Shown piece after piece: positions 1-64,000 of a stretch of DNA of 64,000 nt. Source of the DNA: Promicromonospora soli (lineage in GTDB: Bacteria; Actinomycetota; Actinomycetes; Actinomycetales; Cellulomonadaceae); NCBI RefSeq assembly GCF_014653785.1, contig NZ_BNAS01000008.1, forward strand, positions 98,437 to 162,436, given 5' to 3'. Made by a program: the position numbers and the translations under genes. How positions within the stretch are numbered: position 1 is the first letter of the stretch; every line of letters starts with the position of its first letter. The notes beneath the pieces are model-generated. The model saw only the letters and a list, made by a program, of their open reading frames with translations. It made no database searches and was not told the DNA's origin.

Positions 1-519
1 GCCCAGGTGCCGGAGGGCCGACAGATGTTCGCCGACATGAGCGTCGAGGACAACCTGCTGCTCGGCGGCTGGTCGATCCGCAACCGGGACCTCGGCGAGG
101 TGTACGACCTGCTGCCCGACCTCGCCGGCATGCGCAAGCGCAAGGCGGGTCGGCTCTCCGGCGGCCAGCAGCAGATGGTGGCGGTCGGGCGCGCCTTGAT
201 GGCCCGTCCGGACCTCCTGGCGATCGACGAGCTGTCACTGGGGCTCGCGCCTCTTGTGGTGGCCGAGCTGGCCGAGCACCTCCGCTTCCTCAACCGGGAG
301 CGCGGCACCGCCGTCCTCCTGGTCGAGCAGGAGGTGACGCTCGCCTTCGACGTCTGCCCGCGCGCCCTGGTGCTGGAGGCCGGCCGGATCATCGCGGCCG
401 GACCGTCGGTCGAGCTGGCGCAGAGCGAGACGGTGCGCAAGGCCTACTTCGGCGACCTCGCCGTCGCCGAGACGATGACGGGTGCGACCGCCCCCGCAAC
501 AACGGAGGTGTCCCCATGA
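1..519 (+). CDS. livF: ABC transporter ATP-binding protein, LivF-like (5' partial)
   Basis: This is the C-terminal part of an ATPase that energises branched-chain amino-acid type uptake from the cytoplasmic face; the gene begins before the window. The visible protein opens with VPEGRQMFADMSVEDNLLLGG, typical of LivF just after the Q-loop. It then has the ABC signature LSGGQQQMVAVGRALMARPD and a Walker B with LLAIDELSLGLAP. The usual LivF 'DEPS' is DELS here, so the residue after the catalytic Glu differs from consensus. The stop overlaps the livH start by four bases (ATGA), so the genes are translationally coupled. The substrate could also be another LIV-family ligand such as urea or amides, because specificity lies in a binding protein outside the window. 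Confidence 0.9.
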   Translation, partial: AQVPEGRQMFADMSVEDNLLLGGWSIRNRDLGEVYDLLPDLAGMRKRKAGRLSGGQQQMVAVGRALMARPDLLAIDELSLGLAPLVVAELAEHLRFLNRERGTAVLLVEQEVTLAFDVCPRALVLEAGRIIAAGPSVELAQSETVRKAYFGDLAVAETMTGATAPATTEVSP

Positions 520-1370
520 CCGAGCTCGTCGCCTATCTCATCTCGGGGATCGCCCTGGGCTCGTCGTTCGCTCTGATCGGCAGCGGCCTGGTCGTGGTGC
601 ACCGGGTCACGCGCGTGGTCAACTTCGCCCAGGGGTCGGTCGCCATCGTCGGTGGCATGACGTCCGCCACCCTGTTGAACGGGTTGCTGCCGCACGGCCT
701 GGGCGAGATCGCGGCCGTCGTGTTGTGCGGGGTGCTGGGCGTCCTCGTCGGGCTGCTGGCGATCGGTCGTCGCGGCACTCCGCCTCTGATCTCGCTGATC
801 GTGACGCTCGGAGCGTCCATGCTCGTCTCCGCGGCGATCATCTGGCTGTGGGGTCAGGACCCCGTCACCCCACCGGGCCTCGAAGGTTCGGTGACAGTTC
901 TCGGGGCCGAGGTGGAGCGTCAGCGCCTGCTCGTGGTCGCAGCGACGGGTGTGGCGTTCGCGGCTCTGACCCTGTTCTTCTCGCGCTCCTACCTCGGCAA
1001 GGGGCTGACGGCCAGCGCGTCGAATCCCTTCGCGGCGAGGATGGTCGGCATCGACGTCCGCAAGATGGGGCTGCTCGCGTTCGGCCTGGCCGGGATCCTC
1101 GGTGGCCTCGCCGGAGTGCTCATAGCTCCGAGCAACCCGCTCTCGTTCTACTCGGACCTGCCGCTGGTCCTCAGCGGCTTCGCGGCCGCCGTCTTCGGTG
1201 GTCTGACCAGCCCCCTGCGCACGTTGTTCGGCGGCCTGGGTCTCGGCGTCGCCGGCCAGCTGACCGCCGGCTACCTCAACGGGTCGTACCAGACCGAGAT
1301 GGCGCTCCTCCTGATGCTGGTCATCATGATCATCCGGAGCCGCGCCCTCGTACAGGAGGAGGTCAAGTGA
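516..1370 (+). CDS. livH: Branched-chain amino-acid ABC transporter permease, LivH-like
   Basis: This 284-residue polytopic inner-membrane permease forms half of the transmembrane channel of a LIV-type importer. The protein is almost wholly hydrophobic, with about eight predicted helices. It carries the family-typical N-terminal 'GIALGSSFALIGSGLVVVHR', the 'VNFAQGS' segment and the central EAA-like 'ASNPFAARMVGIDVRKMGLLAFGLAGILGGLAG'. It starts at the ATG overlapping the livF stop, with GGAGG a few bases upstream, and ends in a TGATG overlap with livM. Length and order (F-H-M) fit the family. Ligand identity is not visible from the sequence. Confidence 0.9.
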   Translation: MTELVAYLISGIALGSSFALIGSGLVVVHRVTRVVNFAQGSVAIVGGMTSATLLNGLLPHGLGEIAAVVLCGVLGVLVGLLAIGRRGTPPLISLIVTLGASMLVSAAIIWLWGQDPVTPPGLEGSVTVLGAEVERQRLLVVAATGVAFAALTLFFSRSYLGKGLTASASNPFAARMVGIDVRKMGLLAFGLAGILGGLAGVLIAPSNPLSFYSDLPLVLSGFAAAVFGGLTSPLRTLFGGLGLGVAGQLTAGYLNGSYQTEMALLLMLVIMIIRSRALVQEEVK

Positions 1371-2359
1371 TGGACCGTGTCAACCCCAGGAACGTCCTGG
1401 TAGTCGTCGCGGCGGTCGCCGGGTGCGTCGCGCCGTTCGTGATGGGCGATCTCACCTTCCTGATGCGCATGCTTCTCGCGGCCATCGTCGTGACGGGGCT
1501 GTCCCTGCTGATGGGGTACGCCGGCCAGGCCTCCCTCGGCCAGGGCGCGTTCGTCGCAGTTGGTGCGGTCACGGTAGCTGTCGGGACCACGCGCTGGGGG
1601 CTGCCGCCCCTCCTCGTGCTCGTCGCAGCCCCGATCGTCGCCGGCGCCTTCGCCGCCTTGGTCGGCGTGCCACTGCTGCGACTGAGGGGCCACTACCTGG
1701 CGTTCGGGACGTTGGCCCTGCTGCTCATGGTGCAGACCGCGATGAGCACCCTCGACTTCCTCGGCGGCGCGTTCGGTATCAGCGGCATCCCCGCGTTCGG
1801 CGTCGGCGGGAGCGTGTTCACGGACCAGCGCCCTTACGTGCTGCTCGCTCTCGGGCTGCTCGCGCTGGTCCTGTTCGTCACCCACCGGATCGTGGACAGC
1901 CGCTTCGGTCGTGGTATCCGGGCGCTTGCGGGCAGCGAGACCGCGGCGGAGTCGGCGGGCGTCCCGGTCATGCGCGGCAAGCTCGTCATCTTCGCGCTGT
2001 CGGCGATGTACGCCGGCCTGGCCGGCGGGCTCTCGGCGTTCTTCACGCCGTACGTGAGCCCCGACTCGTTCCCGGCGCTCGAGTCGTTCACCTACGTCAT
2101 CATGGCCGTGGTGGGAGGCCTGGGGACGCTGTGGGGAGGGGTGGTAGGTGCCGTGCTCGTCTCGACCCTCCTCCAGGTCCTCAACCTGGTGAGCAGCCAA
2201 CCCCAGCTGCCGCCGACACTGGGGCCGATCCTGCAGTACGCGACCTATGGCGGACTGCTGGTCGTCGCGCTCCTGTTCATGCCCGGAGGTATCGTCCCCA
2301 CCGTGCAGAGCGCCGCCGCCCGTGCCGTCTCGCGTCGGGGTGGGGCGGGACGCACCTGA
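1370..2359 (+). CDS. livM: Branched-chain amino-acid ABC transporter permease, LivM-like
   Basis: This 329-residue second permease of the LIV-type importer is a multi-spanning membrane protein. Family hallmarks are 'GYAGQASLGQGAFVAVGA' near residue 45, 'LRLRGHYLAFGTLALLLMV' and the late 'YVIMAVVGGLGTLWGGVVGA' segment. The ATG at 1370 shares its A with the livH stop (TGATG) and has AGGAGG upstream. The same frame stays open far upstream antisense-like through livH, but that extension has no hydrophobic character and is rejected. It is the last gene of the operon; the next gene is on the opposite strand 22 bases downstream. Confidence 0.9.
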   Translation: MDRVNPRNVLVVVAAVAGCVAPFVMGDLTFLMRMLLAAIVVTGLSLLMGYAGQASLGQGAFVAVGAVTVAVGTTRWGLPPLLVLVAAPIVAGAFAALVGVPLLRLRGHYLAFGTLALLLMVQTAMSTLDFLGGAFGISGIPAFGVGGSVFTDQRPYVLLALGLLALVLFVTHRIVDSRFGRGIRALAGSETAAESAGVPVMRGKLVIFALSAMYAGLAGGLSAFFTPYVSPDSFPALESFTYVIMAVVGGLGTLWGGVVGAVLVSTLLQVLNLVSSQPQLPPTLGPILQYATYGGLLVVALLFMPGGIVPTVQSAAARAVSRRGGAGRT

Positions 2360-2381
2360 CCGAACCCCGTGACGCGACGCT

Positions 2382-2741
2382 TTACGCTCCCTGGCTGTGA
2401 TACCAGGCGATCTTCTCCCGCAGCTTGTCCTGCTGGCTGCGCAGCGCGTCGATCGACTCCTGCACGCGCCGGTCGTGCTCCTCGAGCAGCGCGACCCGCG
2501 CGGACAGGGTGGTCCGGTCGAGCGACAGCTCGGCGTACCGCTTGAGGTCGGCGATGGGCATGCCGGTGTCGCGCAGGCAGTGGACCAGGTCGAGCCAGCC
2601 CAGGTCGGCGTCGGTGTAGGTGCGGTGCCCGCCGGATGTCCGCGCGACGGGGCGCAGGATGCCCTCCCGCTCGTAGTACCGGAGCGTGTCGATGCTGAAG
2701 CCGGAGACCTCGGCGGCCTGCGCAGGCGAATAAGTGGTCAT
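2382..2741 (-). CDS. MerR family transcriptional regulator
   Basis: This 119-residue one-component regulator has an N-terminal MerR winged helix (YSPAQAAEVSGFSIDTLRYY, then EREGILRP, residues 4-30). 'SGGHRTYTDADLGWLDLVHCLRDTGMPI' follows, and then a long dimerisation helix from about residue 75 to the end. It has no cysteine pair for metal binding, so it is not a mercury- or copper-type member. It belongs with the short oxidoreductase-linked MerR proteins. The start was chosen at 2741, directly before the HTH; an upstream extension of the frame would run through the divergent promoter. It faces an aldo/keto reductase across a perfect palindrome and very likely regulates it. Confidence 0.85.
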   Translation of the reverse strand: MTTYSPAQAAEVSGFSIDTLRYYEREGILRPVARTSGGHRTYTDADLGWLDLVHCLRDTGMPIADLKRYAELSLDRTTLSARVALLEEHDRRVQESIDALRSQQDKLREKIAWYHSQGA

Positions 2742-2760
2742 GTTCAGATCCTGCCCTTGA

Positions 2761-2778
2761 CCTGGAGCGCGCTCCAGG
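2761..2778. promoter_or_regulatory. MerR-type operator/promoter palindrome
   Basis: A perfect 18-base palindrome (cctggagcgcgctccagg) is overlapped by a -35-like TTGACC at 2757-2762. A dyad sitting within the promoter next to the -35 is the classical MerR-family arrangement. The aldo/keto reductase ATG lies only 16 bases after the dyad, so its transcript is probably leaderless or nearly so. Confidence 0.75.
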
Positions 2779-2793
2779 GATTTCGCTGGTCCC

Positions 2794-3792
2794 ATGACCA
2801 CACTGCAGAGCAGCACCCAGCGCACCACCACCCACGACACCCCACCGGCCGAGCGTCTCGTGCTCGGCGCCATGATGTTCGGCACCGCCGTCGACGAGCC
2901 CACGTCGTTCGCCGTCCTGGACCGGTTCGTCGACGCCGGCGGCCGGTGGATCGACACCGCCGACTGCTACGCCTTCTGGGCGAGCGAGTCCGGCTACGGC
3001 GGGCAGAGCGAGGAGCTGCTCGGCCGCTGGCTCGCCGCCCGCCCCGGCATGCGGGACCGCATCCTGCTCTCCACCAAGTTCGGGGCCGAGCCGCGCGACG
3101 CCGCCGGCTGGCCCGCCTCCCGCACGGGCCTGTCGGCCGCCGCGATCCGCGAACAGATCACCGGCAGCCTGCGCCGCCTCGGCACCGACCGTGTCGACCT
3201 GGTGTGGGCGCACATGGAGGACCGGTCAGTCCCGATCGAGGAGACCGCGGACGCCTGCGCCGCCCTCGTGTCCGACGGCGTCGCGGCCCGTGCCGGAACG
3301 TCCAACCACCCGGCGTGGCGGGTCGAGCGGGCGCGGCGGCACGCCGTCGCACAGGGCAAGGAGCCGGTGAGCGTGGTCCAGCACGCGTACAGCTACCTCC
3401 AGCCCCGGCCCGGGACGCTCACGGGGAACCACCGGTTCGGCTGGCTGAGCGACGACCTGGTCGACCTCGCCGCCGTCGAAGGCCTGGACGTGTGGGCCTA
3501 CACGCCGCTGCTGTCCGGGGCGTACGACAACCCGGCCAAGCCGATCCCCGAGGTCTTCGACCACCCGGGCAGCACCCAGCGGCTGGCCGTGCTCGACGAC
3601 GTCGCGGCCCAGGTCGGGGCGTCCCGCGGCCAGGTGGTGCTCGCCTGGCTCACGGCACGCGGGATCCGGCCGATGCTGGGTGGCAGCAAGGTGAACCAGC
3701 TCGACGCCGCCGTGGCGGCCCTGGCGCTGGAGGTCCCGGCCGAGCTCCTGGAGCGGATGAACGAGGTGGACGCGACAGCTCCCCGAGCCTGA
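2794..3792 (+). CDS. Aldo/keto reductase
   Basis: This 332-residue cytosolic NADPH-dependent carbonyl reductase has a TIM-barrel fold. The catalytic tetrad is visible: Asp54 and Tyr59 in 'WIDTADCYA', Lys95 in 'LLSTKFG' and His140 in 'DLVWAHMED'. The C-terminal cofactor region is 'VVLAWLTARGIRPMLGGSKVNQLDAA'. The start is the first ATG after the MerR-type dyad, with almost no leader. It is transcribed divergently from the MerR gene and likely induced by the effector that regulator senses. The natural substrate cannot be read from sequence. Confidence 0.9.
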   Translation: MTTLQSSTQRTTTHDTPPAERLVLGAMMFGTAVDEPTSFAVLDRFVDAGGRWIDTADCYAFWASESGYGGQSEELLGRWLAARPGMRDRILLSTKFGAEPRDAAGWPASRTGLSAAAIREQITGSLRRLGTDRVDLVWAHMEDRSVPIEETADACAALVSDGVAARAGTSNHPAWRVERARRHAVAQGKEPVSVVQHAYSYLQPRPGTLTGNHRFGWLSDDLVDLAAVEGLDVWAYTPLLSGAYDNPAKPIPEVFDHPGSTQRLAVLDDVAAQVGASRGQVVLAWLTARGIRPMLGGSKVNQLDAAVAALALEVPAELLERMNEVDATAPRA

Positions 3793-3793
3793 G

Positions 3794-4258
3794 TCAGGAC
3801 AGGTCGATCGTCACCGGCTCGAACGCGGTGCCCGTCGGGTAGCTGCCGCCCCAGAGCTTCGCACCGTCGTCGGTGAGCTCGACCTGCTTCCACGTGAGCC
3901 GCGCGCCGTCGTCGGACCGCTCGGGGGCGCCGGCCAGCCGGAACGCGACGGTGCGCACGTCCGACTCGCGGTCCCGGATGGACATGGTCCAGTCGGGGCC
4001 GCCGTCGGACGGGGCCACGACCTCGATGTCGGCGACCTCGCCGACGAAGGAGCCGAAGTGCCCGATGAAGACCACGGAACCCGTGAACCCGAACAGCGCG
4101 GCGTCGGCGGACGGGTCCGGGCTGCGTTCCGGGTCCAGCGGGAAGTGGAACGCCGCGCCGCTGCCGCCGACGGCGTCGTCCTGCACGATGCGGCCGCCTG
4201 GCGCCCCCATCACGTACATCAGCAGGCTTGCCTTGATCTCCCAGTCCAGATGAGCCAC
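3794..4258 (-). CDS. HtaA-domain protein, small
   Basis: This 154-residue protein resembles a single HtaA domain. It opens with 'LDWEIKASLLMYVMG', has a middle 'AAFHFPLDP', and contains 'ALFGFTGSVVFIGHFGSF' followed by the beta-rich 'DIEVVAPSDGGPDWTMSIRD'. HtaA domains of corynebacteria bind heme at the cell surface, but this protein has no signal peptide, no LPxTG anchor and only one domain. No heme transporter genes adjoin it, so a heme role is only family-level inference. The start is GTG with no clear ribosome-binding site. It lies tail-to-tail with the aldo/keto reductase with one base between them. Confidence 0.6.
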   Translation of the reverse strand: MAHLDWEIKASLLMYVMGAPGGRIVQDDAVGGSGAAFHFPLDPERSPDPSADAALFGFTGSVVFIGHFGSFVGEVADIEVVAPSDGGPDWTMSIRDRESDVRTVAFRLAGAPERSDDGARLTWKQVELTDDGAKLWGGSYPTGTAFEPVTIDLS

Positions 4259-4287
4259 CCGAGAACGGTACTCCCGCGTGGGGATTT

Positions 4288-5091
4288 CTACTGCTTTGCG
4301 CCAGGCGGGTGGGTGCGACAGAACTCGCGCACGGCGTCATTCACCTGGTCGGGGTGCTCGAGGTGGCTCAGGTGGCCCGCGCCCTCGATCACGACGAGCG
4401 TGGTGTCCGGGATCGCGTCCTCGAACTGCCCCGCGACCGTGAGCGGCGAGCGCGCGTCCAGGCTTCCCCAGACCAGCAGGGTCGGGACGGCGATGCGTGG
4501 CAGCAGCTCGTTCAGGTCGGTCTCGGCCATGATGCCCAGCTGCTGGGCAAGGGTGGCCGGGCGGACGTCGGCGGAGACGGCGGCGAGCAGGGGCACGAGC
4601 TCCGGCGGCGGATCACCGGCGAAGAGCCCGGGAAACGTCGGGTCGAACTCCGCACGAGGCGCCGCGAGCATCTCGCGTGCACCGGCGACCCGCGCCCGTA
4701 CCTCGTCCGCCGGCAGCGACCCCTTCCAGCCGGCGTAGGTGTCGATCATGATCAGGGTCGCGACGAGCTCAGGCCGGCGGCGGTAGAGCTCGAGCGCCAC
4801 GGTGCCGCCCCAGGACACGCCGGCGACGTGCGCGGGCCCGAGGTCGAGAGCCTCGACCAGCGCCGCGAGCGCGTCCGCGTAGCCGGCCAGGCCGAAGCCC
4901 TCCGGCAGGTCGGAGGACCGCCCGGCCCCGGGCTCGTCCCAGGCGACGACCGTGAGCTCCTCGGCCAGGCCGGCGAGCTGGAGCTGCCAGACGCGACCGT
5001 CCTCCGCGGCTCCGTGGACGAGGACCAGGGGAGGCCCCTCACCGGCCCGCTCGTAGGCGATCCTGAGCCCGCCCGTCTCGATGAACTCCAC
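4288..5091 (-). CDS. Alpha/beta hydrolase
   Basis: This 267-residue alpha/beta-hydrolase fold enzyme has oxyanion motif 'VLVHGAAEDG' (residues 24-32), nucleophile elbow GVSWGG with Ser93, acid Asp in 'VWGSLDARSP' and His in 'GAGHLSHLEHP'. The order and spacing match small esterases, haloperoxidase-like and 3-oxoadipate enol-lactonase-like hydrolases. No pathway neighbours narrow the substrate. The start is GTG. It is followed 29 bases downstream by the HtaA-domain gene on the same strand. Confidence 0.85.
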   Translation of the reverse strand: MEFIETGGLRIAYERAGEGPPLVLVHGAAEDGRVWQLQLAGLAEELTVVAWDEPGAGRSSDLPEGFGLAGYADALAALVEALDLGPAHVAGVSWGGTVALELYRRRPELVATLIMIDTYAGWKGSLPADEVRARVAGAREMLAAPRAEFDPTFPGLFAGDPPPELVPLLAAVSADVRPATLAQQLGIMAETDLNELLPRIAVPTLLVWGSLDARSPLTVAGQFEDAIPDTTLVVIEGAGHLSHLEHPDQVNDAVREFCRTHPPGAKQ

Positions 5092-5148
5092 GCTGAGACG
5101 GTACGTGTCCCCGGCACCACGTGCAGGAGATGCCGATCGTGCGGCGGC

Positions 5149-5532
5149 TCAGCCCGCCGCCTCGGCGGTTCCGTCCTCAGGCGTTGCCCGACGCCGGTCC
5201 CGGCGTCCGCGGGCCAGCTCGGTCGCCAGGGCGTCGAGCGGCTGGGCGAACGTGTCCTCGAAGCGGGCGAGCCACGCGCGGGCGGCGGCCGTCCCGGCGT
5301 CGTCCACGGCGTAGAGGCGGCGCGTGCCCTCGGCGCGAACCCGCACCAGGCCTGCCTCGCGCAGCACCTTGAGGTGCTGCGAGACGGCCGGCTGGGTGAT
5401 GTGCACCCGTGCCTGCAGGGCGGTGACCAGCGCGCCGGCGGGCTGCTCGCCCGGTGCGAGCAGCTCCATCAGCCGACGGCGCACGGGGTCGCCGAGCGCC
5501 TCGAACACCCCGGGCTGCGCCGAGTCGGGCAC
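5149..5532 (-). CDS. ArsR family transcriptional regulator
   Basis: This 127-residue winged-helix repressor has 'FEALGDPVRRRLMELL' followed by the recognition region 'ITQPAVSQHLKVLREAGLV' and the wing 'EGTRRLYAVD'. It carries no metal-binding cysteines in the recognition helix, so it belongs to the non-metal ArsR type usually paired with SRPBCC (AHSA1) proteins. Its GTG start abuts the TGA of the upstream SRPBCC gene, indicating a two-gene operon in which the regulator is translated by coupling. It probably represses its own operon at the dyad 6191-6206. Confidence 0.88.
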   Translation of the reverse strand: MPDSAQPGVFEALGDPVRRRLMELLAPGEQPAGALVTALQARVHITQPAVSQHLKVLREAGLVRVRAEGTRRLYAVDDAGTAAARAWLARFEDTFAQPLDALATELARGRRDRRRATPEDGTAEAAG

Positions 5533-6177
5533 TCAGGCCTCCGGCTGCGTCGTGTAGAAGGCCAGGGTGCGTTCGCGGGCCGCCTGCGCCTCGGCGGGGT
5601 CGTCCCCGGCGACGACGGCGGCGTCGGCCCAGCCGGTGCTCGCGAGCCGCGCGAACTCGACGCCCTCGGGCGAGAGGGACCACGCCTCGGCCTCGGCGGG
5701 GTCCATGGTGGCGCCGCCGGCGAGGTGCAGGCCCAGCCCCATGAGGCCGAGGTCCCAGCCGACGCCGACGGCGCCCGGGCCGTACTGGGCCCAGAAGTCT
5801 GGGTCGACTGGGGACTCGTGCTGCAGCTCGAGGGTGGTGCCGCCGTCGGCCGGGGTGAGGTGGACGGTGAGCCAGGAGACCGTGTCGCCGAACTCCCAGG
5901 TGACCGCGAACTCCTCGGGCGCGGCGCAGCGTTCGACGGTGCCGCCCGCGTTGCCCTCGAGCTGGTAGCGGCCGCCGACCGAGAGGTCGCCGCTGACCGG
6001 CATGAACCAGCGGGGGATGCGGTCGGGGGAGGTGACGGCCTCCCAGAGGTCGGCTCGTTCGGTGGTGTAGGTGCGGCGGGCGACGGCGACCTTGGTCGGG
6101 ACGCCGTCCCGGCTGCTGTCACGGACCTCGCGGGTCACGAGACCGGCGGTGGCGACGGGATCGATCAGGGTGGGCAT
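5533..6177 (-). CDS. SRPBCC (AHSA1-like) domain protein
   Basis: This 214-residue protein has a START/Bet v1-like SRPBCC domain: 'RTYTTERADLWEAVTSPDRIPRWFMPVSGDLSVGGRYQLE' continues to 'VTWEFGDTVSWLTVHLTPADGGTTLELQHES'. The domain forms a hydrophobic ligand cavity; no ligand is known for this class. It starts at the ATG with GAAGGAG upstream and the ArsR-type dyad immediately before that. It is first gene of a two-gene operon with its repressor, a common actinobacterial pair. A C-terminal region of about 60 residues follows the domain. Confidence 0.85.
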   Translation of the reverse strand: MPTLIDPVATAGLVTREVRDSSRDGVPTKVAVARRTYTTERADLWEAVTSPDRIPRWFMPVSGDLSVGGRYQLEGNAGGTVERCAAPEEFAVTWEFGDTVSWLTVHLTPADGGTTLELQHESPVDPDFWAQYGPGAVGVGWDLGLMGLGLHLAGGATMDPAEAEAWSLSPEGVEFARLASTGWADAAVVAGDDPAEAQAARERTLAFYTTQPEA

Positions 6178-6190
6178 GCTGACTCCTTCT

Positions 6191-6206
6191 ATAAGTGAAC
6201 ACTTAT
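6191..6206. promoter_or_regulatory. ArsR-type operator upstream of SRPBCC-arsR operon
   Basis: The 16-base dyad has 7-base perfect arms ATAAGTG and CACTTAT separated by AA. It sits directly upstream of the SRPBCC ribosome-binding site and is AT-rich against a GC-rich background. This is the usual form and place of an ArsR operator. Assignment to the ArsR at 5149-5532 is inferred from position. Confidence 0.75.
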
Positions 6207-6245
6207 GTTATGCCACGAGACGGGGCCGGGGGCAACCGGAGCGTC

Positions 6246-6312
6246 TTGGTTGTGGGCGCAACCGTCGCGACTATGCGCCCGTTTTAGGCGCAACGGTCAC
6301 GCCCACAACCAA
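6246..6312. repeat. Nested inverted repeat between divergent genes
   Basis: Perfect 13-base outer arms ttggttgtgggcg (6246-6258) and cgcccacaaccaa (6300-6312) continue inward, after two mismatched pairs, with accgt (6261-6265) and acggt (6293-6297). A second hairpin tgcgcc (6274-6279)/ggcgca (6287-6292) lies inside. The whole 67-base unit could fold as a long cruciform or RNA stem. It lies between the SRPBCC operon promoter and the GNAT gene. Confidence 0.7.
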
Positions 6313-6362
6313 CTAAAAGTGTGCCAAGCGCGAGTGTCGGTGACGCGGAGTAGGTTCCGAAC

Positions 6363-7007
6363 ATGGCCACGAAAGACGGGGCTTCGGAGACGCCGACCGG
6401 CGCGCCGCGGGTCACCGTGGTTCCCGCGACCGCCGACCGGTTCGGCGATGTCGCGCGCGTGCTCAACCCCAACGGACGCGAGCAGGCGTGCTGGTGCATG
6501 CACTGGCGTACGCCGCCCAAGGAGGACGTGACAACGCGCGAGGACCGCCTGCGTGAGCTGACGGAGCGCGAGCCGGCGCCGGGGATGCTCGCGTACCTCG
6601 GCGTGGAGGAGGGGGAGAGCCCCGAGGTCGCGGGCTGGCTCGGGTTCTCGCCACGGTCGGCCGCCCGGTCGCTGCAGCGGTCCAGCGTGCTGCCGGTCGG
6701 CGAGCCCGACACCTGGCCTACCACCTGGGTGTTCATGTGCGTGACCGTGCGCGCGGGCTTCCGCAGGCAGGGGATCGCCCAGGCGCTGCTCGACGCCGGG
6801 GTCGACTACGCCGCGACCCACGGGGCGACGACGCTCGACGCCTTCCCCGTCGAACCGGAGCCCGGCCGGCGGGTGCCCGTGAGTGCGGCGTTCGTCGGCA
6901 CCGTGGGAATGTTCGAGCAAGCCGGGTTCGACCGGCTGGGGCCCACGGGGGCCACGAGCGGCCGCCTGACCCGCTGGCACATGCGGCGCGAGGTCACGCC
7001 GGCCTGA
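6363..7007 (+). CDS. GNAT family N-acetyltransferase
   Basis: This 214-residue protein has an acetyl-CoA binding motif A 'CVTVRAGFRRQGIAQALLDAGVDYA' (RRQGIA pyrophosphate loop). Before it is an unusual 'EQACWCMHWRTPP' segment, typical of a GNAT subgroup whose members begin with a Cys-rich loop. The acceptor substrate is unknown. The start is the ATG at 6363 with no strong ribosome-binding site. It stands alone, facing away from the SRPBCC operon. Confidence 0.82.
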   Translation: MATKDGASETPTGAPRVTVVPATADRFGDVARVLNPNGREQACWCMHWRTPPKEDVTTREDRLRELTEREPAPGMLAYLGVEEGESPEVAGWLGFSPRSAARSLQRSSVLPVGEPDTWPTTWVFMCVTVRAGFRRQGIAQALLDAGVDYAATHGATTLDAFPVEPEPGRRVPVSAAFVGTVGMFEQAGFDRLGPTGATSGRLTRWHMRREVTPA

Positions 7008-7025
7008 GCGCCCCAGGCCCGAGTG

Positions 7026-7421
7026 CTACGCCTCGACCGGCACGACCACGCACAGCTCGAACGTGTCCCGGCCGCGGCGGAGCAGGTAGCGCACCCGCTC
7101 CGCCGTCGCCTCGGACGCGTTCTCGTCCTTGTAGCTCCAGCGCACGTCGACCCACAGCAGGGCGTCGCCCACCTGCTCGACGGCGCGCACCTCCGGGACG
7201 GCGGCGACCAGACCCTGCTCCCGGTAGGCGGCGAGCATGCTGCCGAGACGGTCGCGCGCGGCCTCGGCGTCGGGCACCACGAGGGACCGGACCGCCTCCA
7301 CCACCACGGACGGGTAGGCGAGGCTCTCCGTCACGGCTTCCAGGTCGCCCGAGCCGAGCGCTACGCCGTACTCGACGAGGAACTTGAGCAGGTCGTCCTG
7401 GTCGTACGGGGTACTGGTCAT
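7026..7421 (-). CDS. SnoaL/NTF2-like small protein
   Basis: This 131-residue soluble protein starts with a helix 'YDQDDLLKFLVEYGVALGSGDLEAVTESL', followed by 'YPSVVV' and then beta strands ('ALLWVDVRWSYKDEN', 'RVRYLLRRGRDTFELCVVVPVEA'). This pattern fits the cone-shaped NTF2/SnoaL fold. The start is the ATG at 7421, preceded by GTGAGG. An upstream GTG would run into the PLP-enzyme gene, which ends four bases away, so the two are probably co-transcribed. Function is not known. Confidence 0.6.
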   Translation of the reverse strand: MTSTPYDQDDLLKFLVEYGVALGSGDLEAVTESLAYPSVVVEAVRSLVVPDAEAARDRLGSMLAAYREQGLVAAVPEVRAVEQVGDALLWVDVRWSYKDENASEATAERVRYLLRRGRDTFELCVVVPVEA

Positions 7422-7425
7422 GACC

Positions 7426-8571
7426 TCACGGTAGGCGGACGCCGCCCACCTCACCACGCCTGAACGCCTGGTCGAGGTCGGCCCACAGGTCCTCTACGTC
7501 CTCCAGGCCCACGGACAGGCGCACCAGGTCCGGCGAGATCCCCGCGTCCTTGCGGGAAACCTCGTCCATGATCCGGTGGGTGAGGGACGCGGGGTGCTGG
7601 ATCAGGCTGTCCACGCTGCCCAGGCTCACCGCCGGGGTGATCAGCCGCACGGCGGAGACCAGGGCCACCGGGTCGACCGACGTCTCGAACGAGACCATCG
7701 CCCCGCCCAGCCGCGGGTAGTGCAGCCGGGTCACGCGGGGGTGCTCCGCCAGCCGGCGCGCCAGCTCCGCCGCCGTGGCCGACGCCGCACGCACCCGGAC
7801 CGGCAGTGTCGCCAGGCCCCGGAGCAGCTCGTAGCCCGCGATCGGGTGCAGCACGGCGCCGGTCATGAACCGGACCTGCCGCAGCGACCGGGCGAGCTCC
7901 TCGTCGCACGCGATGACGCCGCCCATCACGTCGCCGTGCCCGCCCAGGTACTTCGTGGCGCTGTGCAGCACCATGCCCGCCCCGAGCGTCAGCGGACGCT
8001 GGAGCACGGGCGTGGCGAACGTGTTGTCGACCAGCACGGGGACCGGCGCGCAGGCGTCGGCCAGGGCGCGCACGTCCACCTCGTCCAGCGTGGGGTTCGC
8101 CGGGCTCTCGACGACCACCAGTCCTGTGTCCTCAGTGATGGCCGACGCCGCGTCGTCCGGCGACGTCCAGGTCACCGAGGTGCCGAGCAGGCCCGAGCCG
8201 AGCAGGTGGTCGGTGGTGCCGTACAGCGGCCGCACGCCGACGACGTGCGGCTTCCCGGCAGCGACCTGCGCCAGCAGGCACGCCGACAGCGCCGCCATGC
8301 CGCTCGCGAACGCGACCGCCGCCTTCGCCCCCTCGAGCTCGGCAAGAGCCCGCTCGAAGCGCCGGACCGTCGGGTTGGCGACGCGGCCGTACACGGGCGG
8401 ACCGCCGTCGTCGTGCCCCTCGGCGAACTCGTCCAGACGCCCTGCCTCGGCGACCACGTCGTGCGACGGGTAGGTGGTGGACAGGTCGATCGGCGGGGCG
8501 TGGAGACCCAGGGCGGCCAGGTCGTCCTTGCCGGCGTGGACCGCGCGCGTGGTCCAGGAGTGCGTGCTCAT
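7426..8571 (-). CDS. Trans-sulfuration PLP-dependent enzyme (cystathionine gamma-synthase/lyase family)
   Basis: This 381-residue fold-type I PLP enzyme has the PLP lysine at about residue 207 in 'HSATKYLGGHGDVMGG' and the substrate/cofactor motif 'VESPANPTLDEVD'. 'VDNTFATP' and the tetramer-interface 'YGRVANPTVRRFE' are also present. Its neighbour is a divergent Lrp/AsnC regulator, the layout known for methionine gamma-lyase. However, the lyase-specific cysteine of 'YGCT' is Thr here (YGTT, 117-120), so cystathionine synthase or lyase activity is equally likely. The start is the ATG at 8571. It is followed by the SnoaL-like gene. Confidence 0.85.
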   Translation of the reverse strand: MSTHSWTTRAVHAGKDDLAALGLHAPPIDLSTTYPSHDVVAEAGRLDEFAEGHDDGGPPVYGRVANPTVRRFERALAELEGAKAAVAFASGMAALSACLLAQVAAGKPHVVGVRPLYGTTDHLLGSGLLGTSVTWTSPDDAASAITEDTGLVVVESPANPTLDEVDVRALADACAPVPVLVDNTFATPVLQRPLTLGAGMVLHSATKYLGGHGDVMGGVIACDEELARSLRQVRFMTGAVLHPIAGYELLRGLATLPVRVRAASATAAELARRLAEHPRVTRLHYPRLGGAMVSFETSVDPVALVSAVRLITPAVSLGSVDSLIQHPASLTHRIMDEVSRKDAGISPDLVRLSVGLEDVEDLWADLDQAFRRGEVGGVRLP

Positions 8572-8630
8572 GAGGGACTATCGCCATTCCCGAGGACCGA
8601 CGCCGGCCAGGCGTGCTAGAAATTCGGTCC

Positions 8631-9101
8631 ATGGCCCAGAACGTGATCCTGGATTCGGTCGACCGTGCGCTCCTGACCGAGCTGCAGAACGACGGACGTC
8701 TCTCCAACAAGGTGCTCGCGCAGCGGGTCGGCGTCGCGCCGTCGACCTGCCTGGCCCGCACCCAGCGGCTGCAGAACGCCGGCGTGATCCGCGGGTACCA
8801 CGCCGAGATCGACCCGGCCGCCGTCGGGCGCGGGCTGCAGGCCATGCTGATGGTGCGGCTCACCACGCACTCCCGGCCGCTGCTGGGACCGTTCGTCGAG
8901 TGGGTGCGCCGGCTCCCGCAGACGCGCGCCGTGCACCACGTGTCGGGCCCGGACGACTTCCTGGTCCACGTGGCCTGCGCCGACACCGACGAGCTGCAGC
9001 GCCTGGTGCTCGACCTCACGGCCCGCGGCGAGGTGGGCCGCGTGCAGACCGACCTGGTGTTCTCCTCCTGGACCTGCGGTCCGGTCACCCCGGCGGGATG
9101 A
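8631..9101 (+). CDS. Lrp/AsnC family transcriptional regulator
   Basis: This 156-residue regulator has an N-terminal HTH 'DSVDRALLTELQNDGRLSNKVLAQRVGVAPSTCLARTQRL' and a C-terminal RAM ligand-binding domain. The RAM domain includes 'GPDDFLVHVACADTDELQRLVLDL' with the G-x-D effector motif. Its divergence from the PLP enzyme (59 bases between starts) suggests it senses an amino acid such as methionine or cysteine and controls that gene. ATG 8631 is preferred to an in-frame GTG six codons earlier because the HTH begins right after it. Confidence 0.87.
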   Translation: MAQNVILDSVDRALLTELQNDGRLSNKVLAQRVGVAPSTCLARTQRLQNAGVIRGYHAEIDPAAVGRGLQAMLMVRLTTHSRPLLGPFVEWVRRLPQTRAVHHVSGPDDFLVHVACADTDELQRLVLDLTARGEVGRVQTDLVFSSWTCGPVTPAG

Positions 9102-9129
9102 CCGGACCGGCCGGACTGCCCCGTCCGTG

Positions 9130-10203
9130 TCAGAAGGCCTGCGCGAACAGGTCCGCGAACAGGGCGTCGGGGTCGACGTCCAGCCCGCGGGCCGTGAACC
9201 AGCCGCACACCGTGCGGCAGTCCCGCAGCAGCACCTCGCTCGCGAAGGGGTTGGACGCCAGGTCGACGACCTGCGGCAGGTCGATGATGACCAGCCGCTC
9301 GCCGTGGGCCAGGATGTTGTACGGCGACAGGTCGCCGTGCGCGAGACCGAGCCGGGCCAGCACGGACATGCCGTGCGTGAGCTGGTCCCAGTACGACTCG
9401 AGCAGGTCGTCCGACGGGCGTTCCCGCGTCAGTCGCGGTGCGGCGACGGGCTGGGTGCGGCCGGAGTCGTCGACCTCCTCGGTGCCCACGAACTCCATGA
9501 GCACCTCGGTGCCGTCGATCTGCACCGGGTAGGGCACCGGGGCGCCCGCCGACCAGGCGTCGCGCAGGGCGACGAACTCCGCGTCGGCCCACTGGGTGGC
9601 GGACACGGCGCGGCCCCACGCGGACTTGCGGTCCTCCATGGCGCGCTGGTCGCGCGTGCGCCGCACCCGGCGGCCCTCGGTGTACTCGGTGCCGCGCTGG
9701 AACTGCCCGTGCTCCAGGCTCCGGTACCGCTTGGCCACCAGGAGGCACCGCTCGGTCCGGTCGGACGACGCCGGATCGGCACCTGGCGGGACCGCACGCT
9801 CCACCAGGAACGCGTCTGCCTCCTTGCCGGTCTTGAGGATGCCGAGCTCGGTGTCGAGCGCGGCGTCGCGCGTGACCAGCCAGTCGGGCAGCGGCTCGGG
9901 ACCGCGCTGCCCCTTGGCGACGGATCGCCAGGTGGACCAGCGCTGCCCGGGGCCGGGCTGGGTGGGATCGGGGTTGGTGGTGCCGTGCTCGTTGCTGTCG
10001 TATCGGTCGTCGTTGTAGTCGTCGCTGCCCGACGGGCCGCCCTCGACCCGGCTCGGGTGCGGGCCCTCCAGGTCCTCGCGGCGGACTCCACCGCTACGGG
10101 TGGCCCGGCGCTTGGCGGCGGTCAGCCGGGCGTCTGGCTGCTTGCGGTCCCGGTTCGCGGCGCGGACCAGGACGGACTTCGGTGCTTCGGGAAAACGGGG
10201 CAA
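9130..10203 (-). CDS. RIO-type protein kinase
   Basis: This 357-residue atypical kinase of the RIO1 group carries 'GILKTGKEADAFLVE' (ATP loop, residues 121-135), Lys158 in 'LLVAKRY' and the catalytic loop 'HGDLSPYNIL' with Asp291 and Asn296. The metal-binding 'VIIDLPQVVD' has Asp308. An N-terminal tail of about 100 residues is charged, rich in D/N/G/P and probably disordered. Archaeal and eukaryotic RIO kinases act in small-subunit maturation; bacterial roles are unclear. The start is TTG, supported by AAGGAG seven bases upstream. A 23-codon small ORF with a strong ribosome-binding site precedes it. Confidence 0.85.
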   Translation of the reverse strand: MPRFPEAPKSVLVRAANRDRKQPDARLTAAKRRATRSGGVRREDLEGPHPSRVEGGPSGSDDYNDDRYDSNEHGTTNPDPTQPGPGQRWSTWRSVAKGQRGPEPLPDWLVTRDAALDTELGILKTGKEADAFLVERAVPPGADPASSDRTERCLLVAKRYRSLEHGQFQRGTEYTEGRRVRRTRDQRAMEDRKSAWGRAVSATQWADAEFVALRDAWSAGAPVPYPVQIDGTEVLMEFVGTEEVDDSGRTQPVAAPRLTRERPSDDLLESYWDQLTHGMSVLARLGLAHGDLSPYNILAHGERLVIIDLPQVVDLASNPFASEVLLRDCRTVCGWFTARGLDVDPDALFADLFAQAF

Positions 10204-10236
10204 GACAGTGCTCCTTGATGCCGGAGCAGCGCCGGA

Positions 10237-10308
10237 TCAGCCCCGCGTGCTCCTGGTGACAGTGGCGTCTGCTGCCGCGAAGGCAGCCGCGCGAACGACG
10301 TTGTCCAT
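10237..10308 (-). CDS. Possible 23-aa small ORF upstream of the RIO kinase gene
   Basis: An ATG at 10308 is preceded by GGAGG at ideal spacing and opens a 23-codon frame (begins MDNVVRAAAFAAADATV, ends STRG). It stops 33 bases before the RIO kinase TTG. The strong ribosome-binding site is the only direct evidence for translation. It could be a leader peptide affecting RIO expression or a chance frame. Confidence 0.35.
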   Translation of the reverse strand: MDNVVRAAAFAAADATVTRSTRG

Positions 10309-10468
10309 GGCTGCCTCCTCCCTGTCTTGCCTGAGCTGGCCGGTCATCGAGCGCCTCGACGGGTTGACCCGGTGACCGTGCGACGAGCATGGCATGCCGG
10401 TGCATCAGGCTGCACCTGATTTTCCGGAAGTTCTTCGTCGACGTCCGGTGAGCGCCGGCGTCAGCCGC

Positions 10469-12631
10469 TCAGCTCCAGGGGAGAACGCTCTCGAACGATT
10501 CCCAGAGCGAGTCCCGAACGTCCTCGGTGGTGTCCTGGACGCCCTGCTCGATGTCGTCCTGGAGCTGCTCCCGCTGCTGCTCGAAGGAGACCCGGGCGTC
10601 CTCCGTGACCTGCTGCGCGTAGCTGACCACACCCTGCACCGCGATCACGATCACCCACACCACGACGACCAGCCAGAACGGCCAGGTGCGTCCGCTGCGG
10701 CGCGAGCGGACCGCCCGCACGAGGTTCACGATCGCGGCGGTCACGATGCCGAGCAGCGGGATCGACAGCTCTGCCAAGCGCGGCGTCCACACCGGGTCGA
10801 CGCCCAGCACGGACACCCCCAGGTCGCCGAGCGCCGCGAACAGCGGCAGCGCGGCCGCGCTGGGCATCTCGGCGAAGCCAGGGATCAGGCGCACCAGCTG
10901 GTAGACCGCCACGGCGAGCAGCAAGCGGGGGATCCAGCCGATGATCGCCGCCACAGCCCCCGCGCCCCGGCCGGAGGCGCGGTCCTTTGTCTCGCGGTCC
11001 TTGGCAGCGGGGGCCTCCCGCTCGTCGCGGCGCGGCTGGGACCCAGTCGGCAGGGGCGGCGTCGGCGGCTGCGTGCCTACTACGGGCTGCGGCGCCGTGG
11101 TGGGCATCGGTCGCGTACCCGGCGGCGGGCCCGGGCGGAACGCCGGCGCGACCTGCGTGACCCGCTGGTTGGTGACGGGCATGGGCTGCGCCGGGCCGCC
11201 GGCCTGTCGCCGGGGCGCGACCGGCGTCGAAGGGACGCCGGGGAGCGGAAGGCCGTGGCGCTGCCGATAGCTGGTCCAGCCCTCGAACGTGTCCGGGTAG
11301 CCCTCGGGCGTGAAGGCAGGGGCCCAGCGCATCGCGGCCCACAGGTAGTCCTTGATCTCGGCGGGCGCGCGCCCGCCCGCCCGCTGCGGCCCGACGGCGG
11401 CCAGGTACACGGAGATGACATCCTCCGCGGCGCCGTCGAACCCGTCGGCGTGCACCTGGTGCAGGCGGCCCATGAGCTGCTGGTCGTAGACCAGGTTGGT
11501 GATGGGCTCGCCCTGCCGCACCGGGTTGGTCGCGAGCACGCTGGTGGGCGCGACGGTGGCCGCGGACGTCCCGACGCCGGTCATCACCTCGGTGACGAGC
11601 CCGCGCTCGGTGCTGGTGGTGCCTGCGGCGGCGAGCAGCGCAGTGTCGAGCAGTGCCGTATCGAGCCCGCCGCTGGTGGCGAGCTGGGCCACGGTGCGGA
11701 TGAGGTTGTGCAGCGGCGGGCGGTTCTCCGGCTGGTGCCGCGTCATGGCCAGGACGAGCGGCAGCAGCCGCTGGTCGACAGGTCCGACGTCGGCCGCCGT
11801 CAGGTCGCGGCCCACGAAGTTGAGGTCGTTGGGCAGCTCACCCGTCGCGAGGAAGACCAGCAGCAGGCCCAGGCTGTACACGTCGGAGCGGGCGTGCGGC
11901 TTGCGCACGAACAGCTCGGGCGCCATGTACGAGATGGTGCCCGCCGCGTGTGTCGAGGTGGTCGTACCGTGCCCCTTGGCGATGCCGAGGTCGATGAGCA
12001 CGTACCGGTCGGGCGCGGCGATGATGTTGGCCGGCTTCACGTCCCGGTGGAGGAAGCGCTCCTCCTGGAGCACGGCCAGGGCGTCGAGCACGTCGGCCGC
12101 CACGCGCAGCACGTCGCGCACCGGCAGCGGTCCTTCCGCGGCCACGCGCTGAGCGAGGGTGGGCCCCGGCACGAGCTCCATGGCGAACCAGGCCGTCGGT
12201 GCCTGCAGGTCGGCCGCGACGAGCTGCGGGAACCCGCGTCCGGCCAGCCGCTCCAGCAGCGCGGCCTCACCGATGAACCGGTCCAGCGTGCCCCGCTCGT
12301 TGTTGGTCAGCACCTTGATCGCGACCTCGCCGCCCTGCCCCATGGCGCGGTACACGTGCGCGAACCCGCCGTGGCCGAGCGACTCGCCCAGCTGGAACGG
12401 GCCGAGGATCTCGCCCGTGGCGGGGATGCGGGGCGCGGAGGGGGGCCCGACCGCCGGCCCGACCGGCGTGACCGCGTGCCCCGCCGCACCCGCGGGCAGG
12501 ACGACCTTCGTCGGCGTCGGGACCACCCGCGTGGGCGGGGGTGGCGGTGGCGCGACGGCGGTCTGGTCGCCACCCTGACCCGGCTGGCCGGTAGGGCGTG
12601 CAGCCGTGATGCGGGCGGTCTCGTCGGACAA
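10469..12631 (-). CDS. Membrane-anchored Ser/Thr protein kinase
   Basis: This 720-residue Hanks-type kinase has a Pro-rich N-terminus to about residue 70. It then shows G-loop 'LGHGGFAHVY' (84-94), Lys106 in 'VAIKVL', HRD at 195-197, DLG at 214-216 in place of DFG, and APE at 237-239. The C-lobe ends near residue 330. A variable region and a Pro-rich linker lead to a C-terminal module of three hydrophobic segments starting '[20 protein letters not shown]', plus a glutamine/glutamate-rich tail. That module is shared with the next gene upstream. There are no PASTA repeats. The start is TTG (12631) with GAGGAG upstream. It probably phosphorylates its neighbour and other cell-envelope or division proteins. 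Confidence 0.92.
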   Translation of the reverse strand: MSDETARITAARPTGQPGQGGDQTAVAPPPPPPTRVVPTPTKVVLPAGAAGHAVTPVGPAVGPPSAPRIPATGEILGPFQLGESLGHGGFAHVYRAMGQGGEVAIKVLTNNERGTLDRFIGEAALLERLAGRGFPQLVAADLQAPTAWFAMELVPGPTLAQRVAAEGPLPVRDVLRVAADVLDALAVLQEERFLHRDVKPANIIAAPDRYVLIDLGIAKGHGTTTSTHAAGTISYMAPELFVRKPHARSDVYSLGLLLVFLATGELPNDLNFVGRDLTAADVGPVDQRLLPLVLAMTRHQPENRPPLHNLIRTVAQLATSGGLDTALLDTALLAAAGTTSTERGLVTEVMTGVGTSAATVAPTSVLATNPVRQGEPITNLVYDQQLMGRLHQVHADGFDGAAEDVISVYLAAVGPQRAGGRAPAEIKDYLWAAMRWAPAFTPEGYPDTFEGWTSYRQRHGLPLPGVPSTPVAPRRQAGGPAQPMPVTNQRVTQVAPAFRPGPPPGTRPMPTTAPQPVVGTQPPTPPLPTGSQPRRDEREAPAAKDRETKDRASGRGAGAVAAIIGWIPRLLLAVAVYQLVRLIPGFAEMPSAAALPLFAALGDLGVSVLGVDPVWTPRLAELSIPLLGIVTAAIVNLVRAVRSRRSGRTWPFWLVVVVWVIVIAVQGVVSYAQQVTEDARVSFEQQREQLQDDIEQGVQDTTEDVRDSLWESFESVLPWS

Positions 12632-12708
12632 ACTCAGGGCTCCTCAGCAGCGCACCGGAACTTCCGGGTGACCTGAGAAACGCTATCAGCGTCCGCGCCC
12701 GGACGGAG

Positions 12709-13860
12709 TTATCCGTTGCCGCCCGGCAGGGCGTCCTCGAGCTGCTCGGTGATGCCGTCGGTCGCGTTCTGCTTGGCGTCCTCGACGCCCTGCTCGACCT
12801 CCTGCTCGACGGACTCCTTGGCGTCCTGCTTGGCGTCCTCGATCTCCTGGTCCACCGTGTTCTGGAGGTCCTGCTTCACGTTCTCGGTGGCGTCCTGGGC
12901 GTATCCGATGACACCGCCGACGGCGAACACCACTATCCACGCGACGATCGCCAGCCCGTAGGGCCAGATCGACAGGGACGTGTTCAGCGACCGGATCGTG
13001 TTGAGCAGGCCCGCGAGCAGGATGCCGAGCACGGGGATCGTCAGGTTGGCGGCCTGGTCGGACCACTCCGGGTTGAGGTTGAGCATCGCCAGCACGCCGT
13101 CGCCGATCCCGCGGAACAGCGGGAACTGCGAGGCGTCCGGCATGACGTCGAACCCGGGGATCAGCCGGACCAGCTGGTAGACGCCGAGCGCGAGCAGCAA
13201 CCGCGGGATCCAGGCCAGGACGGCGCCGGCCACCGAACCGCCCGCGCCCGAGTCGTCGTCCCGGTCGCGGTCACGGCGCGGCGGCGTCGGCTGGGCTGCC
13301 CGCGGGCCAAAGCCCTGGTCAAAGGGGTTGGGCGGGCCCTGCTGCTGGCCCTGCTGACCGTAGCCCTGCTGCCCTGGCTGGCCGTAGCCAGGCTGCTGAC
13401 CGTAGGCCTGAGCCGGCTGGCCGTACCCGGGCTGCTGACCGTAGCCCTGATGGCCCGGCTGGCCGTAGGCGGGCTGCTGCCCGTAGCCCTGCTGCCCGTA
13501 GCCGGGCGCCTGCACCTGCGTGGGCTGCTCGGTCTCGAACGGGCGGAACGGCCGCGCGGGCGGCGGCGTCGCGGACCGGTAGTCGCGCTGGGCCATCCCC
13601 GAGGGCGGCAGCACCTGGGTCTGCTCGTCGACGGCGGAGGACCCGCCCGGCGGCGGCATGACCTGGGTCCGCTCGTCGATGCCGTCGTCCTGGTTCTCGG
13701 GGGCCCACTGACCGGCTGCCTGGCGAGCCTGTATCGCATCCATCCGCTGCGTCGCGGCATACGATGACGGGGCGCCGGGCTGTCCCGGGCGAGCGGGCTG
13801 CCGCTGGTTCTGCGTCGGGTCGGCCGCCGGAGGAATACGGCGGGTGGGCTCGTCGGACAA
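12709..13860 (-). CDS. Membrane protein sharing the kinase's C-terminal module; GYGQQ repeats and TQV motifs
   Basis: This 383-residue protein is of unknown function. Residues 60-116 hold three acidic-Thr motifs (DERTQVM at T65, DEQTQVL at T81, EQPTQVQ at T114). Residues 119-175 are a low-complexity run of [11 protein letters not shown] repeats. Residues 213-320 contain three hydrophobic segments beginning '[20 protein letters not shown]', paralogous to the adjacent kinase's C-terminus. Residues 322-375 form an E/D/Q/K-rich coiled-coil tail. The start is TTG (13860) with GAGGAG upstream, the same configuration as the kinase gene 78 bases downstream. The Thr motifs resemble actinobacterial STPK acceptor sites, so it may be the kinase's substrate and partner. 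Confidence 0.8.
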
Positions 13861-14025
13861 GCGGAGGCTCCTCGGTTGTGGTCCCGGTTTCGACACCTGT
13901 TTGCGCGAGAACCTACCAGGTGGGGTGAATGCCCCGTTGGGGTGGCCAGGCGGACGATCATGTCCGACCCTTGCTTCGGGGGTGAACCACGCGATGCCGC
14001 TTACCAGGAACTTCGGAGGAAACGC

Positions 14026-15666
14026 ATGAGCTCTGACACCGTGCCCCGCTGGCCTCGGATCGACGCGATCGTCCGGGAAGACGGTTCCGGCGAGGTGACG
14101 ATCGACGGGACGTTCCACCCCATCGCCACGGGGAGCCTGGAAGAGGCGCGCGTCGAGGTGTTGCGCCGGGTGACGGAGAACGCGGCGATGGTCGGTCGGC
14201 CCGTGCGGGCCTCCGCCACCGGTCCCGAGGGGCTCTGGAACCTGATCGTGCATCCGGACGGCACGGTGGTGCCGGAGGAGGACGAGATCGAGCCACAGCC
14301 TTCCCCGGCGCAGTCCTCGCCGATGCCGGCCCCGGCGTTCGACGGCGTGCCGGTCGCGGACCTGCCCCCGGCCGGCGAGCCCACGGCGGCGGACCCGATC
14401 TCTGGTGCCGGCGTCGCGAGCGCCGTCGGCACCGACGCTCCTGGCTCCGCCGTCGAGGTCGACCCGGATGAGACGGTGCGCCGCGCCCCGCGTACGCCTG
14501 AGGTGCCGGACGTCGCGGCGTCGCCGGCGGACGGGGCGGTACCTCCCGGGGCCTCGGCCGACGTCGCCGACCGGGTGCGCGAGAACGCGGCGAAGAGCCT
14601 GCCGGGCAGCGCGACCGGCAAACTGTCCCTCGCGAACCCCGTGTCAGGGCCCGTGACCCCGGCGGCCGGGAACGGCAGCTCGGGCAGCCTGTCCGCACCG
14701 CCGTCGGGCCCGGTGCAGGGGACCGAGGACGGCCCTCGCTCGCGCCGCGAGACGCGGCAGTCGTTCCTCACGCACCAGCAGGACGAGGACCCGGCGACGC
14801 GTGGCTTCCGCGGGATGCTGACCCGCATGGGGCTCCGGGTCGGTCCGAGCGAGTCGGAGCGCGCCGAGCGAGCCGACGAGCGCGCGGTGAGCCAGCACTG
14901 GCCCGGCCCGCGCACCATCTCGATCGTGAACGGCAAGGGCGGCGCGGGCAAGACGCCGTCGACGGTGCTGCTCGCCGCGGTCTTCGCGCAGTTCGGCGGC
15001 GCGGGCGTGGTGACGTGGGACAACAACCAGACGCGCGGCACTCTTGGCTGGCGCACCGAGCAGGGTCCGCACGAGTCCACGCTGCTGGACCTGCTGCCGC
15101 AGACCGACCGCCTCCTGGGCCCGTCCGCGCAGGCCGCCGATCTCGCGCGGTACGTGCACCACCAGACGCGCGACCGGTTCGACGTGCTGCGGTCCAAGCC
15201 GATCGCCATGGCGAACGAGCAGCGGATCAAGCCGCAGGACGTGGACGCCATCCACTCCGTGCTGTCGAAGTACTACCGGATGATCCTCATCGACTCCGGC
15301 AACGACGAGTCCGATCCCATGTGGCAGCGGATGATCGACCTGACCGACCAGCTGGTGGTCGCCACCACGACCCGCGACGACCACGCGGAGGCCGGGGCGC
15401 TGTTGCTGGAGGCGCTCGCGACCCGGGACGGGCGGTCGGCGTACCTGGCGCAGCAGGCCGTGGTGGTGGTGAGCCAGGCCGACCAGAAGGAGTCCCTCAG
15501 CGAGCTGGAGAAGGTCGCCGACGGGTACCGGTCGCTGGCTCGCGAGGTGGTCACCATCCCGTTCGACCCGGCGATGGTCGACGGTCACCTGCGGTACGGC
15601 GCGCTGCGCCAGGAGACGCGGCGCGCCTGGCTCGGCGCGGGCGCGGCGGTGGCCGGCGGCCTGTGA
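14026..15666 (+). CDS. ParA/MinD-like P-loop ATPase, copy 1
   Basis: This 546-residue protein has a conserved N-terminal domain (1-85, '[20 protein letters not shown]' to '[10 protein letters not shown]') and a long Pro/Ala/Gly linker. A basic segment '[10 protein letters not shown]' follows, then a C-terminal ATPase with Walker A '[11 protein letters not shown]' (302-312), '[13 protein letters not shown]' (331-343) and Walker B-like 'MILIDSGND' (419-427). It resembles the deviant-Walker ATPases that position DNA or secretion machinery (ParA, MinD, T7SS EspI), but no ParB or ESX genes adjoin it. ATG 14026 follows CGGAGGA at six bases. A close paralogue lies at 18395-19933 on the other strand. 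Confidence 0.82.
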
Positions 15667-15670
15667 GCCG

Positions 15671-15703
15671 CTGACCGGCCCCGCCCGCGGCGGGGCCGGT
15701 CAG
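15671..15703. terminator. Bidirectional terminator hairpin
   Basis: Perfect 13-base arms ctgaccggccccg (15671-15683) and cggggccggtcag (15691-15703) flank a 7-base loop. The hairpin sits between two convergent genes and overlaps the last codon region of the minus-strand gene. There is no long T-run, as is common in high-GC actinobacteria. Confidence 0.7.
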
Positions 15704-16524
15704 CCCGGGAAGACCGCGACGATCTGGTTCCAGACCGACATGGTGTCGTAGCCCATCTCGTCCAGCAGCGCCCAGACGACGCCGACGATCGCGTACAGCG
15801 ACACCGGGATGAGGACGATCCACTCGCGTACCGAGCCGGCGTCGCCGAGGATCGGTAGCGAGAGGTTGCCCCCGTACTTCCAGATCATGTCGAGCTCGAT
15901 GCCGCGCCCGTCGCGCATCCAGCCGGGGGACCGGAACTTCAGGGGCCACAGCAGCGGCACGCCGGCGGTCGTGATCAGGTCGCCGAGGATGTGCACCACG
16001 CAGCCGAGCGCCACGCTGAACGGCATCCAGAACCACTCCTCGGGTGCGAAGACCGCGATGAGGACCGCCAGCGTGATGGACGTGGTCCAGGGCAGGAGCT
16101 TCGTGTCCCGCGTGATCTTGAGCGCCTTGAGGGCGAACGCGACGAGCAGCACGCACATGATGCCCGGGCCGATGAGGATCGACCCGATCTCCTCGTTGCC
16201 CGTGTCGATGCTCAGCAGGCTGAGGCCCCACGCGATCGCAGTGAACACCGCGACGCCGAGGATCGAGTGGGTGCCCTTGCGGTGCCCGCCCGAGACGGTC
16301 TCGATGCCCTTGACCACGACGTCCGAGACCGGGGACAGCGAGTTGGCGATGGTGCCGGAGTGATGGTCGGCGTCGGGCAGCAGCGCGGCGCCCGCGCAGA
16401 CGAGGGCTCCCGCGATGACACCGGTGTTCGTCACCCCCTCGTACCAGCCGAAGGCGATCGGCGTCGATGCGGTGACTGCGACCCAGGCTGCGGCTCCCGT
16501 CGCGGCGTGGTGGCCTCCCATCAT
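15700..16524 (-). CDS. YdjM-type metal-dependent membrane hydrolase
   Basis: This 274-residue multi-spanning membrane protein of the YdjM/DUF457 type has the family motif 'GALVCAGAALLPDADHHSGTIANSL', 'GGHRKGTHSILGV' (HRxxTHS-like) and 'LGCVVHILGDLITTAGVPLLWP' (HxxxD). These His and Asp residues form the proposed metal site. The E. coli homologue is SOS-linked, but no LexA box is evident here. Hydrophobic segments alternate with these motifs through the whole length. The start is ATG; an in-frame second ATG follows at once. Confidence 0.82.
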   Translation of the reverse strand: MMGGHHAATGAAAWVAVTASTPIAFGWYEGVTNTGVIAGALVCAGAALLPDADHHSGTIANSLSPVSDVVVKGIETVSGGHRKGTHSILGVAVFTAIAWGLSLLSIDTGNEEIGSILIGPGIMCVLLVAFALKALKITRDTKLLPWTTSITLAVLIAVFAPEEWFWMPFSVALGCVVHILGDLITTAGVPLLWPLKFRSPGWMRDGRGIELDMIWKYGGNLSLPILGDAGSVREWIVLIPVSLYAIVGVVWALLDEMGYDTMSVWNQIVAVFPG

Positions 16525-16571
16525 GGTGGTGTGCGCTCCAGTTCCCGGGTCTCCCCGATTCGGCAGATAAA

Positions 16572-16594
16572 GCTGACAGGTACCGCTGACAGAT
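16572..16594. promoter_or_regulatory. Direct repeats upstream of the YdjM-type gene
   Basis: gctgacaggt (16572-16581) and gctgacagat (16585-16594) repeat with a 13-base period. A partial third copy, reading ATCTGC on the minus strand, follows toward the gene. They lie 48-70 bases before the minus-strand start at 16524 and may be binding half-sites for an unidentified regulator. Confidence 0.4.
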
Positions 16595-16611
16595 ATGGCT
16601 TGTTTTGACCC

Positions 16612-16634
16612 GGTTCGTCCTGGCCGGACGAAAC
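16612..16634. terminator. Probable terminator hairpin downstream of GNAT gene
   Basis: ggttcgtcc and ggacgaaac form an imperfect stem (one bulged A) around a short loop. It lies beyond the 3' end of the minus-strand GNAT gene at 16751. Confidence 0.4.
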
Positions 16635-16750
16635 CCTAGCGTGGGCCACCCACAATCGCGTCGGCAGCGTGTGGGCAGGGCAGAGCCAGGGCAGGCCAGG
16701 GGAAGTGAAGCAGGGGAGCGCGGTGAGATGAGGGAGGGCGCGCCGAGCGG

Positions 16751-17239
16751 TCAGGCGCCCGTCACGTACGCGTAGTGATGGAAGTGCTGGTCGCGCACGA
16801 AGCCCTCCGACTCGTACAGCCCCTGGGCGGCGACGTTGTCCCACGCGGTGGCCAGCGAGACACGGATGGCGCCGGCATCCTTGGCGCGGCGGCACGTCTC
16901 CTGCACCAGTGCGCGCGCGGCGCCCGTCCCGCGCGCGGCGGGCGAGACGAACAGGTCGTTCAGGACCCACGACCGGCTCAGGCTTACGGACGACCAGGTG
17001 GGGTAGCTCTGCGCGAACCCGACCAGCTCGTGGCCGGCGGCCGAGCCCTCGGGCTCGTCGCCCTCGGGGCTCAGCACCGCCACCAGCAGCACGCTGTCGC
17101 CGGCGTCGCGGCGGGCGAGCAGATAGGCGCGTGCTTCGGCGTCGGGCACATACTGCTCGTAGAAACGGAGGTACTGACGGAACAGGTCGACCACAGCATC
17201 GACGTCGTCGTCGTTCGCGGGGCGCACATCAACAGACAC
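16751..17239 (-). CDS. GNAT family N-acetyltransferase
   Basis: This 162-residue acetyltransferase has motif A 'VLNDLFVSPAARGTGAARALVQETCRRAKDAGAIRVSLATAWDN' (ARGTGAA is the CoA loop) and the C-terminal 'AAQGLYESEGFVRDQHFHHYAY', a standard GNAT end. The acceptor is unknown. The start is GTG preceded by a GCGAG-like weak ribosome-binding site. It is divergent from the flavin-dependent oxidoreductase across about 80 bases. Confidence 0.87.
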   Translation of the reverse strand: MSVDVRPANDDDVDAVVDLFRQYLRFYEQYVPDAEARAYLLARRDAGDSVLLVAVLSPEGDEPEGSAAGHELVGFAQSYPTWSSVSLSRSWVLNDLFVSPAARGTGAARALVQETCRRAKDAGAIRVSLATAWDNVAAQGLYESEGFVRDQHFHHYAYVTGA

Positions 17240-17320
17240 CTCGCGATCATGTCAGGCCGGAGGGGGTCGGCGCCATGACCTCTCGGAACATGCCGGCCCC
17301 CGGAACAGTTGACGGATGCG

Positions 17321-18382
17321 ATGAACACCCAGCCACGCTTGTCCGTCCTTGACCTCGTGCCCGTCCGTTCGGGCCAGACCAGCGCCCAGGCCCTGTCGGC
17401 CTCGCTCGACCTCGCGGCGCTCGCCGACCGCCTCGGTTTCGAGCGTTACTGGTTCGCGGAGCACCACAACATGGCAGCGGTGGCGGCGTCGTCGCCGCCG
17501 GTCATGATCGCGGCGGCCGCGGCGCGCACGTCCCGCATCCGCGTGGGATCGGGCGGCGTGATGCTGCCGAACCACGCCCCGCTCGTGGTGGCGGAGCAGT
17601 TCGCGGCCCTGGAGGCCGTCGCGCCCGGCCGGATCGACCTCGGCATCGGCCGCGCCCCGGGCAGCGACCCGGTGGTCACGTCCCTGCTGCGCGCCACCGG
17701 TCCGACGGCGGACGTTGACCGGTTCCCGCAGCACGTCACCGACATCCTGAGCCTGATGGGGCCCGACGGCGCCCGCCTGCGCCTGGTCTCGGGCGACATC
17801 TACGACGTGCGGGCCACGCCCGCCGCCGGGAGCGTCCCGACGGTGTGGCTGCTCGGCTCCAGCGACTACTCGGCGCGCCTCGCCGCGGAGCTCGGGCTGC
17901 CGTACGTGTTCGCGAACCACTTCTCCGGGCAGGGCATGGACCAGATCCTCGCCCTGTACCGGGACGGGTACCACTCCTCGGCGGAGCACCCGGAGCCGCG
18001 CACGTTCCTCACGGCCAACGCGGTCGTCGCGCCGACGTCGGACGAGGCGCACGACCGCGCCCTGCCGCAGCTGCGGCAGATGGCCCGCCTGCGGTCCGGC
18101 CAGAAGCTGGGCGCGCTCGAGACGGTCGAGGAGGCGTTGCGCGCAACGGCCGACGAACCGGCCGACGGAATGCTCGCCCAGTCGATCGAGGCGATGCGGG
18201 CGCGCTGGCTGATCGGCGACGCCGACCAGGTGGCGACCGAGGTGCGCGGCCTGGCCGAGCGGCACGGCGTCGAGGAGGTCATGCTCGTCCCGGTCGCCGG
18301 CTCCCGCGACAGCGAGCCGCTGGACGCGACGTTCGGCCGGGCGCAGACGCTGGAGCTCCTAGCTGCCGCCCTCACCCGCTGA
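17321..18382 (+). CDS. LLM class flavin-dependent oxidoreductase
   Basis: This 353-residue TIM-barrel flavin (FMN or F420) oxidoreductase of the bacterial luciferase-like family begins 'LSVLDLVPVRSGQTSAQAL'. It contains 'YWFAEHHNMAAVAASSPPVMIAAAAART', 'IRVGSGGVMLPNHAPLVVAEQFAALEA' and 'GRIDLGIGRAPGSDP'. This matches the MsnO8-like subgroup of short LLM proteins. ATG 17321 was chosen; an in-frame TTG four codons earlier is possible. The substrate is unknown and no pathway neighbours are present. Confidence 0.87.
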   Translation: MNTQPRLSVLDLVPVRSGQTSAQALSASLDLAALADRLGFERYWFAEHHNMAAVAASSPPVMIAAAAARTSRIRVGSGGVMLPNHAPLVVAEQFAALEAVAPGRIDLGIGRAPGSDPVVTSLLRATGPTADVDRFPQHVTDILSLMGPDGARLRLVSGDIYDVRATPAAGSVPTVWLLGSSDYSARLAAELGLPYVFANHFSGQGMDQILALYRDGYHSSAEHPEPRTFLTANAVVAPTSDEAHDRALPQLRQMARLRSGQKLGALETVEEALRATADEPADGMLAQSIEAMRARWLIGDADQVATEVRGLAERHGVEEVMLVPVAGSRDSEPLDATFGRAQTLELLAAALTR

Positions 18383-18394
18383 CCCAACGGGCGG

Positions 18395-19933
18395 TCAGAA
18401 GCCTCGGGCCACCGACGCGCCCGCCGCGAGCCACGCGCGGCGGGTGGTCGGCCGGAGCGAGCGGTACACGAGCTGACCGTCCACCATGGCCGGGTCGAAC
18501 GGGATGGTGACCACCTCGCGCGCCAGCGAGCGGTAGCCCTGCGCGACCCGGCGCAGGTCGGCGGGAGTCGCCTTGGGGTCGGACTGGCTGACGACGACCA
18601 CCGCCTTCCGCGCCAGCTCCGCCATGTGCTCCCCGCGGCTCGCGAGCGCCTCCAGGAGCAGCGCGCCCGCCTCGGCATGGTCGTCGCGGGTGCTGGTGGC
18701 GACGACGAGCTGGTCGGTGTGGTCGATCATGCGCAGCCACATCGGGTCCGACTCGTCGTTGCCCGAGTCGATGAAGATCATCCGGTAGTACTTCGACAGG
18801 ACCGCGTGGATCGCGTCGACGTCCTCGGACGAGATGCGCTGCTCGTGGGCGAGCGCCATCGGCTTGGACCGCAGCACGTCGAACCGGTCGCGCGACTGGT
18901 GGTGGACGAACCATGCGAGGTCGGCCAGCTGCGCCGACGGGCCCAGGAAGTGCTCGGTCTGCGGGATCATGTCGAGCAGGGTGGCCTCGTGCGGGCCCTG
19001 CTCGGTGCGCCAGCCCAGCGTGCCGCGCGTCTGGTTGTTGTCCCACGCGACGACGCCGGAGCCGCCGTGCGAGGAGAACACCGCCGACAGCAGCACCGTG
19101 GCCGGCGTCTTGCCCGCGCCGCCCTTGCCGTTCACTATCGAGATGGTGCGCGGCCCGGGCCAGTGCTGGCTCACCACCTGCTCGTCGGCCCGCTCGGCCC
19201 GCTCGGCCTCGCCCGGTCGCACCCGGAACCCGACCCGCGCCAGCACGCCGCGCATGCCCTGGCTGGCCGGCTCGTCGAGGCGGTCCTGCATCAGGAACGA
19301 GCGGCGGCTGTCACGGCGTGCGCCGTCGGACCCGGCGGCCGGGCCGAAGGGGGACTCTCTGTAGGCGCCGGGTGCGGCCGGTGCGACGCCCTCGATCGGG
19401 TACCCGGGCTGCTCGTACTCGTCCTGGCGCTGACCCTGGGCCGGCTGCCCGAAGGGCGACGACGGCGCTGCGCCGCGGCCCATGACGCTCATCCGCTGGG
19501 GCCCGGCGGGTCCGGCGGGCGGCTGGGCGTCCTGCCCGGAGGTCCGGGTGGGAGCCGGCATCGACACCGGTAGGGGAACCGACATCGGGTCCGGCTGCGG
19601 AGCCGGCGTCTGCTGGGGCACGGCCGGCGCCGGCGCGCTCGGGGCCGTCGCTGCCTGCGTCGCCTGTGCGGCGCCCGCGCCGCCGTCCTGCACCACGCGG
19701 CCGTCCGGGTGGACCGTGAGGCCCGTCGGGCCCTCGGGGCCCTGCGCCTGGACCTCCACGGCCAGCCCGATACTCGCCGAGTACTCCATGATCAGGCGCA
19801 TCACTTCGCTGCGCGCCTCGCCGAGGCTGTTCCGGTAGACCGGCACCATCTGGCCGTTGATCGTCACCCGGCCCGAGCCGTCGTCGCGCACGACCGCATC
19901 GGCACGCGGCCACCCCGTGGTTTCGACGCTCAC
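18395..19933 (-). CDS. ParA/MinD-like P-loop ATPase, copy 2
   Basis: This 512-residue paralogue of the protein at 14026-15666 has the same architecture: N-domain 'GWPRADAVVRDDGSGRVTING' to 'HPDGRVVQDG', a Pro/Gln-rich linker, and basic 'RRDSRRSFLM'. The ATPase has Walker A '[11 protein letters not shown]' (268-278), '[20 protein letters not shown]' and '[15 protein letters not shown]'. The ATPase domains are nearly identical in motif order while the linkers differ. The start is GTG 19933 with GGAGAAGGGGG upstream; further upstream codons lack coding character. It lies on the opposite strand 2.7 kb from copy 1, separated by three unrelated genes. Confidence 0.82.
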   Translation of the reverse strand: MSVETTGWPRADAVVRDDGSGRVTINGQMVPVYRNSLGEARSEVMRLIMEYSASIGLAVEVQAQGPEGPTGLTVHPDGRVVQDGGAGAAQATQAATAPSAPAPAVPQQTPAPQPDPMSVPLPVSMPAPTRTSGQDAQPPAGPAGPQRMSVMGRGAAPSSPFGQPAQGQRQDEYEQPGYPIEGVAPAAPGAYRESPFGPAAGSDGARRDSRRSFLMQDRLDEPASQGMRGVLARVGFRVRPGEAERAERADEQVVSQHWPGPRTISIVNGKGGAGKTPATVLLSAVFSSHGGSGVVAWDNNQTRGTLGWRTEQGPHEATLLDMIPQTEHFLGPSAQLADLAWFVHHQSRDRFDVLRSKPMALAHEQRISSEDVDAIHAVLSKYYRMIFIDSGNDESDPMWLRMIDHTDQLVVATSTRDDHAEAGALLLEALASRGEHMAELARKAVVVVSQSDPKATPADLRRVAQGYRSLAREVVTIPFDPAMVDGQLVYRSLRPTTRRAWLAAGASVARGF

Positions 19934-20033
19934 TGCGTCCCCCTTCTCCGGTCGCCGGTCATCGTTGTGGCGTGGGTCATGAACGCGGACAGGGTACCGG
20001 TGACTTTCACCCGCCATGTTTCGCACCAAGAAA

Positions 20034-20073
20034 GGTCAGGTGATCGGCAACCCGAGTTGCCGATCACCTGACC
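20034..20073 (-). terminator. Perfect terminator hairpin after the HNH gene
   Basis: 18-base perfectly complementary arms (20034-20051 and 20056-20073) enclose a four-base loop. On the minus strand they are followed by CTTTCTT. This is an intrinsic terminator for the HNH endonuclease gene ending at 20099. Confidence 0.85.
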
Positions 20074-20098
20074 CTTTACGGGGCTCACCGTGCCCGGG

Positions 20099-20569
20099 CT
20101 ATGCCGCGCGGGCCGCCCGGTGCCGGATGGCGCGCGCGTACTCCGTGCGCGGGACGTGTGGCGTCACGTAGAGCACCATGCCGGCCTCGGCCGGCGTGCG
20201 GTCCGCCTTGTGCGAGTTGCACGCGTAGCAGGCGGCCACGAGGTTCATCCACGTCGAGGGCCCCCCGCGTGACCGCGGCAGGATGTGGTCCACGGTCTCG
20301 GCCGGGCCGCCGCAGTACCCGCACAGGCCGTCGCGCCGCTTGACGCCCTGCTTGGTGCACGCGGGCGCCCCGCCCGTCTTGTAGAGCCACCGCATCGTGA
20401 CGTACCGGACCAGCCGCAGCACGCGCGGTAAGGGGAACGGCCCGAAGGAGCGGCCGTCGACCGCCTCCTCCACGACCGCGACCTCGCGCACGAGCATGTG
20501 GATGGCATGCCGGACCGATACCCGGTGCAGCGGCTCGTAGCCGGCATTGAGGACTAGGACGTCGGCCAC
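20099..20569 (-). CDS. HNH endonuclease
   Basis: This 156-residue protein begins 'VADVLVLNAGYEPLHRVSVRHAIHMLVREVAVV', characteristic of the actinobacterial HNH family. Its nuclease motif has zinc ligands in 'CGYCGGPAETVDHILPRSRGGPSTWMNLVAACYACNSHKAD': CxxC...DHxxPxSxGG...N...CxxCN. The DH pair and the Asn/Lys residues are the HNH active site. The start is GTG 20569 with GGAAGGAG upstream. Frame extension further upstream crosses the hairpin 20651-20684 and is not favoured. Members are widespread and chromosomal; function in repair or mobile DNA defence is unproven. Confidence 0.88.
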   Translation of the reverse strand: MADVLVLNAGYEPLHRVSVRHAIHMLVREVAVVEEAVDGRSFGPFPLPRVLRLVRYVTMRWLYKTGGAPACTKQGVKRRDGLCGYCGGPAETVDHILPRSRGGPSTWMNLVAACYACNSHKADRTPAEAGMVLYVTPHVPRTEYARAIRHRAARAA

Positions 20570-20650
20570 GGGCCTGCTCCTTCCGGTGAGCTTGTCGTTC
20601 TCGGTTGTCGCTGGTCGTTCAGGTGGTGCTGTTCGGCCCCGGGACGACAA

Positions 20651-20684
20651 GAGCCGCCCGGGAACACATCTCCCGAGGCGGCTC
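20651..20684 (-). terminator. Hairpin in the HNH gene leader (attenuator or terminator)
   Basis: gagccgcc...ggcggctc with an inner cggga/tcccg (one bulge) gives a strong stem, followed on the minus strand by TTGTCGT. It lies between the 44-aa ORF and the HNH start. A second stem tccgg/ccgga (20696-20710) lies just before it, next to the small ORF's stop. Confidence 0.6.
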
Positions 20685-20710
20685 ACGTTCACTGGTCCGG
20701 CAGAACCGGA

Positions 20711-20845
20711 TCAGTGGCGTATGGCGCCCCGTATGGCCTCACGGCCGTCCCACAGGTGCTGCGCGGTAGTGGGGTAGGACGATGCGGTGGCAGCACTGAC
20801 CTTGCACAGGCCGAAGGCCTGGGGCGCAATGTTGGTGCGAACCAT
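20711..20845 (-). CDS. Small ORF of 44 aa in the HNH gene leader
   Basis: The ATG at 20845 has AAAGGA upstream and a plausible promoter 50-75 bases before it. The product (begins MVRTNIAPQAFGLCKVSA, ends REAIRGAIRH) is basic with one Cys and one Trp and no membrane segment. Its stop lies among two hairpins that precede the HNH endonuclease. It may be a leader peptide whose translation controls the downstream hairpin, or an independent small protein. I do not recognise a family. Confidence 0.5.
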   Translation of the reverse strand: MVRTNIAPQAFGLCKVSAATASSYPTTAQHLWDGREAIRGAIRH

Positions 20846-20894
20846 CGTGGATCTCGTCCTTTCCCGTCTCGTTCGATCTGGCTGGTGATTTTCG

Positions 20895-20922
20895 CTGTTA
20901 TCGGCGTTCGGCAGGTAGTCAA
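20895..20922 (-). promoter_or_regulatory. Putative promoter for the 44-aa ORF / HNH gene
   Basis: On the minus strand TTGACT (20917-20922) and TAACAG (20895-20900) are separated by 16 bases. The -35 lies inside an inverted repeat with arms cggcaggt (20909-20916) and acctgccg (20932-20939), which could be an operator. Confidence 0.5.
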
Positions 20923-21067
20923 TGGCACACAACCTGCCGACACGGCGCGAGTCCGTGTGTGAAGAAAGGTACAACGAGGACTTGGTACCGTCTATGGCTT
21001 TTTCGGAACTGCAACCCAAGGATGCATCAAGTGCCCGGCGTGGCGCGGCCCCACGGCGTGTCGCGGG

Positions 21068-22345
21068 TCACCAGCTGACGGGCTCCCGGATGATCGGGCA
21101 CGTCATGCAGTGGCCGCCACCTCGGCCGCGGCCGAGCTCGCCGCCCGCGATCTCGATCACCTCGACGCCTGCCTTGCGCAGCAGGTCGTTCGTGGTGGTG
21201 TTGCGGTCGTAGGTGAACACCACGCCGGGCTCGACGGCTACGGAGTTGTTGCCGCTGTCCCACTGCTGGCGCTCGGACTCGAAGACGTCGCCGCCGGTCT
21301 CGATGACCCGCAGCTCGCCCAGCCCGGACACCTGCCCGACGACGTCGAGGAAGGACGACCCGCTGGCGTCGGTCACTGACACGCCGATCGGGCCCGAGTC
21401 GGGGCGCAGGACGAACGGGTGCACGCGGTCCACGATGCGCGGGTACACGGTGACGGTGTCGACGTCGACGAACGTCATGATCGTGTCCAGGTGCATGGCC
21501 GCGCGCAGCCGCGGCATGCCGGCCACGACGATCTGCTCGGCCGCGCCCTCCTGGAACAGGGAGGTCGCGACCTGCGTGATCGCCTGGCGGGAGGTGCGCT
21601 CGCTCATGCCCATCAGGACGGTGCCGTTGCCGATCGGCATGATGTCGCCGCCCTCGAAGGTGGCCTCGCCGTGGCCGCTCTCGGGGTCGCCCCACCACAC
21701 GCGGCTGCCCACGAAGTCGGGGTGGAACGTGTACACCGCCTTCATCAGCAGGGTCTCGTCGCGGCGCGCCTGCCAGTACAGCGGGTTCAGGGTGAGGCCG
21801 CCGTAGATCCAGCAGGTGGTGTCACGCGTGAAGAGCGTGTTCGGCAGCGGCGGCATGAGGAACTCGCGCGCGTCCGGGCTGACGTCGGCCAGCGCGCGGA
21901 AGCCCGGCGGCAGCTCGGGCACGTCCGCGACGGCGAGGCCACCGATCAGGTACCGGGCCAGCTCGTGCTCCGGCAGGGACTCGAGGTACTCGCGCGTAGC
22001 CTCGACCAGGCCGTTGCCCACGATCTCCGGCACGATCTTGCGGTCGAGGAGCCAGTCGCGCGCGCCCGGCACGCGGAGCGTCTCCGCGAGCAGCGCGTGC
22101 AGCTCGACGACGTCGACGTCGCGGCTGCGCAGCTCGGCCACGAACTCGGCATGGTCCTGCTGGGCGCGCTCCACCCAGAGGACGTCGTCGAACAGCAGGT
22201 CGGCCGAGTTGGACGGGGTGAGGCGCTGGTGTGCCAGGCCGGGTGCGCAGACCAGCACCTTGCGCAGTCGGCCGACCTCGGAGTGGACGCCGTACGCCGA
22301 CGACGGTGCGCCGGCCGGGGGAGGTGTGCTGTCGATGGTGTTCAT
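21068..22345 (-). CDS. arcA: Arginine deiminase
   Basis: This 425-residue enzyme hydrolyses L-arginine to citrulline and ammonia, the first step of the arginine deiminase pathway. It has guanidinase-superfamily motifs: '[25 protein letters not shown]' at the N-terminus, '[20 protein letters not shown]', '[26 protein letters not shown]', '[10 protein letters not shown]' and the catalytic Cys413 in '[10 protein letters not shown]'. No ornithine carbamoyltransferase, carbamate kinase or antiporter gene is adjacent, so the pathway is not clustered here. The start is six bases after the stop of the DUF1684 gene, indicating co-transcription. Confidence 0.95.
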
Positions 22346-22351
22346 CGGGCG

Positions 22352-23059
22352 CTAACGGTACTCACCCGGCGTGCGCTCGCCCACCGGGACCGGGAATTCC
22401 AGCGTGTTGCCCGGCTGCGCGAGGGGGCACGTCCACGCCGGGTCGTAGGCGCAGGACGGGTTGTAGGCGAAGTTGAGGTCGAGCACCAGGTCGCCCAGTC
22501 CGTCGTCGTACCCGCCGTGCGAGCTGCCGTCGGTCCCGCCGTCGTGCCCGAGCCAGGCGCCCTTGATCGTGTCCAGGAGGTAGCGCCCGCCGCCGTAGGT
22601 GCCGCCTGGGGCGCCGGCGAGGCTGTCCTTGATCGGCACGAACAGGCCGCCGCCGTACGAGGCGAGGCGCCAGACGTCGAGCGAACCCAGCCCGTCCAGG
22701 GCGACTGACCCGAGCAGCTCGAACGGCACGACGCCGTCGGTACCGGTGGGGACGTCGAGGCGGCGTGGTGCGCCGTCGGGCCCGGGCTCGGCGGGCACGA
22801 CCTGGGCGGTCAGACGCCAGGCCGGGTCGTACGGGGTGACGGACAGGCCGGTGAATCCGGGCTTGTCCTCGGGCAGGATCGGTGACGCCGGGTGGGTCGC
22901 GAAGAGCTCGTCCCGGACGGCCACCCAGTAGGCGTGCGCGGTGGCGGGGTCCTCCGCCGCGCGGGCGCGGACGCCGGCGTACAGCGCGAAGACGCGCCGC
23001 CGCCAGTCCGCGGTCTGGAGGGCTGTGGTGACCGGGGATGTGGCGGCGGCGTGCGTCAT
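22352..23059 (-). CDS. DUF1684 family protein
   Basis: This 235-residue protein has the DUF1684 pattern: N-terminal 'DWRRRVFALYAGVRARA' then 'VRDELFATHPASPI', a central 'LASYGGGLFVPIKDSLAG' and the diagnostic end. The end reads 'GGRYLLDTIKGAW' then 'LVLDLNFAYNPSCAYDPAWTCPLAQPGN' with conserved Asn/Tyr/Cys residues. No biochemical role is established for the family. ATG 23059 or GTG two codons earlier are both possible starts. It is first gene of a likely two-gene operon with arcA. Confidence 0.85.
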   Translation of the reverse strand: MTHAAATSPVTTALQTADWRRRVFALYAGVRARAAEDPATAHAYWVAVRDELFATHPASPILPEDKPGFTGLSVTPYDPAWRLTAQVVPAEPGPDGAPRRLDVPTGTDGVVPFELLGSVALDGLGSLDVWRLASYGGGLFVPIKDSLAGAPGGTYGGGRYLLDTIKGAWLGHDGGTDGSSHGGYDDGLGDLVLDLNFAYNPSCAYDPAWTCPLAQPGNTLEFPVPVGERTPGEYR

Positions 23060-23083
23060 GCGCACGACATTACCTACCGGGCG

Positions 23084-23536
23084 TCACCGCGGCGTCAGCC
23101 GGATGACGGGCAGCTCCCGGTCGGTCGTCTCCTCGTACTTGCGGAACTGATCGGCCTCGGTGGTGATCCGCTTCCAGGCCTGTTCGCGCTCGGCGCCGTG
23201 CAGCTCCTCGGCGGTCACGGCGACCTTGCGCCCTGCCTGCTCGACGGTCACCTGGTCCGGGTTCGCGGCCAGATTGAGGTACCAGGCCGGGTTGGCGGGT
23301 GCGCCCCCGGCGGAGGCGACGACCAGCCAGCTGCCGTCCGGGCCGGGGAACCAGGCGAGCGGGGTCGCGCGGGGCTGCCCGCTCTTGCGTCCGACCGTGG
23401 TCAGGACCAGGAGGTTCATCCCCATGGTCCTGCTGTCCGTGCGCCGGGCGCGGCCCATGATCAGCCGGTTCATCAAGCGAAACATGCGGCCGGGCTGCTT
23501 GGCGCCCCGGGTGCCGGTGGGATGGGTGAAGCTCAT
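23084..23536 (-). CDS. Deazaflavin (F420)-dependent nitroreductase family protein
   Basis: This 150-residue DDN-type split beta-barrel protein has 'MGMNLLVLTTVGRKSGQPRATPLAWFPGPDGSWLVVASAGGAPANPAWYLNLAANP'. The GRKSGQ.R..PL and PAWY.NL.ANP blocks define the F420/deazaflavin oxidoreductase family. The end is 'YEETTDRELPVIRLTPR'. ATG 23536 has GGAAGG upstream. It is divergent from a MarR regulator across a 19-base dyad, so it is probably that regulator's target. A distant homologue lies at 56073-56504. Confidence 0.87.
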   Translation of the reverse strand: MSFTHPTGTRGAKQPGRMFRLMNRLIMGRARRTDSRTMGMNLLVLTTVGRKSGQPRATPLAWFPGPDGSWLVVASAGGAPANPAWYLNLAANPDQVTVEQAGRKVAVTAEELHGAEREQAWKRITTEADQFRKYEETTDRELPVIRLTPR

Positions 23537-23565
23537 GGGGTGCCTTCCGCTCGACGATCGTTCGT

Positions 23566-23584
23566 GCCATGAACTATACATGGC
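23566..23584. promoter_or_regulatory. Putative MarR operator
   Basis: Inverted repeat gccatg-N7-catggc sits in the divergent promoter between the DDN-like gene (start 23536) and the marR gene (start about 23616). Its place and size suit a MarR dimer. Confidence 0.6.
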
Positions 23585-23615
23585 GGAAATAATCTTGGTT
23601 GTGTACCTTTGCTGG

Positions 23616-24077
23616 GTGAGGCCCGACAAGACGAGTTCCGGTGTGCTGGGCTGTGCTCCGCACGATGTCGTCGGGCTGCCCGAGCTCATGGAGCTCGCCA
23701 TCGTGCTGACGAGCACCGTCGGGCGCGTCGCCGAGGAGCGCGAGCTCACGCCGATGCAGGGCCGGCTGCTCTGCGGCCTCGCCGAGCGGCCCCAGCGGAT
23801 GGCCGACCTGGCGCAGTTCCTCGGGATCGAGAAGGCGGCCCTCACGGGGCTCGTCGACCGGGCCGAGCGGCGTGGGCTCGTGGAGCGCTTGCCGGTGTCG
23901 GGTGACCGCCGCGCCATCCAGGTGACGCTGACCGACGACGGCGGCAAGGCGGTGGTCGCCTTCGAGACCGGTGTCGCGAGCGCGCTCGACGAGCTGCTCG
24001 AGGCGCTCCCCGTCAAGGACCGCGCGGAGTTCCGCCGGCTGGCGTCGGTCGTCGTCGGGGCCGTGCGCACCGGCTGA
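23616..24077 (+). CDS. MarR family transcriptional regulator
   Basis: This 153-residue winged-helix regulator has 'ELTPMQGRLLCGLAERPQRMADLAQFLGIEKAALTGLVDRAERRGLVERLPVSGDRRAIQVTLTDDG', including the MarR wing signature D-R-R. Terminal helices form the dimer interface. GTG 23616 is preferred; an ATG at 23580 in the same frame would place the operator inside the gene. It likely autoregulates and controls the divergent F420-type reductase in response to a small phenolic or lipophilic ligand. Confidence 0.85.
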   Translation: MRPDKTSSGVLGCAPHDVVGLPELMELAIVLTSTVGRVAEERELTPMQGRLLCGLAERPQRMADLAQFLGIEKAALTGLVDRAERRGLVERLPVSGDRRAIQVTLTDDGGKAVVAFETGVASALDELLEALPVKDRAEFRRLASVVVGAVRTG

Positions 24078-24101
24078 ACCGGTACCGCCTAGGATCGCGG
24101 G

Positions 24102-24485
24102 GTGCTGCGACTCTCCGATGCCACCTACCTCGTCCGCGACCACGACGAGGCGATCGGCTTCTTCGTCGATGCCCTCGGGTTCGCCCTGCGGGAGGACGAG
24201 ACCAACGCGTCCGGCCGGCGCCGGGTCGTCGTCGGCCCCGCGGACGGCGGCACCGGCCTCGTGCTCGCGCTGACCGACGCCGCGGACGCCGTCGGCAACC
24301 AGGCCGGCGGGTCCGTCGCGTTCTTCCTCGAGACCGACGACTTCGCCGCACAGCACGCGCGAATGGTGGCTGCGGGCGTGCGGTTCCGCGAGGAGCCGCG
24401 GCACGAGGTGTACGGGACGGTAGCGGTCTTCGAGGACCTGTACGGCATGCCGTGGGACCTGATCCAGCCGCCGGCGCGACCCTGA
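24102..24485 (+). CDS. VOC (glyoxalase/bleomycin-resistance) family protein
   Basis: This 127-residue protein has one vicinal-oxygen-chelate domain with two beta-alpha-beta-beta-beta modules: 'SDATYLVRDHDEAIGFFVDALGFAL' and 'GSVAFFLETDDFAAQHARMVAAGVRF', ending 'AVFEDLYGMPWDLIQPP'. The metal ligand usually found at the end of the last strand is Asp/Ile rather than Glu in this member. The start is GTG 24102, 24 bases after marR, and it may be in the same transcript. The substrate is unknown. Confidence 0.85.
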   Translation: MLRLSDATYLVRDHDEAIGFFVDALGFALREDETNASGRRRVVVGPADGGTGLVLALTDAADAVGNQAGGSVAFFLETDDFAAQHARMVAAGVRFREEPRHEVYGTVAVFEDLYGMPWDLIQPPARP

Positions 24486-24488
24486 CGC

Positions 24489-24815
24489 TCAGGCCGCGTG
24501 GGTTCCACGCAGGAGGTACATGTTGTCTCCGAAGACGGCGGTGATCTGAATCGTCCCGCCGAGCGCCTCGACATAGCGAGCGACCGCAGAGAATGTCGAG
24601 ACCTCCCCACGCTCGATCTGCGATACGCGGCTCTTGGTGATTCCCATCCGCTCTGCCAGCTCGAGCTGTGTCATCCCGAGCTCCTTGCGGCGCTCCGCGA
24701 GCCGATACCCGTCGATGTAAGCCTGGGTTCGCTCGTGCGCCTCTGCGAGTGCCTCGTCGCCGAGGCGCTCGGCGATCTCGGGTCGCACATCGCTCCACTT
24801 CCGGGACGTCGTCAT
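24489..24815 (-). CDS. XRE-family antitoxin (HigA-like)
   Basis: This 108-residue DNA-binding antitoxin has an N-terminal helical part, then the Cro/CI HTH 'YRLAERRKELGMTQLELAERMGITKSRVSQIERGEVSTFSAVARYVEALGGTIQI'. Its ATG overlaps the stop of the upstream toxin gene (ATGA), the toxin-first order of HigBA-type modules. It should neutralise the toxin by contact and, with it, repress their promoter near 25193-25208. Confidence 0.85.
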   Translation of the reverse strand: MTTSRKWSDVRPEIAERLGDEALAEAHERTQAYIDGYRLAERRKELGMTQLELAERMGITKSRVSQIERGEVSTFSAVARYVEALGGTIQITAVFGDNMYLLRGTHAA

Positions 24816-25183
24816 GGCCTGCCTTCCTCCTCTTCGCGCTCCTTGATGTAGTCCACGTAGAGCCGCTCGGCTTCGGGGATCGCTGTGCGGAACCAGGCGG
24901 TCCAGCTTCCCGACTTGTCGCCGCCGATGAGCAGGATCGCCGACCGCCAAGGATCGAACACGAACAACACCCGAACCTCGCTTCGTCCGGTGGGCGCCGG
25001 GCGCAGCTCCTTCATGTTGTGGACCTGTGAACCCTCAAGTCGGTCGACCAAAGGCCTGCCGAGCTGCGGTCCGGCGTCCGCCAGCCTGTCGATCGCCTCC
25101 GAAACCAGCGCCTGCGACTTGTGATCGACCGTGTCGAGCCACGCGAGGAACTGGTCGGTGACTCGGATTTCCCACTCCTCCAT
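24812..25183 (-). CDS. RelE/HigB-type (Gp49-like) toxin
   Basis: This 123-residue protein is of the phage-derived Gp49/HigB family: 'VHNMKELRPAPTGRSEVRVLFVFDPWRSAILLIGGDKSGSWTAWFRTAIPEAERLYVDYI'. The KELR...RVLFVFDP...LLIGGDK block is diagnostic. Such toxins are ribosome-dependent mRNA interferases. The N-terminal 'EEWEIRVTDQFLAWLDTVD' is the first strand and helix of the RelE fold. It precedes and overlaps the antitoxin by four bases. Confidence 0.88.
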   Translation of the reverse strand: MEEWEIRVTDQFLAWLDTVDHKSQALVSEAIDRLADAGPQLGRPLVDRLEGSQVHNMKELRPAPTGRSEVRVLFVFDPWRSAILLIGGDKSGSWTAWFRTAIPEAERLYVDYIKEREEEEGRP

Positions 25184-25192
25184 CCAACGAGT

Positions 25193-25208
25193 GTAGTAAA
25201 TCCTCTAC
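25193..25208. promoter_or_regulatory. Candidate operator of the toxin-antitoxin pair
   Basis: gtag-N8-ctac lies 10 bases before the toxin start in an AT-rich patch that also supplies a -10-like TACTAC on the minus strand. The arms are only four bases, so the assignment rests mainly on position. Confidence 0.4.
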
Positions 25209-25301
25209 TTTGCCGCGCGGTCAAGGCCGAACGCCCCAGAGGTGGCGGTGGGTTCGTCCCCCGGGGCATTCAGCGTCCAGCGTCAGTGTTCGGCGTGGGC
25301 G

Positions 25302-26210
25302 TCAGCCGCAGTGCTCGAACGGGCTGGTGTAGCTGGTGCTGCCCACCGAGCCACCCCACTTGACGCAGGTGCCGGGCGCGGATCGCTTGACCGGGCCCGC
25401 GTAGTACGAGTAGCTGCCGGAGTCGGTGGTGCGTGACGCGTCCTCGGGCTCCAGGAAGGCCGAGACCGCGCTCGGAGTGCCCAGGCTGGTGGACTTCAGG
25501 GTCACCACGCAGTTGTAGCCGGTGCCGGAGTTGTACAGCAGATAGGTCCGCCCGACGGTGCCGAGCGCGGCCTCGTCGACCACGGAGAAGCCGGTGCCGC
25601 AGACCTCCGTCGGCGTGTACGGGTTGCTCGAGCCGCCGCAGCCGTTGGTGCTCGTGATGGCCTTCTTCTGGCCGATCGAGACGGTCACGCCCTCGACGGT
25701 CGGGCTGGTGTCGACGACGCCGGACGAGCCGCGCTGTTCGTAGTGCAGGTGCGGCGCCTCGGAGCCGCCGGTGGAGCCGACGGTGCCGATGACCGTGCCC
25801 TGGCTGACCGACATGGTCTGGCCGGGCGCCCGCACCATCGTGGCGAGGTGGGCGTAGCGCGTGCGCGTGCCGTCGCTGTGCACGATCTGCACCCACTGCC
25901 CGTAGCTGTCGCTGCCCTCGTCGGCGAAGGTCGCTGTGCCACCAGCGGTGGCGCGGACCGTCTCGCCGTTGATGGCGTCGGTGCCGTAGGACTGCCAGTC
26001 GATGGAGCCGGAGGGGTTGTGCCCCGGGCTCCAGTTGTTGGCGTAGAACGTCTTGTTGCAGCTGAACGGCGACTTGTGCGTGATCGCCAGCACGCCGACG
26101 TCGTCGGCCGAGGCAGAGGCCGCCGGTGGGGCGACCAGGGCGAGTGCGGCCATGGCCGCGAGCGCCCAGTGCTTCGTGGTTCTTCTGCGGAACGGGGAGA
26201 AGACCGACAT
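25302..26210 (-). CDS. Secreted M23 peptidase fused to a SapA-like domain
   Basis: This 302-residue exported protein has a signal peptide at 1-36 (basic start, hydrophobic core 'WALAAMAALALVAPPAASASA'). A LytM/M23-like domain covers about residues 40-190, with 'GHNPSGSIDW' as first metal ligands, 'TRYAHL' and 'APHLHYEQ' (HxH). From about residue 210 a domain resembles Streptomyces spore-associated protein A: 'CGTGFSVVDEAALG', 'TYLLYNSGTGYNCVV', 'YAGPV' and 'GTCVKWGGSVG' with paired cysteines. Start 26210 has TGGAGAG upstream. It probably cleaves peptidoglycan or an extracellular peptide; the C-terminal domain may bind the cell wall. Confidence 0.82.
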   Translation of the reverse strand: MSVFSPFRRRTTKHWALAAMAALALVAPPAASASADDVGVLAITHKSPFSCNKTFYANNWSPGHNPSGSIDWQSYGTDAINGETVRATAGGTATFADEGSDSYGQWVQIVHSDGTRTRYAHLATMVRAPGQTMSVSQGTVIGTVGSTGGSEAPHLHYEQRGSSGVVDTSPTVEGVTVSIGQKKAITSTNGCGGSSNPYTPTEVCGTGFSVVDEAALGTVGRTYLLYNSGTGYNCVVTLKSTSLGTPSAVSAFLEPEDASRTTDSGSYSYYAGPVKRSAPGTCVKWGGSVGSTSYTSPFEHCG

Positions 26211-26331
26211 GTGTGCTCTCCATCCTGAGGTCTGACTCTTGGTCTGACGCTGGAAGGCTTGCACGGCGCGCATGTGGTGCCCATGGGTAGTGCTGCCCCT
26301 GGACGGTGCCCGGATCGAGTGCCTGGCCGCG

Positions 26332-26667
26332 TCAGGCGGCGACCCGCCCGGCGCCCCCGTCGACGGTGACGGTCTCGCCGTCCCGCAGCGTCGTCATGGC
26401 GCCGGAAACCGCCAGCACCGCGGGGATGCCGTACTCGCGGGCCACTATCGCGGCGTGCGAGAGGACGCCGCCCGTCTCGGTGACCACGGCGGCCACGACG
26501 CCGAACAGCGCGGTCCACGCCGGCTCGGTGAAACGGCAGACGAGCACGTCGCCGGGCAGCACCCGGGCGAAGTCGTCCGGGCCGTGCACCACCCGCGCCG
26601 GCCCGGAGGCCCGGCCCAGGCTGCCGGGCGTCCCGGCCAGGTCTGCGACTGCGGAGCTGTCCGACAT
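26332..26667 (-). CDS. Stand-alone PEP-utilising enzyme mobile (phosphohistidine) domain
   Basis: This 111-residue protein consists of little more than the swivelling His domain of PEP synthase, PPDK or rifampin phosphotransferase. 'RVLPGDVLVCRFTEPAWTALFGVVAAVVTETGGVLSHAAIVAREYGIPAVLAV' includes the phosphorylated His in TETGGxLSHAA. The nucleotide- and PEP-binding domains are absent. ATG 26667 has GGGAGG upstream. It is divergent from a regulator-like gene, a pairing that suggests the regulator controls it. It may carry phosphate for a partner encoded elsewhere, or be a relic. Confidence 0.82.
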   Translation of the reverse strand: MSDSSAVADLAGTPGSLGRASGPARVVHGPDDFARVLPGDVLVCRFTEPAWTALFGVVAAVVTETGGVLSHAAIVAREYGIPAVLAVSGAMTTLRDGETVTVDGGAGRVAA

Positions 26668-26723
26668 TGCTTCCTCCCTGGGCGTACCTACCCGCGTTGA
26701 CACCGGCCATCGGAGGATGCACG

Positions 26724-27380
26724 GTGCAAAATATGACGCATACTCCGGTGCTCGGCCGATCCTCTCAGCCCGAGCTGCTCGTGCTCCACTCGGTAAGGAT
26801 CCAGGGCATGGCCGACGACGACGCCGTCGCCGCGCGGTTCGACCTCGACCGGGCGGAGACCCGCGAGACGCTGCTCGACGACGAGGCCTACGGCTGGGTC
26901 ACCCATTCCGTGTTCGTGGGCACGGAGGGCTGGTCGGTGACGGAGCGCGGCCGCGCCGAGGACGACCGCCGCCTGGCCGAGGAGCTGGCCGAGGCGAACG
27001 CCCGGCCCGTCGTCGAGCAGGCCCACAAGGCCTTCCGGCCGTTGAACGGTCGCCTGCTGCAGGCGTGCACCGACTGGCAGCTGCGGCCCGAGGAGGACGA
27101 CCGGCTGGTCCCGAACACCCACACCGACCGGGAGTGGGACGCGCGGGTGCTTGCCGAGCTCGGAGCGGTCGACGACGAGCTGGGGCCGCTGGTCGCCCCG
27201 CTCGCCGCGGTGCTGACGCGGTTCGAGGGGTACGACAACCGGTTCTCCGTGGCGCTCGGCCGGGCGAAGTCCGGGCAGGGGGAGTGGGTGGCCGGTACCG
27301 GCATCGGATCGTGCCACGTCGTATGGATGGAGCTGCACGAGGACCTGATCTCCACCCTGGGGATCCAGCGCGCGGAGTAG
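26724..27380 (+). CDS. Winged-helix-like regulator divergent from PEP mobile-domain gene
   Basis: In this 218-residue protein the N-terminal 80 residues read as a winged helix: 'ELLVLHSVRIQGMADDDAVAARFDLDRAETRETLLDDEAYGWVTHSVFVGTEGWSVTERGRAED'. The rest is mostly helical, with 'AFRPLNGRLLQACTDWQLRP' and 'LTRFEGYDNRFSVALGRA'. It is likely a DNA-binding regulator, but no named family can be given with certainty. GTG 26724 is favoured by GGAGG seven bases upstream; an ATG three codons later is the alternative. Its job is probably to control the divergent PEP mobile-domain gene. Confidence 0.65.
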   Translation: MQNMTHTPVLGRSSQPELLVLHSVRIQGMADDDAVAARFDLDRAETRETLLDDEAYGWVTHSVFVGTEGWSVTERGRAEDDRRLAEELAEANARPVVEQAHKAFRPLNGRLLQACTDWQLRPEEDDRLVPNTHTDREWDARVLAELGAVDDELGPLVAPLAAVLTRFEGYDNRFSVALGRAKSGQGEWVAGTGIGSCHVVWMELHEDLISTLGIQRAE

Positions 27381-27381
27381 A

Positions 27382-27504
27382 CCTCCCGGCGGCCACCGAG
27401 CTCGGTTGCGCTACCTGCCGCCGACGGTCGTGCTGTTCAACGACATGGGCCACCTGCCGCAGGACCTGCGCTGGACCGGCTTCCCGCCGTCCGCGCGCCC
27501 CTGA
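27382..27504 (+). pseudogene. Possible remnant of a C-terminal coding segment
   Basis: After the preceding stop, the +1 frame reads a natural-looking tail (RYLPPTVVLFNDMGHL, then PQDLRWTGFPPSARP) to TGA at 27502-27504 with no start or ribosome-binding site of its own. It may be the end of a lost gene or chance. I cannot name a family. Confidence 0.2.
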
Positions 27505-27510
27505 CACCCG

Positions 27511-27972
27511 CTACTCGACGAGGCCCGCCCAGCGGCGGGACAGGTCGACCAGGTCGACCCGGTCGAGCGCGTCGACCTCCTCCTGGGTGTGCCAGGCGAC
27601 GCCGTCGGTGGAGCCGTCCTCCTCGACGCGCAGCTCACCGCCCGTGATGTGCGCCCGGTACACGATCCGCAGGGCGTGCACCGGGCGGTCCGTCGGGTAG
27701 ACCCGTTCCGCGCCGGGAATGACGAAGCTGTCGACGCCGAGCAAACCGTCCAGCTCCACGTGGTAGCCGGTCTCCTCGAAGACCTCACGAATGGCGGCGT
27801 CGGCCGGGTCCTCGCCCGGGTCGATCCCGCCGCCGGGCATGGTCCAGCCGCTGTGCGCGGCCTCGCTCCAGTGGGGCAGGAGCATGCGGCGCTGGTGGTC
27901 GGTGATGACGGCGTACGCGGCGACACGCAGGTCCATCGCGCCGTCTGAGCTGGTGAACATGGTGCCCATCAT
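27511..27972 (-). CDS. Nudix hydrolase
   Basis: This 153-residue pyrophosphohydrolase has a complete Nudix box 'GGGIDPGEDPADAAIREVFEETGY' (G-x5-E-x7-R-E-x2-E-E-x-G). The N-terminal strand 'DLRVAAYAVITDHQRRMLLPHW' and C-terminal 'GVAWHTQEEVDALDRVDLVDL' complete the fold. Substrate preference (dNTP, ADP-ribose, others) is not visible. Two adjacent ATGs at 27972/27969 are the likeliest start; ATG 27936 just before the first strand is also possible. It is divergent from a dienelactone hydrolase. Confidence 0.87.
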   Translation of the reverse strand: MMGTMFTSSDGAMDLRVAAYAVITDHQRRMLLPHWSEAAHSGWTMPGGGIDPGEDPADAAIREVFEETGYHVELDGLLGVDSFVIPGAERVYPTDRPVHALRIVYRAHITGGELRVEEDGSTDGVAWHTQEEVDALDRVDLVDLSRRWAGLVE

Positions 27973-27998
27973 GTCGCCCGTCGGGCGACCCCAGCGAG

Positions 27999-28017
27999 GA
28001 TGTGCATCATGCACATC
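27999..28017. promoter_or_regulatory. Perfect 19-base palindrome between divergent genes
   Basis: 9-base arms gatgtgcat and atgcacatc flank a single C. It lies 27 bases before the Nudix start and 76 before the dienelactone hydrolase start. A second dyad gtcgccc-N3-gggcgac occupies 27973-27989. It is probably an operator for an unlinked regulator, as no regulator gene is adjacent. Confidence 0.6.
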
Positions 28018-28092
28018 GTCGTGTTACGGTCCGGACGACGGTGTCCGGGCCCGTGCCCGGCCGGTCCCTACTCCGACGCGCAGGAGGTACCA

Positions 28093-28809
28093 GTGCACCC
28101 CGGTCACACCTCGGTCCCCGAAGGGGACGGGCCGTTCCCCGGCGTCGTCGTCGTGCACGACGCGTACGGGATGACCGCCGAGCTGCGTCGCGTCTGCGAC
28201 CACCTCGCCGCCCAGGGCTACCTCGTGCACGCGCCGTCGATGTACCAGGGCGGGCGCTGCCTGCGCCAGACCTTCCGCAGCCTCGTCGCCGACCAGGGCC
28301 CGGCCTACGACCGGCTCGAGGCCGAGCGCGCGGCGCTCGCGGCCCGGCCCGACTGCACCGGCAAGGTGGGGATCATGGGGTTCTGCCTCGGCGGCAGGTT
28401 CGCCCTGGTTGCGGCGGGCCGCGGCATGTTCGACGCCGCTGCTGTGCAGTACGGCATCCTTCCCGAGGGCAGGCAGGAGCCGGAGGTGCTCGACCGGATG
28501 CTGTCGGCGCCCTGCCCGGTCGTGGCGAGCTTCGGCGCGCGGGACAAGGTGGTCGACGAGGCCGAGGTGGACAAGCTCCGGGCCGGCCTGGAGCGTTCGG
28601 GCGTCCCGGTGGACCTGAAGGTGTATCCCGAGGCGACGCACTCGTTCCTGGCCCAGTACACGGGGCCGCTCGGGATGCTGATCCGGATCGCGGGCATGAC
28701 GCACGACCCGGAGGCGTCGGCCGACGCCTGGGAGCGGACGCTCGGCTTCTTCTCGGAGCACCTGGGCGTGGCCGGTGCGGGCGAGGTCAGTTCAGGGCGT
28801 GGTCGGTGA
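28093..28809 (+). CDS. Dienelactone hydrolase family protein
   Basis: This 238-residue alpha/beta hydrolase has the DLH triad: Cys in 'GIMGFCLGGRFAL', Asp in 'SFGARDKVVDE' and His in 'YPEATHSFLAQ'. The N-terminal 'GVVVVHDAYGMTAELRRVCDHLAAQGYLVHAPSMY' is also typical. GTG 28093 follows CAGGAGG at five bases; an earlier in-frame ATG at 28000 lies in the palindrome and is rejected. No aromatic-degradation genes adjoin, so the physiological ester or lactone is unknown. Confidence 0.87.
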   Translation: MHPGHTSVPEGDGPFPGVVVVHDAYGMTAELRRVCDHLAAQGYLVHAPSMYQGGRCLRQTFRSLVADQGPAYDRLEAERAALAARPDCTGKVGIMGFCLGGRFALVAAGRGMFDAAAVQYGILPEGRQEPEVLDRMLSAPCPVVASFGARDKVVDEAEVDKLRAGLERSGVPVDLKVYPEATHSFLAQYTGPLGMLIRIAGMTHDPEASADAWERTLGFFSEHLGVAGAGEVSSGRGR

Positions 28810-28858
28810 ACCATCGTCCTGCAAGCGGGGATGGTTCCGCTCCAATCGGGAAGCTCAC

Positions 28859-30877
28859 TCAGAATGGTGGTTCGTCCGGATCGGCCGACGTGGTCGAGCC
28901 GGGCGGGTCGGTTGGGTTCGTGGGGACTGCGCCGGGTTCGATGGTGGTGGTGTAGGGGCGCGGCAGGCGTTGTCCGGTCAGGGCGCGGAGGGTGAGGTCG
29001 TGGCTGGTTTCGGGGTCGATCTGCTCGATCTCGGCGTGGGTGTCCAGCACCGTGGGTTGCCGCGTGTGGGTGCGGCCGGCGGGGGTGGTCCAGGTGGTGA
29101 TCCCGGTGTCGGGGTCGCGGACGAGGCGCCAGCCGGCGTGGGTCTTGAGCAGGTGATGCTTGCGGCACAGCGCGTGCAGATTCCGGGCGTTCGTCTGCCC
29201 GTCCCCGCCGGTGTCGCCCTCGCCCTTGTTCTTGCGGTTGTGGTCGAAGGGTTGGATGTGGTCCAGGTCGCACCGGCTCGCCGGGGTGTTGCAGCCCCAG
29301 AGGAAGGTGCAGGTCCGGTCTCTGGCTTCGACGGCGGCGCGCAGGACTTTGCCGGGTTGGTAGGTGGTGGTGGAGTAGTCGGTCAGGATCCCGGTGATCG
29401 GGTCGGTCAGCAGGCGTTGCCAGGTCGCGTCCTGGGCGATCATGCGTGCGGTGTCGGCGGGGATGGGGCCGAACCCGTCCAGGTGCCCGGGCGCGTGGTC
29501 CAGCCCGAGCAGGGCGGTGGCGGGGATGGTGACCCGTACGACCGGCCGGGTCGGCGTGACCCGCACCGGCCGCACGATCTCCTGCACGACTTCCTGCACC
29601 ACAACGCGCTGGACGGGAGCCCGGCCACCACAGCTGCACACGGGTCCCCCCGCACCCTCGGCGCGTGCGCCTTCGTCCCCCTGGGTCTGCGCGCCCGCTT
29701 CGGTCTCGGCGGGCGCGTCGGGCAGGGTGTCGGCGTCGGTGTCGGGGTGGGTGAACCGGTCGGCGGGCAGCAGGCGGCCGGTGATGATTCCGGTCAGGGA
29801 GTCGGCGCGCAGCTGGGCCAGGGTGCGGTCCTCACCGGTGACGTGCCGTAGCTGGTGCGCCATGTCGTCCACCACACCCCACACCGCGGCGGCGTCGGTC
29901 GCGGGCAGGTAGGCCGAGAGCCAGCCCATGTCGTTCTCCGCACGGTCCAGCTGCACGCTGCGACGCAGGGCTTCGGCCCGCGCGGTCTCGGCGGCGCCGT
30001 GCCGGTTCTTGGCGAACGCAAGCATCCGGGCCTGCAGCCACTTCCAGGTCCTGTGTGGCGCCTGCGGCAGGAACCGGGCGATCGCCTCGGCCCGCTCGGC
30101 GATCGTGAGCTGGGTCGCGGAGCGCAGCAGGGTGTGCGCCTTGCGGGCGTCGATCCGCCCCGCGAGCAGGGCAGTGATCACTGTGGGGTGCTGGGCGCCG
30201 GACTCGGCCCGGACCACGACCTCGGTGGCCTCCGGCTCGGTCACCACGAGCTCACCGGTGACCTGCCCGACCAGGGAGTTGTGCGCCAGCGGGTGGGTCT
30301 CCCGGGCGGCACGTTCGGCCACCACCAGGGCCTGCATCCCTGTCGCCCAGGACTGCAGGCGCCCGGCCGCGACCACCAGGTCGCCCAGGGCGTCGTCCGA
30401 CAGGTCGCCCAGCACATCCGAACCCCGATCACCGGCACAGTCACCGCCGCCGTCGTCCGGGCCGCCGCCCGGGGCGTCGTCCAGGTTGCCGTCCAGGTCG
30501 ATGGCCTCGGCGACCACCCGCGCCAGCCCCACGCCCGGCACACCCCGCAGTGCCTCCCGCAATACCGTCTCGGGCCACAACACGACCGGCACTCCCGCCG
30601 GCGGCCGGTCCAGCCCAACGCCCGGCCCTGAATCCGGCCCTACGGACGGGTCGGGCTCCTCGACCCACATCGCATTTCGGAACCACGCATCGTCCAGCCA
30701 AGCGCTGTCGTACGACGAGTCCTGGAACGGCCCGCCCGGAGCCAGCACGTTATCGGGCAGCCACCGCACCAGCGTCCCGTCCCGCTCGACCGCCACCCGG
30801 CCATCTCGGGCAGGGTCGTCCAGAAGCCCACTCGGGAGCGCGCCGGCCATACCGTCGTCAGACATTCCATCACGCAT
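28859..30877 (-). CDS. DUF222/HNH endonuclease (13E12-repeat family), intact copy
   Basis: This 672-residue protein has an acidic, variable N-terminus, a helical DUF222 domain (about 130-430, with 'TATQLTIAERAEAIARFLP'-type segments and 'WLSAYLPATDAAAVWGVVDDMA') and a Pro/acidic linker. A C-terminal HNH nuclease follows: 'CDLDHIQPFDHNRKNKGEGDT', then 'NARNLHALCRKHHLLKTHAGW'. The C-terminus continues 'TTWTTPAGRTHTRQPTVLDTH' to 'DEPPF'. Such genes occur in many copies in actinobacteria and resemble mobile or selfish repeats. ATG 30877 has GAGGAGG upstream. A disrupted second copy is at 57692-59533. Confidence 0.88.
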   Translation of the reverse strand: MRDGMSDDGMAGALPSGLLDDPARDGRVAVERDGTLVRWLPDNVLAPGGPFQDSSYDSAWLDDAWFRNAMWVEEPDPSVGPDSGPGVGLDRPPAGVPVVLWPETVLREALRGVPGVGLARVVAEAIDLDGNLDDAPGGGPDDGGGDCAGDRGSDVLGDLSDDALGDLVVAAGRLQSWATGMQALVVAERAARETHPLAHNSLVGQVTGELVVTEPEATEVVVRAESGAQHPTVITALLAGRIDARKAHTLLRSATQLTIAERAEAIARFLPQAPHRTWKWLQARMLAFAKNRHGAAETARAEALRRSVQLDRAENDMGWLSAYLPATDAAAVWGVVDDMAHQLRHVTGEDRTLAQLRADSLTGIITGRLLPADRFTHPDTDADTLPDAPAETEAGAQTQGDEGARAEGAGGPVCSCGGRAPVQRVVVQEVVQEIVRPVRVTPTRPVVRVTIPATALLGLDHAPGHLDGFGPIPADTARMIAQDATWQRLLTDPITGILTDYSTTTYQPGKVLRAAVEARDRTCTFLWGCNTPASRCDLDHIQPFDHNRKNKGEGDTGGDGQTNARNLHALCRKHHLLKTHAGWRLVRDPDTGITTWTTPAGRTHTRQPTVLDTHAEIEQIDPETSHDLTLRALTGQRLPRPYTTTIEPGAVPTNPTDPPGSTTSADPDEPPF

Positions 30878-31151
30878 GCCGGCCTCCTCACTCAGTGGTA
30901 TCGATCAAGAAGACAAATCATTCACGCCATTCCTGCGGACGCTTGTTCGATTCTAGCCGCGCCCACCGACACACGCCTGTCCGTCTGCCAGCCGCGTAAG
31001 AAAGGGCAATGAGAGCCGACTGCCACGTGGTCGGCGCCGGCGGCGATGCCCGTGTCCGGCCAGCCACTCGGTGTTCGGGCGGCGCGGGCTCGGGAGGTGC
31101 GACTCGTGCACCCTGGCGGGTCGCATCGTCACGGTCGACGAGGGAAGAGGC
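30878..31151. other. Intergenic stretch with no recognised feature
   Basis: About 275 bases lie between the DUF222/HNH start and the end of the cation transporter gene. I see only a somewhat AT-richer promoter-like part near 30890-30930 for the minus-strand HNH gene and no open frame, hairpin or repeat worth naming. Confidence 0.4.
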
Positions 31152-31781
31152 TTAGCCGACGTCCTCGCCGGCCAGCGCCTTCGCCGCGAGCCGCTCCTCC
31201 TCGCTGACCTCCCACACCTCGTACGCAGCGTGCAGGGCCAGCAGGATGATCACGCAGCCCAGGATCAGGTCGGGCCACCCGGAGCCGGTCCACGCCGTGA
31301 CCAGGCCCATGGCGATGATGGCGACGTTCACCAGCACGTCGTTGCGGGCCGAGAGGAAGGCGGCGCGGCCGAGGGATCCGCCGTCGTGGTGGGCCCGGGC
31401 CAGCAGCCACGCGCTGGTGCCGTTGACGGCGATCGCGCCGAGGGAGGCCACGACGAGCGGCACGACGTCGGGCGCCGTCGGCGCGGCGAACCGCTGCACC
31501 GCCTCCCAGGCGGCAACCGCGGCCGGGCCCAGGATGATCACGGCCATCGCCTTGCCCATCACCGCCCGCCGGGCGAGCGGCCAGCTCAGGGCGACGAGGA
31601 TCAGCACGTTGACGGCCGTGTCCTCGAGGAAGTCGACGCTGTCGGCGAGGAGCGAGACGGACCCGGCGGCGAGCGCGACCGAGAACTCGACGAAGAAGTA
31701 GGCGAAGTTGAGGGCCGCGACGATCAGCACGGCCCGGCGCAGCCGGGCCGCACGGGGATCCTGGGTGGCGTTCACAGTCAC
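31152..31781 (-). CDS. Cation transporter of the CDF (cation diffusion facilitator) superfamily
   Basis: This 209-residue membrane protein has about six helices: 'RRAVLIVAALNFAYFFVEFSVALAAGSVSLLADSVDFLEDTAVNVLILVAL' (TM1-TM2, with DxxxD), and 'LSARNDVLVNVAIIAMGLVTAWTG' (TM5, NDxxxN). There is no C-terminal cytoplasmic metallochaperone-like domain, so it is the short form. GTG 31781 is taken as start; a second GTG lies two codons later. Metal specificity is unknown. It is not obviously linked to its neighbours. Confidence 0.8.
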   Translation of the reverse strand: MTVNATQDPRAARLRRAVLIVAALNFAYFFVEFSVALAAGSVSLLADSVDFLEDTAVNVLILVALSWPLARRAVMGKAMAVIILGPAAVAAWEAVQRFAAPTAPDVVPLVVASLGAIAVNGTSAWLLARAHHDGGSLGRAAFLSARNDVLVNVAIIAMGLVTAWTGSGWPDLILGCVIILLALHAAYEVWEVSEEERLAAKALAGEDVG

Positions 31782-31807
31782 CCATTGTTCCCGTGCGGCC
31801 CCGTCGG

Positions 31808-32629
31808 TCAGTCCGCCGAGCGGATCATCGCGCGCACGCCCACCGCGAGCCCGAGCACCGCCGTGGCCACGGCCGCGACCCAGCCCCAGGCGACCGCCGA
31901 GGAGAGCAGGTCGCCCGCGAAGGCGGCACGGCCCGAGTCGACGACGTAGCGCAGCGGGTTCACCGACGACACGGCGCGCATCCACGCCGGGCCGGTCTCC
32001 AGGGGCAGGAGCATGCCGGACAGCAGCATGACCGGGAACAGGACGGTCTGCTGCACCACCCAGAACATCCATTCCTGCTTGCGCACGGCCAGCGCCAGCG
32101 CGTACGACAGCGAGCCGACGCCGACGCCGAGAACCGCCAGCTGCAGCAGCGTGAGCACCGCCCCGATCGGGTCCGGGCGCAGGCCGAACGGCAGCATCAC
32201 GACGATCACGACCGCGGACTGGGCGACGATCGGCACCATCTCCTTGAGCGCGCGGCCCACGAGCTGCGCCGGGCGGGAGAGCGGGGTGACGAGCATCCGC
32301 TCGTGCACGCCCGACGAGAGGTCGAGCTGGAGGTTGGAGCCCGTCACCGACGTGCCGAAGAGCGTCGTCATCGCCAGCACGGCCGGCACGAACCAGAGCC
32401 AGACGTCGCCGCCGAGGGTCTCACCGGCGGATCCGGCGAGCAGCGGGCCGAACAGGCCGAGGAAGACGAGCGGCTGCACCAGGCCGAAGACGAGCGAGAA
32501 CGGGTCGCGCACCACGGGCCGGAGCTCCCGGACCAGCACGATCCGGGTGTCCCGCAGGAAGTTGCGACGGGGGAGCGACCTGTCGGCCTGGGCCGGCGTC
32601 GTACCGGGGGCAAGGGTCGCGGCGCTCAT
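31808..32629 (-). CDS. ABC-2 type transporter permease (DrrB-like)
   Basis: This 273-residue permease has six hydrophobic segments and the ABC-2 pattern: N-terminal 'RNFLRDTRIVLVRELRPVVRDPFSLVFGLVQPLVFLGLFGPLLAG', then the 'ERMLVTPLSRPAQLVGRALKEMVPI' coupling helix and 'MLPLETGPAWMRAVSSVNPLRYVVDSGRAAF'. It pairs with the ATPase 32626-33708, whose stop overlaps its ATG by four bases. Together they form a two-component exporter of the daunorubicin-resistance type, exporting drugs or lipids. Confidence 0.9.
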   Translation of the reverse strand: MSAATLAPGTTPAQADRSLPRRNFLRDTRIVLVRELRPVVRDPFSLVFGLVQPLVFLGLFGPLLAGSAGETLGGDVWLWFVPAVLAMTTLFGTSVTGSNLQLDLSSGVHERMLVTPLSRPAQLVGRALKEMVPIVAQSAVVIVVMLPFGLRPDPIGAVLTLLQLAVLGVGVGSLSYALALAVRKQEWMFWVVQQTVLFPVMLLSGMLLPLETGPAWMRAVSSVNPLRYVVDSGRAAFAGDLLSSAVAWGWVAAVATAVLGLAVGVRAMIRSAD

Positions 32630-33708
32630 GCCAGGACCTCCTTCTTGGTCGTGTCTTCGCTGGTCGAGTGTTCGCCGGTCGGGTGTTCGCCGGTTTCGAG
32701 AGGCTCAACCCCCGGCGTGTCGACGACTGCCGTCTCCCGGAGGCTGCGGCCGGTGAGGCCGAGGAAGACGTCGTCGAGCGTGGGCCGTGCGACGTCCACG
32801 CGGCTGACCTGGAGCCCGGCGCCGTCCGCCGCGCGGAGCAGCCCCGGCGTCGCGCCGGGCCCGTCCGCGGTGCGGATCTCGACGGTGCTCGCCTCGCGGC
32901 CCGCCTCGCCGGATGTCTCGACGCGCACCGAGCGGGTGCCCGGTGCGCGTTCCGCGACGGCGGCGAGCGCCGCCGCGTGCTCGGGCGCCACCCGGAGGGT
33001 GACGAGGTCGCCCGCCAGCTCGGCCTTCAGAGCGTCGGCGGTGTCGTCGGCGATGACCTGCCCGTGGTCCACCACGATGACGCGCTCGGCGAACGTGTCC
33101 GCCTCGTCGAGGTAGTGCGTGGTCAGCACGATGGTCATGGGCTCGGCGGCCGCGGTGCGCATCCGCAGGATGTGCTCCCAGAGGTTGGCGCGGTTGTGCG
33201 GGTCCAGCCCGGTCGACGGCTCGTCGAGGAACAGCAGCGACGGCTCGTGGACGAGGCCGACGGCCACGTCGAGGCGGCGCTTCTGGCCGCCCGACAGGCT
33301 CTCCACCTTGCGGTCGGCCTGCTCGGTCAGGTCGAGGGCCTCGAGCAGCTCGTTCGCGCGGTCCCGGGCCCGACGCCGGTCGAGGCCGTAGATCTCGCCC
33401 TGGGTGACGAGCTCGTCGCGGACGAGCTGGGACGCTCCGGCGGCGCCGCCCTGGCCCACGTAGCCGATGGCGGCGCGGACCCGGTCGGGGTGCGCGACGA
33501 CGTCGTACCCCGCCACCTCCGCGGTGCCCGCCGTCGGCGGGATGAGCGTGGTCAGCATGCGCAGCGTCGTGGTCTTTCCGGCGCCGTTGGGGCCGAGCAC
33601 GGCCACGAGCTCGCCTGGCTCGACGTCGAGCGAGATGCCGCGCACGGCGTGGACGGTTTGGGTACGGCCCACCACGAAGTCCTTGGTGAGCGCTCGGGTG
33701 CGGATCAC
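32626..33708 (-). CDS. ABC transporter ATP-binding protein (DrrA-like)
   Basis: This 360-residue ATPase has Walker A 'GPNGAGKTTTLRML', signature 'LSGGQKRRLDVAVGLVHEPSLLFLDEPSTGLDP' and switch His in 'IVLTTHYLDEAD'. Beyond the nucleotide-binding domain is a 100-residue C-terminal regulatory extension ending 'RPTLDDVFLGLTGRSLRE', typical of DrrA. It is first gene of the exporter operon and divergent from a WYL regulator across 91 bases. Confidence 0.92.
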   Translation of the reverse strand: MIRTRALTKDFVVGRTQTVHAVRGISLDVEPGELVAVLGPNGAGKTTTLRMLTTLIPPTAGTAEVAGYDVVAHPDRVRAAIGYVGQGGAAGASQLVRDELVTQGEIYGLDRRRARDRANELLEALDLTEQADRKVESLSGGQKRRLDVAVGLVHEPSLLFLDEPSTGLDPHNRANLWEHILRMRTAAAEPMTIVLTTHYLDEADTFAERVIVVDHGQVIADDTADALKAELAGDLVTLRVAPEHAAALAAVAERAPGTRSVRVETSGEAGREASTVEIRTADGPGATPGLLRAADGAGLQVSRVDVARPTLDDVFLGLTGRSLRETAVVDTPGVEPLETGEHPTGEHSTSEDTTKKEVLA

Positions 33709-33799
33709 GGTGTCTCCTTCTTGCGGTCTCGGTTACCTGCCCCAGCCTTCCGGCAGTAGCGGTCAGGTCCTGTCCTCTACCGCATGCGATCCTGGTTTC

Positions 33800-34789
33800 G
33801 TGCTCGAAACCTCCGGACGCCTCCTCGCCCTGCTGTCGCTGCTCCAGGCACGCCGGGACTGGCCCGGCGCGCTCCTCGCCGACCGGCTCGGCGTCAGCCC
33901 GCGCACGGTGCGGCGCGACGTCGACCGGCTCCGTGAGCTCGGCTACCCCGTCAATGCCACCAAGGGGCCCGACGGCGGCTACCGCCTCGACGCCGGCGCG
34001 GACCTCCCGCCGCTGCTGTTCGACGACGAGCAGGCGGTGGCCGTCGCCGTCGCGCTGCGTACCGGCACCATCCCGGGGGCGGAGGAGGGGGCCTTGCGGG
34101 CGCTGGCCACCATCCGCCAGGTCATGCCGGCCCGGCTCCGGGCGCGCCTGGACGCGCTCGAGGTGACCACCGTGCGGCGTCGGCCCGGGCGTGACGAGCC
34201 GGCCGTGGAACCCGACCTGCTCCTGGCGCTCGGCTCGGCGTGCCAGGCGCGCGAGGTCGTGCGGTTCGACTACGAGGGCGGCAGCATGGCGCCCGTGGGC
34301 GAGGGCGACAACGCCTTCCGGCCGCCGCGCAGGGTCGAGCCGCACCACCTCGTGACGTCGGAGGGGCGCTGGTATCTCGTCGCGTTCGACCTCGACCGCG
34401 ACGACTGGCGGCTCTTCCGGGTGGACCGGATGACGCTCCGTTCCGGCACCGGCCCGCGGTTCGTCCGCCGGGAGGTGCCCGGCGGCTCCGTCGCCGGGTT
34501 TGTCGGCTCGCGGATCAGCGGATCGCCGTCGCCCGTGCGCGGCGAGGTGGTGCTCCACGCGCGCGCCGCCGACATCGCCCCGTGGGTCGGTGGCCAGGGC
34601 CTGTGCGAGCCGCTGCCGGACGTCGACGGCGTGCCCCGGTGCCGCGTGGTGCTGGGCTCGTGGTCCTGGGGCGGGCTGGCCGGGCGGCTCGGCGCCTTCG
34701 ACGTGCCGTTCGAGGTGGTGGGCCCGCCCGAGCTCGTCGAGGCGGCGCGGGAGCTGGCCGGCCGCTACGCCGCGGCGGTGCCGCGGTAG
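33800..34789 (+). CDS. HTH-WYL transcriptional regulator (YafY family)
   Basis: This 329-residue protein has an N-terminal HTH_11 ('ETSGRLLALLSLLQARRDWPGALLADRLGVSPRTVRRDVDRLRELGYPV'), a middle helical region, and a WYL domain 'REVVRFDYEGG' to 'RRVEPHHLVTSEGRWYLVAFDLDRDDWRLFRVDRM'. The WYL C-terminal extension follows. WYL domains sense nucleic acid or small ligands. It begins at GTG 33800 with little leader. Its divergence from the Drr-like exporter genes makes it their probable regulator. Confidence 0.9.
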   Translation: MLETSGRLLALLSLLQARRDWPGALLADRLGVSPRTVRRDVDRLRELGYPVNATKGPDGGYRLDAGADLPPLLFDDEQAVAVAVALRTGTIPGAEEGALRALATIRQVMPARLRARLDALEVTTVRRRPGRDEPAVEPDLLLALGSACQAREVVRFDYEGGSMAPVGEGDNAFRPPRRVEPHHLVTSEGRWYLVAFDLDRDDWRLFRVDRMTLRSGTGPRFVRREVPGGSVAGFVGSRISGSPSPVRGEVVLHARAADIAPWVGGQGLCEPLPDVDGVPRCRVVLGSWSWGGLAGRLGAFDVPFEVVGPPELVEAARELAGRYAAAVPR

Positions 34790-34887
34790 GCGCCACCTGC
34801 GAGAAGGCACGTGGGGCGGATCACGCACCGGTCCGTGCGCGCAGTATGTTGTGCCCGTTCCTCGCCGGCACAACAGAGAGCGTGCGC

Positions 34888-35412
34888 ATGACGAATCTGT
34901 CCGACTTCAGCGACGACGAGCTTGCCCAGATCCTGGACGCCCCGGGGGCAGTGCTGAAGGGCGCCACCCTCGCCGACGGGAGACCGGGGCCGATCCGGTT
35001 CATCAGGGAGCTCGCGTCCGGCGCCAAGGTGTTCCGGGAGGCCCAGGTGCACGAGAACGCGTTCGTGCAGTCAGTGGCGGCGGCGCTGCGCGACCGGGAG
35101 GCCTCGGCGGCGAAGGACGGCGGTCCGGGGTCGGAGGACGGCGCGGAGCCGGCGGCGGACGGGTCGGTGCTTCCCGACCCTGAGGGGGAGGCAGCCAGGG
35201 CGGTCGAGCTGACCGCGGCCTCGGTCGCCCTGCTCCGAGGGCGGGCGGACGAGAAGGACGTCGACGCGTACGGCGAGTGGCTGATCCGCATCGCCACGCA
35301 GGTCGCCAAGGCCACCAGGTCCAAGGACGGCGGCTTCTTCAGCAAGCGGGTCACGGTCTCCGCGGACGAGCAGGCCTTCATCGAGAAGCTCACGGCCGCC
35401 GTGGGCCGCTGA
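34888..35412 (+). CDS. Uncharacterised protein with a C-terminal GGFFSKRVT motif
   Basis: This 174-residue soluble protein has an N-terminal region 'MTNLSDFSDDELAQILDAPGAVLKGATLADG' and an acidic Pro/Gly/Ala-rich linker. The C-terminal helical part is 'GRADEKDVDAYGEWLIRIATQVAKATRSKDGGFFSKRVTVSADEQAFIEKLTAAVGR'. That end resembles a motif seen at the C-terminus of TerB-like helical proteins of actinobacteria, where GGFxG...VS.xE recurs, but this is a weak resemblance. ATG 34888 has GAGAG upstream. No functional context is visible. A strong hairpin terminator follows. Confidence 0.6.
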   Translation: MTNLSDFSDDELAQILDAPGAVLKGATLADGRPGPIRFIRELASGAKVFREAQVHENAFVQSVAAALRDREASAAKDGGPGSEDGAEPAADGSVLPDPEGEAARAVELTAASVALLRGRADEKDVDAYGEWLIRIATQVAKATRSKDGGFFSKRVTVSADEQAFIEKLTAAVGR

Positions 35413-35428
35413 CGGGCCGGACCGGAAA

Positions 35429-35462
35429 GTGCCCGGGGCGGGGCCTGGCCCGCCCCGGGCAC
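35429..35462. terminator. Bidirectional terminator hairpin
   Basis: 14-base perfect arms gtgcccggggcggg and cccgccccgggcac surround a 6-base loop between convergent genes (ends at 35412 and 35475). Confidence 0.8.
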
Positions 35463-35474
35463 CTGCCTAGCCGG

Positions 35475-36251
35475 TCAGCCGGTGATACGGAGGAACGTCG
35501 GGCTGGACTGCCAGATTGCCGTGTACCGGACGGTCTTCCCGGGGACCGGTGCCTCGATCTGCATGCCGTCACCCGCGTAGATCGCGATGTGTCCGGGGCT
35601 CCAGATCAGGTCGCCCGGCTGGGCGTCGGCCCACGAGACCTCGGTGCCGGCGTACCGCTGCTCCGAGGACGTGCGCGGCAGGTCGATGCCGACCTGCGCG
35701 TACACGTAGGACGTGAACCCGGAGCAGTCGAAACCGTCGGGGGTGGTGCCGGCCCAGAGATACGGCACACCGAGGTACCGCATGGCGATCGACACGACCG
35801 CGGAGCCCGCGGCGGAGTCCGGGATCTCGATCGCCGCCGCCGCCTCCGCGGCTGCCTCGTCAGCGGCCTCGGCGGCAAGCTGCGCCTGGTACTCGTCGTT
35901 CTCCTCGGCGGAGGTGACGGAGACGGCCGACCGCTCGACCTTCAGCTCCGCATCGGTGGCGACGGTCACCATCGGCGCGGCGGAGACCGACTCCTTGGCC
36001 TGGGCGGTCAGGGCGTTCAGGTCGGCGCTGTCGAGCTTCGCGGTGACGACGTCGGTGCTCGGCATGGCCTGCGCCGGAGAGCTGACCATCGAGATCAGCA
36101 GACCGGAGCCCGCTGCCGCCAGGGCGCCTCGCTTGGCCACGACCGCCACCTGCGCGCCGGCGGTCAGGGCCATGGGGACGAGGGTCGCACGACGGGCAGC
36201 CCGGTGACGTCCACGGCCTGGGGCCGCGGGGAGAACGGTGTTGCGCTCCAT
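35475..36251 (-). CDS. Secreted NlpC/P60 peptidoglycan hydrolase
   Basis: This 258-residue cell-wall hydrolase cuts within peptide stems. A basic N-terminus and a hydrophobic stretch ending 'VSSPAQAM' (about 25-60) form the export signal. An Ala/Glu-rich helical spacer (120-145) leads to the catalytic domain: 'AMRYLGVPYLWAGTTPDGFDCSGFTSYVYAQVG' (catalytic Cys), then 'DAQPGDLIWSPGHIAIYAGDGMQIEA' (catalytic His). ATG 36251 was chosen with AGAAAGG upstream. Similar genes are often under a c-di-AMP riboswitch, but I see no such element in the 110-base leader. Confidence 0.92.
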   Translation of the reverse strand: MERNTVLPAAPGRGRHRAARRATLVPMALTAGAQVAVVAKRGALAAAGSGLLISMVSSPAQAMPSTDVVTAKLDSADLNALTAQAKESVSAAPMVTVATDAELKVERSAVSVTSAEENDEYQAQLAAEAADEAAAEAAAAIEIPDSAAGSAVVSIAMRYLGVPYLWAGTTPDGFDCSGFTSYVYAQVGIDLPRTSSEQRYAGTEVSWADAQPGDLIWSPGHIAIYAGDGMQIEAPVPGKTVRYTAIWQSSPTFLRITG

Positions 36252-36355
36252 AGGTGTGATGGACCTTTCTTCTCGGGGAGAACCACACACGCGAACCCCT
36301 GGGTGGGCACGCGCGATCGGCCGACGCCGTACGGGCGCCGGCTGCTGCGGTTCTT

Positions 36356-36802
36356 CTAGGTCCGAGAGATCCCGAGCGCGTGCAGGGACGGTGCGGTCCC
36401 GACCGGTGCGGCGGGCAGCGCCCACCGGGCCATGAACGCCCAGACCGGTACCAGGCGCATGACCGCCGCCCGTTTGGGGACCACGACGGCGAGCAGTGCG
36501 ACGAGCACCATCAGGCACAGCGTCGCGGCGTCGTGGTGGCTGCCGCACCCGGGCGAGCAGTCGCCGTCGCTCTCCTCGGCGATGGTGAGGCCATGGGAGT
36601 GCGCGGCGGAGGCCTGCACCGCGGTCTCGGCGGAGTCGGTGTGGTGGTCCGCCACGGCGACGACGGGCGCGGAGTGCGCGTTCGCCACGCTCGTCGCGTG
36701 CACGAGCCCGACGCCGAAGACCAGAGTCATGATGACCAGCACGCGCGCCAGCCCTCGCCTACGGTCGGCGAGCAGCGAGCGGAATGTGGTCAAGAGGCCC
36801 AT
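36356..36802 (-). CDS. Small His-rich membrane protein (DUF6153-like)
   Basis: This protein of about 148 residues has a first hydrophobic segment 'RVLVIMTLVFGVGLVHATSV' and an extracytoplasmic loop rich in His ('HHTDSAETAVQASAAHSHG', 'CSPGCGSHHDA'). A second segment is 'LCLMVLVALLAVVV'. The layout recalls small actinobacterial DUF6153-type membrane proteins often found near metal-handling genes. No ribosome-binding site is clear; GTG 36823 is an alternative start. Cys and His residues suggest metal binding, which is inference. Confidence 0.55.
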   Translation of the reverse strand: MGLLTTFRSLLADRRRGLARVLVIMTLVFGVGLVHATSVANAHSAPVVAVADHHTDSAETAVQASAAHSHGLTIAEESDGDCSPGCGSHHDAATLCLMVLVALLAVVVPKRAAVMRLVPVWAFMARWALPAAPVGTAPSLHALGISRT

Positions 36803-36925
36803 GTCGACCACAAGGATAGCCACATCATCGGAGCGGGCGATGTGCAGCGCCGCGGTCGAGCGCCCCAGTAGTGTTGTGGCCTGCGTGACGTTGTCCCAGG
36901 TCGATGGCTGTTTTCAGGAGGTTCG

Positions 36926-37612
36926 GTGCGGCGGGTCGAGCAGTTCTTGTGGGACCGGGACGCGGAGACGGTGCGGAGCGGAGCGTTCGGCATCGCCGTC
37001 GTCGCCTACTCGATACTCGTGGTCTCGACCAGTGCGCAGACGGGCGACATCCACCCGGTCGTGCAGGTGCTCCTCGCGGCGGTGTCGCTCGCGGGGATCG
37101 TCGCGCTCGTCGAGGGAGCGGCCCGCCGCCTCCGTACCAGGGCGGTGCGCGGCATCTGGATGTACCGGTCGTCGTCGTCGAACTGGGGACTGGCCGAGAT
37201 CTCCGGCCGCCGGAACGGCCTGTACTACTCGGTCCAGCTCTTCGCGGACGAGGAGTCGCTCCTCGCGTGCTACCGCGGCGAAGGGACGAACTGGCACTCG
37301 TTCCTCGGGCACACGGAGTCGACCTTCGTGGAGTTCAGCGAGCGGCAGCTGCACATCCGCTACGAGGTGAACTACACCGGACCGCAGTACCCGAGCAGGG
37401 CCGGCTTCCTGGTCCTTCAGCCCATCGGCCGTGAGGGCTACGACCGGATGGTGGGCTACTGGACGTCCACCACCGCATCCGACGGGACGTCGAGCGGGCG
37501 GCTCATGTTCGTGCGTCCGCCTGCCGACGGCACCGGCCCCACCATGCTGGACCCGGGGGAGGAGCCCGTCGCAGGAGACCGGTCCGACGGCGACAGAGGG
37601 AGCGACCGATGA
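36926..37612 (+). CDS. Two-TM, beta-rich protein resembling Cap15/S-2TM-beta effectors
   Basis: This 228-residue protein has two hydrophobic helices (about 18-38 'SGAFGIAVVAYSILVVSTSA' and 44-66). An all-beta domain of about 130 residues follows: 'GIWMYRSSSSNWGLAEISG', 'LYYSVQLFADEESLLACYRGEG', 'STFVEFSERQLHIRYEVNYTG', 'AGFLVLQP', 'DRMVGYWTSTTASDGTSSGRLMFVRP'. This order (W..Y start, S/T-rich strands, L.Y.Y-like strand, G.YW/T....G strand) recalls the beta-barrel of CBASS Cap15-type membrane effectors. The match is from pattern only. No CD-NTase gene is nearby. Its TGA overlaps the next gene's ATG by four bases. The start is GTG with AGGAGG four bases before. Confidence 0.5.
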   Translation: MRRVEQFLWDRDAETVRSGAFGIAVVAYSILVVSTSAQTGDIHPVVQVLLAAVSLAGIVALVEGAARRLRTRAVRGIWMYRSSSSNWGLAEISGRRNGLYYSVQLFADEESLLACYRGEGTNWHSFLGHTESTFVEFSERQLHIRYEVNYTGPQYPSRAGFLVLQPIGREGYDRMVGYWTSTTASDGTSSGRLMFVRPPADGTGPTMLDPGEEPVAGDRSDGDRGSDR

Positions 37613-38616
37613 ACCGTGTCGGAGTGCTCGGGCTGGGGCAGATCGGCGGGTCGATCGGCAAGAACCTGGTCCGAGGGGGCCTGGCCGTCGCGGGGTACGA
37701 CCCCGACCCTGGGACGCGAGCCATGGCCGCCGACGCCGGCATAGCGGTCCACTCCAGCGTCGGGGACTGGCTGGGCGCTCAGGATCTCGTCGTCGTCGCC
37801 GCCCCGATCGACCAGCTCGCCGCGTCGTTCGCCGAGGTCAGGGCCTGGTCGGTGCCTGGCCAGACGGTCATCGACGTCGCCAGCGTGAAGGGCGAGGTGC
37901 ACGAGATCGCCCGGTCGGCCGGCCTCGGCGGGAGCTTCGTCGGGTGCCACCCGATGGCGGGCAAGGCCGAGGTGGGGTTCGAGGTCTCCGACGCAGACCT
38001 GCTCAGCGGGATCTCGTGGGCGGTCACGGCCGACGACACCACACCCGCTCCCGCCACCCGTGCGATGATCCGCTTCCTGATGCGGCACTTCTCCGCGCGG
38101 ATCAGCGTGCTGGACCCGGTGACGCACGACCAGGCGGTCGCGACGATCAGCCATACGCCGCACGTGCTCGCCTCGGCCCTGCTCGCGTCCCTGGGCAGCG
38201 TCGACAGCCCGAGGGCGGCCGCCGTGCTCGCGGCCGGGTCCTTCCGGGACGGGACGCGGGTCGCCGGGACGGGCACGCACCGGACGGCCAACATGGTCGT
38301 GCACAACGCGGCGAGCGTGGCCGGCGACCTCGACGCCCTGATCAAGTCGCTGGCCGAGCTGCGCGGGTACCTCGGCGGGGTGGACCAGGGGGCAGACCCG
38401 GTGGCGATCGAGCAATGGTTCGACGCGTCGCGCGAGGTCCGCGAGACCTACCTCGGCTCGGGCCTGGAGGCCGTCCGGCTCCCGCTCGACTGCGACGTCG
38501 CGTCCCTCGTCGGCCACGGCAAGGCCGGCTGGCTGGTCGTCGCCGTCGACGGCGAGGAGCTCGTCCTCGAACGCGGCGGGGCGAACCGGGCGTTCGCCGC
38601 GCCGGTGTCCGGCTGA
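37609..38616 (+). CDS. Prephenate dehydrogenase-like protein (TyrA family)
   Basis: This 335-residue NAD(P)-dependent dehydrogenase has the Rossmann start 'VGVLGLGQIGGSIGKNLVRGG', 'VASVKGEVHEIA' and 'GSFVGCHPMAGKAEVGF'. The TyrA helical-domain marks are 'HDQAVATISHTPHVLASALLASLG' and 'GSFRDGTRVAGTGTHRTANMVVHN'. Authentic TyrA oxidatively decarboxylates prephenate in tyrosine synthesis. No aromatic-pathway genes (cmk, aroA, pheA) surround it, and it is coupled to a 2-TM beta protein, so it may be a second, specialised copy. A C-terminal stretch of about 60 residues beyond the core reads 'PLDCDVASLVGHGKAGWLVVAVDGEELVLERGG'. Confidence 0.85.
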   Translation: MNRVGVLGLGQIGGSIGKNLVRGGLAVAGYDPDPGTRAMAADAGIAVHSSVGDWLGAQDLVVVAAPIDQLAASFAEVRAWSVPGQTVIDVASVKGEVHEIARSAGLGGSFVGCHPMAGKAEVGFEVSDADLLSGISWAVTADDTTPAPATRAMIRFLMRHFSARISVLDPVTHDQAVATISHTPHVLASALLASLGSVDSPRAAAVLAAGSFRDGTRVAGTGTHRTANMVVHNAASVAGDLDALIKSLAELRGYLGGVDQGADPVAIEQWFDASREVRETYLGSGLEAVRLPLDCDVASLVGHGKAGWLVVAVDGEELVLERGGANRAFAAPVSG

Positions 38617-38632
38617 CTCGCGCCGGATCGGC

Positions 38633-39328
38633 TCAGGCCGGCCGCTGCCGCTCGTACTCGAGCTCCGGCCGCCCGCGGGCCCCGTACCGCGGCGCGCGGG
38701 TGGCGACGCCGCGGTCGGCGAGGTACTCCAGGTAGCGGCGTGCGGTGATGCGCGCCAGGTGGAGCTCGTCCGCCACCTCGCTCGCCGACAGCGCGCCGGG
38801 CTGCCGGGCGAGCAGGTCGGACACGGCGTCCAGCGTGTCCTGGGACAGGCCCTTCGGGAGCCCGGCGGCGTTGGACGTGCGCAGCGCCGCGAACGCCGTG
38901 TCCACCTCGCGCTGGCTGAGCGTGGAGACGGGCGAGCGCATCTGGTCGAAGTACTTGCGGTACGCGCCGAGCTTCTCGGCGAACAGCCCGAACGCGAACG
39001 GCTTGATGAGGTACTGCACGACGCCGATGGCGACGGCCTCGCGCACCGTCTCGAGCTCGCGGGCCGCGGTCACGGCGATGACGTCCACCACCAGGCCGGC
39101 CGCGCGCAGCTGGCGGCACAGGACCAGGCCGTGCCGGTCGGGCAGGTTCATGTCCAGCAGGAGCAGGTGCACCTCCTGCCCGGCGGCCTGCGCGTCGCGC
39201 AGCGCGCGGACGGTCTCGCCCGCCGTGTGCACCACCCCGGCGAGCTCGAAGCCGTCCACGCGGCGCACGTACTCGCCGTGCGCCTCGGCGGTGCGGTGGT
39301 CGTCCTCCACCACCAGGACCCGGATCAC
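38633..39328 (-). CDS. Response regulator, CitB/DcuR family
   Basis: This 231-residue protein has a receiver domain 'IRVLVVEDDHRTAEAHGEYV' with phospho-Asp in 'LLLLDMNLPDRHGL', Thr in 'IAVTAA' and Lys in 'LIKPFAFGLF'. A C-terminal HTH follows ('LSASEVADELHLARITARRYLEYLADRGV'). This is the standard partner of CitA/DcuS kinases. Its GTG start overlaps the kinase stop (GTGA), so they are co-transcribed. Likely target is the divergent dctA gene beyond the kinase. Confidence 0.92.
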   Translation of the reverse strand: MIRVLVVEDDHRTAEAHGEYVRRVDGFELAGVVHTAGETVRALRDAQAAGQEVHLLLLDMNLPDRHGLVLCRQLRAAGLVVDVIAVTAARELETVREAVAIGVVQYLIKPFAFGLFAEKLGAYRKYFDQMRSPVSTLSQREVDTAFAALRTSNAAGLPKGLSQDTLDAVSDLLARQPGALSASEVADELHLARITARRYLEYLADRGVATRAPRYGARGRPELEYERQRPA

Positions 39329-41004
39329 AGGCGACCCACCGAGCCGCTCACCCGGGCGGGCGGGGGCGACGGCGGGGACGCCGCGGGGCGGGGGAGCGTG
39401 ACCGTGAAGACCGCCCCTGCGCCGCTGGACACCTCGATCCCGCCGCCGAGGCTCTCGACCACCTGGCGCACGAGCGCGAGACCGTAGCCTCGGCCGCCGG
39501 CCGCGGCGTCCTTGGTGCTCCAGCCGGGGTCGAAGATCTGGTCCAGGTCGGCGTCGGCGATGCCGGGTCCGCTGTCTGAGACCTGGAACACCAGGGAACC
39601 GTCGTCGCCGTTGGCGAGGTAGACCTCGACCCACGCCGGCTCCGGCGTGCCCTCCAGGGCGCGGGCCGCCGCGGCGTCTATCGCGTTGTCGATGAGGTTG
39701 CCCAGGATCGTGACGACGTCCACGGGCTCCAGCCAGTGCGTGCCCGGCGCCAGGTGCGTCTCGAAGTGCATCTCCACGGCGCGTTCGCGCGCCTGCGCGG
39801 CCTTGCCCAGGACGAGCGCGGCGATGACCGGCTCCTCGATCGCCTCCACGACGCGGTCCGTGAGCCGCTGGCCGAGCTCCCGTTCGCCGGCGACGAACCG
39901 CAGGGCCTCGTCGCTGCGGCCCAGCTCGATGAGCGTGGCGATCGTGTGCAGGCGGTTGCTGAAGTCGTGGGTCTGGGCACGCAGCGCCTCCGAGATGGTG
40001 CGCACCGAGGACAGCTCGCCGGTGACACGCTGCAGCTCGGTGCGGTCCCGCAGGGACACGATCTCGCCGACGTTCCGGCCGGCGGCCGCGGCGGTGTCGC
40101 GGCCCACGAGCAGCACCCGGTCGCCGACGCGGACCGGCCCCTCCGGCGCGGTGCCGGCCAGGATGTCGTGGACGGCCGGGGACAGCCGCGGGTCGGCCAC
40201 GGCGAAGGGGGCCGCGAGGTCCGGGACGTCGAGCAGGCGCAGCGCCTCGTCGTTGGCGAGGACTACCGTGCCGTCCTCGACGAGCAGCATGCCCTCCTCG
40301 ACCGAGTGCAGCACCGCCTCGTGCGCGGTGAAGAGGTGGGCCAGCTCGTCCGGGCCCTTGCTCTCCGTGATCCGGTCGAGCCGGCGCGCGAGCAGGGCCG
40401 CGGCGACGGCACCGGCGCCGAACGCCAGGAGCGTCCCGACGCCGACGATCACCAGGCGCGGGACGATGCTGTCCCACAGCCGGTCGAGCGTCACCCCGGC
40501 CGACACGAGGCCCACCACCTCGCCGTCGTCCGTCATGATGGGGACGACGGCGCGCACCGACGGGCCGAGGGTGCCGTCATAGACCTCGGTGAACGACTCA
40601 CCACGGAGCGCCGGGGCCGTGCTGCCCACGAACGGGCGGCCGATCTGCCACGGGTTGCGGTGCGTGTAGCGCGTGCGGTCGGTGTCCATGACGGTCAGGT
40701 AGTCGATCTCGGTGGTCGCCATGACGCGCTCGGCGTACGGCTGGAGCTCCGCCGACGCGTCGGCGACCGAGCCGGCGCGGTCCGTCTCGGCGGCCGCGTG
40801 CGCGCGGGCGACCGTGTCGATCACCAGCGAGTCCGCCGCCACCGTGGCCGCGAGGTCCGTGCTCTCCTTGCCCGCGTAGGTCTGCGCCGTGGACCGGGCA
40901 TCGAGCACCAGGAGCCCGAACACGACGACGGCGCCCACGAACAGCAGCGCCGTGTGCATGGCGAGGAACCACCTCGCGATACTCGCACCTCGTCGTTGCG
41001 CCAC
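39325..41004 (-). CDS. Sensor histidine kinase, CitA/DcuS family
   Basis: This 559-residue membrane sensor has TM1 near residues 11-33 and a periplasmic PDC/Cache domain with 'DYLTVMDTDRTRYTHRNPWQIGRPFVGS', the C4-dicarboxylate/citrate-binding type. TM2 lies at about 180-202, followed by a PAS domain and a degenerate H-box 'RAQTHDFSNRLHTIATLIELGR'. The HATPase has N-box 'NLIDNAIDAA', 'DSGPGIADADLDQIFDPGWSTK' and 'GRGYGLALVRQVVESLGG'. It presumably senses dicarboxylates outside the cell and, through its regulator, controls dctA. Confidence 0.93.
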   Translation of the reverse strand: MAQRRGASIARWFLAMHTALLFVGAVVVFGLLVLDARSTAQTYAGKESTDLAATVAADSLVIDTVARAHAAAETDRAGSVADASAELQPYAERVMATTEIDYLTVMDTDRTRYTHRNPWQIGRPFVGSTAPALRGESFTEVYDGTLGPSVRAVVPIMTDDGEVVGLVSAGVTLDRLWDSIVPRLVIVGVGTLLAFGAGAVAAALLARRLDRITESKGPDELAHLFTAHEAVLHSVEEGMLLVEDGTVVLANDEALRLLDVPDLAAPFAVADPRLSPAVHDILAGTAPEGPVRVGDRVLLVGRDTAAAAGRNVGEIVSLRDRTELQRVTGELSSVRTISEALRAQTHDFSNRLHTIATLIELGRSDEALRFVAGERELGQRLTDRVVEAIEEPVIAALVLGKAAQARERAVEMHFETHLAPGTHWLEPVDVVTILGNLIDNAIDAAAARALEGTPEPAWVEVYLANGDDGSLVFQVSDSGPGIADADLDQIFDPGWSTKDAAAGGRGYGLALVRQVVESLGGGIEVSSGAGAVFTVTLPRPAASPPSPPPARVSGSVGRL

Positions 41005-41038
41005 GGACCCATTGTCGCCTGGCCGAGCCGCCGGGAAT

Positions 41039-41072
41039 ACCGCCTGAGAACACTATGTACGCAATAGGCGGT
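41039..41072. promoter_or_regulatory. Inverted repeat between sensor kinase and dctA
   Basis: 7-base arms accgcct (41039-41045) and aggcggt (41066-41072) with a 20-base AT-richer spacer lie in the 127-base divergent region. This is a plausible response-regulator site. Confidence 0.45.
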
Positions 41073-41131
41073 TTCGCTGCTGTCCCCAGCACTCTTGTCA
41101 CGACCACACAGCGTTGTGAGAGGAACACACC

Positions 41132-42556
41132 ATGGCGGCAATGCAGCCCGCCGGCGCCGGGACCACCCCGCGCCGCCGGCTCGACAAGAGTCACTACCTG
41201 TACCTGGCGGTGATCGTCGCCGTCGTGGCCGGCGTCATCGTCGGACTGGCGTCGCCCGAGACCGGAGTGGCGCTGAAGCCGATCGGTACCGGGTTCGTCG
41301 CACTGATCAAGATGATGATCTCGCCCGTCATCTTCTGCACCATCGTGCTCGGCATCGGGTCCATCGCGAAGGCCGCGACCGTGGGCCGCGTGGGCGGGCT
41401 GGCGCTGCTCTACTTCCTGACCATGTCGACGTTCGCACTGGTGATCGGCCTGGTCGTCGGCAACGTGCTGCACCCGGGCGAGGGCCTGTCCGTCGCGGGC
41501 GTGACCTACGAGGCCGAGGGCGAGGCATCGTCCCTGGTGGACTTCGTGCTCGGGATCATCCCCACCACGCTCGTCTCGCCGCTCAGCGGCGAGTCCGTGC
41601 TGCAGACCCTGTTCGTGGCGCTGCTGGTCGGGTTCGCGATCCAGCAGCTCGGCGCGCGCGGGAAGCCCGCGCTGGACGCGGTGCGGCTGATCCAGGCGAT
41701 CGTGTTCCGCGTGCTGACGATGATCCTGTGGGTCGCGCCGGTCGGCGCCTTCGGTGCCATCGCCGGCGTCGTCGGCGAGACCGGGTGGGGCGCGGTCGTC
41801 GCGCTGGGCACCCTGATGGCCGGGTTCTACCTGACGTGCATCGTGTTCATCGTCGTCGTGCTCGGCACCGTGCTGCGGCTGGTGTCCGGCGTGAACATCT
41901 TCCGGCTCATGAAGTACCTGGCGCGTGAGTACCTGCTGATCGTCAGCACCTCCTCGTCCGAGGCGGCCCTGCCGCGCCTGATCGCCAAGATGGAGCACCT
42001 CGGCGTCTCCAAGCCCGTGGTGGGCATCACGGTGCCGACCGGGTACTCGTTCAACCTGGACGGCACGGCGATCTACCTGACCATGGCGTCGTTGTTCATC
42101 GCGTCGGCCCTGGGCGTGCCCATGTCGATCCCCGAGCAGATCGGCATGCTCGCCTTCATGATCATCGCCTCCAAGGGCGCGGCCGGGGTCACCGGCGCCG
42201 GCCTCGCCACCCTCGCCGGCGGCCTGCAGACCTACCGCCCCGACCTGGTCGACGGCGTGGGGATCATCGTCGGCATCGACCGCTTCATGTCCGAGGCGCG
42301 CGCACTGACCAACTTCACCGGCAACGCCGTGGCGACGGTGGTCATCGGCACCTGGACGCGCGAGATCGACCGCGAGCGCGTGAGCCAGGTCCTCGCGGGC
42401 GGGATCCCGTTCGACGAGACCGCGATGGACGACCTGCACGGCGGTCCGGACGACGCCGCGGGCGCCGCGGACGGCGGGGACGCCGCCGCGGACCAGAACG
42501 GCAACCCGGGCGCGAAGGCGCTCGAGCCGACCGGCAATCTGACTGCCGGCCGATAG
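41132..42556 (+). CDS. dctA: C4-dicarboxylate:cation symporter, DctA-like
   Basis: This 474-residue DAACS-family secondary transporter takes up succinate, fumarate, malate or a related acid. It has 'GTGFVALIKMMISPVIFCTIVLGIGSIA', 'STSSSEAALPRLIAKMEHLGVSKPVVGITVPTGYSFNLDGTAIY' and 'ASKGAAGVTGAGLATLAGGLQ', ending with 'GIDRFMSEARALTNFTGNAVATVVIGTW'. These are the serine-rich hairpin, NLDGT and TM8 motifs of DctA. An unusual acidic Gly/Ala-rich C-terminal tail of 45 residues follows. AGGAAC precedes the ATG. It is divergent from the CitA/DcuS-type two-component system. Confidence 0.93.
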   Translation: MAAMQPAGAGTTPRRRLDKSHYLYLAVIVAVVAGVIVGLASPETGVALKPIGTGFVALIKMMISPVIFCTIVLGIGSIAKAATVGRVGGLALLYFLTMSTFALVIGLVVGNVLHPGEGLSVAGVTYEAEGEASSLVDFVLGIIPTTLVSPLSGESVLQTLFVALLVGFAIQQLGARGKPALDAVRLIQAIVFRVLTMILWVAPVGAFGAIAGVVGETGWGAVVALGTLMAGFYLTCIVFIVVVLGTVLRLVSGVNIFRLMKYLAREYLLIVSTSSSEAALPRLIAKMEHLGVSKPVVGITVPTGYSFNLDGTAIYLTMASLFIASALGVPMSIPEQIGMLAFMIIASKGAAGVTGAGLATLAGGLQTYRPDLVDGVGIIVGIDRFMSEARALTNFTGNAVATVVIGTWTREIDRERVSQVLAGGIPFDETAMDDLHGGPDDAAGAADGGDAAADQNGNPGAKALEPTGNLTAGR

Positions 42557-42565
42557 CTGGCTGTT

Positions 42566-42625
42566 GTTCAGCATGCGTCTGCTGCGGGATCCGACGGTGG
42601 ATCCCGCAGCAGACGCATGCTGAAC
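42566..42625. terminator. Very long perfect terminator stem
   Basis: The 27-base arms 42566-42592 and 42599-42625 are exactly complementary around a 6-base loop (gacggt). The element lies between convergent dctA and gudD and should terminate both. Confidence 0.85.
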
Positions 42626-42635
42626 GGAGGTCAGC

Positions 42636-43964
42636 TCATCGAACCAGGCACGGTCGCTTCGGGTCGAACTCCCACCCCTCAACCAGGTACTGCATTGCCA
42701 TCGCGTCGTCCCGCGCCCCGAGCCCGTGCTCCAGGTAGAGCTCGTGCGCCCGGGCCAGGCGCTCGCGGTCCAGCTCGACGCCGAGCCCGGGCGTGGTCGG
42801 CACTCGGATCTCGCCGCCGGAGATCTGGGGCGGCGCCTTCGTCAGGCCTTGCCCGTCCTGCCAGATCCAGTGGGTGTCCAGCGCGGTGATCGTGCCGGGA
42901 GCGGCAGCGCCGACGTGCGTGAACATGGCCAGCGAGATGTCGAAGTGGTTGTTGGAGTGCGACCCCCAGGTCAGGCCGAACTCGTGGCAGAGCTGGGCCA
43001 CGCGCACCGAGCCGGCCATGGTCCAGAAGTGCGGGTCCGCCAGCGGGATGTCGACGGCGCCCGCGCGCACGGCGTGCGCCATCTCGCGCCAGTCCGTGGC
43101 GATCATGTTGGTCGCGGTCGGCAGGCCCGTCGCCCGCCGGAACTCCGCCATGACCTCCCGGCCGGAGAACCGGCCCTCCGCGCCGCACGGGTCCTCGGCG
43201 TAGGCGACGACGCCGCGCATGCGCCTCCCCAGCCGGATCGCCTCGGCCAGCGGCCAGCCGCCGTTGGGGTCGAGCGTGATCCGGGCGTCGGGGAACCGCT
43301 CCTTGAGCGCGACGACGGTGTCGACCTCCAGGTCCCCGGCCTGCACGCCGCCCTTGAGCTTGAAGTCGGTGAAGCCGTAGCGCCTCTGGGCGGCCTCGGC
43401 GAGCCGCACGACGTCGTCGGGCGTGATGGCCTGCTCGCGGCGCAGCCGGCCCCACGCGTCGGAGTCGTCGTCCCCGCGCAGGTACGGCAGGTCGGTCGCA
43501 CCCGGGTCGCCCACGTAGAAAAGGTAGCCGAGCATGGGCACGGCCTCCCGCTGGGCTCCGTCGCCGAGCAGCTCGGCCACCGGCAGGCCCAGGTCCTGAC
43601 CGTGCAGGTCCAGCAGCGCGGACTCCAGGGCCGTGACCGCGTGCACGGTGGTGCGCAGGTCGAAGGTCTGCAGGCCGCGCCCGCCCGCGTCGCGGTCGGC
43701 GAAGGTCCGCGAGACCTCACGCAGCAGGCTGCGGTAGCGCGCCACCGGCTGCCCGACGACGAGCCGGCCGGCCTCCTCGATCGTGGCCCGGATCTTCTCC
43801 CCGCCGGGCACCTCTCCGAGCCCGGTCCGCCCGTCGGAGTCGGTGACGATCGCGATGTTCCGCGTGAAGAACGGGGCGTGCGCGCCGGACAGGTTCAGCA
43901 GCATCGAGTCGTGGCCCGCGACGGGCACCACCTCGACGCGGGCGATCGTGGGGTGGCCGGTCAC
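42636..43964 (-). CDS. gudD: Glucarate dehydratase
   Basis: This 442-residue enolase-superfamily enzyme converts D-glucarate (or L-idarate) to 5-dehydro-4-deoxy-D-glucarate. The capping domain includes '[33 protein letters not shown]'. The barrel shows the KxK base in 'FTDFKLKGG', metal ligands in 'ITLDPNGGW' and 'AYAEDPCG', and His in '[22 protein letters not shown]'. These are GlucD-specific sequences. The GTG start overlaps the stop of the aldehyde dehydrogenase gene (GTGA). It is third gene of the kdgD operon. Confidence 0.93.
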
Positions 43965-45586
43965 CGGGCGGCCCCGCTCGGCTCGGGCTCCGTGGCGCCG
44001 AGCACGACGTCGAGAACCCCGTCCACCCGCCGCGTCAGGTGCCACGGGTTGTCCGACCGGACCGGCTCGGGGAGCAGGTACTCGGGCAGGTTCTGGTAGG
44101 CCACGGGGCGCAGGAACCGCTCGATCGCGAGCGTCCCCACGGAGGTGCCGCGGGCGTCCGACGTCGCGGGGAACGGGCCGCCGTGCACCATCGCGTGCCC
44201 CACCTCGACGCCGGTGGGCCAGCCGTTCGCGAGGATGCGGCCGGCGGTGCGCTCCAGGACGGGCAGCAGCCGGGCTGCGGTCTCCCGGTCGTCCTCGGTC
44301 AGGTGCAGCGTCACGGTGAGCTGCCCCTCCAGCCGCTCGACGGCGGACAGGAGCTCGTCGGCGTCGGCGTACCGGACCACCAGGGAGGCCGCGCCGAAGA
44401 TCTCGGCCTGCAGCACCGGGTTGCTCAGCAGGGCCGGTACGGCGCTCGCGAACACGGCCGGTGCGGGGGCGTTGTGGGTGTCTCCGGGCGTACCCGCCCC
44501 GACGAGCCGAACGCCGTCCTGGGCCGCCAGCCTGTCGACGCCGTCCTGCCAGGCCTCGGCGATGCCGGCCGTGAGCATGGTCTGCCCGGCGGCAGCCGCG
44601 GCGGCGCGCCCCGCGGCCTCGACGAACGCGTCGCCCCGCGGGCCGCTCGGCACGAAGACGAGCCCGGGCGCGGTGCAGAGCTGGCCCGACGAGCCGGTCA
44701 CCGACGTGAGGTACCCGGCGGCGAGCGCGTCGACGTCGCCGGCCAGGGCGCCGTCGAGCAGGATCGTCGGGTTGATCGAGCTCATCTCGGCGTAGACGGG
44801 GATCGGAACGGGGCGGGCGGCGGCCGCCGCGACGAGCGCGAGGCCGCCGCCGCGCGAGCCGGTGAAGCCGACCGCCTTGATCGCGGGGTCGGACACCAGG
44901 GCCTGGCCAACGGCGTTGCCCGGCCCGTAGACCAGGGAGAACACGCCCGGGTGCAGGCCGCACTGCGCGACGGCGTCGGCCACCGCGCGGCCCACGAGCT
45001 CGGCAGTGCCCGGGTGCGCGTTGTGCGCCTTGACGACCACGGGGCAGCCCGCCGCGAGCGCCGAGGCGGTGTCGCCGCCCGCGGTGGAGAAGGCGAGCGG
45101 GAAGTTGCTCGCGCCGAACACCGCGACTGGCCCGAGCGGCACCTTGCGCTGCCGGATGTCGGCGCGGGGCAGGGGAGTGCGGTCCGGCAGGGCCGGGTCG
45201 ATCCGCACGCCGCGGTGGTCGCCCTGGCGCACCACCTGCGCGAACAGGCGGAGCTGGCCGGTGGTGCGGGCGACCTCGCCCGTCAGGCGCGCCGCCGGGA
45301 GGCCGGTCTCCCGCATGGCCCGCGCGACCACGTCGGGCGCCAGGGCGTCGATGTTCGCCGCTACCTGCTCCAGGAAACGCGCGTGGGGCTCGGGCGCGAG
45401 AGTGGAGAAGGTTGCGAAGGCCTCCTGCGCGGCCGCGGTCGCCTGGGCGACCTGCGCGTCGTCGAGTAGGGAGTAGGCGGGTTCGAGCGCCTGGGCGGTC
45501 GCCGGATCCTGCCCGGCGACGGTGCCGGCGGTGCCCGCCAGGGGCGCTCCGGCGACGATCGAGTGGCCCGTGAGCTCGGTGGTCAT
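43961..45586 (-). CDS. 2,5-dioxovalerate (2-oxoglutarate semialdehyde) dehydrogenase
   Basis: This 541-residue NAD(P)-dependent aldehyde dehydrogenase has '[48 protein letters not shown]', '[11 protein letters not shown]', the general-base '[16 protein letters not shown]' and the catalytic Cys in '[16 protein letters not shown]'. The length and the 'SNFPLAFS' variant are typical of the sugar-acid KGSADH group rather than betaine or succinate semialdehyde enzymes. It performs the last step to 2-oxoglutarate. It overlaps both neighbours by four bases. ATG 45586 has GAAGGAG upstream. Confidence 0.9.
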
Positions 45587-46521
45587 CGCAGGTCTCCTTC
45601 GGGGTGGACGTCGGCGGTCTTGATCAGTGTGCTGAGGTCCGCGAGGTCCTGGGCGGTGAGGTCCTGCAGGGGTGCGCGCACGCTGCCCATGTCGCGGCCC
45701 ACGGCCTTCATGCCGCCCTTGACGATGGACACGCCGTACCCCTTGGCGCGGTCGCGGATGTCGAGGTAGGGCAGCACGAAACGGCTGAGCTTCTCGGTGA
45801 CGGCCGCGTGGTCCAGGCTGCGGACGTCGCGGTAGAACGCGAGGGCGAACTCGGGCACGAAGTTGTACATGGCCGAGGAGTAGGTGCTCATGCCGAGCTG
45901 CAGGAGCGGCAGGGCGAAGGTCTCCGCGGTGGGCAGCCCGCCCAGGTAGAAAAGCCGGTCCCCGTTCAGGACGGTGACGTGGGTGAGCTGCTCGATGTCG
46001 CCGATAGCGTCCTTGAACCCGATGAAGTTGGGGTGCCGCTCGGCCAGCCGCGCCACGGTCTGCGCCGAGTACACGGCGTTGCCGCGGTTGTAGACGATCA
46101 CCCCGAGGCTCGTGGACCCGCACACGGCCGAGGCGTGCTCCAGCAGCCCGTCCTGGTCGCACTCGGTCAGGTACGGGGGCAGCAGGAGGAGCCCTTCGGC
46201 GCCGGCGGCCTCGGCGGCCCGCGCGTTCTGGATCGCCTGGGCGGTGTTGCCGCCCGCGCTGCCGAGCACCGGGGTGCGTCCGGCGGCGGTCTCGACGGCG
46301 AGCCGCACCACGCGGGCCGACTCCTCGGGCGTCAGGCTGAAGCCCTCGCCCGTGCCGCCCGCGGCGAAGAGGCCGCCGATCTGAAAGCTCGACTGCCAGT
46401 CGATGTGGTCGCGGTACCGCTCCTCGTCGATCTCCCCGTCCCCGCCGAACGGGGTGACGGGGAACGACAGCAGCCCGTCCTTGAGGGCGACGGCGAGCTC
46501 CTGGGGTGCATACGTGGCCAA
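45583..46521 (-). CDS. kdgD: 5-dehydro-4-deoxyglucarate dehydratase
   Basis: This 312-residue class I aldolase-like enzyme of the DapA family decarboxylates and dehydrates 5-dehydro-4-deoxyglucarate to 2,5-dioxopentanoate. It shows '[27 protein letters not shown]', '[19 protein letters not shown]', Tyr in '[12 protein letters not shown]' and the Schiff-base Lys in '[15 protein letters not shown]'. The start is TTG 46521 with AGGAGGGG upstream. It is first gene of the operon kdgD-ALDH-gudD. Its promoter lies near 46593-46633. Confidence 0.93.
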
Positions 46522-46592
46522 GGGGGCCCCTCCTGTGACAGACGTCGGCGACGGCGTGCTGGTCCGGCTGGTTCGGCTGGTTGGCGCCAACC

Positions 46593-46633
46593 TAAGAACC
46601 TCCGACGATGCCTGTCCAAGCCCGATGTTGCAT
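46593..46633 (-). promoter_or_regulatory. gud-operon promoter/operator module shared with tctC
   Basis: On the minus strand this 41-base stretch reads ATGCA-N6-GG-CTTGGACAGGCATCGT-N2-GAGGTTCTTA. It matches position for position the module at 47565-47605. It contains a -35-like TTGGAC. A palindrome cccgatg-N3-catcggg (46621-46637) overlaps one end, and ggttggcgccaacc (46579-46592) follows. It is a probable LysR-regulated promoter. Confidence 0.7.
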
Positions 46634-46657
46634 CGGGTCATGCCTCGGGTGCATCGA

Positions 46658-47542
46658 TCAGTCGTGGACCCGGTGCAGGAAGCGCAGGAACTCGCGCAGC
46701 GCCGGGTTCTTCGAGTCCCGGTTCCAGATGGCGTGCAGCTCGACGACGCCGTGCGGCACGTCTCCGAGCTCGAGGAGCGTCACACCGGGCAGGCCCAGGA
46801 GGCGGGCCGACTCGGGGACGAACGCCACGCCGCGTCCCGCTGCCACCAGCGAGCACATGGTCAGGATCTGGCTGACGACGTGCACGACGTTCGAGTGCTC
46901 GACGGCGATGTACCGCACCACCATGTCGTGGAAGTACCGGGCCTTGGTGGGGTGGTGCCCCACGACCGGCTGGTCGCGCAGGTCGGCGACGGCGACCGGC
47001 CGGTCCAGCCGGGCGAGCGGGTGCCCGTTGGGCACGGCCAGGACGAGGTCCTCCGACAGCAGGAGCCGGGAGTCGAAGCTCTCCTGGTCGAACGGCGGCC
47101 GGCCGAGCGCCAGGTCGAGCTCGCCGCGGCGGATCGCCTCGATCTGCTCGACGGTGACGAGCTCCTGCAGGTCGAGGTCCACGTCGGGCATGAACTCGGC
47201 GATCTCCTGGACGAGCGTGCCCAGGAGGCTGAACCCCGACGCCGCGGTGAAGCCGAGGCGCAGCACGCCCGCCCGGCCCGCGGCGATCTTCCGGGCCAGC
47301 GCGGGGGCGGCGTCGGCCGCGGTGAGGAGGCGGCGGGCCTCCTCGAGGAACACGCCGCCGGCCGTCGTCAGCTCGACGTGGCGGTTGTCGCGTTCGAGCA
47401 GCGCCACCCCGACGGCGCGCTCGAGCTTCTGCACCTGGCGGCTCAGCGGGGGCTGGGTCATGTTGAGCCGTTCGGCGGCGCGGCCGAAGTGGAGCTCCTC
47501 CGCCACGGCCAAGAAGCAGCGGACCTGGTCGAGGGTGTACAC
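46658..47542 (-). CDS. LysR family transcriptional regulator
   Basis: This 294-residue regulator has the N-terminal LysR HTH 'MYTLDQVRCFLAVAEELHFGRAAERLNMTQPPLSRQVQKLERAVGVALLERDNRHVELT'. A periplasmic-binding-like effector domain follows ('VLRLGFTAASGFSLLGTLVQEI', 'ELDLALGRPPFD'). It sits between the gud operon (same strand, downstream) and the divergent tctC. Duplicate operator-like modules occur at both promoters, so it probably activates both with an aldarate or pathway intermediate as co-inducer. Confidence 0.92.
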   Translation of the reverse strand: MYTLDQVRCFLAVAEELHFGRAAERLNMTQPPLSRQVQKLERAVGVALLERDNRHVELTTAGGVFLEEARRLLTAADAAPALARKIAAGRAGVLRLGFTAASGFSLLGTLVQEIAEFMPDVDLDLQELVTVEQIEAIRRGELDLALGRPPFDQESFDSRLLLSEDLVLAVPNGHPLARLDRPVAVADLRDQPVVGHHPTKARYFHDMVVRYIAVEHSNVVHVVSQILTMCSLVAAGRGVAFVPESARLLGLPGVTLLELGDVPHGVVELHAIWNRDSKNPALREFLRFLHRVHD

Positions 47543-47564
47543 GATGCCTTCCGAGAATCAAGCA

Positions 47565-47605
47565 ATGCAGTAAGAGGCTTAGACAGGCATCGTATGGGGT
47601 TCTTA
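47565..47605 (+). promoter_or_regulatory. tctC promoter/operator module shared with gud operon
   Basis: ATGCA-N6-GG-CTTAGACAGGCATCGT-N2-GGGGTTCTTA lies between divergent lysR (start 47542) and tctC (start 47660). It is the partner of 46593-46633. A separate 12-base palindrome ttgagatctcaa is at 47634-47645, just before the tctC ribosome-binding site. Confidence 0.7.
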
Positions 47606-47659
47606 TGCTCAACGCCCGACCGGGATATGCCATTTGAGATCTCAACGAGGAGAGCCGTC

Positions 47660-48679
47660 ATGACCACTCCTGCCCGCCGAACCCTGCGCACCAGCAGGGC
47701 TTTCCTGGGTGCCACCGCCGCAGCCGCCGCCTTGACCCTCGCCGCGTGCGGCGGGAACGTGGGCGGCGGAGGAGACGCCGCGGGGTCCGACTTCCCGACC
47801 GGCCCCGTGACCATCACCGTGGGTCAGGACGCCGGCGGCTCCACCGACCTGATCGCCCGCGCGGTCGCCGAGGGCATGGCCGAGGACCTCGGCGTGTCCG
47901 TCCCCGTGGTCAACCGAGCGGGGGCCAACGGCGCGCTGGCCACCGAGGAGGTCGCGGGCAAGCCCGCCGACGGGTACGAGCTGGTGCTGCTCAACGCGTC
48001 CCTGATCACGATCACGCCACTGGCCGTGTCCGAGGACGAGGCGGTGGACCTGGCCGACCTGGAGGTGCTCAAGGGACTCTCGCAGGACGACTACGTGCTG
48101 CTCGCCAGCAAGGAGTCCGGGTTCGAGAACCTGGACGACCTGAAGGACGCGTCCGGCGACATCAAGTACGGCACCACCGGCGTGGGCACCGGCTCGCAGC
48201 TCGCGCAGGCCGCCCTGTTCGCGCAGGCGGAGATCGAAGGCACCGCCGTCCCGTTCGACTCCGGGTCGCCCGCGCTCACCGCCGTCGTCGGCGACCAGGT
48301 GCAGGTGGCCACGGTGCAGCTCGGCGAGGCCAAGCCGCAGATCGACGCCGGGAACGTGGTGCCGCTGCTGGCGTTCTCCGCCGAGCGCAACCAGTTCCTG
48401 CCCGACGTGCCGACCGCCGTCGAGGAGGGCTACGACGTGCCCGTCTCGCAGTACCGTGCGGTCGCCGCCCCGAAGGGCCTGCCGGAGGACGTCAAGGCCC
48501 GGCTCGTGGAGGCGATCGACGCGGCCATCGCCTCGGACGCCTACGCGTCGTTCAACGAGAACAACCTCCTCACGCCGCACGAGATCTCGGGCGAAGAAGT
48601 CACCACCGAGTGGACCGAGCTCGCGGAGAGGTACCAGGCGCTCACCGAGGAGTACGACATCAGCCTCGCGGAAGGCTGA
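47660..48679 (+). CDS. tctC: Tripartite tricarboxylate transporter substrate-binding lipoprotein
   Basis: This 339-residue lipoprotein has a signal peptide and lipobox 'LTLAACGG' (Cys about residue 31). The Bug/TctC fold follows: 'FPTGPVTITVGQDAGGSTDLIARAVAEGMAEDL', 'VVNRAGANGALATEEVAGKPADGYELVL', 'FDSGSPALTAVVGDQVQVATVQLGEA' and 'FLPDVPTAVEEGYDVP'. It captures an organic acid outside the membrane for TctAB. Context with the gud operon and shared promoter module suggests glucarate or a related aldarate rather than citrate. ATG 47660 has GAGGAGA upstream. Confidence 0.92.
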   Translation: MTTPARRTLRTSRAFLGATAAAAALTLAACGGNVGGGGDAAGSDFPTGPVTITVGQDAGGSTDLIARAVAEGMAEDLGVSVPVVNRAGANGALATEEVAGKPADGYELVLLNASLITITPLAVSEDEAVDLADLEVLKGLSQDDYVLLASKESGFENLDDLKDASGDIKYGTTGVGTGSQLAQAALFAQAEIEGTAVPFDSGSPALTAVVGDQVQVATVQLGEAKPQIDAGNVVPLLAFSAERNQFLPDVPTAVEEGYDVPVSQYRAVAAPKGLPEDVKARLVEAIDAAIASDAYASFNENNLLTPHEISGEEVTTEWTELAERYQALTEEYDISLAEG

Positions 48680-48685
48680 GCGGGC

Positions 48686-49177
48686 GTGGAGACGACAGCA
48701 GCCGGGCCGGTCGAGGCCTGGGCCGACGACACGGCGCCGCCCGCGGGCCCGGTGGCGAACCTCGCCGCCTGCCTGGTGACCGCCGCGGTCGGCGTCGCCG
48801 GCGCGGTGGGGGCGATGGCTCTGGGCCTCGGCACGCTGACGCGGCCGGGGGCGGGGCTGTGGCCGCTGGCGATCAGCGTCGCCGTCGTCGTGCTGTCCCT
48901 CGCGCAGGTCCTGATCGGACGACGGGGCGGCGACGGCGAGAAGTTCTCCCGCTACTCGTTGCTCTCCCTGGCCGGCCTCGTGACCCTCCTGGGGCTGGTC
49001 GCGCTGCTCCCGGTGATCGGGTTCGAGATCCCCGCCCTGCTGCTGAGCCTCGTCTGGATGAAGTTCCTCGGCGGTGAGTCCTGGCGCTCGGCGGCCGGGT
49101 ACTCGGTGCTCGTCGTGGGCGTGCTCTACGGGGTCTTCGTCGGGGCGCTCGGCACCAACGTCCCGCACCTCTTCTAA
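48686..49177 (+). CDS. tctB: Tripartite tricarboxylate transporter small membrane subunit
   Basis: This 163-residue protein has four hydrophobic segments: 'NLAACLVTAAVGVAGAVGAMALGLG', 'LWPLAISVAVVVLSLAQVLIG', 'LLSLAGLVTLLGLVALLPVIGFEIPALLLSLVWMKFLGG' and 'AGYSVLVVGVLYGVFVGALG'. This is the TctB pattern (GPGxxP-like 'RPGAGLWPL'). The GTG start lies six bases after tctC. Order and spacing are those of a standard TTT operon. Confidence 0.9.
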   Translation: METTAAGPVEAWADDTAPPAGPVANLAACLVTAAVGVAGAVGAMALGLGTLTRPGAGLWPLAISVAVVVLSLAQVLIGRRGGDGEKFSRYSLLSLAGLVTLLGLVALLPVIGFEIPALLLSLVWMKFLGGESWRSAAGYSVLVVGVLYGVFVGALGTNVPHLF

Positions 49178-49188
49178 GGGAACCGCAC

Positions 49189-50685
49189 GTGGAATCGCTG
49201 CAGAACGTCGCCGCCGGCTTCGCCGTCGTGCTGGAACCGACGAACCTCCTGTACTGCCTCGTCGGGGTGGTCATCGGCATGCTCATCGGGGTGCTGCCGG
49301 GCCTCGGCCCGGCCGCCACCATCGCCATCCTGCTCCCGCTCACGTACGGCGTGGAGCCGGTCACCGCGATCATCATGCTCGCCGGGATCTTCTACGGCGC
49401 CCAGTACGGCGGCACCATCACCTCGGTGCTGCTCCGCCTGCCCGGCGAGGCGAGCTCCGTGGTCACCGTCCTGGACGGGCACGCGCTCGCCCGGCAGGGA
49501 CGGGCGGGCACCGCGCTCGGCGTCGCCGCCGTCGGCTCCTTCGTGGGCGGCACCGTCGCGATCATCGGGCTGACCTTCCTCGCGCCGCTCGTGGCGGGCT
49601 TCGCCCTAGACTTCGGGCCGCCCGAGTACGCCGCGCTCGCGCTGCTGGGCATCCTCCTGGTCTCGACCATCGCGTCCGGCGCCAAGGTCAAGGCGCTGAT
49701 CGCGGCGGCCATCGGGCTGCTGCTGGCCACGGTCGGGCGCGACGCCTTCACCGGCGCCGAACGCTTCACGTTCGACAGCCTGAGCCTGGCCGACGGCATC
49801 GACTTCGTCCCCGTCGCCATGGGCCTGTTCGGCCTCGGCGAGATCCTCTACAACCTCGAGGATCGGCACCGCGCGGTGCAGGCGCCGGGCAAGGTGGCCA
49901 ACGTCTGGCCCTCCCGCAAGGACCTGCGGGAGTCCTCCGGCGCCGTGACCCGCGGGTCCGTGCTCGGGTTCTTCCTCGGCATCCTGCCCGGCGGCGGCGC
50001 GACCATCGCCTCCATGGCCGCCTACGCGGCCGAGAAGAAGCGCGCCAAGGACCCGAGCCGCTTCGGCAAGGGCGCCATCGAGGGCGTCGCCGGCCCGGAG
50101 ACGGCGAACAACGCCGCCGCCACCAGCTCGTTCATCCCGCTGCTCACCCTCGGCATCCCCGCGAACGCCACCATGGCGCTCATGTTCGGCGCGCTCCTCA
50201 TCCAGGGCATCACGCCCGGCCCGCAGCTCGTGACCGAGCACCCCGAGCTGTTCTGGGGCGTCGTCAACTCGATGTACATCGGCAACGTGCTGCTGCTGAT
50301 CATGTCGATCCCGCTGGTCGGCGTCTTCGTCCGCATCCTGCGCGTGCGATCGGCGATCCTCGCGCCGGTCACCGCGCTGATCACGATGATCGGCGCCTAC
50401 ACGATCAACAGCTCCGTGTTCGACGTGCTGCTGGTCGTCGTCTTCGGAGCCATCGGCTACCTGATGAAGAAGTTCGGCTTCGAGCCGGGACCGCTCGTCC
50501 TGGCGTTCGTGCTCGGCTCCCTCCTGGAGTCCAGCCTGCGGCGCTCGCTGCTGATGTTCGACGGATCCGCCGTCGGCTTCTTCACCCGGCCCATCTCCGC
50601 GACCCTGCTGGTGGTGTTCGTGGTGGTGGCCGTGCTGCCCCTGCTCCGGGCGCCCGTGAAGAACCGAGAGGAAGAGTCAGTATGA
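49189..50685 (+). CDS. tctA: Tripartite tricarboxylate transporter large membrane subunit
   Basis: This 498-residue polytopic permease has the TctA signatures 'IGVLPGLGPAATIAILLPLTYGVEPVTAIIMLAGIFYGAQYGGTITSVLLRLPGE' and a second inverted-repeat counterpart 'LGFFLGILPGGGATIASMAAYAAEKK' with 'GVAGPETANNAAATSSFIPLLTLGIPANATMALMFGALLIQGITPGPQL'. The start is GTG 49189 with AAGGGAACC upstream. Its stop overlaps the usp gene's ATG (ATGA). Confidence 0.93.
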   Translation: MESLQNVAAGFAVVLEPTNLLYCLVGVVIGMLIGVLPGLGPAATIAILLPLTYGVEPVTAIIMLAGIFYGAQYGGTITSVLLRLPGEASSVVTVLDGHALARQGRAGTALGVAAVGSFVGGTVAIIGLTFLAPLVAGFALDFGPPEYAALALLGILLVSTIASGAKVKALIAAAIGLLLATVGRDAFTGAERFTFDSLSLADGIDFVPVAMGLFGLGEILYNLEDRHRAVQAPGKVANVWPSRKDLRESSGAVTRGSVLGFFLGILPGGGATIASMAAYAAEKKRAKDPSRFGKGAIEGVAGPETANNAAATSSFIPLLTLGIPANATMALMFGALLIQGITPGPQLVTEHPELFWGVVNSMYIGNVLLLIMSIPLVGVFVRILRVRSAILAPVTALITMIGAYTINSSVFDVLLVVVFGAIGYLMKKFGFEPGPLVLAFVLGSLLESSLRRSLLMFDGSAVGFFTRPISATLLVVFVVVAVLPLLRAPVKNREEESV

Positions 50686-51077
50686 GCATCGTCGTTGGCT
50701 ACGTCCCGACGCCGGCGGGGGAGGCCGCCGTGCGGGTGGCGATCACCGAGGCCGGGCTCCGGGGTGAGAACCTCCTGGTCGTCAACTCGGCGCGGGAGGG
50801 CTCGCTCGTGGAGACCACCGTCGCCACGGACGAGGACCTCGACCGGGTGCTGGCGCAGGCCGCGCAGGCCGGGGTGTCGACAGAGGTGGTGCGCGGCACC
50901 CACCGCGACGACTTCACCGACGAGATCCTCGACCTGGCCGAGAAGCACGACGCCTCGCTGATCGTGATCGGCCTGCGCCGGCGCAGCACGGTGGGAAAGT
51001 TCATCATGGGCTCGGTGGCGCAGCGCATCCTGCTGCAGTCGGAGCAGCCGGTGCTGGCGGTCAAGCCCCCGCGGTAG
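50682..51077 (+). CDS. Universal stress protein (UspA family)
   Basis: This 131-residue single-domain Usp has 'IVVGYVPTPAGEAAVRVAITEAGLRGENLLVVNS' and the ATP-binding motif '[34 protein letters not shown]' (G-x2-x-G-x9-G-S-V). It is translationally coupled to tctA, a recurrent arrangement in which a Usp domain may tune transporter activity or expression. It overlaps the convergent FadR-type gene by 17 bases at its 3' end. Confidence 0.9.
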   Translation: MSIVVGYVPTPAGEAAVRVAITEAGLRGENLLVVNSAREGSLVETTVATDEDLDRVLAQAAQAGVSTEVVRGTHRDDFTDEILDLAEKHDASLIVIGLRRRSTVGKFIMGSVAQRILLQSEQPVLAVKPPR

Positions 51078-51765
51078 CCGTCCCGCCCCCGCCGGACTCC
51101 TGCATGAGGCGGCGCCGCGAGCCCGCCAGATGGACCCGCATCGCCGCCGCGGCGGCGAGCGGGTCCTGCGCTTCCAGCGCGGCGAGCACGGCACGGTGCT
51201 CCTGCACGACGGCGGTGAAGCGCCCGCCGTCGTGCAGGTCCAGCCGGCCGCGCGGCATGGCGATCATCTGGGGGCCGAGCCGGTCAAGGGCCTCCAGCAG
51301 GAACCGGTTGGCCGCGGCCTCGGCCACGAGCCGGTGGAAGGCGAAGTCGTGCTGCATGGCCGTGGCCGGGTGCCCGTCCGACGACGCCAGGGCGTCGAGG
51401 CGGTCGGCCAGCGCCGCGAGCTGGGCGGGCGTGCGCCGGGTGGCGGCGAGCGCGGCGGCCTCGGCCTCCAGCGCCAGCCGGTACTCGACCAGGGCGAGCC
51501 GGTCCTCCAGGGACCGGGTCAGCGGCGGTGCGCCGTCGGCGTCGTCGGCCGGCGGGGTCAGGGCGTAGCTGCCGCTGCCCCGCCGGGTGTGGACCAGGCC
51601 CTCGAGGTTCAGGCGGGCGATCGCCTCGCGGACCACGGTGCGGCTGACCCGGTGCTCGGCCGCGAGCCGCGGCTCGCTGGGCAGCTTCTCGCCAGGGGCG
51701 ATCTCGCCGTTGACGATGCGGGTCCGCAGGGTCTCCACCAGGGTGCCGCTCAGCGTCTGGGCCAT
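51061..51765 (-). CDS. GntR family (FadR subfamily) transcriptional regulator
   Basis: This 234-residue regulator has a winged HTH '[61 protein letters not shown]'. An all-helical FCD effector domain follows, with metal/effector His residues in '[24 protein letters not shown]' and '[13 protein letters not shown]'. The gene is 15 bases downstream of the dehydratase gene on the same strand and thus probably co-transcribed with it. It may repress that operon through the dyad at 52952-52974. Confidence 0.9.
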
Positions 51766-51780
51766 GTGCTCATGCTTCCA

Positions 51781-52914
51781 TCACAGCGGACCGAAGACCG
51801 CGCTGTCCGTGGTCCAGGCGCGCGCCTGCTCGCTGAGGGTCACCCCGAGGCCGGGGCGGTCGGGGACGAGCATGCGGCCGTCCTTGGTCTCCAGGCGCTC
51901 GTCGAACAGCGGGTCGAGCCAGTCGAAGTGCTCCACCCAGGGTTCGCGCGGGTAGGTCGCGGCCAGGTGGAGGTGGATCTCCATCGCGAAGTGCGGCGCG
52001 AGGTCCAGCCCGGCCTGGTCGGCGAGCGTGAGCAGGCGCAGGAACTGCGTGATACCGCCGACACGCGGGGCGTCCGGCTGGATGATGTCGCACGCGCGGG
52101 TGGCGATGAGGCGCTCGTGCTCGGACACCGAGGCGAGCATCTCGCCGGTGGCGACGGGGGTGTCCAGGGCGGCGGCGAGGGCGGCGTGGCCCTCGGCGTC
52201 GTAGGCGTCCAGCGGCTCCTCGATCCACACGAGGTCGTACTCCTCCAGGCGCCGGCCCATGCGCAGGGCGGTGCTGCGGTCCCACTGCTGGTTGGCGTCG
52301 ACCATGAGCGGGACGTCGGGGCCGATGTGCTCGCGGACGGCGGCGACGCGGGCCAGGTCCTTGGCGCCGTCGGGCAGGCCGACCTTGATCTTGATGCCGC
52401 CGATCCCGTCGGCGATGGACTGGCTCGCGCGCTCCTTGACCTCCTCGATGCTCGCGTTCAGGAAGCCGCCGGAGGTGTTGTAGGTGCGCACGGAGTCGCG
52501 GTGCGCGCCGAGCAGCTTGGCCAGCGGCAGGCCCGCACGCTTGGCCTTGAGGTCGTACAGCGCGATGTCGATGGCGGCCAGCGCCTGGGTCGCCACGCCG
52601 GAGCGGCCGACCGACGCGCCCGCCCACAGCAACTTCGTGTAGAGCCTGGCGATGTCGTTGGGGTCCTCGCCGACGGCGGTCTGCGCCACCTCCTTCGCGT
52701 GCGCGTACTGGGCGGGGCCCCCGGCGCGCTTGGAGTAGGAGAAGCCGAGGCCCTCGAACCCCTGCTCCGTGGAGATCTCCGCGAACAGGAAGACGACCTC
52801 GGTCATGGGCTTCTGTCGGCCGGTGAAGACCTTGGCGTCGGAGATGGCGGTGGCCAGGGGGAGCGTGACCGTGGAGAGCTTCACGGTCCGGATGGCGTCG
52901 GGCTGGTAGGTCAT
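51781..52914 (-). CDS. Galactarate/talarate dehydratase-like enolase-superfamily enzyme
   Basis: This 377-residue mandelate-racemase-group enzyme has 'GFSYSKRAGGPAQYAHAKEV', 'LLWAGASVGRSGVATQALAAIDIALYDLKAKRAGLPLAKLLGAHRDSVRTYNTSGGF', the KxK base in 'IGGIKIKVG', metal ligands 'LMVDANQQWD' and 'VWIEEPLD', and catalytic His in 'APHFAMEIHLHLAATYP'. The motifs fit L-talarate/galactarate dehydratases, whose product feeds the KdgD pathway encoded upstream. Other acid sugars remain possible. It is first gene of a two-gene operon with the FadR-type regulator. Confidence 0.85.
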   Translation of the reverse strand: MTYQPDAIRTVKLSTVTLPLATAISDAKVFTGRQKPMTEVVFLFAEISTEQGFEGLGFSYSKRAGGPAQYAHAKEVAQTAVGEDPNDIARLYTKLLWAGASVGRSGVATQALAAIDIALYDLKAKRAGLPLAKLLGAHRDSVRTYNTSGGFLNASIEEVKERASQSIADGIGGIKIKVGLPDGAKDLARVAAVREHIGPDVPLMVDANQQWDRSTALRMGRRLEEYDLVWIEEPLDAYDAEGHAALAAALDTPVATGEMLASVSEHERLIATRACDIIQPDAPRVGGITQFLRLLTLADQAGLDLAPHFAMEIHLHLAATYPREPWVEHFDWLDPLFDERLETKDGRMLVPDRPGLGVTLSEQARAWTTDSAVFGPL

Positions 52915-52951
52915 GGCGCTCCTTCGCGACGGGGGCTTGTGCGTCAGTAAT

Positions 52952-52974
52952 CATACAAGTTAGCAACCTGTATG
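52952..52974. promoter_or_regulatory. Putative FadR-type operator
   Basis: Arms catacaagtt and aacctgtatg (one mismatch) around AGC form a 23-base dyad. It lies 38 bases before the dehydratase start and 27 before the divergent SDR start. AT-rich against its surroundings, it fits an operator for the regulator at 51061-51765. Confidence 0.6.
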
Positions 52975-53000
52975 ACGAATATGGATGACACCCTGAGCCA

Positions 53001-53942
53001 ATGACCTCCCACATCGTCCTCGGCGCCGGACCCGTCGGCGCCGCGCTCGCACTCCGGCTCGCCCAGGCCGGGCGCACGGTCACGGTGGTGACCCGCTCGG
53101 GCAGCGGTCCGCAGCACGCCCGCATCGAGCGGCTCGCCCTGGACGCCACGAATGCCACGGCGCTCGCGGACGCCGCGCGCGGCGCGAAGGTGCTGTACAA
53201 CTGCGCGAACCCCGGTTCGTACCAGGTGTGGGAGGAACGGTGGCCCCCGCTGGCCGCGGCGGTGCTGCGCGCGGCCGAGGTCTCCGGCGCGGTGCTCGTG
53301 ACGCTGAGCAACCTCTACGGCTACGGCCCTGTCGACGGGCAGATGACCCGGGACCTGCCGCTCCGGCCGTCGGACCACAAGGGCGAGCTCCGGGCGCGGC
53401 TGTGGCGGGACGCGCTCGCCGCGCACAGCGCGGGGCGGGTGCGTGTCACGGAGGCGCGCGCCTCGGACTACATCGGGCCGACCGTCCCCGCGTCGCACGG
53501 CCTGCTGCCCATGTACGCGGCGGCCACGCTCGCCGGAAAACCGGCGTCCGTGATGGCCGACCCGGACCAGCCGCACACCTGGACCGCCGTCGACGACGTC
53601 GCCGCGACCCTCATCGCGCTCGGCGCGGACGACCGGGCCTGGGGCTCGGCGTGGCTCGTCCCGTCGAACCCGCCCGCGACCGTCCGCGAGGTGCTGCGCG
53701 AGCTGGGGGCGCGGGTCGGTGCGGGCGAGCCGCGGCTGCGCCGGGTGCCGCGCGTCGTGCTGCGTGCCGGGAGCGTCGCGGTGCCGCTCCTGCGGGAGGC
53801 GCTGGGCGTGCTGTACCAGTTCGACCGGCCGTTCGTCGTGGACGCCGCGGAGACCAGCAGCGTGTTCGGCGTCCGGCCGACGCCGTGGGCGAGGGTCCTG
53901 GACGCGACGGCGCCCGCGTGGCATGCCCGCGCGGTGGCGTAG
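53001..53942 (+). CDS. NAD-dependent epimerase/dehydratase (extended SDR)
   Basis: This 313-residue Rossmann protein has a slightly unusual glycine motif 'VLGAGPVGAALALRLAQAG'. 'LVTLSNLYGYGPVDG' follows, where the usual SDR Tyr-x3-Lys pair is Y..K-like ('SDHKGELRARLW'). 'ARASDYIGPTVP' and 'TWTAVDDVAATLIAL' are also present. It resembles actinobacterial NAD-dependent epimerases whose substrate is unknown. Placement across the operator from the dehydratase gene suggests, weakly, sugar-acid metabolism. Confidence 0.82.
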   Translation: MTSHIVLGAGPVGAALALRLAQAGRTVTVVTRSGSGPQHARIERLALDATNATALADAARGAKVLYNCANPGSYQVWEERWPPLAAAVLRAAEVSGAVLVTLSNLYGYGPVDGQMTRDLPLRPSDHKGELRARLWRDALAAHSAGRVRVTEARASDYIGPTVPASHGLLPMYAAATLAGKPASVMADPDQPHTWTAVDDVAATLIALGADDRAWGSAWLVPSNPPATVREVLRELGARVGAGEPRLRRVPRVVLRAGSVAVPLLREALGVLYQFDRPFVVDAAETSSVFGVRPTPWARVLDATAPAWHARAVA

Positions 53943-53954
53943 TAGGGCTGCTAG

Positions 53955-53972
53955 CATCGCCATATGGCGATG
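53955..53972. promoter_or_regulatory. Perfect palindrome over the start of the ArsR/CmtR-like gene
   Basis: catcgccatatggcgatg is an exact 18-base palindrome and contains both ATGs (53964 and 53970) of the regulator. If it is the operator, repressor binding would cover the 5' end of the coding region, compatible with a leaderless transcript. Confidence 0.55.
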
Positions 53973-54368
53973 ACAGAGACGATAGTCGATCCAGCCCCGG
54001 ACGGCCCAGAGGCGATGGCGGTGGCGGCCTGCCTGTTCCACGGGTTCTCGGACCCGTCGCGGCTCGCGATCCTGCGCCACCTTGCCCTGGGTGAGCACCG
54101 CGTGGTCGATCTCACCGGACACCTGGGCCTCGCGCAGTCGACGGTGTCCAAGCACCTGGCCTGCCTGCGGGACTGCGGGCTCGTCGAGTCCCGGCCCCAG
54201 GGTCGGGCGTCCGTGTTCTCGCTGACCCATCCCGAGGCGACGCTCGCGGTGCTCGAGTCCGCAGAGCGGCTGCTCGGCCTGACCGGCGACGCCGTGGCGC
54301 TGTGCCCGGTGTACGGGGTCGACGGTTCCGCAGCACACGCCGCGGGGCCGGAGGTGGCGTCATCGTGA
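53964..54368 (+). CDS. ArsR/SmtB-type metal sensor, CmtR-like
   Basis: This 134-residue repressor has an HTH with 'DLTGHLGLAQSTVSKHLACLRDCGLVESRPQGRASVFSL'. The two cysteines spaced CxxxC inside the recognition helix, plus a C-terminal Cys in 'ALCPVYG', match the Cd/Pb site of mycobacterial CmtR. It heads an operon with two cation efflux proteins, consistent with metal-responsive control. The stop overlaps the next gene's GTG by four bases. Confidence 0.87.
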   Translation: MAMTETIVDPAPDGPEAMAVAACLFHGFSDPSRLAILRHLALGEHRVVDLTGHLGLAQSTVSKHLACLRDCGLVESRPQGRASVFSLTHPEATLAVLESAERLLGLTGDAVALCPVYGVDGSAAHAAGPEVASS

Positions 54369-55060
54369 GTACGACGCCGCGGCCGGGGGCGCATGCGGAT
54401 GCGCTGACGACGGAGCGGCTGACGCGCCGGGGTCTGCGGCTGGCCCAGTTCACGGTCGCCTACAACGTGGTCGAGGGTGTCGTGGCGATCATCGCCGGCG
54501 TCCTGGCCGGGCTGGTCTCGGTGATCGGGTTCGGCATCGACTCGGGGATCGAGTCGATCTCGGCCGTTCTGGTGGGGCTGCGCCTGTCCGCCCGCCTACG
54601 GCACGGCGAGGCCGACGAGCGCAAGGAGCGGATCACGCTGCGGCTCGTCGCGATCACGTTCTTCCTGCTGGCCGGGTACGTCACCGTCGAGGGCATCCGC
54701 AGCCTCGTGGTCGGCGAGACGCCCGAGAGCTCACCGCTCGCGGTCGGGCTCCTGATCGCGTCGCTGATTGTCATGCCCCTGCTGGCCGAGGCCAAGCGCC
54801 GCGTCGGCGTGGCCCTGGCCGACCCGCTGATCCTGGCCGACGCCGCCGAGACCCGGATCTGCGTCCTGCTGTCCGTGTCCACGCTGCTCGGCCTGGTGGT
54901 CTTCGCGCTGACGGGCGCCGGCTGGGTCGACGCGGTGGCCGGGTTCGTCATCGCGGCGTTCGCCGTCCACGAGGGCCGCGAGGCGTGGGAGGGCGAGCTG
55001 GAGCACGACCACGACCACGACCACCATGCCGACCACAGCGAGGCTGCAGCCCATGACTGA
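54365..55060 (+). CDS. Cation efflux (CDF-like) membrane protein with His-rich tail
   Basis: This 231-residue membrane protein has six hydrophobic segments: 'VAYNVVEGVVAIIAGVLAGLVSVIGFGIDSGIESISAVLVGL' (TM1-2, with D-x3-E instead of HxxxD), then 'LADPLILADAAETRICVLLSVSTLLGLVVFALTG' (TM5, D-x3-E-like). The C-terminus 'EHDHDHDHHADH' is a metal-binding tail. GTG 54365 overlaps the regulator's stop. It overlaps the following CDF gene by eight bases. It probably exports the cation sensed by the CmtR-like repressor. Confidence 0.85.
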   Translation: MSTTPRPGAHADALTTERLTRRGLRLAQFTVAYNVVEGVVAIIAGVLAGLVSVIGFGIDSGIESISAVLVGLRLSARLRHGEADERKERITLRLVAITFFLLAGYVTVEGIRSLVVGETPESSPLAVGLLIASLIVMPLLAEAKRRVGVALADPLILADAAETRICVLLSVSTLLGLVVFALTGAGWVDAVAGFVIAAFAVHEGREAWEGELEHDHDHDHHADHSEAAAHD

Positions 55061-55985
55061 CCACCAGCATCACCACGGTGCCCCCGGCGAGCCGGGCGCA
55101 CCGGGCAACCGGCGGCGGCTGGCCGTCGCGTTCGGGATCACGGCGGCGGTCTTCGTGGCCCAGGCAGTCGGCGCCCTGCTCACGGGAAGCCTTGCGCTCC
55201 TGGTCGACACCGCGCACATGCTCACCGACGTGGCGGGCCTCGCCATCGCGCTGGGCGCCGCCTCGCTCGCGCTGCGGCCGCCGTCGCCCCGCCGGACCTG
55301 GGGGTTCCGGCGCGCGGAGGTCCTGGCCGCGCTGGCCCAGGCCGCCGTCCTGCTCGCCGTGGGCGTCTACGCCGTGGTCGAGGGCATGAGCCGGCTGGCC
55401 GGTCCGCCGCATCCGCCCGGGCCGGGCCTGCTGGTCTTCGGCATCGTGGGCCTGGTGGGCAACGTCGTGGCTCTGCTGGTGCTGGCCGGCGGGAGGTCGG
55501 CGTCGCTCAACCTGCGCGCGGCGTTCCTGGAGGTGGTGAACGACGCGCTCGGGTCCGTGGCGGTGATCGTGGCAGCCGTCGTCATCGCTACCACCGGGTG
55601 GCAGCGGGCCGACGCCGTCGCCGGACTGGCCATAGCGATCCTGATCCTGCCGCGGGCGGTCCGGCTCCTGGCCGACTCCGCCAGCGTGCTGCTGGAGTCC
55701 ACCCCGCCCGGGATGGACCTCGAGGAGGTCCGGGCCCGGCTGCTGGAGGTGGAGAACGTGGAGGAGGTCCATGACCTGCACGCATCCCTGGTGGCCACGG
55801 GCCTGCCGGTCCTCAGCGCACACGTCGTGGTGCGTGACGCCTGCTTCCGGAACGGGCAGGCGCCGCCAGTCCTCGACGCTCTGCAGGCCTGTGTCGCCAC
55901 GCAGTTCGACGTGCCCGTGGAGCACTCGACCTTCCAGCTCGAGCCCGCCGAGCATGCCCGCCACGAGGCGCCGACGCATGCGTGA
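55053..55985 (+). CDS. Cation diffusion facilitator, CzcD-like
   Basis: This 310-residue antiporter has an N-terminal His cluster 'DHQHHHG' and TM1-2 'GALLTGSLALLVDTAHMLTDVAGLAIALGAA' with the HxxxD site. TM5 reads 'EVVNDALGSVAVIVAAVV', where the usual HxxxD is NDxxxS. A C-terminal cytoplasmic domain follows ('VEEVHDLHASLVATGLPVLSAHVVV'). It is the third gene of the metal-resistance operon. The replaced TM5 ligands suggest altered metal preference. Confidence 0.9.
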   Translation: MTDHQHHHGAPGEPGAPGNRRRLAVAFGITAAVFVAQAVGALLTGSLALLVDTAHMLTDVAGLAIALGAASLALRPPSPRRTWGFRRAEVLAALAQAAVLLAVGVYAVVEGMSRLAGPPHPPGPGLLVFGIVGLVGNVVALLVLAGGRSASLNLRAAFLEVVNDALGSVAVIVAAVVIATTGWQRADAVAGLAIAILILPRAVRLLADSASVLLESTPPGMDLEEVRARLLEVENVEEVHDLHASLVATGLPVLSAHVVVRDACFRNGQAPPVLDALQACVATQFDVPVEHSTFQLEPAEHARHEAPTHA

Positions 55986-56072
55986 CTCCCGTTGTCTATC
56001 CGGACGGACCCCAAGGGGGTAATGTCCGGTTTCGTCGGCCGGGCCGGCCGACGGAGGCATGAGGAGGACGAG

Positions 56073-56504
56073 ATGGCAGACATGAACACCGACATCATCG
56101 AGGCGTTCCGCGCGAACGCGGGCGTGCTGGGCGCCGACGTCGCCGGCGGATACTTCGACGGCAAGCGACTGGTGCTCCTGCACCACGTCGGGCGGGTCAG
56201 CGGCAAGGAGTACGTGACGCCCCTCGTGGCCGCGACCGACGGCGACGCCTACGTCCTCGTCGGCTCGATGGCCGGTGCGCCCAAGGACCCGGCCTGGGTC
56301 GCGAACGTCGAGGACGGTCCGGGCGAGACCACCATCGAGGTCGGGGACCAGACCGTGGGTGTCGCCACCACGGTGGTGCGCCCGACGGCTCCCGAGTGGG
56401 AGCGGCTGTACGGCATCTGGGCCGAGTACTGGCCGGCCGCCAAGGAGTACGAGACCCAGACCGACCGCAAGTTCCCGGTCATCGTGCTCGAGCCCAAGGC
56501 CTGA
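56073..56504 (+). CDS. Deazaflavin (F420)-dependent nitroreductase family protein
   Basis: This 143-residue DDN-like protein has 'LVLLHHVGRVSGKEYVTPLVAATDGDAYVLVGSMAGAPKDPAWVANVEDGPGETTIEVG', with the family GR.SG.....PL and PAW..N blocks, and the end 'YETQTDRKFPVIVLEPKA'. It is related to the gene at 23084-23536. ATG 56073 has GAGGAGGA upstream. It is convergent with the epoxide hydrolase gene. It implies F420 use, though no cofactor synthesis genes lie in the window. Confidence 0.87.
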   Translation: MADMNTDIIEAFRANAGVLGADVAGGYFDGKRLVLLHHVGRVSGKEYVTPLVAATDGDAYVLVGSMAGAPKDPAWVANVEDGPGETTIEVGDQTVGVATTVVRPTAPEWERLYGIWAEYWPAAKEYETQTDRKFPVIVLEPKA

Positions 56505-56512
56505 CCACCGGC

Positions 56513-57646
56513 TCAGCCTTCGCTCGCCGTCGAGCGGACGAAATCCCGCACGCGCGCCGCCATCTGCTCGGGCACCTCGGCAACCGTGAAGTGCCCGCCC
56601 TCCTCCAGGCGGTCGAACACGCGCAGGTCGAGGTAATGGCGGCGCGCGAGTGACTCGGGATACGTCGCCTCGTGACGCTGGATGAACACCGCGGCGGGCA
56701 CCGTCGTCGGCGGGATCGGGCCGGGCTGGTCGGCGCCCTCGTAGTACGGGCGGAACGACGACCCGATCGTCTGGGTGGCCCAGTAGATGGTCGCCTCGGT
56801 GAGGATGCGGTCCCGCGAGATGCGCCGCTCGACCGCGCGCGGGTCGCCGGGCGGGGTGTCGCTCCACTCGACGAGCTTCTCGGCCAGCCACGCCAGCAGC
56901 CCGGCGGGGGAGTCGTTCAGGGCGGCCGCGAGCGTGTCGGGCCGGGTGGCCTGCACGTGGCCGTAGGCGCCGTCCGACTGGTGCTTCGCGGCGATGTCGT
57001 CGAAGAACTTCTTGGCGGCCGGGTCGTCGAGGGCGGCACGCTCCTCGGTGGTGGGGAAGTGCGCGTGCGTGGCGACTATGCCCGCCACCCGCTCGGGGTA
57101 GCGGGCCGCGATGAGGTCGCTGACGTTGGCCGTGACGTCCTCCCCGTACGTGAAGTACCGCTCGTAGCCGAGCACGTCCGCCATGAGCGCATGCATCGTG
57201 GCGGCCAGCCGCGTCTCCGACATCTCGCCCGTCGCGTAGGGCGCGGAGAATCCGAACCCGGGCAGGCTCGCGACCACGACGTGGAAGTCGGGCAGCAGGT
57301 CGGCGAAGTCGAGCTGCAGGGCGAACGTGTGCGGCCAGCCGTGCAGCACCAGGAGCGCTGGGGCGTCGGCCCGAGCCGACCGCAGATGGACGAAGTGCAC
57401 GGCGGCATCGCCGATCTCGGCGATGAACTGCGGATGCTTGTTCAGCCACGCTTCACGCGCCCGCCAGTCCCAGGCGATCCACGTGTCGACGAGCTCGCGC
57501 AGGTAGGCGGCGGACATGCCCGACGCCGGCCGCCGGGGCGAGTCGTCGGGGATCCTGCTGCGCGCCAGGCGGTCGCGCAGGTCGGTGAGGACCTGGTCGG
57601 GGACGTGAACTGTGAAAGGGCGTGGCTCGCCGGCGGGCTTGCTCAT
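56513..57646 (-). CDS. Epoxide hydrolase-like alpha/beta hydrolase
   Basis: This 377-residue protein is of the microsomal-type epoxide hydrolase family. It has the N-terminal EHN region ('FTVHVPDQVLTDLRDRLARSRIPDD', 'YLRELVDTWIAWDWRAREAWLNKHPQF'), 'LLVLHGWPHTFALQLDF', a nucleophile-elbow 'FTYGEDVTANVSD' (Asp in GED rather than the usual GGDWG), and a C-terminal 'EEGGHFTVAEVPEQM' with the catalytic His. The altered elbow may change activity. ATG 57646 was chosen; an ATG ten codons earlier is also possible. Confidence 0.87.
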   Translation of the reverse strand: MSKPAGEPRPFTVHVPDQVLTDLRDRLARSRIPDDSPRRPASGMSAAYLRELVDTWIAWDWRAREAWLNKHPQFIAEIGDAAVHFVHLRSARADAPALLVLHGWPHTFALQLDFADLLPDFHVVVASLPGFGFSAPYATGEMSETRLAATMHALMADVLGYERYFTYGEDVTANVSDLIAARYPERVAGIVATHAHFPTTEERAALDDPAAKKFFDDIAAKHQSDGAYGHVQATRPDTLAAALNDSPAGLLAWLAEKLVEWSDTPPGDPRAVERRISRDRILTEATIYWATQTIGSSFRPYYEGADQPGPIPPTTVPAAVFIQRHEATYPESLARRHYLDLRVFDRLEEGGHFTVAEVPEQMAARVRDFVRSTASEG

Positions 57647-57691
57647 GGAGGTGACGCTATGCCGAGCCACTGACATGAAGCGGGACGTCGC

Positions 57692-59533
57692 TCAGAACGG
57701 TGGTCGGTCGGGGTCGGCGGGTCGGTTCGGGTCACTCGGTACAGCTCCGGGTTCGGTCTGCCTGTAGCCGCTGGGCAGGCGGCGGCCGGTCAGGGCTCGG
57801 TGGGTGAGGTCGTAGCTGGTGTCGGGGTCGACCTGGTCGATCTCGACGTGGGTGTCCAGCACGGTCGGCGGGCGCGTGTGAGTCCGGCCGGTGGGGGTGG
57901 TTCAGGTCGTGACTCCGGTCTCGGGGTCGCGCACGACGCCCCAGCCCGCGTGGGTCTTGAGAAGGTGATGCCTGCGGCACAGCGGTTGCAGGTTGTCGGC
58001 GCGCGTCTGTCCCGGCCTGCTGGACCCGAGCGCCATGGGGTCGAGGTCATGGTCGAACGGCACGATGTGGTCCAGGTCGTCCCAGTCCGCGGGATGCTCG
58101 CACTGCAGGAAACCGCACGTCTGGTCCCGGGCTGTCACCGCCTGGCGCAGCACTTTGCCGGGCCGGTAGGCCGTGGTCGAGTAGTCGGTCAGGATCCCGG
58201 TGGCCGGGTCGGTGAGCAGGCGCTGCCAGGTCGCGTCGGTGGCGAGGTGCGCGGCGAGATCCGCGGTGACGGGTCCGAACCCGTCCAGGTCGCCGGGCGA
58301 GTCGTCCAGGCCCAGGAGCGTGCTGGCCGGAACGGTAACCCGCACCACGGGCCGGGTAGGCGTCACCCGCACGAGCTGCACCGTTTCCTTGATGACGGGC
58401 GCTCGACCGCCACACGTGCGCACCTGGCCGGTCGTCGTGTGGTCGTCGGCCTCGGTGCTCCTGTCGCTCGTGGCGCCCGGGTCGGTGAATCGGTCGGCGG
58501 GCAGGAGGCGGCCGGTGACGATCCCGGTCAGGCAGTCCGCGCGGAGCTGTCCCAGGTCGCGACCCTCGTCCGGGGTGCGTTGCAGCTGGCGGGCCATGTC
58601 GTCCACGATGCCCCAGACGGCCGCGGCGTCGGCCGCGGGGAGGTAGGCCGACAGCCAGCCCATGTCGTTCTCCGCACGGTCGAGCTGGACGCAGCGGTGC
58701 TGGGCCGCGGCCCGTGCGGCGTCGGCTGCCCCGTGGCGGGACTTGGCGAAGGCGAGCATCCGGGACTGCAACCACTTCCAGGTGCGCCGGGGCGCGTGGG
58801 GCAGGAACCGGGCGATCGCCTCGGCCCGCTCGGCCACGGTCAGGTGGGAGGCGGAGCGCAGCAGGGTATGGGCCTTCCTCGCGTCGATCCGCCCCGTCTC
58901 CAGCGCGGTGATCACGGTGGGGTGCTGCGCGCCGGACTCGGCGCGGACCACGACCTCGGCCGCTTCCGCGCCGGTGACCACCAGCTCGCTGGTGACCTGT
59001 CCCACCAGCGAGCTGTGGGCCAGCGGGCTGGTCTCCCGGGCGGCGCGCTCGGCCACGGCTCGTGCTTGCGTACCGGCCATCCAAGACTGCAGGCGTCCAC
59101 AGGCGGTGACCAGGTCACCAAGTACGTCGTCGGGCAGGTCGCCCAGCAGCTCTGCGTCCGGGCGTGCGGCCTCGGCCACCACCCGCGCCAGCTCAGCACC
59201 GGGGCGGACCGCTCAGCGCCTGCGCACCAGATCAACCGGCCACAGCGCCACCGGGACACCGTCCGGCAGACCGCCAGGCGGCAGACCCGATTCCGCAGGC
59301 CTGTCCAGGCCCGCGATGGTGTCGGGCACCCCGTACGTCGTCCCGCCGAACATCGGACCGCTGAGCATCAGGTCGTCGGGCACATCAGGCACTGCGTGGT
59401 CCGGCACGAGGCGCACCAGCATCCCGTCCCGCATGACCAGCTCCCCAGGGAGCTCGTAGTCCGGGAACGGGTCCTGCGGGAGCGCGCCGTCCAGGAGCAC
59501 GCCCGTCTTGTCGCCAGCTGGTCCTTCCCGCAT
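57692..59533 (-). pseudogene. DUF222/HNH endonuclease gene with two in-frame TGA codons
   Basis: This paralogue of the gene at 28859-30877 keeps one reading frame from ATG 59533 (GAGGAGG upstream) to the stop at 57692, but is interrupted by TGA at 59213-59215 and 57902-57904. Between them a 426-residue stretch carries DUF222 and the HNH motif 'DWDDLDHIVPFDHDLDPMALG' with 'LCRRHHLLKTHAGW'. The second TGA replaces the Trp of 'TTWTTP' in the intact copy; homologous sequence then continues to 'PPF'. No frameshift is seen. It is probably a recent pseudogene; readthrough is an alternative. Confidence 0.85.
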
Positions 59534-59696
59534 TCGGCACCCTCCTCATCCGGCCCACCTATTGAGACTCTCAGCCAACCCAAGCGCGCAATTGCTGCGT
59601 ACGCACGTTCTAACATTATCGACAACGCATCACGGCCGCCCGTCCTTCTGCCACCCGCGTAAAAGACTGGCTCGCGGAACGGCGGTCCCGGAAACG

Positions 59697-60341
59697 TCAG
59701 CTCGGCTCGAGCAGCAGCTCGAGGTAGTCGCGCAAGCACGCGGCGACGTCGATCCGCTCCGGTTCGAGCAGCCACTGCACCTGGAGCCCGTCCCACAGGC
59801 CGACCAGTGACGCCGCGGCGCGCTCCGGGTCGATCCCGGGTCGCACCCTGCCCTCGGCCTGCAAGGCGCGGAGCTCGGCGGCGTAGGTGGTGCGGATCTC
59901 GGCGAACCGGCCGACGAAGTAGGAGCGCGCTGGATGTCCCTCGGTGGTCGACTCGGCGCAGAGCACGGAGTACAGCTCGATCACGCCCGGGAGGCTCTCG
60001 TTGGCGCGCGCCCGGCCGACTATGCCCTGGATGAGCCCTTCCGGTTCGGGAGCCGCGTCGACGGTGATCTCGTCGCGGCGATGAAGCACTGCGAGCAGTA
60101 GCTCGCTCTTCGTCGGAAAGTAGTGCAGCAGGCCCGTCTGGCTCATCCCGACGCGATCGGCGATCTCCTGGAAGGAGCCGGCGTGGTAGCCACGCTCGGC
60201 GAACACCGCGTGAGCCGCTTCGACGATGGATCGGCGCCGCTCGGCCGATTTCGCTCCCGCGCCACGACGGGCGACCGGCCTGTGCTCGCTCGTCGTGCGC
60301 TCGGTCGACTGACGTGGGGCCTGCTTGCGCCCGGTCGGCAT
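59697..60341 (-). CDS. TetR family transcriptional regulator
   Basis: This 214-residue regulator has a basic N-terminal tail of 30 residues, then the HTH 'RRSIVEAAHAVFAERGYHAGSFQEIADRVGMSQTGLLHYFPTKSELLLAVL' and a helical ligand domain resembling BetI-type C-termini ('GIDPERAAASLVGLWDGLQVQWLL'). ATG 60341 has GAAGGAG upstream. The frame continues far upstream antisense to lacZ but that part is not coding. It is divergent from the beta-galactosidase, with a clear dyad between, and so is probably its repressor. Confidence 0.9.
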   Translation of the reverse strand: MPTGRKQAPRQSTERTTSEHRPVARRGAGAKSAERRRSIVEAAHAVFAERGYHAGSFQEIADRVGMSQTGLLHYFPTKSELLLAVLHRRDEITVDAAPEPEGLIQGIVGRARANESLPGVIELYSVLCAESTTEGHPARSYFVGRFAEIRTTYAAELRALQAEGRVRPGIDPERAAASLVGLWDGLQVQWLLEPERIDVAACLRDYLELLLEPS

Positions 60342-60410
60342 ACGGCTTCTCTCCTTCAGCGGTCTCTCAGCGGGTGCCGCCAGCGTATTGCTGCCAGACG
60401 ACACCAGCAG

Positions 60411-60430
60411 TTTCGAGTATGCACTCGAAA
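60411..60430. promoter_or_regulatory. Putative TetR operator upstream of beta-galactosidase
   Basis: tttcgagtatgcactcgaaa is a 20-base dyad with 8-base perfect arms, centred between the divergent tetR (start 60341) and the GH2 gene (start 60474). Confidence 0.75.
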
Positions 60431-60473
60431 ATACCGCTAGTGTGTCCGGGACGACCACCTCGGGAGGAATCCG

Positions 60474-63400
60474 TTGCACCCCACCACCTACCTGACCGAC
60501 ACCGGCCCCGGTCTCGGACGGCGCCGCACCGCACGGTCCTGGCTGAGCACCGACGCCCCCACGCTCTCGCTCGACGGCGACTGGCGGTTCCGCCTGCTGG
60601 CTGGGGCTCCCGGGACGCCCGGCGCGGCCGGGGTGCTGCCCGAGGGCGAGGGCATCGAGGCCGTCGCCGAACCGGACTTCGACGACTCCGGCTGGGACAC
60701 CCTTCCGGTGCCGGCGCACTGGGTGCTGCAGGGGGACGGCCGCTACGGCCTGCCGATCTACACCAACGTGCAGGTGCCGTTCCCGCTCGAGCCGCCGTTC
60801 GTGCCCGACGCGAATCCGACCGGCGACTACCGCCGCACCTTCTCCCTGCCCGGGTCGTGGTCGGACGCCGAGGCCGTGGTGCTGCGCTTCGACGGCGTCG
60901 AGTCGCGGTACAAGGTGTGGGTCAACGGCTCCGCCGTGGGCGTGGGCAGCGGCAGCAGGCTCGCCCAGGAGTTCGACGTCACCGATCTCGTACGCCCGGG
61001 CGAGAACCTGATCGTGGTGCGCGTGCACCAGTGGTCGGCCGCGAGCTACGTCGAGGACCAGGACCAGTGGTGGCTGCCGGGGATCTTCCGCTCGGTGTCG
61101 CTGCAGGCCCGCCCTGCCGGCGGGATCGAGGACGTGTGGCTGCGCGCCGGCTACGACGACGGAGCCGGAACCCTCGAGGCGGAGCTGCGTGGTGCGTCCT
61201 TCCCGCTCACGCTCACGATCGAGGAGCTCGACCTCTCGGTGACCTGGGACTCCGCCGACGAGGTGCAGCCGCTGCGGCTGCCCTCGGTCGAACCGTGGTC
61301 GGCCGAGGTCCCGCGCCTCTACGACGTCACCGTCGCGAACGCCGCCGAGTCGACAGCTCTCCGGATCGGCTTCCGCACGGTCGAGATCAGGGGCGACCTC
61401 TTTCTCGTCAACGGGCGCCGGGTCGTCTTCCACGGGATGAACAGGCACGAGACGCATCCCGACCGCGGCCGGGTCTTCGACGAGGAGTTCGCCCGCGCCG
61501 ACCTCGCGATGATGAAGCGGTTCAACGTCAACGCGATCCGCACGAGCCACTACCCGCCGCACCCGCGGCTGCTCGATCTCGCCGACGAGCTCGGCTTCTG
61601 GGTCATCCTCGAGTGCGACCTCGAGACGCACGCCTTCGAGAACGGCGGAGGGGCCCATGAGGAGTGGCGCGACAACCCGAGCGACGACCCGCGCTGGCGG
61701 GACGCCTACCTCGACCGGATCGAGCGCACCGTCGAGCGGGACAAGAATCATCCGAGCATCGTGATGTGGTCGCTCGGCAACGAGTCGGGCCGCGGCGCGA
61801 ACCTTGCCGCCATGTCCGCATGGGTGCACGCCCGCGACCCCGAGCGCCCCGTGCACTACGAGGGGGACTACACCGGCGCCTACACGGACGTGTACTCGCG
61901 GATGTACTCCTCCATCGCCGAGACTCGCTCCATCGGGCGCGACGACGACCGTGCGGTTCTGCAGGGCTGCACCGCCGCCGAGTCGGCCCGTCAGCGCACG
62001 AAGCCGTTCCTGCTCTGCGAGTACGTCCACGCGATGGGCAACGGACCGGGTGCGATCGACCAGTACGAGGACCTGGTGCGCGAGTACCCCCGCCTGCACG
62101 GCGGCTTCGTGTGGGAGTGGCGCGACCACGGTCTGCGCACCCGCACCGCCGACGGTACCGAGTTCTTCGCCTACGGCGGAGACTTCGGGGAGGTCGTGCA
62201 CGACGGGAACTTCGTGATGGACGGCATGGTGCTCTCCGACGACACCCCCACGCCGGGCCTGTACGAGTGGAAGCACGTCGTGGCGCCGGTCGGGATCACC
62301 TTCGACGACGGCGGGATCGTGGTCGAGAACCGGCGCCACTCCACCGACCTCGGCGACCTCGAGCTGCGCTGGTCGGTGTCGCACGACGGGCACCACGCCG
62401 ACGGCGGCGTCCTGGACCTCGGCGAACCGCTCGCGGCCGGCTCCACGACCCGCGTGGTGCGGCCCGGCCAACCGGCGGACGACGGAGCCGAGACCTGGCT
62501 GACGGTCGAGGCCGTGCTCGCCGCCGACACGGTCTGGGCCAAGGCCGGGCACGTGGTCGCGGCCGCTCAGCTCGAGCTCTCCCGGCCGGCGTCCGTTCCC
62601 GCCTGGGCACGGAGCGGCGGCTCCGCGACGCAGACCTCCCCCGGTACGGGACAGGCGTCCTTCGAGGACGGCCGGCTGAGCGTCCTCGCCGGGCTCCCCG
62701 TCTCCGGACCGCGCGCGGAGCTCTGGCGGGCTCCCACCGACAACGACATGGGCAGCGGCTTCGGCAGCTACGACCTGGCCGATCCGTGGTCGGGCCTCGG
62801 GCACGGGGTCGCCGCGCCGTCGTCCAGGGACGTCTGGACCGACGCGGGGCTGCAACGGCTCACGGCCCGCACCGAGGCGGTCGACGACGGCGGCAGGCAC
62901 CGCCGGCTGCGCTACGCCGCTGCCGACTCCAAGCAGGCGCTGCTGGCAGAGGAGCGGTGGACCACCAAGGGAGACGCGGAGGTGCTCCGGGTCGACCTGG
63001 TGCCCACCGAAGGCTGGCGGATCCACTGGCCTCGGCTCGGCGTGCGGTTCGCGCTGCCCGGTTCGGTCGACCGCGCGGCCTGGTTCGGCGCGGGCGAGCG
63101 GGAGTCGTACCCCGACAGCTCGCGGTCCGCCCTCGTCGGCCGGTTCGAATCCGACGTCGACGAGCTCACCGTCGACTACGCGCGCCCGCAGGAGAGCGGA
63201 CACCGCAGCGGGCTGCGTGACCTCGTGCTGTTCGAGGGGGGCAGCCCCTGGCTGCGGATCGAGGCGGCGCCGGACCTGCTGGGGCGTCGTCCCGGATTCA
63301 CGCTGCGACGGCACACGACCGAGCAGGTGACTGCCGCCGGGCACCCGCACGAGCTGCCGGCCTCGGACCACGTCTACCTGTGGATCGACGCCGCCCAGAA

Positions 63401-63500
63401 CGGCCTGGGCTCGCGGGCCTGCGGGCCCGACGTATGGCCCGACCACATCCTGCGGCCGGAAGCCCGCACCATCACGCTCCGGTTCACCCCGCTGCGCTGA
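60474..63500 (+). CDS. lacZ: Beta-galactosidase, glycoside hydrolase family 2
   Basis: This 1008-residue cytosolic enzyme of LacZ type has a sugar-binding jelly-roll ('WRFRLLAGAPG', 'WVLQGDGRYGLPIYTNVQVPFPLEPPFVP') and Ig-like domains. The TIM barrel has 'NAIRTSHYPPHPRLLDLADELGFWVILECDLETHAFE', the acid/base Glu437 in 'SLGNESGRGAN' and nucleophile Glu516 in 'LLCEYVHAMGNGPG'. A C-terminal Bgal small-chain domain follows ('GPRAELWRAPTDNDMGSGF', 'DWP'-like 'GWRIHWPRLGVRFALPG'). The start is TTG 60474 with GGGAGGA five bases upstream. There is no signal peptide. It is controlled in all likelihood by the divergent TetR. Confidence 0.94.
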   Translation: MHPTTYLTDTGPGLGRRRTARSWLSTDAPTLSLDGDWRFRLLAGAPGTPGAAGVLPEGEGIEAVAEPDFDDSGWDTLPVPAHWVLQGDGRYGLPIYTNVQVPFPLEPPFVPDANPTGDYRRTFSLPGSWSDAEAVVLRFDGVESRYKVWVNGSAVGVGSGSRLAQEFDVTDLVRPGENLIVVRVHQWSAASYVEDQDQWWLPGIFRSVSLQARPAGGIEDVWLRAGYDDGAGTLEAELRGASFPLTLTIEELDLSVTWDSADEVQPLRLPSVEPWSAEVPRLYDVTVANAAESTALRIGFRTVEIRGDLFLVNGRRVVFHGMNRHETHPDRGRVFDEEFARADLAMMKRFNVNAIRTSHYPPHPRLLDLADELGFWVILECDLETHAFENGGGAHEEWRDNPSDDPRWRDAYLDRIERTVERDKNHPSIVMWSLGNESGRGANLAAMSAWVHARDPERPVHYEGDYTGAYTDVYSRMYSSIAETRSIGRDDDRAVLQGCTAAESARQRTKPFLLCEYVHAMGNGPGAIDQYEDLVREYPRLHGGFVWEWRDHGLRTRTADGTEFFAYGGDFGEVVHDGNFVMDGMVLSDDTPTPGLYEWKHVVAPVGITFDDGGIVVENRRHSTDLGDLELRWSVSHDGHHADGGVLDLGEPLAAGSTTRVVRPGQPADDGAETWLTVEAVLAADTVWAKAGHVVAAAQLELSRPASVPAWARSGGSATQTSPGTGQASFEDGRLSVLAGLPVSGPRAELWRAPTDNDMGSGFGSYDLADPWSGLGHGVAAPSSRDVWTDAGLQRLTARTEAVDDGGRHRRLRYAAADSKQALLAEERWTTKGDAEVLRVDLVPTEGWRIHWPRLGVRFALPGSVDRAAWFGAGERESYPDSSRSALVGRFESDVDELTVDYARPQESGHRSGLRDLVLFEGGSPWLRIEAAPDLLGRRPGFTLRRHTTEQVTAAGHPHELPASDHVYLWIDAAQNGLGSRACGPDVWPDHILRPEARTITLRFTPLR

Positions 63501-63513
63501 CGCCGACGGGCGG

Positions 63514-64000
63514 TCAGTCGGCGGCCGGGAGCACCAGGGTCCGCACGGGCTCCTCGTTGCCCGCCCGGTCGGTGGCGGTGAACTCGATGACCTGGGGCCG
63601 GTCCGCCAGCGCCCGGGTGAACGGCTCGCGGAAGGTCGCCCAGAACGTGTCCGGCCCCTTCCACCGGATGCTGTCCACGCCGGAGACGTCGTCGGCGGCG
63701 GTCAGGTTGATCTCGACGCCCCGCGGGCCGAGGCGGCGGGCCGTGACCGTGGTCCGCGGCGGCCTGGTGTCGACGCTGACCTCGCGGACGACGCGGCGCT
63801 CGCGGCCGTCGCGGTCCACGGCGCGTGCCGTGACGGTGTGCACGCCCTCGCCGAGCACCAGCGGCGCGTGCCCCGCGGGGGTCCACGGGGCGTCGCCGAC
63901 CCGGATCTCGACGGTCGGCTCGCCGGCGTCCGCCCGTGCCTGGACGGTGAGCTCGGCCGGCCGACGGTACCAGCCGGTGAGGCTGGGTGCCGCGGCCGGG
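63514..64000 (-). CDS. C-terminal part of a secreted protein with Ig-like (OmpL47-type) repeats (5' end outside window)
   Basis: About 161 residues are open to the window edge. At least two repeats of the pattern 'GWYRRPAELTVQARADAGEPTVEIRVGDAPWTPAG' ... 'GVHTVTARAVDRDGRERRV' and 'TTVTARRLGPRGVEINLTAADDVSGVDSIRWKG' ... 'VIEFTATDRAGNEEPV' are visible. These bacterial Ig-like repeats commonly follow catalytic domains of large secreted glycosidases or other surface enzymes. The catalytic part, if any, lies beyond the window. It is convergent with lacZ, 13 bases apart. Confidence 0.75.
   Translation of the reverse strand, partial: PAAAPSLTGWYRRPAELTVQARADAGEPTVEIRVGDAPWTPAGHAPLVLGEGVHTVTARAVDRDGRERRVVREVSVDTRPPRTTVTARRLGPRGVEINLTAADDVSGVDSIRWKGPDTFWATFREPFTRALADRPQVIEFTATDRAGNEEPVRTLVLPAAD

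Follow-up and report, generated by a model that had tools for sequence, protein, structure and literature searches.

Does a serine/threonine kinase of Promicromonospora soli work together with the ParA/MinD-like ATPase encoded beside it, and where did that ATPase come from? We explored these questions in a window of 64,000 nucleotides (the whole stretch of DNA analysed), in which a kinase (KIN), a kinase-less membrane paralogue (MEM) and two ATPases (PA1 and PA2) lie close together. ParA/MinD ATPases are general bacterial positioners, and our findings point to a model where an ATPase of a plasmid transfer cluster was captured and now probably works with a lineage-specific Ser/Thr kinase. Beyond the initial annotation of this DNA, the tail shared by kinase and membrane protein is restricted to one lineage, and the ATPases have plasmid relatives.

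KIN (10469..12631, minus strand; 720 residues) is a predicted active Hanks-type Ser/Thr kinase. Its kinase domain (11672-12418) matches Pfam Pkinase with an E-value of 1.2e-29 and looks intact, with the catalytic Lys (K106), the HRDxKxxN motif (D197 in HRDVKPAN) and the DFG-like Asp (D214 in DLG) present and invariant in 10 orthologues. A Thr-rich N-terminus precedes this domain; it is followed by a helical domain of about 80 residues (HD; 11267..11512, minus strand, delimited by alignment and modelled as helical with a pLDDT of about 90), a Pro-rich linker, a membrane module of three hydrophobic segments (10604-10945) and an acidic coil recognizable from the sequence (10472-10603), module and coil together spanning 10472..10945 on the minus strand. 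Assignment to the PknB/Stk1 PASTA kinases was rejected, the match reaching 124.5 bits against a cut-off of 450 bits and covering the kinase part only, with no PASTA match; a place in a defence system was likewise dismissed, PADLOC matches being essentially confined to the kinase domain. No KIN relative was found on plasmids at 1e-30. The neighbouring gene, MEM (12709..13860, minus strand; 383 residues), encodes a TQV-repeat and Gln-rich linker followed by a membrane module and coil as in KIN (12712-13218). The common C-terminal module that had been proposed for the two proteins is borne out by 40% identity over 178 residues (E 9e-43), both tails containing WIPRLLLA, the three hydrophobic segments and the acidic coil. 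Also present are the TTG starts preceded by GAGGAG that had been reported for both genes: the TTG of KIN is conserved in all nine Promicromonospora loci, and MEM orthologues mostly start with GTG. The MEM start was placed at 13860 from homology and the ribosome-binding site, the longest open reading frame (to 14253) running too far.

The membrane module, with a dN/dS of 0.20 in MEM, has no Pfam match, and the C-terminal part of KIN, whose structure model is of moderate quality, gave no usable PDB fold match. Its distribution is narrow (19 of the 150 genomes of the family, from 3 of its 25 sampled genera), which rules out a common, unrelated domain. HD was found in 2 of 396 genomes of the order; in Promicromonospora and Antribacter it is carried by KIN, in Myceligenerans by MEM, which we count in favour of a joint system. 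A second HD copy in the same genome (G000:C8:94075-94311) belongs to another kinase just left of the window. Loop charges fit a kinase inside and a coil outside the membrane, also in keeping with a joint system.

PA1 (14026..15666, plus strand) is a ParA/MinD-superfamily ATPase consisting of an N-terminal domain (14047-14277), a disordered linker and an ATPase domain (14758-15663). Its paralogue PA2 (18395..19933, minus strand), a variably present sister clade, has corresponding N-terminal (19688-19915) and ATPase (18398-19303) domains. As anticipated in the initial annotation, the two proteins are paralogous (56% identity) and share an N-terminal domain, of 77 residues, and ParA-type folds were recovered in a fold match run on PA1 (ParF, FleN, FlhG and MinD; VIA-align, Z about 9-10), the central part of the model being of low confidence. 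By profile, superfamily membership is indicated by PHROG ParA-like (2.8e-10), with Pfam AAA_31 just under the cut-off. Both ATPases carry the P-loop KGGAGKTP, a deviant Walker A (KGGxGKT) with its signature lysine, whose K304, G305, G306, K309 and T310 are invariant across 33 relatives and whose Thr is directly followed by Pro where Ser or Thr is usual. Switch I reads WDNNQ, the Asp standing, in a by-eye comparison, one position off the usual DxD/DxDxQ; this seemingly displaced aspartate may make cycling slow, a point against the reading we prefer. The N-terminal domain, initially described as unknown, indeed has no Pfam match and no convincing known fold by sequence, but it is a recurring module across Actinomycetes. 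We recognised no partner of the ParB or MinE type for PA1 or PA2, which likewise weighs against that reading; the reported lack of ParB in the cluster agrees with the window proteins examined, a part of its open reading frames, among which none was seen. A possible likeness in architecture to EspI/ESX was also considered.

In the phylogeny, PA1 and PA2 form one clade (95/87) nested among ATPases linked to type IV secretion systems (T4SS) of conjugative plasmids. The closest comparison is with ATPases of actinobacterial plasmids such as pNBRC108565a, pS16-2 and pTZC1, which show the same order of N-terminal domain, linker and KGGAGKTP-type ATPase domain, the best of them being about 72% identical to PA1 over the matched parts. 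These plasmid genes belong to T4SS clusters, where an M23/CHAP or lytic enzyme gene often precedes them, and several of the plasmids have a separate ParA. The plasmid relatives are annotated as AAA family ATPase or chromosome partitioning protein ParA. The family occurs on 178 plasmid records, one of them a multidrug-resistance plasmid of Cutibacterium; a phage origin was discarded, being suggested by a single weak record. Unlike the plasmid copies, the chromosomal ones have KIN and MEM alongside and no T4SS genes nearby: loci L003-L017 and the surroundings of PA1 and PA2 contain none of the tested markers, and SCO6880 and VirD4 have no match in this genome. PA1 and PA2 are thus placed, by sequence, as derived from a T4SS-associated subfamily and are not classed as working T4SS components. 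Plasmid linkage of the family is not universal, orphan chromosomal copies occurring in other genera (L026, L036-L039, L042 and L044). A single capture of a transfer-cluster ATPase by the chromosome of a common ancestor of Promicromonospora, Antribacter and Myceligenerans, followed by duplication into PA1 and PA2, is well supported by these relationships.

Is the captured gene then in use? PA1 is under strong purifying selection, its two domains being the most constrained sequences among those measured (dN/dS 0.045 and 0.075); the ATPase domain of PA2 reaches 0.11, and PA2 is missing from several Promicromonospora species. The plasmid ancestry and these losses of PA2 would suit functionless remnants of a decaying integrated conjugative element, an already disfavoured view that the constraint on PA1, its retention across three genera and loci free of any T4SS marker gene tested make very improbable. 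We also think it unlikely that the chromosomal ATPases act on incoming conjugative plasmids, for example by hindering transfer or partition of homologue carriers in a dominant-negative or incompatibility-like manner. Such interference would agree with nearest relatives in transfer clusters, with the lack of the transfer markers SCO6880 and VirD4 in this genome and with the extra partial matches on other contigs of some relatives; against it, PADLOC defence families match none of PA1, PA2 and MEM, and the very strong constraint on PA1, together with its permanent kinase neighbour, suggests a resident role.

That neighbour lies across a short divergent spacer. MEM and PA1 are 165 bp apart (13861..14025, a probable shared regulatory region); the spacer measures 165-168 bp in Promicromonospora and 180-297 bp in Antribacter and Myceligenerans, and its block AACCTACCAGG recurs in Antribacter soli and, with a single mismatch, in A. 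gilvus. In the loci inspected, KIN/MEM and PA1 follow each other with no intervening gene seen, while adjoining junctions are broken in several; this too favours a joint system. Three genes (YdjM-like, GNAT and LLM-type) separate PA1 from PA2, so that the second copy does lie a few genes away, as first described. PA1 is found near the membrane module in 18 of 18 genomes whose assembly allows judgement, which answers the demand for co-occurrence in relatives and speaks for a joint system. The proposed single cluster of kinase, membrane protein and two ATPases holds in part: PA2 is dispensable, which leaves PA1 and KIN, accompanied by MEM or not, as the conserved core. Adjacency weighs little, however, because the entire neighbourhood (RIO, KIN, PA1, YdjM) keeps its order across a single family and goes back to one origin, which we count against our reading. 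The kinase pair and the ATPases could be separate neighbours: KIN would sense the envelope, MEM would serve it as a decoy or scaffold, and the ATPases would do something unrelated, for instance organise the nucleoid or the cell poles. This is a serious possibility, if not the one we favour: RIO and YdjM are syntenic as well, and other genera have such ATPases without KIN, including a distant lineage where one stands beside an ECF sigma factor gene, whereas the adjacency itself has held in every one of the 18 assembled genomes.

Threonine motifs also bear on this choice. The PA1 linker evolves fast yet keeps one invariant threonine island, DETVRR (14467..14484, plus strand), a candidate phosphosite. 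The pattern [DE]TVRR, picked after inspection, occurs in 9 of 9 Promicromonospora orthologues against a shuffled mean of 0.33; outside the genus it is uneven (recognisable in one Antribacter, eroded or absent in others), which counts against our reading. The island resembles the N-terminus of Antribacter KIN (SDETVRLP, SDETVRIP) and Myceligenerans MEM (SDPTVRFTP), and such a motif common to KIN, MEM and PA1 argues against separate systems. The MEM linker repeats TQ[VML]xPP, and its three TQV motifs (13513..13668, minus strand) are candidate phospho-acceptor or FHA-docking sites. In nine MEM orthologues TQV-type motifs number 31 against 0.5 expected from shuffled linkers, a pattern likewise chosen after inspection and partly made of tandem repeats; they are enriched in the KIN N-terminus as well. 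On some plasmids, genes with the phosphothreonine-binding FHA domain adjoin homologous ATPases, in two gene orders, an association again at odds with separate systems. No FHA gene was found near the chromosomal cluster, all FHA matches being on other contigs, which detracts from our reading. A motif scan found no kinase genes beside plasmid ATPases, a crude and weak scan that overlooked the FHA genes too. Overall, the kinase link of PA1 is moderately supported. The early view of a phospho-regulated system without described match thus gains sequence support on its first half, from the PA1 island, the MEM repeats and the plasmid FHA partners, and loses ground on its second, the ATPases matching a conjugation-associated family.

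Our preferred reading, which we rate somewhat short of an even chance, is that captured PA1 works with KIN and MEM as a phosphorylation-controlled positioning system. We favour it because of the nested single origin, the lack of SCO6880 and VirD4, the constraint on PA1, the three-genus module near PA1, the threonine motifs, the plasmid FHA genes and the precedent of MinD. KIN would be anchored through its C-terminal module, kinase inside and acidic coil outside, and would phosphorylate threonine motifs of its own N-terminus, of MEM and of the PA1 linker. The phosphothreonines, or the shared motif, would tether the ATPase to the membrane assembly of KIN and MEM; in an ATP-dependent cycle, PA1 would alternate between being free and being bound to the membrane or a partner, thereby positioning or gating that assembly, and the kinase might tune the coupling on an envelope signal. 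The positioning role of KIN, MEM and PA1 is what we infer from this arrangement. A bolder version, which we regard as doubtful, is that a conjugation ParA-type ATPase was domesticated lineage-wide as the motor of kinase-controlled membrane positioning, with phosphothreonine marks on kinase, twin and ATPase linker replacing the FHA partner of some plasmid homologues. The ATPase has apparently left plasmid transfer and settled permanently on the chromosome beside a kinase, and its linker offers a definite candidate phosphosite. If the reading is true, the locus would be a compact system for studying how phosphorylation steers a ParA-type ATPase, and would suggest that the ATPase of 178 plasmid records is coupled to phosphothreonine signalling.

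Several described systems combine some of these elements. In the PknQ-MupFHA-MupDivIVA system of the Mycobacterium ulcerans plasmid pMUM001, a locally encoded Ser/Thr kinase works with an FHA protein and a scaffold at the cell pole (PMC4238996); our locus is without an FHA protein, and that system is not known to include a ParA-like ATPase. VirC1 and the gonococcal ParA, ParA/MinD-like ATPases of type IV secretion systems, assist conjugation by arranging the relaxosome or the placement of substrates (PMC8716806); our locus holds no relaxase or T4SS, and no VirC2/ParB-like partner was found in it. In Bacillus subtilis, a kinase (PtkA/TkmA) is localised and activated by MinD, which is also in contact with the Hanks kinase YabT (PMC4754617). 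PA1 resembles MinD as an ATPase of the MinD/ParA type, its presumed partner being a Hanks-type kinase of the membrane whose gene lies close by.

On the sequence evidence, the kinase pair KIN and MEM is lineage-restricted, keeps a constant adjacency to the ATPase gene PA1 and carries conserved threonine motifs. KIN (10469-12631, minus strand) encodes a 720-aa Ser/Thr kinase (Pfam Pkinase, 1.2e-29) whose catalytic residues K106, D197 and D214 are intact by sequence and orthologue comparison, and MEM (12709-13860, minus strand) a 383-aa KIN paralogue devoid of the kinase domain. The initial annotation had described a kinase and a membrane protein paired through a common tail, both with TTG starts after GAGGAG, beside two ATPases, and this was confirmed: the C-terminal module shows 40% identity (E 9e-43), and PA1 (14026-15666, plus strand) and PA2 (18395-19933, minus strand) are 56% identical. 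A longer listed MEM ORF, reaching 14253, was rejected as overshooting the true start, placed at 13860 because the ribosome binding site and orthologues support that position. Scripted loop charges of the membrane module are negative for TM1-TM2 and zero to positive for TM2-TM3, suggesting that the kinase lies inside and the coil outside; the acidic coil carries -5 to -15 in the sequences that the script could parse.

The membrane module occurs in 19 of 150 family genomes (3 of 25 genera), and coordinate comparison shows PA1 no more than 4 kb away in each of the 18 genomes that have both on a single contig; the nineteenth, G048, has them on separate contigs. Module and PA1 are both present in every one of the 13 genomes tabulated for Promicromonospora. 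Antribacter has KIN and lacks MEM, and no MEM is called in Myceligenerans salitolerans either. A helical domain of about 80 residues, HD, is part of KIN in Promicromonospora and Antribacter and of MEM in Myceligenerans; of 396 genomes sampled from the whole order, only 2 yielded a match to it. The window belongs to contig 8 of a genome (G000) that resembles Promicromonospora. Just to its left (about G000:C8:93430-95553; L126 7431-9554), a second HD-bearing Ser/Thr kinase, likely a relative of KIN, adjoins a DnaE-type polymerase gene. Transcription of KIN/MEM and of PA1 runs in opposite directions from a common intergenic stretch, 165-168 bp long in Promicromonospora and 180-297 bp in Antribacter and Myceligenerans; its block AACCTACCAGG recurs in Antribacter soli and, with a single mismatch, in A. 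gilvus, and joint control from this stretch is suggested. An HNH endonuclease-like gene (20099-20692) is a conserved neighbour, near the cluster in most relatives. Elsewhere in the window, 672- and 426-aa proteins (28859-30877 and 57902-59182) cluster together in an all-against-all comparison and, at 1e-3, match no Pfam family.

PA1 is evidently under strong constraint, with median dN/dS among nine Promicromonospora loci of 0.045 for the N-terminal domain and 0.075 for the ATPase domain. On the same loci, the KIN kinase domain gave 0.19, membrane modules 0.20-0.30, linkers 0.45-0.67 and four neighbouring genes 0.14-0.40 (LLM 0.14, METC 0.20, YdjM 0.24, RIO 0.40); PA2, computed separately on five true orthologues, gave 0.23 and 0.11. 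PA2 is absent from several Promicromonospora loci, and three whole genomes (G031, G087, G111) hold a single ATPase match each. The ATPase domain has a ParA-type P-loop (KGGAGKTP), and its structural model, of low confidence in the middle, aligns with ParF, FleN, FlhG and MinD at Z of about 9-10. For the N-terminal domain (about residues 8-84) the model, with pLDDT near 95, predicts a helix preceded and followed by three strands; the domain has no Pfam match, and sequence searches found no convincing solved relative. Its profile finds matches in 32 of the 297 genomes sampled within the class. It precedes ATPases, but is also found in proteins with different C-terminal parts, by eye propeller-like and TPR-like at L135, L142 and L148, some near conjugation-type genes.

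Relatives of PA1 occur on 178 records of the plasmid collection. In the first four records inspected and at many other loci the ATPase belongs to a transfer cluster that includes VirD4, SCO6880 or VirB4 genes. An M23/CHAP or lytic enzyme gene usually stands immediately upstream of it or close by, and several of these plasmids encode a separate ParA. In a maximum-likelihood tree of 62 ATPase domains, all 16 PA1 and 6 PA2 of Promicromonospora, Antribacter and Myceligenerans form one clade (95/87), nested among sequences mostly linked to type IV secretion systems. PA2 forms its own clade, Myceligenerans included, which dates the duplication to before Promicromonospora and Myceligenerans, at least, diverged. 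Neither SCO6880 nor VirD4 gave a match when searched for in this genome. Because some orphan chromosomal copies of the ATPase occur elsewhere, its link to plasmids is frequent rather than universal. In other family genera, a distant chromosomal lineage of the ATPase adjoins an ECF sigma factor gene, in many genomes with a further conserved gene alongside (L109-L120). The sequences indicate a single capture of the ATPase. That KIN/MEM and the ATPases are mere neighbours, devoid of a functional link, is the strongest rival explanation, because the surrounding genes are syntenic as well and the capture occurred once.

A phosphorylation link would be consistent with the threonine motifs, whose patterns were picked after inspection and some of whose repeats are tandem copies. 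The PA1 linker, about half identical between species, holds one interior island, [DE]TVRR, with the threonine invariant in 9/9 orthologues; the pattern itself is present in all 9, against a mean of 0.33 in shuffles. The linker's other highly conserved stretch is the end adjoining the ATPase domain. Similar motifs stand at the start of Antribacter KIN (SDETVRLP, SDETVRIP) and Myceligenerans MEM (SDPTVRFTP), and a scan of some 73,000 residues from other called genes did not find a strict form of the pattern; outside Promicromonospora the PA1 motif is uneven. T[QRK][VIML]..P occurs 31 times in MEM linkers of nine orthologues versus 0.5 in shuffles, and 15 versus 0.7 in KIN N-termini. An independent line comes from FHA domains, which are established readers of phosphothreonine (PMC4238996) and occur in neighbours of some plasmid homologues. 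In Miniimonas, the neighbour of the plasmid ATPase homologue combines the N-terminal domain of the ATPase with an FHA domain that exceeds the Pfam cut-off; genes related to it appear on 10 plasmid records, and in some only the first half is kept. At L046 (7100-7927) and in related plasmid genes the fusion lies directly downstream of the ATPase, with shorter versions lacking FHA, and in Gulosibacter an FHA gene comes before the ATPase. The surroundings of the chromosomal KIN/MEM-PA1 locus contain no FHA gene.

The initial interpretation, a phospho-regulated positioning or envelope-organisation system, is supported in part. Overall, we suggest that KIN may phosphorylate itself, MEM and PA1, that phospho-marks or the common motif would couple PA1 to the membrane assembly, and that the ATP cycle of PA1 would position or gate this assembly. 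The nearest precedent is Bacillus subtilis MinD, which both localises PtkA and activates it, and which is in contact with the Hanks kinase YabT (PMC4754617); for a ParA-like ATPase that serves transfer, the precedent is VirC1 (PMC8716806).
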